A DNA stretch of 33,507 nucleotides. It comes from Candidatus Margulisbacteria bacterium GWF2_35_9 (GTDB lineage Bacteria > Margulisbacteria > Riflemargulisbacteria > GWF2-35-9). Numbering within the stretch: the stretch's first letter is position 1; every line of letters starts with the position of its first letter. The stretch covers positions 1 to 33,507 of the forward strand of contig MFRH01000099.1 of the NCBI GenBank assembly GCA_001783275.1, written 5' to 3'. Shown piece by piece: positions 1 to 33,507 of this stretch. A program made the translations under genes and the position numbers. The notes below the pieces were generated by a model. It was not told the origin of the DNA. It did not search any database and worked only from the letters and a program-made list of their open reading frames with translations.

Positions 1-1
1 C

Positions 2-781
2 TTTCAAGACTTTGAGCTAATAATCATCAATGATGGATCCAATGACCAATCAGTCAATATCATTAGAGAATATATGCAGACTTATCCACAAATAATTATC
101 TATTTATCACAGGATAATCTGGGTGTATCATCCGCTCGTAACGCTGGTATTTCTAAGGCTAGAGGAGAATATATAGCATTCATCGACAGTGACGACCTGT
201 GGATAAAGTCCAAACTAGCTGACCAGTTAAAGTTCATGAAAGAGAACGATATTGATATTTGTCAAACAAATGAACAATGGATACGAAATGGAAAAAAGGT
301 CAATTCCATGAAAAAGCACACTAAACGAAGCGGGAAGATCTTTTATGATTGCTTGCCACTTTGCATTGTGTCCCCATCTGCGGTGATGATTAGAAAATCC
401 GTTCTGAGCAAAGTTGGACTTTTTGACGAAAAACTTCCAGCAGTAGAGGACTATGATCTTTGGTTAAGAATAAGCCTTCATTATCCAATATACTTACTCG
501 ACAAAAAATTAATCACAAAATATGGTGGTCATTCCGATCAACTCTCACGCCAATTCTGGGGGATGGATCGATTTCGCATTTACTCAATGTTAAAACTACT
601 AAAAAAACACAATCATCAACTTGATATCTTTAAAAAAATAGCATTGTATTGGTGGATAAAGGAAAAGGCACGCTATTTATATCTTGGTTCACTAAAGCGA
701 CTTCGAGTCATTTCATATTTGCGATATAAATTTCTATTTATCATTTTCTCAAATAAATGGTTAAATACAGAAGTATTATGA
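2..781 (+). CDS. Family 2 glycosyltransferase (5'-truncated by window edge)
   Basis: GT-A-fold glycosyltransferase that would transfer a sugar from a nucleotide-sugar donor to a cell-envelope or exopolysaccharide acceptor; the acceptor cannot be told. The frame is open from base 2, before the first ATG at 74, and already encodes the family's INDGSNDQS motif there, so the true start lies outside the window. Further family marks are DNLGVSSARNAGI (donor binding), the metal-binding FIDSDD, and the acceptor-side ED-Y-D-LWLR motif. The C-terminal third is basic and aromatic-rich with no clear membrane segment. Its stop overlaps the start of the next glycosyltransferase (ATGA at 778-781), so the two are probably translated together. 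The family call is firm; the substrate is unknown. Confidence 0.9.
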   Translation, partial: FQDFELIIINDGSNDQSVNIIREYMQTYPQIIIYLSQDNLGVSSARNAGISKARGEYIAFIDSDDLWIKSKLADQLKFMKENDIDICQTNEQWIRNGKKVNSMKKHTKRSGKIFYDCLPLCIVSPSAVMIRKSVLSKVGLFDEKLPAVEDYDLWLRISLHYPIYLLDKKLITKYGGHSDQLSRQFWGMDRFRIYSMLKLLKKHNHQLDIFKKIALYWWIKEKARYLYLGSLKRLRVISYLRYKFLFIIFSNKWLNTEVL

Positions 782-1491
782 AACGATCTTCAAATATACT
801 CCTAATGTTACCTGTTTTTAATGAGGAAGAAACTGTTGCGTGTGTTTTGAAAGAAGTTCAACGCTTTTATAAAGGTGATATTCTTTTGGTTGACGATGGA
901 TCAACCGATGCTTCTATTGATAAAGCCAAAGCTTTAAATATTTTAAATTTAAAGATCATTCATCACAATAAAAATATGGGGTATGGCCAATCCATTGTAA
1001 ATGGCTTTGATTACGCTATAAATAACAACTATGACATACTGATAACAATGGACTGTGATGCTCAACACGAGCCAGAATTTATACCATCGTTCATAAATAA
1101 AATAATAGATTACGACATTGTTTCAGGTAGTCGCTATTTAGTTGAGTCCAAGAATAACAATACTGCACCGAGTGATCGAATTGAGATTAATCAAATCATC
1201 ACGAATGAGTTAAATGCTTTAACACACTATCATCTTACCGATTCTTTCTGTGGCTTTAAAGCCTACAAGGTAAGCACTTTAAAGAAAATAAAAATAACAG
1301 AAATGGGTTATGGAATGCCACTCCAATTTCTTGTTCAGGCTTTTTGCAAAAAACTTAGCCTTGTTGAAATTCCGGTTACACGTATTTATTACCACTTAGA
1401 TCGCTCATTTGGTCTTGATTTAGACGTAAAAGAAAGTCGATTACAGTATTATCGAAATGTTATCAAAGAGGAGGTTTTTAAATGTCGATAG
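778..1491 (+). CDS. Family 2 glycosyltransferase, dolichyl-phosphate-mannose-synthase-like
   Basis: Predicted soluble glycosyltransferase, 237 aa from the ATG at 778, which overlaps the previous stop as ATGA. An ATG at 757 in the same frame would add seven residues. Motifs: LPVFNEEETV near the N-terminus, LLVDDGSTDAS, NMGYGQSIVNGF, the metal-binding MDCDAQHEPE, and VSGSRY. These fit the DPM1/polyprenyl-phosphate glycosyltransferase branch of GT2. There are no C-terminal membrane helices, so it may act at the inner membrane face on a lipid-phosphate or on a soluble acceptor. It overlaps the deacetylase downstream by 10 bp, whose SD lies inside this gene. The position just before a BshB-like deacetylase makes a role in making that enzyme's N-acetyl-sugar substrate conceivable, but BshA is a GT4 enzyme, so this is only inference. 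Confidence 0.88.
   Translation: MKRSSNILLMLPVFNEEETVACVLKEVQRFYKGDILLVDDGSTDASIDKAKALNILNLKIIHHNKNMGYGQSIVNGFDYAINNNYDILITMDCDAQHEPEFIPSFINKIIDYDIVSGSRYLVESKNNNTAPSDRIEINQIITNELNALTHYHLTDSFCGFKAYKVSTLKKIKITEMGYGMPLQFLVQAFCKKLSLVEIPVTRIYYHLDRSFGLDLDVKESRLQYYRNVIKEEVFKCR
1467..1474 (+). promoter_or_regulatory. Strong ribosome binding site for the BshB-like gene
   Basis: AGAGGAGG ends 7 nt before the ATG at 1482 and sits inside the end of the upstream glycosyltransferase gene. It fixes the start of the deacetylase and indicates independent strong initiation within the operon. Confidence 0.8.
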
Positions 1492-2174
1492 ATATAATGG
1501 TTATCGGAGCTCATCCGGATGATGTTGAAATCGGGATGGGGGGTACAATTGCAGCTTTTTCTCAGGCCGGCTACAAAGTACTGATACTGGATTTATCTGA
1601 TGGGGAGCCAACTCCAGCGGGTACTCATGAAAAAAGGATGATAGAAGCAAAAAATGCTGCGGAAATTTTAAAAGTTGAAAAGCGAATTACGCTAGACCTA
1701 GTGAACCGAGAAATTATGGATACTGTCGAAAACCGCAAAAAAGTTGCAACCGTTATGCGTCAATATAAACCAACACTGCTCTTTATTCCCTATTGGGATG
1801 ACGGTCATCCAGATCATGTGGAAGCAGCCAAGTTATGTACGTCTGCTCGTTTTTACTCTAAATTTGTTAAATCAGAAATGGCATTTGAACCTCATTTCCC
1901 AGAAAAAATATATCATTATCTGACTCTTCATATGCGTCTCCGAGTTGATCCTTCTGTTATCTTTGATATTAGCAATTTAATTGAAACAAAGATCAATGCC
2001 CTAAATGCCTACGCTTCGCAGTTTATTGACAACAAAAAGAATACAGCAGCATTTGAATCTGTTAGAACTGAAAATGCCTACTGGGGAAAACAAATCCGTG
2101 TCGCATATGGCGAACCCTTTATTTGCAAAGAAAACATAAAAATGTCCTCTCCGGACAGATTCTTAGATGCCTGA
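1482..2174 (+). CDS. bshB1: PIG-L/LmbE-family N-acetyl-sugar deacetylase, BshB1-like
   Basis: Zinc-dependent deacetylase. In bacillithiol synthesis BshB removes acetate from GlcNAc-malate; related enzymes act on other GlcNAc conjugates. The protein is 230 aa, the usual length for BshB1. Seen: the N-terminal zinc motif AHPDD (H11, D13, D14), a glycine-rich GMGG segment, and the second zinc motif HPDH (residues 109-112) following PYWDDG. The start is set by a strong SD. The stop overlaps the start of the next gene by 8 bp. That next gene resembles BshC, the enzyme that adds cysteine to the deacetylated sugar, which supports a thiol-synthesis role. No bshA-type GT4 gene is in the window, so the exact substrate is uncertain. 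The family is certain; the BshB1 assignment is likely. Confidence 0.88.
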   Translation: MSIDIMVIGAHPDDVEIGMGGTIAAFSQAGYKVLILDLSDGEPTPAGTHEKRMIEAKNAAEILKVEKRITLDLVNREIMDTVENRKKVATVMRQYKPTLLFIPYWDDGHPDHVEAAKLCTSARFYSKFVKSEMAFEPHFPEKIYHYLTLHMRLRVDPSVIFDISNLIETKINALNAYASQFIDNKKNTAAFESVRTENAYWGKQIRVAYGEPFICKENIKMSSPDRFLDA

Positions 2175-3564
2175 CTTTGCTCATTGGGAAAATCTATTAG
2201 TAGAAAACCAACACAGGTTAAGTAACTTTCTAAATATCTTTTCTATTGGCGAAATCCATCGTCTACGAGAGGAAATAATTAATTCAGCAATAAGCTATAC
2301 TCAACGGTTGGAAACAATTGCTTTTGAACATGGAATCATTTTACAGAAAGCTTGTGGTGTTACCTCCTTCAATAAGCTCATCATGACGGGTCATCAACCT
2401 ACAATTTATCATTCTGGCATTTTAGCAAAAAATCTTTCATTAAATACCTTTGCCCAAGAAACAAAAACGGCGGCAATTAATATTATTATTGATACTGACT
2501 CCGGTAATGGCGGGAATATATATTACCCATCCATCCTTAACGCCGAACCCGAGGTACAATCAATATCTATTTCTGATAACAGCCCTCTCTATCTTTATCA
2601 AAAAATAGTTGGTTCAAATGAAATTGAAAACACCTTAAATCTTATTCATACAGGATTAACAACCGTTTCCTTAAATTTTGTTACCGCTAAATCGAAAAAG
2701 GTGCTCTCTCTCTATAAACAGCTCTCAGGAATGTCCTTATGTGAAGCAAATACCATCGCACGTCGTTACTTGAGTCCCAGTAACCACTACTACGAACTTC
2801 CACTATCCTTGATTTTAAAATCTAGCTATATTCAAACTCTCTTTTCAAAGATTCTTGCAGACGGTGATGCCTTTTCTAATCAATATAATCAAGCACTTCA
2901 TACATATCGACTCGACCATAAAATAAAAAATAACGCCAACCCTTTTCCAGATCTTAAACCTAATGAAACGCCTTTTTGGCTGATTGATTCATCGAAAAAA
3001 GATCGGAGTTCATTTTTTAATTCAACAAAGCCAGAGAACTGCTTCCTCGCTCCTAAGGCCTTCCTGATTACTCTACTACTGCGATTCTGCTTATCGGATT
3101 TATTTATTCATGGCAAAGGTGGTGCTAAATATGACCAGTTTCTTGATTACTGGGTGTCGATATACTATAAAATGCAAGCGCCTTCTTTTGTATCTGTTTC
3201 AGAAGATCGCTATTTATTTCCCGACATAATTGAAGAATATGAAAACTATCTGTCTGTACTATCTAGGCGTCGCGAGATAAGTGGCCACCTAGAAAAACAT
3301 CTTCGCTCTTCCCTATTTAACACTGCTGATAAATCCTGCCTCAACGAATTCTTAAATTCAAAAACACAACTTCTTTCATGTTTACAAAAAAAAGATAATA
3401 CCAGTACGCAACGAAAGTTGCTTGGGAAAGAAATTAAAGCTCTAGACCTGTGCATTAAAGACTTTTTAAATCATAAATTAGCTGTTCCAAATGAGTCTAA
3501 GTTGGCAAATATGAATACCGACTTTTTATATTTTCGGGAATATCCCTTCTTCTTTTTTACTTAA
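2167..3564 (+). CDS. Divergent BshC-like protein (putative cysteine-adding enzyme)
   Basis: 465 aa, soluble. I see features that recall BshC, the putative cysteine ligase of bacillithiol synthesis: a TGHQP motif (residues 74-78; BshC has GGQQAG/TGQQAG-like sequence) followed by H-SGILAKN, and a later FIHGKGGAKYD segment (about 312-325), where BshC has an I-GGGGE-YW-type motif. From memory, planctomycete proteins annotated as BshC-like or hypothetical share the GHQ...HPGILAK and DLFIHGIGGAKYD patterns. The C-terminal part is helical and probably coiled coil, as in BshC. It overlaps the deacetylase by 8 bp and no strong SD is visible, so translation is probably coupled. Its 3' end overlaps the opposite-strand HD/ACT gene by 8 bp. 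The similarity was judged by eye and needs a profile search. Confidence 0.6.
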   Translation: MPDFAHWENLLVENQHRLSNFLNIFSIGEIHRLREEIINSAISYTQRLETIAFEHGIILQKACGVTSFNKLIMTGHQPTIYHSGILAKNLSLNTFAQETKTAAINIIIDTDSGNGGNIYYPSILNAEPEVQSISISDNSPLYLYQKIVGSNEIENTLNLIHTGLTTVSLNFVTAKSKKVLSLYKQLSGMSLCEANTIARRYLSPSNHYYELPLSLILKSSYIQTLFSKILADGDAFSNQYNQALHTYRLDHKIKNNANPFPDLKPNETPFWLIDSSKKDRSSFFNSTKPENCFLAPKAFLITLLLRFCLSDLFIHGKGGAKYDQFLDYWVSIYYKMQAPSFVSVSEDRYLFPDIIEEYENYLSVLSRRREISGHLEKHLRSSLFNTADKSCLNEFLNSKTQLLSCLQKKDNTSTQRKLLGKEIKALDLCIKDFLNHKLAVPNESKLANMNTDFLYFREYPFFFFT

Positions 3565-6385
3565 CACTCTTTAAAGAAACTGCAATACTATGAAGCACCT
3601 CCGTCGGTACTTCTTCACTCTTTTTTGTATTCACAATGAACTGCAATTGAAGACAATTTTGTTTAGCATTACTTACAATGATATTCTCTAATTCCTTCGC
3701 ATCATCTGGGAAATTTTCCTGCAGAATTTTCCTTATACTATCAATCTTTTTCTTATCTATCTCTAACTCTCCTTTATCGTTAAGCAAAGAAACTTCTAAA
3801 AACTTCCCCCATAGCATATCTGCTTTTTCCGTTGATATACGTATCGATTCTCTTTTAACTGTCTTTGTAAATTCTACGTGAGCAAACTCAATATTGATCT
3901 TATTTTCTCTAAACACACCCGTTATGTTTCTAAGTATTTTCATATCCGCAGGGTTTGAAATTTCGATATTGATTATCTGCGTATCCTCTAAAGCCAAATA
4001 ATTAACATCAACTTTTCTGTCCGGCAACTTCTCAATTAAAGTATCCATTTCCACAGAATATATATCTGTTAACTTTTCTTTACTAACGCATACAAACTCT
4101 TTATTTGAAGAAAGGGTTTTAAAAAATTCCTTTAGTTTATTTTCATCATTACTATCAAAGATTATTTCATCGACAACCGCACCATTTTCTCCAGTAAAAA
4201 AATTGAGTTGAGTAGGGAATAACCCATGAAACTCCAAATAACTGATCAAATCCGTTGCCAACCCAATATAGTCTTTTGCATAAACCACTAATTTAGGTTT
4301 AGATGACAGCTCTTGCCCTTCCATTGGTTCTCTGTGAGCGAATAGAACACTCTTCTGCATGTCTTGACCATTATGCTCTTTTGTCAGCCACATATCACTC
4401 AGTATTTGTTGTGGCATATTTGAGCGATGCAAACCATAAAGAGAACCCATATTTTCTGTGTATTCAGCTGTTTCTCTTAAAATACTGGACACCATTAAGT
4501 TCCTAAGAGAATCTGGAGTTACTGATCTTGTGCTATTTAACAAATACTCTTCTATTTGAATTAAATCTGTTCTAATCTGGTTTTGTTGAAGACTTTTTTG
4601 GCTAGCCATCAATGCAATATTGCTTAAACAGTTATATATTATATGATCATCAATAATACCTAGGTTCGAACCCATACGATCTGCCAGAGATATTAATAAT
4701 AAAAGCTCAGGGTAATCAATGATTGTCGCACACAATCCATATACCGGATTTTCTGCAGAATACAACTTCATTTTATTTACAATATTGTGATATTTTATCT
4801 GTTGAAGCGTAATACTTGTTTGTTCTTTTGAAAGATCTAGTGGACCTATGAGTTTTGCAGCTATTTCTTCGCTAATAATTTCATGCTTTTCATTCTGTAC
4901 TCCTTTTGCAATATCATGAAATAACGCCGCCAAAACTAGGGGCATCTTCTTTTTAGAAGTAACCTGATAGTCTGCCATAAAACTGGCAAACCCAAACATC
5001 CCACTAAGTATATTTTTAATTTCATATTCCACTTCATCTACTTGATCATATCGATCGATATTATCAGTATTGATAGCCTCTATATAATCCTTTGTTGTGT
5101 GTAGCAATCTTTGATCAAACAAAAAACTGATTTGCTTCAACAGCCGAAGAGCCTTAACATCCTTTTCTCTTAATCTCTTGATAAATTCTTTTTTAATACT
5201 AACAGTTCCTTTTGAAGAATTTTTACTATAGTCCGAAAACTCAAATAATAGATCAAGACCCCGTATCACCTGCAACATGTGTTCTCCTACCGGATACTGA
5301 TGAAAAGATACTAATTGTGGTTTCCCATCAACTAAAGACCAACCTGCACTCGAAAACGCTTGGCCAATGGGTGAATCTATATCTTCTTGCCAACCACTAA
5401 ATGCTTTATTGAGAAACCCCACATTACGAAGAGTCTTACAAAACTCATAAGCATTGTTTATATTCGAAGCTTCGGTTAGTATTTCCTTAAATACTCTATA
5501 ATGGACGTTTTCCAAGCCAATTGATTCCTTAATACATTTATATAATAAGCGTTCCAAAGATAATGATATTCGATAATTCAGTATATTTCCTATGCTTGCA
5601 ATAATCATTAAGCCAATTGTCGATATTTTAACATCTTGCCCATCGATTAAATCCAATTCATTATGCTTATTAATTCTTATCATCGAAGACAAGGTATCTA
5701 GTTTTTTAGAAAAATCATCTTTAATTCCGGCTCTTTCTAAGATTTTTTGAATGGTCCGCATGGTCTCCGGCCAAGATTCTATATTTCGAAGCGGTGTTTC
5801 TTTATTGCTTATTGAAGACGATTCATTAATTAGCATTTGTGTTGCTCTTTCTAATAAACGAATTGACTTATAAAACGACCCTGATAATTGTGTTAATCCA
5901 TTTTTTCCTGTTTTAAGTTGTAACGCTGCAATTAGTGATTGAAAGATTGGTTCATCCTTGTCATTAACTGCAAATAAAAACCTAGACCAAATATTGCTGT
6001 CGCTACTTCGTTGATGCTCTTTTATTGTATCTAAGTAATTTTGTTTTTGAGACCATGTATAATTTCCTAGGACGTTAACAACATCGCTTTGAAGTACTTC
6101 ATTTACGCTTTCTATGAAACAAATACTTTCTATAATTTCATTCCGTAGAGCGTTGCTGATCCTTTTCCTTTCATGCAATTTGTCAAAAACGTTTATACTA
6201 TTAATATTATTAATGCTGCTAAAAGCTGTTTGAACTGATTTAAATCTGTTTAAAACACGATTAACATCAACGTCGATTAATGTTTCAACTTCTTTGTTTT
6301 TCATTGTTTCAATTGTAATATCTTTTTGTATTCGACGAATCGTTTGCTTTGCCGACTCTAATTCACTTACAATTTTTGCATTCAT
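3557..6385 (-). CDS. GlnD-like HD-ACT-ACT protein lacking a nucleotidyltransferase domain
   Basis: 942 aa. The region from about residue 320 resembles the second half of GlnD, the PII uridylyl-transferase/removing enzyme: a YPVGEH helix (H369), the phosphohydrolase motif LFHDIAKG (H490, D491), H501, KYHN (H533) and a late LADR aspartate (D569) give a full HD metal set. Two ACT-like ligand domains follow (about 698-760 and 803-870). GlnD's N-terminal nucleotidyltransferase signature (GSxGRxE...SDxDL) is absent; instead there are about 320 residues of helical unknown sequence. It may therefore be a metal-dependent phosphohydrolase controlled by a small ligand such as an amino acid, but PII deuridylylation is not established. 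The start is supported by AAAGGTGA upstream of the ATG. It is transcribed alone, divergent from the ParB-like gene. Confidence 0.72.
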   Translation of the reverse strand: MNAKIVSELESAKQTIRRIQKDITIETMKNKEVETLIDVDVNRVLNRFKSVQTAFSSINNINSINVFDKLHERKRISNALRNEIIESICFIESVNEVLQSDVVNVLGNYTWSQKQNYLDTIKEHQRSSDSNIWSRFLFAVNDKDEPIFQSLIAALQLKTGKNGLTQLSGSFYKSIRLLERATQMLINESSSISNKETPLRNIESWPETMRTIQKILERAGIKDDFSKKLDTLSSMIRINKHNELDLIDGQDVKISTIGLMIIASIGNILNYRISLSLERLLYKCIKESIGLENVHYRVFKEILTEASNINNAYEFCKTLRNVGFLNKAFSGWQEDIDSPIGQAFSSAGWSLVDGKPQLVSFHQYPVGEHMLQVIRGLDLLFEFSDYSKNSSKGTVSIKKEFIKRLREKDVKALRLLKQISFLFDQRLLHTTKDYIEAINTDNIDRYDQVDEVEYEIKNILSGMFGFASFMADYQVTSKKKMPLVLAALFHDIAKGVQNEKHEIISEEIAAKLIGPLDLSKEQTSITLQQIKYHNIVNKMKLYSAENPVYGLCATIIDYPELLLLISLADRMGSNLGIIDDHIIYNCLSNIALMASQKSLQQNQIRTDLIQIEEYLLNSTRSVTPDSLRNLMVSSILRETAEYTENMGSLYGLHRSNMPQQILSDMWLTKEHNGQDMQKSVLFAHREPMEGQELSSKPKLVVYAKDYIGLATDLISYLEFHGLFPTQLNFFTGENGAVVDEIIFDSNDENKLKEFFKTLSSNKEFVCVSKEKLTDIYSVEMDTLIEKLPDRKVDVNYLALEDTQIINIEISNPADMKILRNITGVFRENKINIEFAHVEFTKTVKRESIRISTEKADMLWGKFLEVSLLNDKGELEIDKKKIDSIRKILQENFPDDAKELENIIVSNAKQNCLQLQFIVNTKKSEEVPTEVLHSIAVSLKSVK

Positions 6386-6543
6386 AAATTCACCTTTGTA
6401 TTATTCTATTAAATATATCGAAATATCTTGTGAAAACTCCCAGATACTGCCCAATATTTCAATATTACTAATTTTATATCATTCAAACTCTGCTATAATA
6501 ATTCTCACACAACTCTATTTAATATTAAGAACTCAAGGTTGTA
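6386..6543. promoter_or_regulatory. Divergent intergenic region with a candidate promoter for the ParB-like operon
   Basis: 158 bp between two genes pointing away from each other. On the + strand a perfect TATAAT lies at 6494-6499, which would start transcription near 6506. No convincing -35 is visible at 17 bp upstream. AAGG at 6534-6537 precedes the ATG at 6544. The minus-strand promoter for the HD/ACT gene must also lie here but I cannot pick it out of the AT-rich sequence. Confidence 0.4.
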
Positions 6544-7443
6544 ATGAACATGAAACTACTTAAAACAGGTAAAAACGTCAAAACGGATCTATTTAATTTT
6601 TCATTTTCAAGATCAACGACTTTATTAGAAACATCTATTAAAACTAATGGCCTGGCACAATTGCCTTATGGCATAGTTGTTCATGACTCCATTCAAATAT
6701 ATGAGGGCCTAAAGCGATACACCATTGCACTAGAGTTGGGGCTTGATATTGATATTATTGTTAAAGAGCTGTCTATTAAGGAGGCGTTTCTTGAAAAAAT
6801 ACGGATGTCATCGACTAAATATAATCCAATAGAATGCGCTGCCATACTAACCTTTGCCAACACACATCATATTGATTATGATTTATTTATCAAATATCTT
6901 GGTATAAATATAGAAAATGCCGCTGCCTATTTAAAACTACTAACTTTACCTCTGTCAATTCAACAAAAAACAGCCACTGAACCAGAATTTCTAAAAGTTT
7001 CGCAGCTTTTATTACCAAAACATGAGAAAGACATTCTTGAAATCTATGACATTATTATTAACTACAAATTAAATATCAATCAGAGCTATGAATTATGCCA
7101 AATAATCGATGAATTAAGATTAAAAGATGCCTCTTTTAAACTCGATTCATTATTAAATCTAGAAATAAATTCAGCTAACTCTGCTCAGGAATTTATGACA
7201 CATATAAAACATATTCGATACCCAAACTACATGCAACTTAAATCTGTATTAAACAACGCTTTGAAATCAATTAAATCATCACACATTCGGTTTGATTACA
7301 AAGACAACTTTGAATCAGACGAAGTTAGCCTAACAGCATCTATCCGGGCTCCTCAAGATATAGAGAAAATCATTAGTGAGCTTGAAACCAACAAAAATGT
7401 TATTACAAAATTGCTATCAATTATTAAACGTGGAACACACTAA
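6544..7443 (+). CDS. ParB/Spo0J-like nuclease-domain protein
   Basis: 299 aa. The N-terminal third follows the ParB_N pattern: a run ending in LLETSIKTNGL, then a short beta region, then IYEGLKRYTIALELG, equivalent to the ParB 'DGxxRxxAxxxLG' box; the usual D is replaced by E. A central helical part (about residues 90-135) containing NPIECA and a following helix recalls ParB's 'NxxExA' segment and helix-turn-helix. The classical GERRxRA and arginine patches of chromosomal ParB are not visible, so a role in chromosome partition is unlikely; ParB-fold proteins also serve as CTPases or nucleases in specialised loci. It is separated by only 2 bp from the radical SAM gene, which overlaps the aldo/keto reductase, so the three form one operon. 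Function in that setting is unknown. Confidence 0.6.
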   Translation: MNMKLLKTGKNVKTDLFNFSFSRSTTLLETSIKTNGLAQLPYGIVVHDSIQIYEGLKRYTIALELGLDIDIIVKELSIKEAFLEKIRMSSTKYNPIECAAILTFANTHHIDYDLFIKYLGINIENAAAYLKLLTLPLSIQQKTATEPEFLKVSQLLLPKHEKDILEIYDIIINYKLNINQSYELCQIIDELRLKDASFKLDSLLNLEINSANSAQEFMTHIKHIRYPNYMQLKSVLNNALKSIKSSHIRFDYKDNFESDEVSLTASIRAPQDIEKIISELETNKNVITKLLSIIKRGTH

Positions 7444-7445
7444 TT

Positions 7446-8513
7446 GTGTCATTAATTAAGCATATCCTAATCAATAATACAGTCGCAGATAAACCTTATA
7501 CACTCCAAATCTTGTCTCGGCTTAAACATGTGCCCATCGTTTTCTTTGATGAACCCAATTTTCAGTCATTAAAAAACACCTACGATTATGAACACACGCT
7601 TCTTCTTACTAACCTCAAAGGCGAACTCTTAAAGGATTGTCCCGGGACTCAGTGCTACAGTTGTTGTGGATATAAAATACTTAACATTGGGGCAAACTGT
7701 TTATATAAATGCACCTATTGTATTCTCCAAGACTATTTTAAAACTAAAATGCAGATTGTTTATGCCGACCTTGAAGAATACATTCCTAGCGTCTTAGAAC
7801 AACTCAGAAACAACTCAAACTCATTGTTTCGGATCGGTACTGGTGAATTTACTGATAGCTTGATATTAGATGATATTACACATCTATCCACTTTATTAAT
7901 TGATCTATTTCGTCCCTTTCAAACTGTTTTTTTGGAACTTAAAACAAAAACTCTCTGTATTGATAATTTATTATCGATCAAGGCTTCGGACAATGCCGTT
8001 ATTGCTTGGTCTTTGAATACACCCCGAATGATTAAAGATATTGAAAAAGGAACGCCCTCTCTTGAAAAACGATTAGCAGCAGCCAAAAAAGTAGTGGATC
8101 ATGGCTATCATGTTGCGTTTCATTTTGATCCAATTATTCTCTATCCTAACTGCCTCTCTGAATATGAAAACGTTATTGATATGTTGTTTGCCACTATTCC
8201 TGCAGATAAAATAAAATGGATCAGCATGGGTACGCTACGCTTCACAAAAGGATTGAAAAATAACTTCTATCAACGATCCCCTCTTTTTATTGATGAGTTT
8301 ATACAGTGTAACGATAATAAATTTCGCTATCTTCGCCACCGACGTGTTGAAGCGTATGCCTGTATATTAAGCAAAATCAGAGAGTACGCTCCGCTGGTTT
8401 ATACTTACCTGTGCATGGAGTCTCCAGCGGTTTGGACTGAAGTATTTGGTTATAAACACAATGATAATGTCATCTTTGAAAACGACTTTAACGCTCAGGT
8501 TTTTAAGCGATGA
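7446..8513 (+). CDS. Spore photoproduct lyase-like radical SAM protein
   Basis: 355 aa. The radical SAM cluster motif C-x3-C-x2-C is at residues 85-92 (CLYKCTYC), followed by ILQDYF as in the SplB family. An additional cysteine-rich stretch just before it, CPGTQCYSCC (C65, C70, C73, C74), is unusual for true spore photoproduct lyase and may serve a second cluster or a redox role. A glycine/glutamate run RIGTGEFTD fits the SAM-binding GGE-like strand. SplB repairs spore photoproduct in DNA; relatives outside spore-formers are often annotated the same way without evidence. Nothing in the window indicates sporulation. It starts at GTG 7446, 2 bp after the ParB-like gene, with weak SD, and its stop overlaps the next ATG (ATGA). 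Family good, substrate unknown. Confidence 0.8.
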   Translation: MSLIKHILINNTVADKPYTLQILSRLKHVPIVFFDEPNFQSLKNTYDYEHTLLLTNLKGELLKDCPGTQCYSCCGYKILNIGANCLYKCTYCILQDYFKTKMQIVYADLEEYIPSVLEQLRNNSNSLFRIGTGEFTDSLILDDITHLSTLLIDLFRPFQTVFLELKTKTLCIDNLLSIKASDNAVIAWSLNTPRMIKDIEKGTPSLEKRLAAAKKVVDHGYHVAFHFDPIILYPNCLSEYENVIDMLFATIPADKIKWISMGTLRFTKGLKNNFYQRSPLFIDEFIQCNDNKFRYLRHRRVEAYACILSKIREYAPLVYTYLCMESPAVWTEVFGYKHNDNVIFENDFNAQVFKR

Positions 8514-9382
8514 ATTATAATCAACTTGGAAAATCAGCACTTAAGGTTTCGGCAATCGGCCTTGGTTCATGGATAACCGGCAAGGCTGGGTGGAGCAATG
8601 TTAACGATGCTGATTCGATTGATGTCATTCATGCATCTATTGAGAGAGGTGTTAACTTTATTGATACCGCTCCCATTTACGGTTTCGGTCATGCAGAAAG
8701 TATTATTGGAAAAACAATTAAACCCTTTCGGGATAAAATCATACTGGCAACAAAATGTGGTCTGACAGATAATTATCTTCATGATCTTTCACCAAAAGGG
8801 ATTATACGAGAACTAGAATTATCCCTTAAACGTCTTAATACAGATTATATTGATTTATATCAAGCTCACTGGCCCGACCCAACTACAGCAATTGAATCTA
8901 CGATGGGGACCTTTCTTAAACTAAAAGAAAAAGGTCTTATTCGTGAAATTGGATTTTGTAACCACTCAGTAGCAGAACTTCATAAGGTTATAGCCATGGG
9001 AACAATAACTAGCTTGCAACATCAATACTCCCTGCTTAATAGAAATATAGAGACAGATATCATTCCGTTCTCTATTCAAAACGATATAGGAATCCTTGCA
9101 TACGGAGCGCTTCATGGAGGCCTCCTTACCGGTAAATACAGAACATTACCTGCTGTGCCAAAGAAAGAAGCAAAATCTTTCTTTTACAAACTTAACGATC
9201 CAGATCAATGGAACAAAGCAGAAACAATATTACACCAGATAGATGCTCAGGCAGCTAAAAACAACAGAAGTATCTCGGCTGAGGTTCTAAACTGGACCTT
9301 GTCACAAAAAAATATAAGTTCTGTTCTACTTGGTGCTCGAAACACAACTCAACTTTTTAATACCTTTAATCATCTTTTTTAA
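8510..9382 (+). CDS. Aldo/keto reductase family oxidoreductase
   Basis: 290-aa TIM-barrel NAD(P)H oxidoreductase. The catalytic set is visible: DTAPIYG (D52, Y57), LATKCGL (K82) and the AHWPDP strand with its histidine near residue 119. A C-terminal SSVLLGARN segment matches the family's cofactor-binding end. The N-terminus is standard (NQLGKSALKVSAIGLGSW). The ATG at 8510 overlaps the stop of the radical SAM gene by 4 bp, so it is translationally coupled to it. AKRs of this type reduce sugar aldehydes or small carbonyls; the substrate cannot be read from sequence. Its tight link to the ParB-like and SplB-like genes suggests the three act in one process. Confidence 0.92.
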   Translation: MNYNQLGKSALKVSAIGLGSWITGKAGWSNVNDADSIDVIHASIERGVNFIDTAPIYGFGHAESIIGKTIKPFRDKIILATKCGLTDNYLHDLSPKGIIRELELSLKRLNTDYIDLYQAHWPDPTTAIESTMGTFLKLKEKGLIREIGFCNHSVAELHKVIAMGTITSLQHQYSLLNRNIETDIIPFSIQNDIGILAYGALHGGLLTGKYRTLPAVPKKEAKSFFYKLNDPDQWNKAETILHQIDAQAAKNNRSISAEVLNWTLSQKNISSVLLGARNTTQLFNTFNHLF

Positions 9383-9404
9383 ATTTTATTTTTTTCCAGC
9401 TCAT

Positions 9405-9454
9405 TTGCTTTTAGCTTTTTTTTCCTATATTATAAAATCATACAGGGGATGTAT
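9405..9454 (+). promoter_or_regulatory. Candidate promoter and operator for the acyl-ACP-reductase-like gene
   Basis: TTGCTT (9405-9410), a 17-bp spacer and TATTAT (9428-9433) form a plausible sigma-70-type promoter. At the predicted start point lies the small inverted repeat ATACA-GGGGA-TGTAT (9440-9454), which could be an operator or a leader hairpin. A second -10-like TATAGT is at 9460-9465. The region separates the preceding trio from the next gene, so they may not be one transcript. Confidence 0.4.
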
Positions 9455-9516
9455 ACAATTATAGTATCCTCACATACATTTTTTTAACAAATTAAACGTA
9501 AACAGGGGGTTTGCAT

Positions 9517-10986
9517 TTGAGTTTTTCTAATAGCAAAATGAATTCAACAAAATCTTACATCCGAAGTCACATCCATAAGCAAAACAAGATACAACTAGAC
9601 GAGAAATTATACACTAAATTTAGATTCTATTTAGACAATAAATCCGACCAAACTTTTAACGGAGTAATGGCCGATTCCACTGATAAACAGTACCTGCAAT
9701 CACTGATTCAAAATATGATTAAATCTCCACAAATGAAGGGCAATATAACCGACAATAAAATTCAGGATGATTCTTATTTCTGTCGCAATCGAAATCAGTC
9801 TACTTTTAAAATATTTCGTTATTTTATTCAAAGTCTTGTCTACTATTTCTTACCATTTCTTTTAGCGAAAAAGAAAATAGATTTTATATTTCTTGTCCAT
9901 ATCCGATATGAAGAAGATTGTAATACACATGCACCATATATTTCATTTCTAAAGAAACTGTTGCCTACTAAAACGTACCTATACTTATTTTCTCTCCTTC
10001 CACCACTCCTACTGGACGAATTCACTCATGCCAATGGATCCAAAGGATTGTTAATTTCATCTACCCACTTACCACAGCCACTAATAAACGGAAAAAAAAC
10101 AAGAACTAAAGAAATTAATCGTTCGCTGAAGTTTATTTCCAATGCCTGTGTGCCACAACATGAAAAGATCGTCATCTCTCTTGGAGCTTGGTGGCCAATT
10201 ATATCTCTACACGGGCAACTTTTTGAAAAAGTATTGCCAAACGATCATCCCTACATCATAACAACAGGTCATACAGCTACTCTCTATTCCATAGTTAAAA
10301 CGGCTGAAGATTTAATTGAGAAGTCTTTGTTACCAAGAGAACAAATTAATATCGCAATTATGGGATGTGGCAACATCGGATTTTTTGCAGCAAACACGTT
10401 GCTTAGCAAAGGAGTACAGGTAACGCTCATTGATATCAATGAGATCAAACTATTAAAATTAAAAAAACAATTGCAAGAATCATTTCCTGATAGCCTTATT
10501 CATCACCATACATTTTCACATGAATCCGTTCAACCTATCCTCAATACTTGCCATTTTGGGATTTGTGCTACTTCCAACACTAAAGAGATTATAAAAAAAG
10601 AAGATATCCCGGATTTTTTTGTATTCATTGATGACTCTCGTCCAGAAGCGATTCCTCGCTTTGATTACGGTGATAACAAATATACGTTGGAGGGCGGCCT
10701 TATTAATGTTCAAGGATTTCAGTCCAGCTTTAACTTCGGATTCGGAAATGACAGCAACTTACTTGGATGCTTATCTGAAGGATATATTTTAGCGTTAGAT
10801 CAGCAACTAAACAAAACGCTATCTCCAACAAAGTCAGTAGCGTCTGTTGACCTGTATAACAGTATGGCACGTTTCTGTGAATCTCAAAATATCAGACCCG
10901 GCGACTATAAAATGGGAGAACTAACTCTTCAAGAAACAACCATCATACAAGCTGTACGATGTAGACATGAACTAATAAACAGGTAA
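9517..10986 (+). CDS. Acyl-ACP-reductase-like Rossmann oxidoreductase
   Basis: 489 aa. The central part resembles the long-chain acyl-ACP reductase / shikimate-dehydrogenase-like Rossmann family: TTGHTATLYSIVKTAED, then the dinucleotide-binding strand IAIMGCGNIGFFAA (about residue 281) and a VTLIDIN acidic strand end; later VFIDDSRPEAIP and LEGGLINVQG recall the reductase's 'DGGYPKN...GGIVE' segment. Cyanobacterial enzymes of this family are about 340 aa; here about 150 extra N-terminal residues are present, including an aromatic hydrophobic patch near residues 100-125 that could touch membrane. A start at TTG 9517 is preferred because AGGGGG ends 7 nt upstream; TTG 9511 is too close and ATG 9538 too far. 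It may make a fatty aldehyde or act on another carboxyl thioester. Which one is not shown. Confidence 0.55.
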   Translation: MSFSNSKMNSTKSYIRSHIHKQNKIQLDEKLYTKFRFYLDNKSDQTFNGVMADSTDKQYLQSLIQNMIKSPQMKGNITDNKIQDDSYFCRNRNQSTFKIFRYFIQSLVYYFLPFLLAKKKIDFIFLVHIRYEEDCNTHAPYISFLKKLLPTKTYLYLFSLLPPLLLDEFTHANGSKGLLISSTHLPQPLINGKKTRTKEINRSLKFISNACVPQHEKIVISLGAWWPIISLHGQLFEKVLPNDHPYIITTGHTATLYSIVKTAEDLIEKSLLPREQINIAIMGCGNIGFFAANTLLSKGVQVTLIDINEIKLLKLKKQLQESFPDSLIHHHTFSHESVQPILNTCHFGICATSNTKEIIKKEDIPDFFVFIDDSRPEAIPRFDYGDNKYTLEGGLINVQGFQSSFNFGFGNDSNLLGCLSEGYILALDQQLNKTLSPTKSVASVDLYNSMARFCESQNIRPGDYKMGELTLQETTIIQAVRCRHELINR

Positions 10987-10990
10987 TTTC

Positions 10991-11033
10991 TTGACGACTG
11001 ACCATTTTTTTTGTACCATATTCTTGTATGGTA
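10991..11033 (+). promoter_or_regulatory. Promoter and palindromic operator over a leaderless start
   Basis: TTGACG (10991-10996), 17 bp, then TACCAT (11014-11019). The palindrome TACCATA-TTCTTG-TATGGTA (11014-11033) has perfect 7-bp arms. Its left arm contains the -10 and its right arm contains the ATG at 11028. No SD is present. A DNA-binding product could repress its own promoter here. Confidence 0.6.
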
Positions 11034-11594
11034 GATATATTAGAGACTCTTATACAATCTAAAGTTAAACGAAAACTTCTAAAATTATTTTTGTTCAACA
11101 AAAATATTAAGTATCATACCCGCGCAATTGGACGTGTTATCGATGAACCCATTTCGGCCGTTCAACGTGAACTCAAAAAATTAGTAGAAAGTCAGGTGCT
11201 GATTAAATATCCTGAAGGCAATATTATTAACTACTTTCTTAATACACAAAATCCTTTCTATCCAGACCTAAAAAAAATTGTTTTAAAAACAACAACTGAA
11301 CCAAAAGACTATTTTAAGCTTCTCATCAAAACCGCCTCGCTTGAGCGAATTGCTTTGTTTGGAGAAACAGTTAAAAGCCCCATGAAATTCTCAGAACCCG
11401 TTCATTTACTAGTTGTCGGATTATTGGATAAAGATATCTTAAACGAATATATTAAAGCCATTATGGAAGTATTTAACCGTGAATGCGACTTGGTTTATTT
11501 ATCACCCGATGAATACAAAAAGAAGAAAGATACAGATAAAGCGCTACAAAAAATTATTAATAACAAAAACTTTCTCGTTTTAAAAGAATCCTAA
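11028..11594 (+). CDS. Winged-helix protein with degenerate nucleotidyltransferase-like domain
   Basis: 188 aa. Residues about 5-68 form a winged helix-turn-helix of the ArsR/MarR-like kind (TRAIGRVIDEPISAVQREL as recognition region, then a wing ending NIINYFLN). Residues about 100-160 resemble the MNT/KNTase polymerase-beta fold, where active members have FGSxARG...SDIDLLVVG. Here it reads FGETVKS...FSEPVHLLVVG, so the Gly-Ser and the Asp-x-Asp metal site are lost. It is probably a regulator whose second half senses rather than catalyses. The ATG overlaps a perfect palindrome and lacks an SD, so the mRNA may be leaderless and autoregulated. Its stop overlaps the opposite-strand dprA stop by 4 bp. 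Confidence 0.7.
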   Translation: MVDILETLIQSKVKRKLLKLFLFNKNIKYHTRAIGRVIDEPISAVQRELKKLVESQVLIKYPEGNIINYFLNTQNPFYPDLKKIVLKTTTEPKDYFKLLIKTASLERIALFGETVKSPMKFSEPVHLLVVGLLDKDILNEYIKAIMEVFNRECDLVYLSPDEYKKKKDTDKALQKIINNKNFLVLKES

Positions 11595-12637
11595 GACCTT
11601 ACATAGCGCTTTCCAGGAACTTGTTTTACTAAATTTTGCATTTCAAGAAAAGATAGTATTGTCATGGTTTTGGTAATGGATAGACCTGATTTTGATGAAA
11701 TATCATCTATATACATCGCTTCCAATGACAACATACCATATATAGACTCTTCATTTTTATCCATCTTGAATTTTATTTCGCTCTTCGTCTGCTTTTCGGG
11801 AATCATCCAGTTAAACTCTTCTATTATGTCCTGTACATTCAGAACCAGTTTAGCTCCCTTTTGAATGAGCATATTCGGGCCAATGCTATTTTCATCTCCG
11901 ATTTTCCCGGGAACAGCAAACACCTCTCGATTATTACTTAATGCATACTCAGCAGTTATTAAAGATCCTCCTCGTTCCTTTGACTCTACAATCAGTACTC
12001 CTCTGGATATACCTGCAATAATTCTATTTCGTTTAGGGAAAGTATATTTTGATGCCGGATAACCCGGCGGATACTCCGACACAACCAATCCATGTTTATA
12101 CATTTTTGAATAAATTGGCTTATTGATTGATGGGTAAATAATATCAATCCCACTTCCGAGAACCGCAATCGTATCTCCTGCCTCAAGAGCGCCTTTATGA
12201 GCTGCAACGTCAATGCCATCTGCTAAACCGCTGATAACAACAATTCCATATGAACACAGCTCTTTGGCAAATTGGATTGCAATTAAATTTCCATATGTCG
12301 TTGATTCTCTTGTCCCAACGATGGCAACGATACTGGTCTTTTTAAACAATTCGATTCGTCCTATCGTATACAAAATCAAGGGAGGGTCATTAATCTCTTT
12401 TAATAATGCCGGGTAAATATCATCAAAAATACTGATAATCGTCACCGAAAGAGCCTGACTATCTTCTATGATCTTTTCTACCGCTTGTTCATTCTGATTC
12501 AGAATTTTCGTGTATTTTTTAATCATCACCGAAACATCCATCTCGTTTTGATATTCTTCAAGGAACTGGTTTTGAATGTTTGGCTTACACTGACTGACAG
12601 CCAATGCAATTCGTGTACTATCTAGAATATTTCTCAT
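11591..12637 (-). CDS. dprA: DNA processing protein DprA
   Basis: Cytoplasmic single-strand DNA-binding protein that loads RecA during natural transformation. 348 aa. Rossmann-like core: AIVGTRESTTYG (about 107-118), ISGLADGIDVAAHKGAL (about 136-152), VLGSGIDIIYP, FPKRNRIIAGIS and ESKERGGSLITAEYAL. The C-terminal 60 residues form the DprA winged helix (DDISSKSGLSITKTMTILSFLE...G-RYVRS). A helical SAM-like N-terminal section is present. It is the last gene of the minus-strand block and its ATG lies 20 bp inside dxr, so it is translated from the same message. No other competence gene is in the window. Confidence 0.95.
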   Translation of the reverse strand: MRNILDSTRIALAVSQCKPNIQNQFLEEYQNEMDVSVMIKKYTKILNQNEQAVEKIIEDSQALSVTIISIFDDIYPALLKEINDPPLILYTIGRIELFKKTSIVAIVGTRESTTYGNLIAIQFAKELCSYGIVVISGLADGIDVAAHKGALEAGDTIAVLGSGIDIIYPSINKPIYSKMYKHGLVVSEYPPGYPASKYTFPKRNRIIAGISRGVLIVESKERGGSLITAEYALSNNREVFAVPGKIGDENSIGPNMLIQKGAKLVLNVQDIIEEFNWMIPEKQTKSEIKFKMDKNEESIYGMLSLEAMYIDDISSKSGLSITKTMTILSFLEMQNLVKQVPGKRYVRS

Positions 12638-13754
12638 TGATTATAGCCCGAACGTCCTTATCAATTCGTATAATATCTTCAATGGATGGATTCTTGCACA
12701 TGGCATGGTTGTCCAGTGCGTAGTCAATCATATCTATAATCTGATTATATTTTATTCTTTCCGAAAGGAACATGCTGACCGCTTCTTCGTTTGCACTGTT
12801 AAAAACCGTCGGCAATGAATGACCTTTTTTCCCTACCTCATATGCTAATGATAATCCTCTAAACTTTTTCATATCTGGATTATAAAATTCTAGCGATTTT
12901 TGAGTCATATCGAAATACTGACTCTGATAGGCTTTCACCTTTCCTCCATGAAGGGCAAAATGAATCGGCATTTTCATATCCGGTAAACTCATCTGAGAAA
13001 TTACAGCTCCATTAACACATTTAACCATTCCATGAACAATACTCTGTGGGTGAATCATCACCTTAATCTTTTCATAGGGCGTTCCAAATAACCAGTGGGC
13101 TTCGATTACCTCAAGGCCTTTATTCACCATAGTGGCACTATCAATTGTAATTTTGTTTCCCATAGTCCAGTTTGGGTGTTTCAAAGCCTCTTTAATGGTG
13201 ACCGTTGATAAATCACTACGATTCCAAAATGGACCACCAGAAGCGGTCAGAACTATTTCCTGAACATCTTTCGTCTTTAAACCCTGTAAACACATCATAA
13301 CTGCTGCATGCTCGCTATCGATGGGATACAGTTTACTTTTTTTTCGCTTAATTTCTTTCATGACAATATGGCCAGCAGCTACCAGTACTTCCTTTGAAGC
13401 GATTGCCAGATCACGGCCCAGTTCAATCGCTTTCATTGTAGGTAATAACGCAGCTAACCCAACAATCGCAATACAGACTAAATCTACTTCAACGGCTTCA
13501 ATCAGGTCAATAATCGCATTTTTACCTGAGATTATTTTGTTTTTTGGAATGCTTTTTTCTAGCTCCGCCACTTTGGTTTCATCCGTAATCGCAACGTAAC
13601 TTGGATTGTATTTCTTGTACTGCTCACCTAGAAGCTTTGTGTTTTGGTGACCACTAATACCGACCAGCTTAAAATTCTGTGGTTCTTTTTCAATAATTTG
13701 AAGAGCCTGTATGCCAATCGTACCTGTTGAGCCAAGTAGTAGTATTTTTTTCAT
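12618..13754 (-). CDS. dxr: 1-deoxy-D-xylulose 5-phosphate reductoisomerase
   Basis: Second enzyme of the MEP isoprenoid pathway: converts DXP to MEP with NADPH and a divalent metal. 378 aa, the normal length. Motifs: LLGSTGTIGIQAL (NADPH-binding, residues 5-17), ASKEVLVAAG, PIDSEHAAV (metal ligands), TASGGPFW, HPNWTMGNKITIDSATMVNKG, and HPQSIVHGMV. It ends 20 bp inside dprA and starts 3 bp after the cdsA stop. Isoprenoid from this pathway feeds the undecaprenyl synthase encoded two genes upstream. Confidence 0.97.
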   Translation of the reverse strand: MKKILLLGSTGTIGIQALQIIEKEPQNFKLVGISGHQNTKLLGEQYKKYNPSYVAITDETKVAELEKSIPKNKIISGKNAIIDLIEAVEVDLVCIAIVGLAALLPTMKAIELGRDLAIASKEVLVAAGHIVMKEIKRKKSKLYPIDSEHAAVMMCLQGLKTKDVQEIVLTASGGPFWNRSDLSTVTIKEALKHPNWTMGNKITIDSATMVNKGLEVIEAHWLFGTPYEKIKVMIHPQSIVHGMVKCVNGAVISQMSLPDMKMPIHFALHGGKVKAYQSQYFDMTQKSLEFYNPDMKKFRGLSLAYEVGKKGHSLPTVFNSANEEAVSMFLSERIKYNQIIDMIDYALDNHAMCKNPSIEDIIRIDKDVRAIINEKYSR

Positions 13755-13757
13755 TAA

Positions 13758-14639
13758 TTAAACAATCAGTGCGGCTAGGTAATAATAAACAACAGGTGCT
13801 AATAAAATAAAGCTATCTGCACGATCCATGATTCCACCATGACCCGGAAGAATGTTGCTAGAATCTTTGACTTTGTAGGTTCGTTTAATCAATGATTCAT
13901 ATAAATCTCCAGATTGACCAAGCAAACCAATAATGGCTCCCAATATGATACTATGACCGATTCCCACATGCGCTGATAAATAGTAACCAATTTTTGACGG
14001 GAGAAACTGATGAACATAACCGGATATTAAAAGAAAACTCATTACAATGGCTGCAACAAATCCACCGATGGCCCCTTCAATTGATTTTTTAGGACTGATC
14101 TCGGGACTTAGCCGATGCTTTCCAATCGTCATGCCTACTAAATAAGCCATAATATCAAGTGACCAGATGGTAAACATAACATAAAAGATAAGTTCCTTGC
14201 CATATTTCAGATTTCGAATCAATATAAAATAGGAGTAAAACCAACCGATATATAACACTCCCTTTATGCTAACATATAGTTTATTGCTGGGTTTGAACAT
14301 TTTTTTTAAATTTAACTCTGTTAGAAAAAAAACAAGTATTAGACCTGTCACTATTTTTATAATGCCTGAATTCCAGAATGGTGCAGCTTCCCTAAAAAAA
14401 GCCAATAGAACAAGGCCAACACATAAAACATGACCCGTTAAGAAAAAGGGTTCGTTGTCAGTATGTGACATATGAAAATATTCATTAAGACTCATGACGG
14501 TTATACTAATAATGAACACAAGAAACGGTAATGCTCCATAAGGTTGCATATCAAATAATATAACACCCACAATTAGCGGAGCTAGTAATAGAATGGTTAT
14601 ACTGCGTTGAAGCAACTTCTTTGGAGATATTCTACTCAT
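13758..14639 (-). CDS. cdsA: Phosphatidate cytidylyltransferase (CDP-diglyceride synthase)
   Basis: Integral membrane enzyme making CDP-diacylglycerol from phosphatidate and CTP, the branch point for all phospholipids. 293 aa with about eight hydrophobic segments. The family signature is complete near the C-terminus: SLIKRTYKVKDSSN followed by PGHGGIMDRADS, containing the K-D and D-R-x-D residues that bind metal. SPKKSIEGAIGG is the typical preceding motif. Its ATG lies 8 bp inside uppS. Standard member with nothing odd. Confidence 0.96.
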   Translation of the reverse strand: MSRISPKKLLQRSITILLLAPLIVGVILFDMQPYGALPFLVFIISITVMSLNEYFHMSHTDNEPFFLTGHVLCVGLVLLAFFREAAPFWNSGIIKIVTGLILVFFLTELNLKKMFKPSNKLYVSIKGVLYIGWFYSYFILIRNLKYGKELIFYVMFTIWSLDIMAYLVGMTIGKHRLSPEISPKKSIEGAIGGFVAAIVMSFLLISGYVHQFLPSKIGYYLSAHVGIGHSIILGAIIGLLGQSGDLYESLIKRTYKVKDSSNILPGHGGIMDRADSFILLAPVVYYYLAALIV

Positions 14640-15327
14640 TTAAGCCTCCAAATCGACGATCTCTCCCAGAAAAATCTTCTATCGCCTTCATTAGTATTTT
14701 ACGATTAAAATCTGGCCAATATTGTTTTGTTACCCATATTTCTGAATATGCTCCCTGCCACAACATAAAATTGCTAAGCCGGTTGTCCCCTCCGGTTCGA
14801 ATTATTAATTCAGGATCTGGAGATTCTTTCGTATATAAATGGCTTGAAATTTCTTCTTCGGTAATATTCTGACAACCTTCTTTTATCAATTGTTGCACAG
14901 CTGATACGATTTCTTTTCGAGAACCATAATTAACCAAGAGATTTAAATGAAGTTTATTATTCTTTTTTGTAAATTCTTCTGCCCAATTAATTTTATCCTG
15001 TAAAGACGGACTCAACTCGCTTATTTCACCACAGAACTTAACTTTTACACCGTAATCATTGAGCTCTTTAACTTCTTTTTCAATAATATTGTTTAATATG
15101 GACATTAAAAAATCAACTTCTGGTTTCGGCCGCTTCCAATTTTCTGTTGAAAAAACATAGACCGATAAATGTTTAACGCCTATCTCATAGGCAATTTTAA
15201 TTGTTCTTTTAAGTGCTTTAACCCCAGCATTATGGCCAATTGTTCTCGGCAACATTCTCTTTTTTGCCCATCGTCCATTTCCATCCATAATGATAGCAAT
15301 ATGCGATGGAATTTTAAGCTTGGTCAT
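14632..15327 (-). CDS. uppS: Isoprenyl (undecaprenyl) diphosphate synthase
   Basis: cis-prenyltransferase that extends farnesyl diphosphate with isopentenyl diphosphate to make the C55 carrier lipid for cell-wall synthesis. 231 aa. Visible: IIMDGNGRWAKKR (catalytic D15, N17, R19, W20), RTIGHNAG, YVFSTENWKRP, LNLLVNYGSR, PDPELIIRTGGDNRLSNFMLWQ and the C-terminal RDRRFGG. It starts immediately after the frr stop and overlaps cdsA by 8 bp. Confidence 0.97.
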   Translation of the reverse strand: MTKLKIPSHIAIIMDGNGRWAKKRMLPRTIGHNAGVKALKRTIKIAYEIGVKHLSVYVFSTENWKRPKPEVDFLMSILNNIIEKEVKELNDYGVKVKFCGEISELSPSLQDKINWAEEFTKKNNKLHLNLLVNYGSRKEIVSAVQQLIKEGCQNITEEEISSHLYTKESPDPELIIRTGGDNRLSNFMLWQGAYSEIWVTKQYWPDFNRKILMKAIEDFSGRDRRFGGLNE

Positions 15328-15861
15328 TTAGATTTCCATTATTTCAGATTCTTTAATCTTAAGGAGCTCCTCAACTTTATGAATAAAATTATCTGTTATC
15401 TTTTGAATTTCATGCTCGTTTCTTTTCCGATCATCTTCGCTTAATTCTTCATCTTTTTTTACTCGTTCCATTACATCTCGTCGAATATTACGAATTCCAA
15501 CCTTCGATTCTTCTGCCATTTTCTTAACCACTTTATCCAGTTCTTTTCGTCGTTCCTCATTTAGTGGCGGAATTGTTATCCGAATGTTAACCCCATCATT
15601 TGATGGTGTTAATCCTAAATCTGCCTTCATAATGGCTTTTTCAATACTTGCCATATTCGCTCTATCAAATGGGGTTATAACTAATGAATTGCCTTCTTGA
15701 ACATGCATAGTTGCTGTTTGAGAAATTGGCATGGTAGTTCCATAACAATCCACTTTAACATTATGCAGTATCTCGGGATTTGCCCGACCTGTTCTTACAG
15801 TAGCAAAATTGTGTTTTAAACTTTCTATTGTTTTAGACATTTTATCTTCTTGTTCTTTCAC
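15328..15861 (-). CDS. frr: Ribosome recycling factor
   Basis: Releases ribosomes from mRNA after termination, with EF-G. 177 aa from GTG at 15861. An in-frame ATG at 15876 lies upstream, but the intervening bases carry GGAGG ending 6 nt before the GTG, so the ATG codons would be the ribosome site itself; the residues MWRCS are therefore probably not translated. The N-terminus is about eight residues shorter than typical. Family marks: LATVRTGRANPEIL-like segment (here FATVRTGRANPEIL), GTTMPISQTAT, ITPFDRANMASIEKAI, GVNIRITIPPLNEERRKEL, and the C-terminal three-helix bundle. It is the fourth housekeeping gene after bioD and pyrH, separated from pyrH by about 96 bp. Confidence 0.96.
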   Translation of the reverse strand: MKEQEDKMSKTIESLKHNFATVRTGRANPEILHNVKVDCYGTTMPISQTATMHVQEGNSLVITPFDRANMASIEKAIMKADLGLTPSNDGVNIRITIPPLNEERRKELDKVVKKMAEESKVGIRNIRRDVMERVKKDEELSEDDRKRNEHEIQKITDNFIHKVEELLKIKESEIMEI

Positions 15862-15957
15862 GCTACACCTCCACATTCTTTTTCATATTTATTTTATTTA
15901 ATTTTCTATAATAAAGCCGATTTAAGTATATCCTTGAGAATTACATTTTTCAATGGC

Positions 15958-16665
15958 CTACTCAATGACGGTACCAATCTCCTCTCCAGATAAAACCTTA
16001 GCGATATTTCCTTTTTTATTCAAATTAAATACTTGTAATGGTAAATTATTATCCTTGCTAAGTGAAATTGCAGTAGAATCCATCACGTTAAGTTCCTTAT
16101 TTAATACATCTTTATAACTGATTTTATTAAACATTTTGGCATCTGCGTACTTCATGGGATCTTTATCGTAAACACCATCTACTTTTGTTGCTTTTAGTAT
16201 AATGTCTGCGCCTATTTCAACGGCACGAAGCACCGCTGCAGTATCCGTTGTAAAGTATGGATTTCCTGTCCCTCCGGCAAAAATAACAATTCTGTTCTTT
16301 TCTAAGTGCCGTAAAGCTCGTCTTAATATAAAAGGCTCTGCTACTTGTCTGATCTCGAATGGTGTTTGAACTCGAGTCTCAATATTGACTTGTTCCAAAG
16401 CATCTTGTAAAGCCAAGGCATTCATTATGGTCGCCATCATTCCCATATAATCGGCGGTTACTCGGTTCATGCCATTTTCCGAAGCACTAAGACCTCTGAA
16501 AATATTTCCGCCACCAATAACAACGGCAATCTGAAGACTACTTTTGCTCTTTATTTCTGCTATTTCTTGAGCAATATCCCTTAAAAATTGTGGATCGATT
16601 CCATACTGACGTTTGCCAAGAAATGCTTCCCCGCTTAATTTCAATAACACTCTTTTGTATTTCAT
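15958..16665 (-). CDS. pyrH: UMP kinase
   Basis: Phosphorylates UMP to UDP with ATP; amino acid kinase fold, normally hexameric. 235 aa. Motifs: [61 protein letters not shown], and [20 protein letters not shown] lies 6 nt before the ATG. The 96-bp gap to frr is AT-rich and could hold an internal promoter; tsf and rpsB, the usual upstream partners, are replaced here by bioD and polA. Confidence 0.97.
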
Positions 16666-16721
16666 ATACGCTCCTTATACTTAGTCCTCTCGCTTAAAGT
16701 ATACATCCTTATTTTATTTTC

Positions 16722-17393
16722 TTACAGGATGAAATCCTTGTTTATCTCATAATCCAAAACAGGCAGCACACTTTCCCTCACTTTTCCAAGACATTTTATC
16801 CCGCTGTACTTATTAATCATCCTAGGATTATCTCTTATAATTTCAGTTTCTTTGTCTTTTGACGGATAGAAATTTACAATAAATCCCAAAATAGTTATGT
16901 TTCGTTTCTGAAGCGCTTTTATTGTTAAAAGGCTATGATTGATTGTTCCAAGTTCTGGACGAACCACCACAACTACCGGGACGTTCATTATTTCTATCAT
17001 ATCAATCATGAGCGCTTCATCCGTAATAGGAACGTACAGCCCCCCCGCACCCTCAATGACAACATGCTCGTTATTTTTCTTAATATGTTGAAAATCTTCC
17101 ATTATCGTATCTATGCTTATTTTGATGTTTTCCTTCTTTGCAGCTTGAAATGGAGACATGGGGGCATCGAGCAAATAAGAAGAATATTTTCCACTATTAT
17201 AGTGTAGACCAGTCAGTCTAGTGACTTCTAAAACGTCTTCTGATGATTTTTCGTTATTATCAATGACAGCGCCGGTTTGGATCGGTTTATAATAGGCTGT
17301 TTTCTTACCGGTTTCTGTCAATATTTTAACTAGTACTGACGATACTACCGTTTTGCCAACGCCGGTATCCGTTCCTGTAACAAAAACATCCAT
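16722..17393 (-). CDS. bioD: Dethiobiotin synthetase
   Basis: ATP-dependent ring closure of 7,8-diaminononanoate with CO2 to dethiobiotin, the penultimate step of biotin synthesis. 223 aa. P-loop GTDTGVGKT (residues 7-15), KPIQTGA, EGAGGLYVPI, and VRPELGTINHSLLT match the family closely. The ATG overlaps the polA stop by one base (TAATG), so it is coupled to polA. No bioA, bioB or bioF is nearby, so its placement in a replication/translation block is unusual; it may be a relocated gene or the cell may import later precursors. Confidence 0.95.
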   Translation of the reverse strand: MDVFVTGTDTGVGKTVVSSVLVKILTETGKKTAYYKPIQTGAVIDNNEKSSEDVLEVTRLTGLHYNSGKYSSYLLDAPMSPFQAAKKENIKISIDTIMEDFQHIKKNNEHVVIEGAGGLYVPITDEALMIDMIEIMNVPVVVVVRPELGTINHSLLTIKALQKRNITILGFIVNFYPSKDKETEIIRDNPRMINKYSGIKCLGKVRESVLPVLDYEINKDFIL

Positions 17394-20089
17394 TATTTTG
17401 CGTTTAACCAGTCTGTGCCCGTCCCAATGTTAACCGTTAACGGCACTTTTAACACAACGATCTTTTCCATCACATTTTTAACAATTTCTTTAACATCTTC
17501 CAACTCATTTTGAGTTGCTTCCACAACTAATTCATCGTGCACCTGAAGGATAATTTTAGACTCTTTCCCTATTAATTCTTTTTCTAATTGCAGCATTGCC
17601 ATTTTTATTATATCCGCTGCTGTTCCTTGAATTGGCATGTTTATTACCATACGGTCGATCGCATTTTTTTCCATTTTACTTACATCATTATAATTTGGGA
17701 AAAACCGTTTTCTACCGAACAATGTTTCGATATATCCATTCTTGCTAACCAGCTCGATTGTCTTCTCAATATAATCTTTAATCATCGGGTATTTTTCAAA
17801 ATAAACCGCCATGTGGTCTTCGGCTTCTTTACGGCTAATTTTTAATCGTTGCGCTAGACCGAACGCTTTCATTCCATATGCCAGTCCAAAATTTATTTCC
17901 TTCGCTTTTCGTCTCATCGCAGAAGTAACCTCTGTTAAAGAAACACCAAACACTTCTGCTGCAGTGGCAGTATGAATATCTAAATTATTTTTAAAGGCAT
18001 CAATTAACTTCTTATCTTCACATATGTGAGAAAGTACTCTAAGTTCTATCTGTGAATAATCTGCCACAATTAATATTTTACCTTGTTCAGATATAAAAGC
18101 CTTTCGAATTCTCTCTCCATCTTCAGTACGGATCGGTATATTTTGCAAATTAGGGTCACTACTACTTAGTCTTCCGGTTGCAGCAACAGTGACATTAAAC
18201 GATGAATGGATTCGATCATGTGAGTCTGCCAACCTTGGAAGAACATCTATATATGTATTAAGTAATTTTGTAACCTGTCGATAACTAATAATCATATCGG
18301 CTATCTCATAATCTGGCGCCAAGGACTCTAGCGCATCTATATTTGTGCTAAAACCCGTTTTAGTTTTCTTCTGTGTTGGCAACATTAGTTTATTAAACAA
18401 AATGTCCCCTAGCTGTTTCGGAGAATTCAGGTTAAATTCTTCTCCAGCCAAAATAAATACGTTTTTTTCCATTTCCAGCGCTCTTTTATGATAATCCGTC
18501 GAGAGTTCTTTTAAGTAGTTCTTGTCTATTTTTATTCCTCTCTTTTCAATAGCAGTAAGTGCTTTTATGATAGGAAAATCAATTTTGGTATATACATCAT
18601 CAAGTTTTTGTTCACGCATTTTAAGACTTAGATCATCCGACAATGTTAAAATAGACTCAGATCGACTTATCATATAGGGTAATATTTGAGCAGCGCTTAA
18701 TTCGGTTACATCCTTTATTTTTGCCACATCCATTATGTCCTTTAGTTCTGGTATTTGCTCTCCCTTATTATCTCTAACTGTATTTTTTATGGAGTGATTT
18801 GACCGATCCGGATGAAGCAAATAATCCATTAACATCGTATCAGCCTGGATATTTTTTATTGTGACACCATTAGATTCCAAAATAGCGGTTATTTCCTTAC
18901 TATCATGTACCTTTTTTACTATCAGATCATCTTCTAAAAACTCTCTCATACTTAAAAAAATATTTTCTTTCTCCGGTGCAAACATGGGACCAAGATTGTT
19001 ATGATAACTTTCGTAGTTGCCTTGATTATGATGAAGTGGGATATAAAAAGACTGCTTGTTTCCCAATGAAAAACTAACCCCTAAAATATTGCCGTCCGTC
19101 ATTTTCTTTATATACATGGCAAATACGCTGGATTTCTTCAGTTTTGCGACAAGCATATCAAACGCTTCCTTTTTATCTATGACAGTACCACTATATGTCT
19201 TTGCTTCAACTATTTTTTCAATGTCATGCGCTAAATACTTTCGTGCCAAATTCTGCATTTCAAGTTCATTAAATAACGGCCTGACTTTGTTATAATTAAG
19301 TGCTGTATGTTTAAACGTAATTTCCATAGGAACGGCGATATTTATGCGTGCTAAGTCCCGACTGAGATATGCCGTTTCCTTACCTTCGATCAACTTCTCT
19401 TGTACACGCTTTGAAGATACAGCCTCAATATTTTTATAAATTCCATCTAACGATCCAAATTCTGCCAATAAACCAATAGCAGTTTTATCTCCAATTCCTG
19501 CAATACCGGGTATATTATCTGAGGAATCCCCCTTTAGTGCTTTATAATCGACAACCTGTTCTGGTTTTATGGACATTTCAAGTACAACTCTAGATTCATC
19601 ACAGGTGACGATATCTGAAATGCCTTTTTTTGTTAGCAAGGCAAAGGTATTATCTCCGACCAGTTGAAGAACATCCTTATCTCCCGTTAATATATAGCTA
19701 TTAATTGTTTCGTTCTCTTTTTTTGCTAATTCGGCAATCGTTCCGATAACATCATCCGCTTCGAAACCCTCTTTCTCAATTAGCGTAACCCCAATATCCT
19801 TTACAAACTGTTTAATATAGGGCACTTGTGAACGAAAATCATCCGGTGACTTTTCCCGATTGGCTTTGTATTCCTTATACATTAGGTGTCTGAATGTAGG
19901 AGTGGGCAAATCGAATGCCACAAAAAGATAATCTGGTTTTTCCCGTTCAAGAACACGAAAGAACATAGTGACAAAACCCTGTATCGCATTTGTTGGCTGA
20001 CCACTTTTTGTTGATAATGGTGGCAAAGCGTAATAGGCTCTATATGCTAAGCTGTGCCCATCGATTAGAAGTAGTTTTTTTACGCTAAT
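17393..20089 (-). CDS. polA: DNA polymerase I, apparently starting at an ATT codon
   Basis: Repair and Okazaki-fragment polymerase, about 898 aa. 5'-nuclease domain: LLLIDGHSLAYRAYYAL, FVAFD, EGFEADDVIGT, LTGDKDVLQL and GDSSDNIPGIAGIG. Polymerase domain: ADYSQIELRVL (motif A, about 675), RRKAKEINFGLAYGM (O-helix, about 726) and QVHDELVVEA (motif C, about 851). In the middle exonuclease-like domain the expected D-x-E proofreading site reads FAMYIK (about 321), so proofreading is probably absent, as in Bacillus and Thermus Pol I. The frame opens after a TGA at 20096-20098 and has no ATG, GTG or TTG before the TTG at 20026, which would remove the catalytic Asp of LIDG. ATT at 20087-20089 has AGGTG 7 nt upstream. 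It overlaps the tautomerase by 10 bp. Confidence 0.93.
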   Translation of the reverse strand: MSVKKLLLIDGHSLAYRAYYALPPLSTKSGQPTNAIQGFVTMFFRVLEREKPDYLFVAFDLPTPTFRHLMYKEYKANREKSPDDFRSQVPYIKQFVKDIGVTLIEKEGFEADDVIGTIAELAKKENETINSYILTGDKDVLQLVGDNTFALLTKKGISDIVTCDESRVVLEMSIKPEQVVDYKALKGDSSDNIPGIAGIGDKTAIGLLAEFGSLDGIYKNIEAVSSKRVQEKLIEGKETAYLSRDLARINIAVPMEITFKHTALNYNKVRPLFNELEMQNLARKYLAHDIEKIVEAKTYSGTVIDKKEAFDMLVAKLKKSSVFAMYIKKMTDGNILGVSFSLGNKQSFYIPLHHNQGNYESYHNNLGPMFAPEKENIFLSMREFLEDDLIVKKVHDSKEITAILESNGVTIKNIQADTMLMDYLLHPDRSNHSIKNTVRDNKGEQIPELKDIMDVAKIKDVTELSAAQILPYMISRSESILTLSDDLSLKMREQKLDDVYTKIDFPIIKALTAIEKRGIKIDKNYLKELSTDYHKRALEMEKNVFILAGEEFNLNSPKQLGDILFNKLMLPTQKKTKTGFSTNIDALESLAPDYEIADMIISYRQVTKLLNTYIDVLPRLADSHDRIHSSFNVTVAATGRLSSSDPNLQNIPIRTEDGERIRKAFISEQGKILIVADYSQIELRVLSHICEDKKLIDAFKNNLDIHTATAAEVFGVSLTEVTSAMRRKAKEINFGLAYGMKAFGLAQRLKISRKEAEDHMAVYFEKYPMIKDYIEKTIELVSKNGYIETLFGRKRFFPNYNDVSKMEKNAIDRMVINMPIQGTAADIIKMAMLQLEKELIGKESKIILQVHDELVVEATQNELEDVKEIVKNVMEKIVVLKVPLTVNIGTGTDWLNAK

Positions 20090-20259
20090 AATTCGTCACC
20101 TACTGCCCAGTTTTCTCGTTCTACTTCATCGAAAACGATATAGACAGTATCTTTTTCTTTACCTGCTACTTTCTTTAGTACATCACACATACCTTTTGCA
20201 ATTTCTTCTTTTTGGGATTTTTTTAACTTTCCGGCAACTTTAACATTTATATATGGCAT
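20080..20259 (-). CDS. 4-oxalocrotonate tautomerase family protein
   Basis: 59 aa, small tautomerase of the 4-OT/DmpI/YwhB family. After removal of Met the catalytic Pro1 is exposed (MPYINVKVAGK). The family's second half is recognisable: KEKDTVYIVFDEVERENWAVG, with the D-V-x-V/I-x-F-x-E-x-x-x-x-NW-x-x-G pattern. Conserved arginine in that segment is present (ER-ENW). It catalyses keto-enol tautomerisation of 2-oxoacids or related compounds; the real substrate here is unknown. SD AAGGAG lies upstream of the ATG. It is first in the minus-strand block and its 3' end contains polA's ribosome site and start, so polA translation is probably coupled to it. Confidence 0.9.
   Translation of the reverse strand: MPYINVKVAGKLKKSQKEEIAKGMCDVLKKVAGKEKDTVYIVFDEVERENWAVGDELLA
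20097..20101 (-). promoter_or_regulatory. SD site supporting the ATT start of polA
   Basis: AGGTG on the minus strand, inside the tautomerase gene, ends 7 nt before the ATT at 20089 and 4 nt before an earlier in-frame ATT at 20092. It is the only SD-like sequence that can serve full-length polA. Confidence 0.6.
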
Positions 20260-20322
20260 ATAACTCAGCTCCTTTCAGTAAAACAATTATTTCTGTGTTG
20301 AGACATTTTAGCACTTTTATAT

Positions 20323-20369
20323 CTCTCCGTCAGCAAAGCTGCTACCTCTCCTTAACAGGGGAGAAAAAA
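20323..20369. repeat. Double-hairpin intergenic repeat element
   Basis: On the + strand: CTCTCC, then the hairpin CAGC-AAA-GCTG (20331-20341), then CTCTCC-TTAACA-GGGGAG (20346-20363, 6-bp stem with one G-T pair) and six A. The arrangement CTCnCCGTCAGC...GCTG...CTCC...GGGGAG resembles, from memory, a short palindromic repeat scattered between genes in many bacteria, particularly Firmicutes. Only this copy is in the window. The T-run is on the wrong side for a terminator of the minus-strand genes. Confidence 0.45.
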
Positions 20370-20445
20370 TCTATCGCCGTCGCCGACCTATCCTAAAGCA
20401 AGGGAATACAAAATTATTGGCTAATAAGTTCTTTTAGGATTTATT

Positions 20446-20910
20446 TTAAATTTCGGTTATTATTTTTACTTTTTCATAAATTTGACTATAGATTAACGCA
20501 TTCTTCTGAGCTATTTCCGCAAGTTTGCATCTATCTTTGGGCCTAGTTTCAAACAATAGATATACTAATCGTTCTGAATCCCGACAAATGAGCTTTAATG
20601 CTTTTATTTGTTCATTTCCATTTGTACTTCTCATTAGATTTATTGGATCGGTGTTTCTTACTAAAAATTGTTGGGCTTCTTCGCTACCATATTTTAATAT
20701 ATACATTGAAACGTTTAAAAGTAATTGTTCGGTAATGTACCTCTTCGTTCTTCTTGTATATCTACTCATTTTATCAGTCAGACTTTCACTATTGTTAACT
20801 GTTTCAAGAAGAATATTTGAAAAACCGGTATAAAAATCTCCCCACTCATCTGCAAAACGATTTATTAATACTAATAATTCATTATTATTTGAAATTATTT
20901 TTTTATACAC
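20446..20910 (-). CDS. Hypothetical helical protein
   Basis: 154 aa, start GTG at 20910 with AGGA 8 nt upstream. I do not recognise it. The protein is predicted mostly helical, soluble and basic in the middle (YTRRTKRYITEQ). There is no signal peptide, membrane segment or motif of a known enzyme. It lies between the lysE-type gene and the tautomerase on the same strand, with about 100 bp before it and 186 bp after it, so it is probably a separate unit. Codon use matches its neighbours. Confidence 0.6.
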   Translation of the reverse strand: MYKKIISNNNELLVLINRFADEWGDFYTGFSNILLETVNNSESLTDKMSRYTRRTKRYITEQLLLNVSMYILKYGSEEAQQFLVRNTDPINLMRSTNGNEQIKALKLICRDSERLVYLLFETRPKDRCKLAEIAQKNALIYSQIYEKVKIITEI

Positions 20911-21010
20911 TATTTTAATCCTAGATTCATTTATTAGTTTATCGGATCAAATTAACTTTTATCCCACGTGAAAATGATAATAAATGAAATAATTTATAGG
21001 AGTTTTTGAT

Positions 21011-21604
21011 TTATTTTAAAATGTAAATAACTGATAACACCAGAAGAGTTGCCATGCCAAAGTTAAAAAATTTAAACACGCTGTCATTCTTTAAATATGA
21101 CCCGATGATGGTTCCAAACAGCGTCCAGAGGGACATTGTGCAGGTACTGACAGAAGCGAATATCCCAAGAATCACTAGCACTGATAACCAGTAATATTCG
21201 CCTACCAGAGTGAATGTAGACATGGTCGTTATAGTAATCATCAGCCCTTTTGGATTTACAAACTGAAACGCAGCCGCTTCTATAAATGACAGCGGTCGGT
21301 TCTGTGAATCTTTCGCGCCACTCCGTCCTGAAATTAAAATTCGATAGGCTAAATATAGCAAATATATCGACCCCAGAATTTTAAGAATAGAGTGTAAAAA
21401 TGGTACTAACTCAAAAAGCACTCCCAATCCAAATGCAGCGGAGCTAAATAAAATAATCATCCCCAAAACAACTCCTAGAATATGAGGAATACTTCGTCTG
21501 AACCCGAAATTAACTCCCGATGCGGTTAACATGATATTATTGGGCCCCGGTGTTCCGCACATGGAGATAGCAAATATTATTAATGGGATAAGCGCATAAT
21601 TCAT
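21011..21604 (-). CDS. LysE/RhtB family exporter
   Basis: 197 aa with about six membrane helices. The N-terminal family signature is clear: FAISMCGTPGPNNIMLTASG, then GFRRSIPHILG, and the mid-protein QFVNPKGLM motif. Such proteins export amino acids (Lys, Thr, homoserine lactone, Cys) at the cytoplasmic membrane; the substrate cannot be told. No SD precedes the ATG; instead TATCAT lies 6 nt before it with TTTTCA 17 bp further upstream, so the mRNA is probably leaderless. It is divergent from the radical SAM gene. Confidence 0.9.
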   Translation of the reverse strand: MNYALIPLIIFAISMCGTPGPNNIMLTASGVNFGFRRSIPHILGVVLGMIILFSSAAFGLGVLFELVPFLHSILKILGSIYLLYLAYRILISGRSGAKDSQNRPLSFIEAAAFQFVNPKGLMITITTMSTFTLVGEYYWLSVLVILGIFASVSTCTMSLWTLFGTIIGSYLKNDSVFKFFNFGMATLLVLSVIYILK

Positions 21605-21610
21605 ACTGCA

Positions 21611-21639
21611 ATGATACGCATAAAAAAATATTCTGAAAA
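21611..21639 (-). promoter_or_regulatory. Candidate leaderless promoter of the LysE-type gene
   Basis: Reading the minus strand: TTTTCA (21639-21634), 17 bp, TATCAT (21616-21611), then 6 nt to the ATG at 21604. The predicted start of transcription falls on or next to the start codon. Confidence 0.45.
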
Positions 21640-21766
21640 GAGTCTTTTTAACACATACATTCTGATAGCGTTAGACCAACTGACCTTCACCGGAGCAGAA
21701 ATCTTTAAAAATATATTAATAGATTTCTGTGTGTTAATTTTTAATTTTTCTTTTATACTATTCCAA

Positions 21767-22849
21767 ATGAATTCTCAGCACATAAATTTACTTAACAACA
21801 ACATTAAAGAGCTCATTTGGGATGCCATCAAAATATCCTTTCGTAATCCGAGTTTTTTATTATTTGCTATAAAGACTTGGTACTGGCAAAATAAAGCACT
21901 TCGACGAAGACTTGCATGGGAAGCAAAAGGTCAGCATGTACCTCCATTTTTAATTGTCAGCTTAACACACCAATGTAATCTTAACTGCAAGGGGTGCTAC
22001 TCCAGAGAACAAAAACGTAAAGAAGGGAAAGAAATGACTCCGGAAACCTTTAAATCCCTTCTGAAAGAAGCAACGGAATTAGGTGTTACATTTATTCTTT
22101 TAGCAGGAGGAGAACCTTTACTACGCAAAGACCTTCTGGATATTACTAAAGAGTTTCCGCATATTATTTTCCCGATGTTCACTAATGGGTTGTTGATTAA
22201 TGCTGACTGGATTATGCAATTCAAAAAACAGAAAAACGTTTTACCGATAATCAGCATAGAAGGATTGGAACAGGAAACCGATTTGAGACGGGGACAAGGG
22301 GTCTTTAAGCAACTTGAAAAAACGGTTCAGTTCATTAAACAAAAAAGTGTTTTCTATGGGCTGTCTTTTACAGTTACACGTAAGAATGCTGCCCTTTTAC
22401 TTGATACGGATTTTGTTGAACCACTTATTAATAAAGGTAGTCGGATATTCTTCTTTATTGAATACATTCCTGTGAAAGAAGGAACGGCGTCGTTAGTTCT
22501 AACAAAGGAACAACGACAGGAACTAAATAGTACCCTCGCTTTTTTTCGCAAGGATTTTCCGGGGCTTTTTATTGCATTCCCGGGAGACGAAGCAGCGTTA
22601 GGTGGCTGCCTTGCTTCCGGAAGAGGATTTGTTCACATAAGTCCAGAAGGACTGGTAGAACCCTGTCCCTTTGCTCCCTATTCTGATTCTGAACTTGGCA
22701 AATATAGTTTAAAAGATGCCATCAACTCACCTTTTCTAAAAAAAATACGAGAACAACATGAACTGCTTCAAGAACATAATGGCGGATGTGCGCTTTGGGA
22801 AAACAAGGAACTTGTTAAAACCCTTCTGATGGAAACTTCCAGCATATAA
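21767..22849 (+). CDS. Radical SAM protein with C-terminal extra cysteines (SPASM-like)
   Basis: 360 aa from ATG 21767. Radical SAM motif CNLNCKGC in SLTHQCNLNCKGCYSRE, SAM-binding LLAGGEPLLRKDLL, MFTNGLLI and SIEGLEQETDLRRG, all typical of the AstB/PqqE/heme-synthesis-like branch. C-terminal cysteines (LGGCLASGRGF, VEPCPFAPYS, GGCALWENK) suggest an auxiliary SPASM/twitch cluster. Relatives begin with the helical leader (NPSFLLFAIKTWYWQNKALRRR) seen here. The frame is open back to ATG 21611, but the extra 52 residues are hydrophobic, poorly conserved in character and overlap the likely promoter zone, so I take the later ATG; neither has a good SD. Substrate unknown; probably peptide or small-molecule modification. 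Confidence 0.85.
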   Translation: MNSQHINLLNNNIKELIWDAIKISFRNPSFLLFAIKTWYWQNKALRRRLAWEAKGQHVPPFLIVSLTHQCNLNCKGCYSREQKRKEGKEMTPETFKSLLKEATELGVTFILLAGGEPLLRKDLLDITKEFPHIIFPMFTNGLLINADWIMQFKKQKNVLPIISIEGLEQETDLRRGQGVFKQLEKTVQFIKQKSVFYGLSFTVTRKNAALLLDTDFVEPLINKGSRIFFFIEYIPVKEGTASLVLTKEQRQELNSTLAFFRKDFPGLFIAFPGDEAALGGCLASGRGFVHISPEGLVEPCPFAPYSDSELGKYSLKDAINSPFLKKIREQHELLQEHNGGCALWENKELVKTLLMETSSI

Positions 22850-22918
22850 AAAATAGTTGGGATTAATACCCCTAAGTAAACGATATATTTATAGTATCTT
22901 AATTCGTGGGGGATTATT

Positions 22919-23722
22919 ATGTTTCACAAGATTATCAGCATTCAACCATCTTTAATACCAACCGCTAATCCTTTAGAAAGCCTATATAAAGGCGAAGTAG
23001 CCTTTAATACGCCTACTGCTTTTGTTCAATTTATTAAAAAAGAAACCGGACAAGATCTTCCGTTAAATGCTGCTCTTAACAAATATGCGATCTTATTGTC
23101 TCTAAAATTATTAAATAACAATTTTGGAATTCAGAAATCCATCGATCAAAACAGCCTGAGCTTTTTTAATGTTGAACATCCGAACTATCTGAATCATTTC
23201 AGCAACGAAACAGATAATCGTGTCATTAGCAGGGAATTGATTCTTAATTACATTTTAAGCAGGAATCTATTTCCCAAGGAATTAGATTCTCCCATTCTTT
23301 CTAAATTTATTGCATCATACCCCTCTAGTTTTTTTGGCGGGATGCTTATTTCTTCTCTGGTTATGAACTGTTTTTCAAAAAACATGCTAGGTTATATTAA
23401 AAACTCACTCCCAATAGTGAGAACTTATCTTAAACATTCTTTTCTAGATTATATGCCTCCACTATCCTCATGCAATATGTCTCCGACCGATATACTTTCT
23501 TTTCTAGCACTTTCATTAGGTGTTGGCGTGCTTATTGATCTGGTTTTTGGCATTGGGATTCCAAAGATTACGGGTACCAATGGCAGCGACCATTACCTCA
23601 ATCAAGATAAACTAAACAAGACTACTCCTTTAGAAAAATGGGTGCGTGAAGCATATGATATCGATCAGTTAGCATTAACAGGATCAATTGATCAATCAAA
23701 AATAGAAAATCTTAAAAATTGA
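22919..23722 (+). CDS. Hypothetical protein A of a three-gene cluster
   Basis: 267 aa, not recognised. GTGGGGGA upstream of the ATG is a usable SD and a -10-like TATAGT is at 22890-22895. The start MFHKIISIQPSLIP resembles the start of the next gene (MNYKIISIKSFPMD). Around residues 190-215 there is a hydrophobic, glycine-rich segment (LALSLGVGVLIDLVFGIGIP) that could be one membrane helix. A C-terminal polar tail follows. It is 10 bp from the next gene and so probably cotranscribed. No catalytic motif is visible. Confidence 0.65.
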   Translation: MFHKIISIQPSLIPTANPLESLYKGEVAFNTPTAFVQFIKKETGQDLPLNAALNKYAILLSLKLLNNNFGIQKSIDQNSLSFFNVEHPNYLNHFSNETDNRVISRELILNYILSRNLFPKELDSPILSKFIASYPSSFFGGMLISSLVMNCFSKNMLGYIKNSLPIVRTYLKHSFLDYMPPLSSCNMSPTDILSFLALSLGVGVLIDLVFGIGIPKITGTNGSDHYLNQDKLNKTTPLEKWVREAYDIDQLALTGSIDQSKIENLKN

Positions 23723-23732
23723 TGGAGAGATG

Positions 23733-24620
23733 ATGAACTATAAAATAATTTCGATCAAATCTTTCCCTATGGATATGTCCGGTATATTTAAAAGCTCCGA
23801 GACTATTATCGATACGATCCTGTCTATCTGGCACAACTATTGGGATAGCCTTGGGTTATCTCCACAGGAAGCGTATACAGCTTTCGATCACCATAATAAT
23901 TACAAGCAAAATACAAGCGGTAAAAATAGATTGGAAGATTTTTTACTACAGGAGCTTATAACCCAGTTTTCTAGTCAAGCTCTGAGTGCCCCTACAGCTA
24001 TGGAAAAAACACTAATTACAACACCGATGAATCATATTAGAGATTTGGTTGAATTTACGGTTGCTTGCCATTTAAAAAAGGAAGAAAAATCTGCCTTATT
24101 TAATATTCTTAGCACTATTATTAATACACGAAAAGATGAACCCGAAACTCTCGATACCGTTCTTGCAATCTTAATTAAAAGCAATAATCAGATCAACAGT
24201 TATTACACAACTGAATTTCATGACACATTGTGCAATATTCTGACTGATATTTACACAAAAAGTGACGGAACCGCTAAGGAGGAAATCCTTCGTATTGCAA
24301 AAGATAAACGGATGCTTACGTTTATAAATATTTTAAATAACGTGGTAAAAAATGATGAACAGATTATGTTCATTGAGAAAAAACTAGGCTTATATTTTTC
24401 TATCCTTGATACTATTCTATATGCGTTATCAAACCCTTCAAAATTACAGGATGTGATTAACAACCTTGAGCAATTGGCCCAATTAGGGGCTTTCGATTTA
24501 ATAGAAGATCTCACCCGTTCATCAATATTCAATATGGAAAGGTTCAATTTTAACAATTTAATCTCAACCACAATGGGTTTTGACGTCCGCAATATGGAAA
24601 TCTGGAAATCCAAATATTAG
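23733..24620 (+). CDS. Hypothetical protein B of a three-gene cluster
   Basis: 295 aa, not recognised. Two adjacent ATGs (23730, 23733); GGAG at 23724-23727 is better spaced for the second. The sequence looks helical throughout, soluble, with repeated leucine/isoleucine heptads that could form an alpha-solenoid or coiled coil (for example LFNILSTIINTRKDEPETLD). The N-terminal KIISI-x-S pattern is shared with protein A. No signal peptide or membrane helix is seen. Confidence 0.65.
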   Translation: MNYKIISIKSFPMDMSGIFKSSETIIDTILSIWHNYWDSLGLSPQEAYTAFDHHNNYKQNTSGKNRLEDFLLQELITQFSSQALSAPTAMEKTLITTPMNHIRDLVEFTVACHLKKEEKSALFNILSTIINTRKDEPETLDTVLAILIKSNNQINSYYTTEFHDTLCNILTDIYTKSDGTAKEEILRIAKDKRMLTFINILNNVVKNDEQIMFIEKKLGLYFSILDTILYALSNPSKLQDVINNLEQLAQLGAFDLIEDLTRSSIFNMERFNFNNLISTTMGFDVRNMEIWKSKY

Positions 24621-24722
24621 AAGAAATGAAAGCTAATAGAATAAATATAAATAATGTTTAATTAGTCTTAAACCTGTGCATACTCTGACATATAAATACC
24701 AATTATAATCGGAGGCAATGAT

Positions 24723-25073
24723 ATGAATGAGACCTTTCTAGAAAATGATAAAACGGCACAACAAACAAAATTTTCGGGTGTTTTTTTTGGTGGGAATGTA
24801 CCAAAATCTAAACTGGCAAAAATATTAACCAATATCGAAGAAAATAGTGCCATCGACTTTGTTAAAACTACTGGAAACGATAAAATTGGGGCGAAATTAC
24901 AACTACTCCTACCTGAACCTTTAGGAAAAAGTTATATTGAGGATACTGTTAGTTTACCCTTCGCTGAAAAAGGGATTATTATAGACTCGATCACTCTTGA
25001 TGCAGATAATGAATCGGCTATACCCGGCACGATGTTATATCTGATGACAATAGACATTAGTGGTTTAAAATAA
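24723..25073 (+). CDS. Hypothetical protein C of a three-gene cluster
   Basis: 116 aa, not recognised. GGAGG lies 7 nt before the ATG. The N-terminus is polar, followed by FSGVFFGGNVPKSKL and a C-terminal beta-rich half ending LYLMTIDISGLK. It follows protein B after 102 bp. A -10-like TATAAA at 24691-24696 with TTAAAC 17 bp upstream could give it its own promoter. The composition (few Cys, many Lys/Glu) fits a small cytosolic protein. It ends 35 bp from the convergent sfsA stop. Confidence 0.6.
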   Translation: MNETFLENDKTAQQTKFSGVFFGGNVPKSKLAKILTNIEENSAIDFVKTTGNDKIGAKLQLLLPEPLGKSYIEDTVSLPFAEKGIIIDSITLDADNESAIPGTMLYLMTIDISGLK

Positions 25074-25108
25074 CCCAATAAACGGCAACAATATAACTTA
25101 CAATCCAT

Positions 25109-25813
25109 CTATAAGCTAATTTGAACCGGAACATTAACGTTTATCTGCTCCGGAAAAATATCAGTGCCATACGCTAAAATCTCGACGCCTTGGTTTCTAG
25201 CAAGGTTTAATAATCTCGCATACTCAGGGTCAATATGTTCTGCTGGTTTAAAGAGATTTCCGTCACTTCTTAAAACAAGAAAAAAATTGATCGCTCGATG
25301 GCCGTCTTTGACCATATTCACAAGTTCTTTTAAATGTTTATGTCCTCGTGTCGTCACCGCATCTGGGAACATATAGGTATTATCTTCCAATAGTGTTACA
25401 GTTTTAATTTCAATATAGGTTTTCTGTTTTGGATCGTCTATTAGTATATCAATTCGGCTATTCTGACCATATTTAACTTCAGTTCTCAGGTATTGTGATG
25501 GCGAAATTTCTGCTATTTTACCCTCCTGAATAGCTTCAACTACAATTTGGTTGGCTAGCTGGGTATTGAGTCCAATCCAGCAAACTTGATTGTGAACCAT
25601 TTCTAAGGTGTATTTTGTTTTTCGATCTGGATTCTTCGCAATAGAAATCATTGCGGGCCAACCCTCTCCCAAACAGGTTTTCATACTGCCGGTATTGGGA
25701 CAAAGTATTGTTACTTCCTCTCCGTTCTGGAGCACAACATCAGCTAAAAATCGTTTATAGCGTCTAAGAAATATAGCAGCAATTAATGGCGGTTGAAATA
25801 TCACAGAGAGCAT
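25109..25813 (-). CDS. sfsA: Sugar fermentation stimulation protein homologue SfsA
   Basis: Predicted DNA-binding or nuclease-fold protein; E. coli SfsA affects maltose genes and its biochemical role is unsettled. 234 aa from ATG 25813 or 231 aa from GTG 25804; with the GTG the start MIFQPPL lines up exactly with E. coli MEFSPPL. Family motifs: RRYKRFLADV, CPNTGSMKTC, EVKYGQNSRIDIL, YIEIKTVTL (nuclease-like E-x-K), FPDAVTTRGHKHLKEL, and GVEILAY. Both starts lie inside a perfect palindrome whose minus-strand TATAAT would start transcription near the GTG, giving a leaderless message. No SD is seen. Confidence 0.94.
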   Translation of the reverse strand: MLSVIFQPPLIAAIFLRRYKRFLADVVLQNGEEVTILCPNTGSMKTCLGEGWPAMISIAKNPDRKTKYTLEMVHNQVCWIGLNTQLANQIVVEAIQEGKIAEISPSQYLRTEVKYGQNSRIDILIDDPKQKTYIEIKTVTLLEDNTYMFPDAVTTRGHKHLKELVNMVKDGHRAINFFLVLRSDGNLFKPAEHIDPEYARLLNLARNQGVEILAYGTDIFPEQINVNVPVQISL

Positions 25814-25845
25814 TATAACAGGATATAATGCTCTCTGTGATATTT
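25796..25845. promoter_or_regulatory. Perfect 22-bp-arm palindrome over the sfsA start, between divergent genes
   Basis: Arms AAATA+TCACAGAGAGCATTATA and its exact complement flank the 6-nt loop ACAGGA. Each strand carries TATAAT (25824-25829 on +, 25817-25812 on -), so it may be a symmetrical divergent promoter/operator for sfsA and the LuxR-type gene. It cannot serve as a terminator for either, because it lies at both 5' ends. Confidence 0.6.
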
Positions 25846-25862
25846 TGTTCTCTAATACAAAT

Positions 25863-26760
25863 GTGAACCATATTGTATTGCTTATACATGGAATATCCTT
25901 TTCTGTTGGACTTGCAGCGGTAACTCTAGCCTCTAGCCTTTACCCTTTACAATCAATACAGAAAAGTTGTTATTAAATACTACTCTGTATTTCTATTATC
26001 AATCTTACTTATGCTCACTCAGCTTGTGTTATTAGCATACGGACATGTAGCAATCAATTTTACATACTTTCAAGTCTTTGATCTGTTACCATTTACAGGG
26101 GTTGTTCTGCATGTTTTCAGTGCGCCCTATTTCTTTATTTATTTAATGGGTGAAGTTCCAGACAAACAAAACAAGATAATTATCTGGATAGCAACTCTCC
26201 TAATGCTTTGCTTATCCTTTTTTTATTTCTTTAGTCATAATCTACAAATTGCTCGATGGTTATTGCAACCACTATTATTCTCTGTGGATATCTGGAGTAT
26301 TATTTATATTTTCACTAAAATCAAACTTCTCCAAAACCGCCTACTTCGCAAATATCTTCGAATTTTGATTATCTTCGTTGTCACCACATTTCCCTTTGTT
26401 GTTTTGGATGCACTTCTGGGAACATTACCTTTTGCTCCGTTTGATCTTGCATTACCCCTATTTTTTTTAGTCTTAAACTGGATGAGTTTATTTTTTCTTT
26501 TGCGATATTTTAATGAACCCGCTTATTTGCAAAATAACACCCCCACCGATTATTTCTGTAAACAATATGATATTACAAAACGTGAAGCTGAGATTATTTC
26601 ATTTATTTTGAAAGGCCACAGCAATAAACAAGTAGCCGAAGAACTCTTTATATCCCCGAAAACGGTTGAAAACCACTTAGGAAATATTTACCTAAAAATG
26701 GATGTTAAAAACCGCATTCAACTCTCTAGGATTCTCCAGTCAAGTTATCAGAAATGCTAA
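25863..26760 (+). CDS. Membrane-anchored LuxR-type regulator, frameshifted near its 5' end
   Basis: Bases 26011-26760 encode 249 aa with about six hydrophobic segments and a C-terminal LuxR/GerE helix-turn-helix (YDITKREAEIISFILKG, ISPKTVENHLGNIYLKMDV). A further segment is encoded upstream in another frame, from about GTG 25863: HIVLLIHGISFSVGLAAVTLA, a likely first membrane helix, reaching a TAA at 25974. Between the frames lie two adjacent 7-bp tandem duplications (CTCTAGC twice, CTTTACC/CTTTAC). Removing one 7-bp unit joins the frames as LAFTLYNQYRKVV or LASSLYNQYRKVV. The gene is thus broken or phase-switched. The 3' end overlaps the opposite gene by 35 bp. Internal start at ATG 26011 could still give a shortened protein. 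Confidence 0.8.
25924..25950 (+). repeat. Two adjacent 7-bp tandem duplications causing a frameshift
   Basis: CTCTAGC occurs twice at 25924-25937 and CTTTAC(C) twice at 25938-25950. Loss of either unit would restore one continuous reading frame for the LuxR-type gene. Seven is not a multiple of three, so slippage here switches the frame. Confidence 0.8.
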
Positions 26761-28198
26761 ATTTGTGTTGATTAATAAAAAACTCACCATGACTTCGATG
26801 ATTTGAGATTCCGAACTCAATATCTGGCCAAAACCACATTCCATCAGTAATTTCTTCTCCTAAAGGGAGTTTCTTTATCCAATCATTTTTAAAATTTTCT
26901 ACACCAAGAAAAAAAACGTCTTCACGACGACATAGCTGGTCAAAATGCTTGCTTCCTCGAAATGCTCTATGGTCAACTGGTTCAGAATCCAGCATCATAA
27001 ATTGCTGTAATTCTATTAATGCCACAGCATTGCAATAATGTTCATACCCTATTGAAGGAAACCCAAGCGCCCGAGTTAGGGAATCTGGCTTAACAATTAA
27101 GGAATAATTATGATATAAAGAATTAATTCGTTGTTGAGCTAATGTCACATTTGGAGATGCTTTGTCTATATACACTATTCCTTTTCCAAACTTCTGTCCA
27201 TAATTGACGATATCACGTCCTTTTAACACGAGTTTATACCCTTCTGGTAATGGATTAATACTTGCTCGACTTATATTATCAATAAACGGATTAACCTGTA
27301 TCAATACTGGATTGGATTCGTCATCCTGTATTGCAAATTCGAAATAAAGAGACGCTTTAATATCTTTAATCTTATGAAGAAGTGCTGTTCCTTTTTTTAT
27401 TATTTGCTGTGTTATTTCTTCCGATTTATCTGCACCAGGAGTAATTTGGTTAAAAATTGGAAATGGGCGACTAATATAGTTCGGATTATTAAGAAAACTA
27501 TAACCTATCACCCACTTGCTAGAAGCCTTCTCTTTATGAGAAACCTTCACTTTACCATCGATTAATTCCAAACACATTATTTCTGCCTCTGTTCGTATCC
27601 CTCTTGTAATACGTATTTTTGGATGCCCATCGAAACTAATATAACCCTCACCAGCATAAGCTGGACTAAAATCACTATTCTCTAGCTTACCCACAACCGG
27701 AGTTATGAGTAATGGCATACCAAACTTTGCATTATGCTTTTCTCTATAAGCTTTCGCTTTATCACTAAACTCACTTGCATAAACTCGTTTCTGTACTTTC
27801 CAAAGTATATTCAAATCATGACGCCGATCTCCAGTTGGAAGATAAATCATTGAGTCATAAATACCAGATCCGCCTCGTTCTCCAAGAGATGAGGATCTAA
27901 TATAATATGGTTGGCCAGGAATCATTTTTTCATAAATCTCCTCATTTAATTGGCGTATTGATATTGGTCTTTTTAATCTTTCAACAGCCTTAACGGTACT
28001 ATCCTTTGTTAGATGATTAATCATCATTAAACGAAAAAAGTGGGATACATCTATACATTGAGTTACCTCAAGTATTTCAAAACCCGCTTGATAAAAAGGT
28101 TCTCCATATTTTGCCAAGTCTGAGATTTTACCACCAAAGTGACTAGAGTCTGTCGCGATAATTTTTGTATGTAAAATATGTAATGTACGATTAGCCAT
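26726..28198 (-). CDS. PEP-synthase/PpdK N-terminal-like ATP-binding protein
   Basis: 490 aa. Similar in pattern to the ATP-grasp nucleotide-binding domain of pyruvate phosphate dikinase and PEP synthase: YYIRSSSLGERGGSGIYDS (residues 98-116, equivalent to 'RSSAxxEDxxxxSFAGQ') and FEFAIQDDESNPVLIQVNP (equivalent to 'IEWAxxxGxLxxLQxRP'). The phosphohistidine and PEP-binding domains of the full enzymes are missing, so it cannot be PpdK itself. It might be a stand-alone dikinase-like ATP-grasp phosphotransferase. An N-terminal section of about 90 residues (starting MANRTLHILHTK and containing GGKISDLAKYG) resembles the 'GGKxxxLxxL' opening of the family. It is transcribed alone; its 3' end overlaps the LuxR-type gene by 35 bp. 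Substrate unknown. Confidence 0.6.
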   Translation of the reverse strand: MANRTLHILHTKIIATDSSHFGGKISDLAKYGEPFYQAGFEILEVTQCIDVSHFFRLMMINHLTKDSTVKAVERLKRPISIRQLNEEIYEKMIPGQPYYIRSSSLGERGGSGIYDSMIYLPTGDRRHDLNILWKVQKRVYASEFSDKAKAYREKHNAKFGMPLLITPVVGKLENSDFSPAYAGEGYISFDGHPKIRITRGIRTEAEIMCLELIDGKVKVSHKEKASSKWVIGYSFLNNPNYISRPFPIFNQITPGADKSEEITQQIIKKGTALLHKIKDIKASLYFEFAIQDDESNPVLIQVNPFIDNISRASINPLPEGYKLVLKGRDIVNYGQKFGKGIVYIDKASPNVTLAQQRINSLYHNYSLIVKPDSLTRALGFPSIGYEHYCNAVALIELQQFMMLDSEPVDHRAFRGSKHFDQLCRREDVFFLGVENFKNDWIKKLPLGEEITDGMWFWPDIEFGISNHRSHGEFFINQHKFSISDNLTGES

Positions 28199-28361
28199 AC
28201 TAAAATATCGTAAGCCCCTTAGAAAAATCTCATAAACATTATCTATCTGGTTGTAAAAAGTTTAGATTAGGGGTTCTTACCTATGCTTTTGGGGGTATTC
28301 CCTCATTTAAAATCATCTATTTGCGGGTATACTAGCAACATCAATCCTCGGAGGTAAAAAC
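28199..28361. promoter_or_regulatory. Divergent intergenic region before the flavodoxin remnant
   Basis: 163 bp between two divergently oriented units. TATACT at 28328-28333 and GGAGG at 28350-28354 serve the + strand. A G-rich tract GGGGGTATTCCC at 28291-28302 is near-palindromic but I can assign no factor to it. No small gene is seen. Confidence 0.35.
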
Positions 28362-28663
28362 ATGACTAAAAAAATAAAAACGGCTGTTATCTATTATTCT
28401 CTTACTAATAACACGCGAATGATTGCCGAAACTATTGCTGATGAACTTGGTGCCGATTTGATTGAAATAAAACCCATTAAAAAATAGCTCTATTTTGTTG
28501 TTCCGGTGGGGATAAAGGCAAAGCATTTACTGAAATGACAACTTTAGCAAAAGGAACCGTCATTATTGGCGAAAATGAGTTTAAGGATTCCTCTGAAAAA
28601 AATGTATCTGAACAAAAACAAACTGCAAGAAACTGGGCAAAAGAAATAATATCAAAGGCCTAA
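28362..28663 (+). pseudogene. Flavodoxin remnant with internal deletion
   Basis: The first 41 codons encode a normal flavodoxin start (KTAVIYYSLTNNTRMIAETI, the FMN phosphate loop) up to EIKPIKK and a TAG at 28485. From about 28483, in another frame, the C-terminal part follows (IALFCCSGGDKGKAFTEM ... ARNWAKEIISKA, stop TAA 28661-28663). In related flavodoxins about 60-70 residues, with the second FMN-binding loop, lie between; they are missing. The junction is a run of six A, consistent with a deletion between two Lys-Lys codon tracts (KPxKK and GKKIALF). Promoter-like TATACT (28328-28333) and a strong SD GGAGG (28350-28354) remain, so the loss is probably recent. A 41-aa peptide could still be made. 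Confidence 0.85.
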
Positions 28664-28787
28664 ACGAAAGCTTATTACTCTTGCTTTAGCTGACTTTTTA
28701 AATCTTACATAAGAAAAAATTTAATTTTCAAACTTATATGCATAACTTCACTGGGACTATAAACATAATTTGACGATATATTAATAT

Positions 28788-30686
28788 ATGAAAAATTTAA
28801 TGAAAAAGAAAATAGTTAGCACCATTTTAAAAACACATGCTGAAAGAATGAAAAAGATATTTTCAGATCTTGATTCTTTTCTTTTAAGTATTGAAGATTT
28901 TCATTTCGATTTTATGCCGGAAGCAAAAAATCGATTTACCAATATTGCAGGGCTAAGAAGCCAACTAAAAAAAGCCTGTGACACGATAGCTGACGACCAA
29001 ACAGCGGTGATAATATTGTATTCCATGTTGTCACGAGGGCATATTGATATTCAGTTTCCACTTAATGCTATTGAGGAACACTACAGTGTTGTTGCAGAAG
29101 ATAAAAGTAATGCCAAAACCATAGAAGCTGTTCAATGTCTAAAAACCATGCTTACTGCTCTTATTATTAGTGACCATGTTGATGCTCGGCTAATGAGCGA
29201 AGAAGCCACTCATATATCCAACTTTCGGCATATGCTGAGTGCTTTATCTGAAAACACTCCGGAGTTTCTTATGATTTATCCTGCTGTTATGATGATGCTC
29301 TTTAAGTCTGATCTTTTTGGCATAAAAGAAAGTGGACGTGCAGTACGAGCAATGATTAATAGTTTTCGTGCTGAAGACTTTTATATTCATTTTTCCACAG
29401 ACCCTAATATAACCAATAGTGACAAAAAACGATTCATTCCTTATTTTGATGCTTATGAGGGCATCTACCGGGCGATATCTAAAACCATAATGGAGCAAAA
29501 ATATTTTAAACAAAGGGTTTACGCAAAATGGATAAGTAAAAGTCCGGAAATGAAAGAATCTTTTTTGAGAATTAAAGAAAAAAAACAAACACCTCGAATG
29601 CTAATTAAAGATTTTCTTGATCATTTCCTATCAGGCAACGAATTAGAAATGAATCAATACCTGCATTATTTAGTTGCAACCGTCGATTTTCCAAAACTTA
29701 TACGTGAGCTACATATGCAAATGAACTCTAAAGGATTTATAGCCACACTTCTTTCACATGTGGATTCTGATGATGTTGTAACAGAATTAGGTAAATTATT
29801 AACAGATACTCAAAACCGGATTTACAGTAATGTGTATCAAGTTATGCAAGAATATAGGACACTTGTTACAAAAAAAATCGAGTTAACTGGAATACTTAAA
29901 AGCAAAATGGCTTCTATTTCTAAGGGTCGACGAGAATCAGATTTGGTAATCTCTAAAGACGCATCAAAAAACATATCGACACCCATCCTTGGTAAAAGAG
30001 AAAACCATACTCTACTCCCAGAAACGAAAATTAACTTAAAGCAAAGCGATATGTTGGGACTATATAATTTGTGGCCCATTCCAGAAAATTCTCAGAGAAT
30101 CTTTAATTCAGTCTGTACATTACAAGGACGAATCGATGATCCTGATTATGCAATAAATCATCATTTATATCGGGAAAAGACTCTGGAATTTTTAATGCGC
30201 CTCAATCGTTTAGGTATTAAGGTTGTAAAACATCAAGATGCCCCACTATTAACAACTGCTATAAAATTACAGCAACTCGACTTACTGGAAAACAATGGCT
30301 TAATTGTTGGTTCAACTGGACATTGGCGCAATGTTAAACAAATGCCACCAACTATTATACGATTTACTCAAACAAAAGCTCTTGGGAATTGTATGAATGT
30401 CTTACTCAGGCATCTTGCAAATCGTGTTTTTCTTGGTACTGGCGAATTCTATGAGTCTCCTTTTGTTCTTGATGCTACTCCTAGGTGGGGTGAGGAAATG
30501 GATATGGATGGAGAGAAGACGTTGGACATGAAACCGGGTTTATTCTTTGTCGAAATACCCCAAGAAATCCGAGACCACTGGGACTTAGTTCAATTAGAAC
30601 AGAAGCCTCTTTTGGATCAGCTTTTACAAGAAAAAATTCAAGCTGAAAATGATGCCAACGGTAAGATTACAAAACCAAAAGCCTAA
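28788..30686 (+). CDS. Large hypothetical helical protein
   Basis: 632 aa, not recognised. Mostly helical and soluble; basic N-terminus (MKNLMKKK), a middle region rich in charged helices (YFKQRVYAKWISKSPEMK, VTKKIELTGILKSKMAS) and a linker near residue 390-420. The last 200 residues look like a compact mixed domain: LYNLWPIPENSQRIF, YREKTLEFLMRLNRLGI, NGLIVGSTGHWRNVKQ. No signal peptide, membrane segment or enzyme motif is visible. There is no SD before the ATG at 28788 or the in-frame ATG at 28800; TATAAA at 28758-28763 may be its -10. It ends 14 bp before the convergent SulP stop. Confidence 0.7.
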   Translation: MKNLMKKKIVSTILKTHAERMKKIFSDLDSFLLSIEDFHFDFMPEAKNRFTNIAGLRSQLKKACDTIADDQTAVIILYSMLSRGHIDIQFPLNAIEEHYSVVAEDKSNAKTIEAVQCLKTMLTALIISDHVDARLMSEEATHISNFRHMLSALSENTPEFLMIYPAVMMMLFKSDLFGIKESGRAVRAMINSFRAEDFYIHFSTDPNITNSDKKRFIPYFDAYEGIYRAISKTIMEQKYFKQRVYAKWISKSPEMKESFLRIKEKKQTPRMLIKDFLDHFLSGNELEMNQYLHYLVATVDFPKLIRELHMQMNSKGFIATLLSHVDSDDVVTELGKLLTDTQNRIYSNVYQVMQEYRTLVTKKIELTGILKSKMASISKGRRESDLVISKDASKNISTPILGKRENHTLLPETKINLKQSDMLGLYNLWPIPENSQRIFNSVCTLQGRIDDPDYAINHHLYREKTLEFLMRLNRLGIKVVKHQDAPLLTTAIKLQQLDLLENNGLIVGSTGHWRNVKQMPPTIIRFTQTKALGNCMNVLLRHLANRVFLGTGEFYESPFVLDATPRWGEEMDMDGEKTLDMKPGLFFVEIPQEIRDHWDLVQLEQKPLLDQLLQEKIQAENDANGKITKPKA

Positions 30687-30700
30687 TCTTTCATTAATCA

Positions 30701-32368
30701 TTATTTTACTAGAATTGCCTTATTTTTAATCATAATTTCGGCTTTATTTACAGCCTCATTAATTGTTTTTACTATTTCTTCTTTCTCAAGAATATGGTTC
30801 TGTAACAGTTTCTTTTCTATTTTCTCGTTTGCACCAGAAATTAATATATCACAATTTGTCTTTCTTAAATCCTTAACCAAGCTATTCAATCGACTCAATG
30901 CTGAGGTGTCCATGATAGGAACATAACGAAATCTTAAAATAATAATACGATAATTTGAATTCATTGTTTTATTTATACTTAAAAGACTATGGGCTGATCC
31001 AAAAAACATTGGGCCATTTAGTTCAAAAATCATTATATTTTTTGAGTACTTACCAATTTCTTGTGAAAAAATTGTATCATCATCCGCTTTGGTTGATAAA
31101 AGTGGTGTAATTTCAATGGAATCCGCCATTCGTTTCATAAATAAAATAATTGCTAAAACAAAGCCAATGGGAATTGCGATGGTTAGGTCAGTAAGGATCG
31201 TTAATATAAAGGTTGTTAATAAAACGACTGTTTCATAAAAATCTATTTTTAATGAATTTATGAATACTTTTGCCTCGCTCATATTCCATGCAACCACCAT
31301 TAATACGCCAGCAAGCGTTGCCATTGGGATATACTTAATAACCGGCATGGCAAACAAATACACACATAAGAGGAATAGTGCATGAACAATGCCAGCGATT
31401 GGAGTTCGTCCCCCATTTTTTATGTTTGCCGCAGTTCGTGCAATTGCTCCTGTTGCAGGGATACCGCCAATCAAAGGCAATACGATATTAGCCGCTCCCT
31501 GAGCAATTAACTCCATATTAGATCGATGTTTTCCCCCAATCATACTGTCTGCAACCACTGCCGATAATAATGACTCTAATGAACCTAAAATCGCAATTGA
31601 TATTGCGGGCACAAATAACTCTTTTAGGACATCTAAATTGATGGTAAAAAACATTAGTTTTGGCATGGCAAATGCAATATTTCCAAACCGTGTATAAATT
31701 GTATCTATGGGTAATTTAAACGCATATACGATAAGTGACGTTGCTAGTATCGCAACAAACGCCCATGGAATTTTGCTCGATATTTTAGGTAAAACAACAA
31801 TGATCAAAATAGTCATTAGACTAATCATTAATGACCAGTAATTTATGAACTCCAAATGATAAAAATAAGCGGTCCATTTACCAATAAATTCACTTGGAAG
31901 ATGGGGTATTTCTAAACCCAGAAAATCACTGATTTGTGTTGTAAATATTATAACGGCGATTGCTGACGTAAATCCGGTAATAAGGGTCTGTGGAATAAAT
32001 TTAAGCAAGGAACCTAATTTTAATAAACCCATAATGACCAGAATAATACCCGCCATAAAGGTTGCAATATATAGCCCGTTAAGGCCGTGTTTCATTACAA
32101 TTGAAAAAACAATAACAATAAATGCTCCTGTCGGACCACCAATTTGAACCCGACTCCCTCCGAATATAGAGATTATTAAACCACCGACAATTGCTGTTAT
32201 TATGCCTTTTTCAGGAGTTACCCCAGAAGCAATGGCAAATGCAATTGCCAAAGGTAAGGCAATAATACCGACAATTATTCCTGAAATAATATCAGAAAAT
32301 ATTTGTTGTTTTGGAATTCCTTTTTTTAATAAAGTAAACAGCTTGGGGACGATTTCGTTTGAACTCAT
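30701..32368 (-). CDS. SulP family anion permease with C-terminal STAS domain
   Basis: 555-aa inner-membrane transporter. Residues about 20-420 hold 10-14 hydrophobic segments with family marks: DIISGIIVGIIALPLAIAFAIASG, GGSRVQIGGPTGAF, GFTSAIAVIIF and a run of GA-rich helices containing GGIPATGAIARTAANIKNGGRTP. The C-terminal STAS domain (about 440-545) contains ILRFRYVPIMDTSALSRL with the conserved Asp. SulP proteins carry sulfate, bicarbonate, chloride or dicarboxylates; the ion cannot be told and no sulfate-assimilation genes are nearby. SD AGGAG lies 7 nt before the ATG. Single gene. Confidence 0.95.
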   Translation of the reverse strand: MSSNEIVPKLFTLLKKGIPKQQIFSDIISGIIVGIIALPLAIAFAIASGVTPEKGIITAIVGGLIISIFGGSRVQIGGPTGAFIVIVFSIVMKHGLNGLYIATFMAGIILVIMGLLKLGSLLKFIPQTLITGFTSAIAVIIFTTQISDFLGLEIPHLPSEFIGKWTAYFYHLEFINYWSLMISLMTILIIVVLPKISSKIPWAFVAILATSLIVYAFKLPIDTIYTRFGNIAFAMPKLMFFTINLDVLKELFVPAISIAILGSLESLLSAVVADSMIGGKHRSNMELIAQGAANIVLPLIGGIPATGAIARTAANIKNGGRTPIAGIVHALFLLCVYLFAMPVIKYIPMATLAGVLMVVAWNMSEAKVFINSLKIDFYETVVLLTTFILTILTDLTIAIPIGFVLAIILFMKRMADSIEITPLLSTKADDDTIFSQEIGKYSKNIMIFELNGPMFFGSAHSLLSINKTMNSNYRIIILRFRYVPIMDTSALSRLNSLVKDLRKTNCDILISGANEKIEKKLLQNHILEKEEIVKTINEAVNKAEIMIKNKAILVK

Positions 32369-32497
32369 TTCACACTCCTAATAAGAACAATTGCTACCGA
32401 GCGTATTATTCCAATATTAACTAATCTTGGCAACAAGGATTTATATGAAGAATTCTTCCTACTTGCGATTATTAAATAATCACTATAAAGTATTTTC

Positions 32498-32986
32498 ATG
32501 TTTATACTTGCTCAAAACACAACACAGTTTAAAGCAATCGCTTCTCTTGCTGAGGAAATATGGACAGAACACTATACTCCCATTATTGGCATTTCTCAGG
32601 TTCAGCACATGTTGACTACCTTTCAATCCGCAGAGGCTATTACGCAACAAATTCAGGAACATCGGTATTTATACTATCTTATCGTTTCAGAATCTAAAAA
32701 TATTGGGTATTTTGCCATTCAAGAAAAAAATCCGAGACTCTTTTTAAGCAAACTTTATATAAAAAAAGAGCTTCGCGGTAGCGGTTTTGGAAAAAAAGCC
32801 ATTGGGTTTATTATTAATTATGCAAAAAATCAGGATTTAAAAAAAATCTATCTTACCGTAAACAAAGAAAATAGCACAAGTATCACAGCTTATAAGAAGC
32901 TTGGTTTTTTAACTACGGGAACCCAAATTATTGATATTGGAAATGGCTTTGTTATGAATGACAATATTATGGAACTCGTTATTTAA
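32498..32986 (+). CDS. GNAT family N-acetyltransferase
   Basis: 162 aa. GNAT fold with the acetyl-CoA pyrophosphate loop RGSGFGKKA (residues 93-101), preceded by LSKLYIKKELRG, and the motif-B helix NSTSITAYKKLGF. Similar in pattern to RimI/YjaB-type acetyltransferases; substrate unknown. The preferred ATG 32498 has no SD, but TATAAA at 32484-32489 lies 8 nt upstream, so the message may be leaderless. It ends 6 bp before the convergent response-regulator stop. Confidence 0.92.
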   Translation: MFILAQNTTQFKAIASLAEEIWTEHYTPIIGISQVQHMLTTFQSAEAITQQIQEHRYLYYLIVSESKNIGYFAIQEKNPRLFLSKLYIKKELRGSGFGKKAIGFIINYAKNQDLKKIYLTVNKENSTSITAYKKLGFLTTGTQIIDIGNGFVMNDNIMELVI

Positions 32987-32992
32987 AAAGTA

Positions 32993-33388
32993 CTACGCAA
33001 CCAAGTTCTGTCTTTCCAGCCAATCCACTAGATTCTGATTGGTGATCGGTTTTATTAGATAATGGTCACATCCCAGCGACAAAGCTTTTTCGTGAGTTTC
33101 ATTACTCCGGTCAGACGTAATCATGATAATTTTGGCACATTGGTTTGGCCTAAGCCCATTTCGACGTTCATTCACACGGATCTTATACAAGACCGTCAGC
33201 CCATCAACTCCAGCCATGGAAACATCTAATGTGATCAGGTCTATTTTTTTACCCGCCTTAATCACCTTGTTATAAAATTCGATAGCGTCCGTCCCATTAT
33301 CGATCTCATGGCAGTTGCCATAAGCCCCAAGAATAGTACACAGTTTTTTTCTACTAATCAATTCATCATCAATAATCATTATTTCCAT
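32993..33388 (-). CDS. CheY-like single-domain response regulator
   Basis: 131-aa receiver domain with no output domain. The acidic pocket (D7, D8 in IIDDE), phospho-acceptor D55 (ITLDVSMAG), T91 switch residue (IMITSD) and K113 (YLIKPI) are all present. Such proteins relay phosphate to a partner such as the flagellar motor, a phosphotransfer protein or a diguanylate cyclase. No histidine kinase is in the window, so its partner is unknown. AGGA lies about 8 nt before the ATG. Confidence 0.95.
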   Translation of the reverse strand: MEIMIIDDELISRKKLCTILGAYGNCHEIDNGTDAIEFYNKVIKAGKKIDLITLDVSMAGVDGLTVLYKIRVNERRNGLRPNQCAKIIMITSDRSNETHEKALSLGCDHYLIKPITNQNLVDWLERQNLVA

Positions 33389-33507
33389 TGTTGTTTCCTA
33401 TCTTTCTAGGGATACCTTATTTTTGTTAGCGAATTGCATTTTTTGCCATTACCCATTTAAATCGTAGGTATTATAATACAAACAATTACCAATGTCTTAT
33501 TACCTTT
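33389..33507. other. AT-rich end of window without a gene
   Basis: 119 bp upstream of the response-regulator gene. It must contain that gene's promoter, but I see no clear hexamer pair and no coding potential. Confidence 0.3.

Follow-up and report, generated by a model that had tools for sequence, protein, structure and literature searches.

A spore photoproduct lyase-like radical SAM enzyme and its ParB/Noc-derived partner in Margulisbacteria: an operon belonging to a wider module with a family-2 glycosyltransferase

Spore photoproduct lyase (SPL, SplB) relies on a hydrogen-donor cysteine, C141, and a relay tyrosine, Y99 (B. subtilis numbering; the roles of these residues and of Y97 are taken from PMC3742179), a Cys-Tyr relay that recycles SAM. 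The arrangement is not universal: clostridial SPL lacks C141 and still repairs, the C. acetobutylicum enzyme using C74 (PMC5368176), so that loss of C141 alone is no proof against lyase activity. SplB-like photolyases also occur in operons of the SOS network, where they are found with ImuB-C, SRAP, Ku/ligase or DUF4130 (PMC3765255). In the hopanoid pathway, HpnH adds 5'-deoxyadenosyl, HpnG takes off adenine and HpnI glycosylates (PMC12583986). Finally, ParB-fold proteins were surveyed in 2025 with Pfam-type gathering cut-offs, and radical enzymes are absent from the text of that survey (PMC12704722). Our literature search found no paper joining ParB and SPL and no description of a module like the one analysed here, which is real and conserved and appears to be undescribed.

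The window, meaning the whole stretch of 33,507 nucleotides that was analysed, is contig 99 of the 2.35-Mb genome (87% complete) of Candidatus Margulisbacteria bacterium GWF2_35_9. The tight coupling of ParB-like, SplB-like and aldo/keto reductase genes announced by the first-pass annotation is borne out by the DNA itself (Table 1): all three lie on one strand, the TAA of the ParB-like gene (7441-7443) is followed after a 2-bp gap by the GTG of the radical SAM gene (7446), and the stop of the latter and the reductase start share an ATGA (8510-8513). The three motifs singled out at that stage (C-x3-C-x2-C, CPGTQCYSCC and EGLKRYTIA) are all present. Since the gene on the 5' side (3557-6385) is on the opposite strand, the trio begins its own transcription unit; promoter and terminator consensus scans around it gave nothing above shuffles. 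The trio also extends beyond this genome: five order-level relatives have the SPL-like gene (G001-G003, G005, G006), and in every one of them the three genes are contiguous, in the same order and on the same strand, with identities of 48-55% for the radical SAM enzyme and 41-56% for the reductase. In G004, a relative without an SPL-like gene, the partner and a close reductase are missing too. In a genome scan, the nearest relative with a name was L047, an uncultured Candidatus Marinamargulisbacteria bacterium.

Table 1. Positions of the features discussed, numbered from the first letter of the window.
Feature	Positions	Strand	Remarks
Family-2 glycosyltransferase	2-781	+	5' end cut by contig end; member of the co-occurring family
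ParB/Noc-derived partner ORF	6544-7443	+	299 aa, ATG start
ParB-fold N-terminal part of partner	6544-6948	+	nucleotide pocket degenerate; part missing in the five nearest relatives
C-terminal half of partner	6943-7434	+	helical linker, RYP motif, beta-hairpin domain with DNFES; retained in order-level relatives
SPL-like radical SAM ORF	7446-8513	+	355 aa, GTG start
CPGTQCYSCC stretch, C65 to C74	7638-7667	+	candidate second Fe-S site with C323, or C65 a relocated H-donor
Radical SAM motif C85-x3-C89-x2-C92	7698-7721	+	read in the sequence
C323 of SPL-like protein	8412-8414	+	invariant in family
Aldo/keto reductase ORF	8510-9382	+	290 aa, ATG start

Both fold assignments made from the sequence alone hold. 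For the radical SAM protein, a PF20903 domain match (1.3e-23) is joined by an AF2 model (pLDDT 90) that Foldseek matches to SPL 4fhe over its full length (E 7e-21, TM 0.78-0.81), while its TIGR04070 score is 90 bits against a lyase cut-off of 400 bits. When 63 family members are aligned to real SplB, the equivalents of Y97 and K175 are retained; the C141 equivalent is E in 61 of the 63 and Q in the other 2, and that of Y99 is I or F in 61 and Y in 2. Because the Cys-Tyr relay that recycles SAM in SPL is missing, the enzyme is predicted from its sequence to consume SAM rather than recycle it. The family has extra cysteines of its own: C65, C74 and C323 never vary; the fourth is C67 in four sequences, which come from two phyla, and C73 otherwise, the change of C73 to S being always accompanied by that of G67 to C. 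Such covariation of four extra cysteines suggests a second Fe-S site; the C67/C73 swap fits a four-cysteine Fe-S site, and a hydrogen-donor role alone explains the pattern poorly.

For the partner, the single-sequence ParB call is marginal (HTH_ParB, 0.069), and the assignment comes from the family profile, which matches Noc (PDB 7ng0) at E=4.8e-24 and the Noc and Spo0J structures together at 4.8e-24 to 1e-17; the AF2 model of the window protein (pLDDT 89) matches Noc 7nfu in Foldseek (E 7e-8). The usual ParB motifs had been described as missing, which is right for the window copy: Box I is retained as EGLKR, and Box II (DNxxxRxLNxxE) has become RMSSTKYNPIE. Desulfobacterota-type partners have the Box I GxxR in all cases and the Box II [DE]N in most. 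The genome encodes a canonical ParB at another place (C58, 176 bits) and the window protein is thus not the partition protein; no parA was seen beside its gene, and a role in chromosome partition was rejected. The first gene of the five relatives encodes only 136-204 aa, which align to residues ~134-297 of the window protein and to nothing else in it, so that the part kept with the enzyme is the C-terminal half. A six-frame profile search found no ParB N-domain remnant upstream in these relatives, and an origin of the short form by frameshift or pseudogene formation was rejected for that reason. The C-terminal domain profile gave no convincing PDB relative and no hit to known ParB C-terminal domains. 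The partner members tested fall under the PF02195 gathering cut-off, hence the family probably lies outside the 2025 survey (PMC12704722).

A segment of the partner that persists is the helical linker ending in R[FY]P, found even in 86-aa proteins and in SPL fusions. L035 and L146, from two Margulisbacteria lineages, have it fused in front of the SPL-like protein; in a search that included 192 background ORFs, a linker profile recovers these fusions at E 1e-15 and 4e-18. In L036 and L037, two genomes of a further lineage, an 86-aa protein, encoded just before the SPL-like gene, is all that remains of the partner (E 4e-6 and 3e-8 in the same search).

In a scan of named genomes the single protein returned no relatives, whereas the enzyme alignment returned at least 562, of which 80 were kept; these come mostly from Desulfobacterota, and also from KSB1, Zixibacteria, Sumerlaeota, Aerophobetes and Nitrospirae. 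For many of these relatives the adjoining upstream gene encodes a protein of ~330 aa with a ParB_N domain just below the Pfam cut-off; the upstream genes of L087, L098 and L099, unrelated on alignment, were dropped as partners. Clustering of gene neighbours also brought out a family-2 glycosyltransferase, marked by a GGxxDQ[LV]S motif, as the second companion of the enzyme. It lies directly upstream of the SPL-like gene in Desulfobulbales, and with the partner in between in other lineages; in the window it is ~6 kb from the trio, outside the operon. An ssb gene often follows the SPL-like gene in Desulfobulbales.

Co-occurrence was counted in 148 evenly drawn Desulfobacterota genomes: 87 carry the SPL-like gene, 76 the partner, 80 the glycosyltransferase and 67 all three. 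The partner occurs with the SPL-like gene in 75/76 cases (OR 375, p 5e-28) and the glycosyltransferase in 76/80 (OR 98, p 1.5e-24), with p-values that ignore phylogeny. In the sole genome with a partner and no SPL-like gene (G128), the partner match begins at base 138 of its contig, and two genomes scored as partner-less (G122 and G134) have a diverged or truncated partner beside the SPL gene. The partner is directly upstream of the SPL gene in 49 Desulfobacterota genomes, and glycosyltransferase, partner and SPL gene are contiguous in 20, as they are in a Margulisbacteria genome (G025, L142). Conversely, in G088, G125, G160 and G188 the genes are unlinked yet co-present on one long contig, tens of kilobases or more apart. 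Within Margulisbacteria the SPL-like gene is found in 18/18 genomes with the glycosyltransferase (presence threshold E<=1e-60) against 13/37 without it (p 1.5e-6, phylogeny again ignored). Genomes of two phyla share one gene order (e.g. L063, L142), which argues against shared descent alone. The set conserved widely is not the trio itself: beside the SPL-like enzyme and its ParB-derived partner, the true co-conserved companion is the glycosyltransferase and not the reductase.

The reductase has a PF00248 match of 5.6e-63, general stress protein 69 (1pz1) as its closest PDB chain and, by inspection, the AKR catalytic tetrad D52, Y57, K82, H120. It adjoins the SPL-like gene in six genomes of a single order. 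Distant Margulisbacteria, four in number (L039, L044-L046), have a more diverged reductase a few genes off, and in one KSB1 genome a reductase gene sits directly upstream of the SPL-like gene; none was seen adjoining that gene in the Desulfobacterota contexts. The restricted distribution led us to reject the reductase as a requirement of the conserved module, and we take it to be most probably a finishing step peculiar to this lineage.

Other neighbours bear on the substrate. A nucleosidase/phosphorylase-like domain is fused to the glycosyltransferase in L135, L140 and L142, a nucleosidase-like gene lies just upstream of the SPL gene in L035 and L146, and HpnG is among the weak matches of this PNP/nucleosidase domain. 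In the window's order the glycosyltransferase follows a phosphoribosyltransferase-like gene instead (L127-L131). One Fusobacterium protein appears to chain nucleosidase, linker and SPL, with an MTA nucleosidase profile match of 7e-5 and a linker match that is not significant; the nucleosidase link was seen in some Margulisbacteria and, weakly, in this one fusion only. The nucleosidase- and phosphoribosyltransferase-like neighbours suggest a nucleoside- or sugar-type substrate.

Our preferred explanation, to which we give a probability of roughly 45%, is that the three genes provide an SPL-fold radical SAM enzyme, a dedicated ParB-derived docking subunit and a lineage-specific reductase, as one local form of an SPL/partner/glycosyltransferase module. 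The SPL-like enzyme, with a biosynthetic or modifying function, would cleave SAM, consuming it without recycling, and a nucleoside- or sugar-type compound would be the target of the 5'-deoxyadenosyl radical. The partner would dock on the enzyme via its helical linker/RYP segment; where the ParB fold is complete, it may also contribute placement that depends on nucleotide or DNA. Glycosylation of the product by the glycosyltransferase would follow, with processing by the nucleosidase in some Margulisbacteria and reduction by the aldo/keto reductase in the window's order. The docking role, the substrate class and the order of these steps are presumed; our strongest inference is that the radical enzyme is complexed with a ParB-derived subunit and shares a pathway with the glycosyltransferase. 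The earlier idea that the genes make a modified nucleotide and that the reductase works on a carbonyl product is possible.

The main rival to this explanation is a DNA substrate, because the Noc-type HTH and the SPL fold fit DNA equally. The Noc-like partner would then load as a nucleotide-gated clamp and carry the SPL-like enzyme to thymine for repair or modification, and the glycosyltransferase (with the reductase) would elaborate the base. The partner profile does cover the ParB and HTH domains of Noc/Spo0J, Desulfobacterota-type partners keep the GxxR of Box I and mostly the [DE]N of Box II, and the enzyme has a full-length SPL fold, K175 and, in Desulfobulbales, often ssb after its gene. 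Yet five relatives have dispensed with the ParB N-domain while retaining SPL and the C-terminal half, G008 and G010 retain the 86-aa linker protein only, and the glycosyltransferase has nucleosidase and phosphoribosyltransferase genes as neighbours, which suggests metabolism. Members of the SPL-like subfamily were not found in the viral, phage and plasmid collections searched, which also counts against a DNA-directed role, and the window proteins had no match among PADLOC defence models; a phage, plasmid or defence origin was rejected on these two grounds. We consider a DNA-directed role possible but doubtful. The DNA-damage response put forward by the first-pass annotation is not supported, as neither C141 nor Y99 survives in more than 2 of the 63 family members, the gene contexts show no repair gene recurring from lineage to lineage, and the same PADLOC and mobile-element searches were negative. 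Nor does a genuine lyase of the clostridial type, with its hydrogen donor at the C65 position and the other genes as unrelated operon mates, account well for the data. C65 stands opposite S77 of B. subtilis-type SPL in 63/63 sequences, a match that is tentative because the alignment is gapped there and includes no clostridial SPL; this site is S76 in G. thermodenitrificans SPL, where a cysteine has been engineered (PDB 4rh0, C140A background), and the C. acetobutylicum enzyme sets the precedent of C74 in place of C141 (PMC5368176), to which the C65 position may correspond. But the relay tyrosine Y99 is lost as well, co-occurrence with two other families is near-perfect, and the TIGR04070 score is 90 against 400 bits, which together make such a lyase improbable.

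The remaining two alternatives differ in kind. One is a specific form of the preferred explanation, a hopanoid-like deoxyadenosylation in which 5'-deoxyadenosyl would be added onto an alkene, a nucleosidase would remove adenine, the aldo/keto reductase would reduce the sugar aldehyde and the glycosyltransferase would add a sugar. This is not unprecedented given HpnH-HpnG-HpnI (PMC12583986), and it agrees with an SPL-like enzyme devoid of the SAM-recycling pair, with a PNP/nucleosidase domain on the glycosyltransferase or beside SPL that has HpnG as a weak match, and with a reductase bearing its tetrad. We rate it as unlikely, since the window's genome, 87% complete, has no HpnG-type match, no nucleosidase cluster was seen by inspection beside the module in Desulfobacterota gene contexts, and the ParB-derived partner, the most constant companion, is left without a role. 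The other alternative, that the ParB-like protein is a mere transcriptional regulator of its own operon and makes no contact with the enzyme, would suit a family with an HTH encoded by the first gene of the operon. It is the least probable of the readings considered: the HTH is lost in relatives, the linker is fused to the enzyme, and co-occurrence persists where the genes are unlinked.

Many SPL-like proteins of anaerobes are likely to be taken for DNA repair enzymes, and the present evidence indicates that one large subfamily probably has another function. The partner would represent an apparent new role of the ParB fold, that of companion to a radical enzyme, in which the nucleotide/DNA part has been lost and a small docking segment retained. 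More tentatively, the module could define a pathway that has gone unrecognised and that several anaerobic phyla share: an SPL-fold radical SAM enzyme carrying two Fe-S sites, in complex with a ParB-derived subunit (NTP-gated in some lineages), would yield a novel glycosylated nucleoside, nucleic-acid base or 5'-deoxyadenosyl-derived product. The tight co-occurrence with the glycosyltransferase makes the function testable in culturable sulfate reducers (Desulfogranum, Desulfobulbus).

Compared with described systems, there are likenesses and key differences: (i), with spore photoproduct lyase (SplB; PF20903, TIGR04070) the SPL-like enzyme shares the CX3CX2C motif, the fold and the Y97 and K175 equivalents, but it lacks those of C141 and Y99, has four extra conserved cysteines, a near-constant partner and a glycosyltransferase, and scores far under the family cut-off; (ii), the SplB-like operons of the SOS network (PMC3765255) likewise place an SPL-like radical SAM gene within a conserved operon, whereas none of ImuB-C, SRAP, Ku/ligase or DUF4130 recurs, by inspection, in the gene contexts of this module; (iii), the hopanoid HpnH-HpnG-HpnI pathway follows a like logic of radical SAM enzyme, nucleosidase-like protein and glycosyltransferase, but its radical SAM family differs and its HpnG has no counterpart in the window's genome; (iv), the partner resembles the ParB/Noc CTPase-clamp proteins in its N-domain and HTH match to Noc and in the Box I GxxR, and departs from them in having no ParA adjoining, a C-terminal domain of a different kind, bearing R[FY]P...FE motifs, and an N-domain that is degenerate in the window copy and lost in order-level relatives; (v), YhdN/IolS-type aldo/keto reductases are the nearest kind to the window reductase and share its catalytic tetrad, whereas direct coupling of such a gene 3' of an SPL-like gene is a feature of this one order.

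The trio of ParB-derived partner, SPL-like radical SAM enzyme and aldo/keto reductase is followed by a 491-aa Rossmann protein, possibly of acyl-reductase type, which weakly resembles one region of PigE; two order-level relatives carrying the contiguous trio, G005 and G006, lack it at the corresponding position. The 188-aa protein beyond it had no match in a family search and, read by inspection, would combine the two parts tabulated below; it is syntenic: G005 and G006 have it beside their trios, a third relative, G003, beside the glycosyltransferase. Upstream of the trio, a domain and family search of the 942-aa protein gave no nucleotidyltransferase match. In four other loci (L169, L171, L177, L178), the ParB-derived partner keeps a purC-like gene as its neighbour, also when the SPL gene lies elsewhere.

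Genes flanking the trio or the glycosyltransferase
Feature	Location	Strand	Position or assignment
BshB1 and BshC-like gene	window 1482-3564		BshB1 213 bits; BshC by inspection
942-aa protein	window 3557-6385	-	GlnD-like HD domain, weak ACT-like C-terminus
491-aa Rossmann protein	window 9511-10986		directly after aldo/keto reductase; weak PigE similarity, 37 bits
188-aa protein	window 11028-11594		HTH + nucleotidyltransferase-like by inspection
Second radical SAM-like protein	L133 1386-2555		directly before glycosyltransferase; weak SPASM match

The glycosyltransferase has its own neighbours: the second radical SAM-like protein in one Margulisbacteria family (L133) and, in Desulfobacterota (L150-L167), where it stands apart from the SPL gene, an IspH-type fusion gene and a dihydrouridine-synthase-like gene that often lie before it, both named by inspection. 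In the window it is accompanied by two genes assigned to a bacillithiol pathway: BshB1, whose match exceeds the cut-off, and a 465-aa gene, unmatched in an NCBIfam search, that inspection suggests is BshC. The block glycosyltransferase, DPM-like glycosyltransferase, BshB and BshC is shared with the relative G002, where a phosphoribosyltransferase-like gene precedes it.

Follow-up and report, generated by a model that had tools for sequence, protein, structure and literature searches.

In the pneumococcal capsule genes cap3A, cap8E and tts, spontaneous short sequence duplications have been reported together with phase variation (Waite 2001, 2003, cited in PMC4022640). These genes resemble the locus treated here in that an inactivating tandem duplication arises inside an open reading frame, with no long repeat tract beforehand, and can be lost again; they differ in that the target here is a regulator, the repeat unit is among the short ones that revert slowly, and reversion would be possible only in principle. 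The locus is also like the reversible Agr variants of Staphylococcus aureus, in which a regulatory system is turned OFF by a duplication or a change in tract length and the change is undone in a minority of mutants; there, however, revertants were isolated and sequenced, and instead of heptads the variants involved a duplication with inversion and a poly(A) tract (PMC6686034). In the secondary forms of Xenorhabdus, a regulator (lrp) is likewise lost by varied mutations that include tandem duplications, and the loss was once taken for phase variation, but the duplications are 26-116 bp long and no genetic reversion was seen (PMC6786866). The 7C tract of siaD in Neisseria meningitidis is comparable in being short and mutation-prone, in occurring at chance density and in now and then turning its gene off accidentally, although it is a mononucleotide tract and lies in a capsule gene (PMC11868660). 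Criteria for phase variation include reversible switching in both directions through a genetic change at one locus, a rate of about 1e-5 or more that can be detected without selection, and a repeat tract exceeding what chance provides in the genome; the review that discusses them warns against calling chance short tracts phase-variable (PMC11868660).

The locus described here is a LuxR-type membrane regulator gene whose reading frame changes at two abutting 7-bp tandem pairs. It lies in a window of 33,507 nucleotides (the whole stretch of DNA that was analysed), which is part of contig C99 in a 2.35-Mb draft genome of 100 contigs, 87% complete and 4.8% contaminated. The genus of the source bacterium is represented by this one genome.

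The split regulator gene and its neighbourhood

The regulator is a single plus-strand gene between two minus-strand genes, sfsA and a 490-aa gene. The divergent neighbour sfsA (25109-25813) matches PF03749 with an E value of 6.9e-48, and also PF17746. The convergent neighbour (26726-28198), an open reading frame that overlaps the 3' end of the regulator, had no match in the Pfam and NCBIfam search. Translation divides the regulator between two frames of the plus strand. Frame A (25863-25976), the original 5' part of the gene by translation and homology, encodes the first membrane helix; it starts at GTG 25863, is translated as VNHIVLLIHGISFSVGLAAVTLASSLYPLQSIQKSCY and ends at TAA 25974-25976 after 37 codons. 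Frame B (25930-26760) begins with PLAFTLYNQYRKVVIK, stays open for 276 codons (25930-26757) from the end of TM1 and its loop through TM7 and the LuxR HTH, and stops at 26758-26760. It has no internal stop, and its HTH is intact: the GerE domain (PF00196) is found at 26575-26730 with an E value of 4.3e-19, corresponding to residues 189-240 of the 249-aa ORF (26011-26760, plus strand) that a mechanical caller begins at ATG 26011.

At the frame junction lie two perfect tandem pairs. CTCTAGC is repeated at 25924-25937, with the period-7 match extending to 25939, and CCTTTAC is repeated at 25937-25950, abutting the first pair with one shared base; together the pairs form a degenerate four-unit heptad array with 18 of 21 period-7 matches. 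Seven is +1 modulo 3, the right shift to separate frames A and B. When either heptad is discounted, one 296-aa frame without a stop results, and the loss of whichever unit leaves one perfect 7-bp pair. The initial annotation had placed the N-terminal helix in one frame and the rest in another, joined without a stop by deletion of either unit, and both statements agree with the translations. The two tandem pairs that it described are also present, with the correction that the second spans 14 bp (25937-25950) and not 13 bp.

The two frames overlap over 44 bp (25930-25973), and a +1 shift within this zone would join them with the addition of two residues. Programmed +1 ribosomal frameshifting there would let the assembled sequence yield full-length protein. 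This account is very improbable in our view: the shift point has no stop codon, the homologues are encoded in a single frame, and the tandem pair offers a simpler explanation of the shift. We also know of no slippery site at the junction.

In its read-through form the regulator has about seven hydrophobic stretches, as does its orthologue in the nearest relative compared. The C-terminal GerE HTH and the N-terminal domain of about seven helices are the two features of the membrane-sensor form of LuxR/GerE-type regulators. Known membrane-anchored members of this group likewise carry a C-terminal PF00196 HTH behind several membrane helices, but the sensor part here matches no Pfam or NCBIfam family. 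A single-sequence structure prediction returned helices compatible with a membrane domain at low confidence (pLDDT 53), and this AlphaFold model, made without an alignment, was too poor for a structure search. Given the roughly seven predicted membrane helices and the LuxR HTH, and judging from what is known of the family, the protein would be a one-component membrane sensor with predicted DNA binding.

Upstream of the gene, a perfect inverted repeat with 22-nt arms and a 6-nt loop (25796-25845) ends 17 bp before GTG 25863 and overlaps the start of sfsA. It occurs in a single copy, carries TATAAT on each strand and, among 47 perfect hairpins in 2.26 Mb (arms of at least 15, loop of at most 10), ranks third in length. 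The G+C-rich stem plus T-run typical of most other hairpins is missing from it; a terminator scan nonetheless lists it. We speculate that it might act as a shared divergent promoter/operator for sfsA and the regulator. The Rfam matches at this repeat were set aside as sub-threshold microRNA models that fit a perfect hairpin. The longest perfect hairpin of the assembly (32-nt arms, 7-nt loop) is at C5:4607-4677. A perfect loopless palindrome with 23-nt arms around TGTTTCACGTGAAACA is found at C58:18009-18054; we take it to resemble a parS site.

Homologues and the original start

The nearest relative compared, G001, belongs to the same family and another genus. Its orthologue is split between the ends of contigs C115 and C106, whose terminal sequences seem to overlap by 8 nt (TATTAATC), and the two parts would join into one gene. 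The start codon of this orthologue coincides in position with GTG 25863, and frame A shares 43% identity with its residues 1-23 (E 5e-5). Across the junction the orthologue aligns gaplessly only with one heptad discounted ('KYKKNVIK/QYRKVVIK'). A profile built without the studied stretch gave a concordant picture, frame A matching positions 2-23 and frame B positions 25-307, with the frame change within the tandem pairs; the profile comprised four sequences, three of them usable homologues, as the row from G020 was a mis-extracted 28-aa segment. More distant homologues also begin where frame A begins, and the homologues are encoded in one frame. Because the profile matches either side of the junction and the G001 alignment is gapless once a heptad is subtracted, the original start is placed at 25863 and the break is a net +7 bp; the frames, the tandem pairs, the homology on either side and the gapless spacing minus one unit all bear this out.

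When the genome contigs were scanned, the matches besides G001 came mainly from relatives that match the C-terminal (HTH) part only. At the junction position, heptads are absent in G001 and G028, both of which are distant relatives. Elsewhere, at codons 3-8, the homologues in G034 and G020 contain perfect 7-bp T-rich tandem pairs (ATTTTTT and TTTTTAC) that are probably a matter of composition.

The mechanically called ORF suggests another reading, in which ATG 26011 is the true start of a 249-aa gene and the open frame upstream is a coincidence. Few genes in the window carry a Shine-Dalgarno motif, so that start sites here are not checkable by such motifs; GTG 25863 also lacks one, and the test is uninformative for it because most genes here lack a Shine-Dalgarno. 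What speaks against the downstream start is homology: the N-terminus of the relatives has its counterpart in frame A, and frame B homology extends over 60 bp beyond ATG 26011 on the 5' side. The 249-aa form would moreover be without TM1 and most of TM2. The initial annotation had allowed for relatives with a different N-terminus and a real start at ATG 26011; the orthologue and the distant homologues begin instead with frame A. The comparison of the locus in related genomes, which it had proposed as a check, supports in G001 one ancestral frame from 25863. A true start at ATG 26011 is thus extremely improbable, and we judge that this codon is not the ancestral start. By sequence comparison, frames A and B are one gene, which a mechanical start at ATG 26011 would misannotate.

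Heptads in the assembly and the cause of the frame change

The frequency of heptad repeats was determined over 2.26 Mb of the assembly. Perfect two-copy 7-bp tandems occur at chance density (213 observed vs 217.5 expected), and the heptad tract itself is no evidence for an evolved contingency locus. The coincidence of the junction with a heptad pair and the correct shift, on the other hand, exceeds chance, since 0.41% of 44-bp tiles contain a 7-bp pair and one tile in 51,246 contains two. A tandem duplication very probably caused the frame change. Degenerate four-unit heptad arrays number four in 2.26 Mb, one of them AT-rich, vs none in three Markov-1 simulations. Another such array (CTATTCACCATTCACCATTAACTATTAA) lies at C26:1293-1320 within an intact 1594-codon frame whose product resembles a polyketide synthase, and an intergenic one (TGTCACTTGTTACCTGTTACTTGTTACT) at C75:13582-13609.

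We consider it probable that a +7 frameshift knocked the gene out recently, in a form that is prone to slippage and could in principle revert, and that this is not an evolved phase-variable locus. During replication a strand would have slipped within the short run of heptad near-repeats and so added one unit. The additional 7 bp would shift the frame by one base, translation from GTG 25863 would end after 37 codons, and the assembled genotype, presumably OFF, would make no full-length protein. Unit loss could restore the frame, probably as rarely as is to be expected for short two-copy duplications in general. Because a perfect 7-bp pair remains after the loss of either unit, the in-frame form would also be prone to slippage. 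The gene shows no further decay; with neutral substitution at 1%, the frame would stay free of stops with a probability of 0.64, and at 5% with one of 0.11. The intact remainder of the gene only bounds the age of the event, which may well be recent, and fits a maintained gene as well.

The extra unit might also be an artefact of assembly or strain mixture, in a population that is in-frame, with the additional copy supplied by misassembly or by a minority strain. The fragmentation, incompleteness and contamination of the draft favour this possibility. Reads and k-mers, however, are much longer than the repeat, assemblers normally do not expand such repeats, and a second copy of the locus was not found in the assembly. 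A clean 7-bp duplication is also unusual as a short-read error. We regard an artefact as unlikely.

Knock-out or reversible switch

The initial annotation had left the choice between a knock-out and a reversible switch. The disruption of the frame of a membrane LuxR-type regulator by a 7-bp duplication is upheld by homology; the reversible switch finds no support in the data. An evolved, or at least functional, phase switch would toggle the regulator in some cells by fast gain and loss of a unit in both directions. Several features accord with it: the unit length is not a multiple of three and both parts of the ORF are otherwise intact, a tandem pair persists in the in-frame form, and the degenerate four-unit array is above simple (Markov-1) expectation. 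Against it, each unit has only two perfect copies, in pairs no denser than chance, and the junction position holds no heptads in G001 or G028, though these are distant and the tract could have evolved recently within the genus. For insertions of up to 9 bp, reversion is expected at about 1e-5 or below (PMC4022640), roughly the limit set for phase variation (PMC11868660). Phase variants can also be imitated by ordinary, varied loss-of-function mutations of a regulator, lrp of Xenorhabdus being an example (PMC6786866). An undecayed gene fits both a recent break and maintenance; altogether we hold the switch to be unlikely.

Also against the switch, the 2.26 Mb were searched for further genes broken at tandem repeats, and there was none among the candidates examined. 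Individual examination covered the two longest candidates apart from this locus and four others, and the remaining ones are short. The two longest (C61:77891 and C90:29608) proved to be ordinary adjacent genes, and the other four showed either a real gene accompanied by a minor frame or nothing but short ORFs.

A mutator background was considered as well. The domain search of the assembly found no MutS; MutL is present, and mutS occurs in all four of the family relatives. In the relatives mutS adjoins pheS-pheT (identified by eye from translations), and pheS-pheT also went unmatched in the examined 96% of the assembly. Since these neighbours are missing too, the mutS locus probably lies in an assembly gap, and the mutator idea was set aside.

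The recent knock-out therefore remains the reading that we prefer, and the locus serves mostly as a warning: where the frame changes exactly at a clean tandem duplication, the arrangement resembles a switch, yet counts over the genome find two-copy tracts of this kind everywhere by chance. To our knowledge, no regulator-level phase switch is known in a Margulisbacteria-related lineage. That this uncultivated lineage should possess a low-copy heptad contingency locus, which would switch a one-component membrane regulator and its regulon by gain and loss of a 7-bp unit, is quite improbable on the present evidence. If copy-number variants occurred in the reads, the locus would represent a regulator-level phase switch in this lineage.
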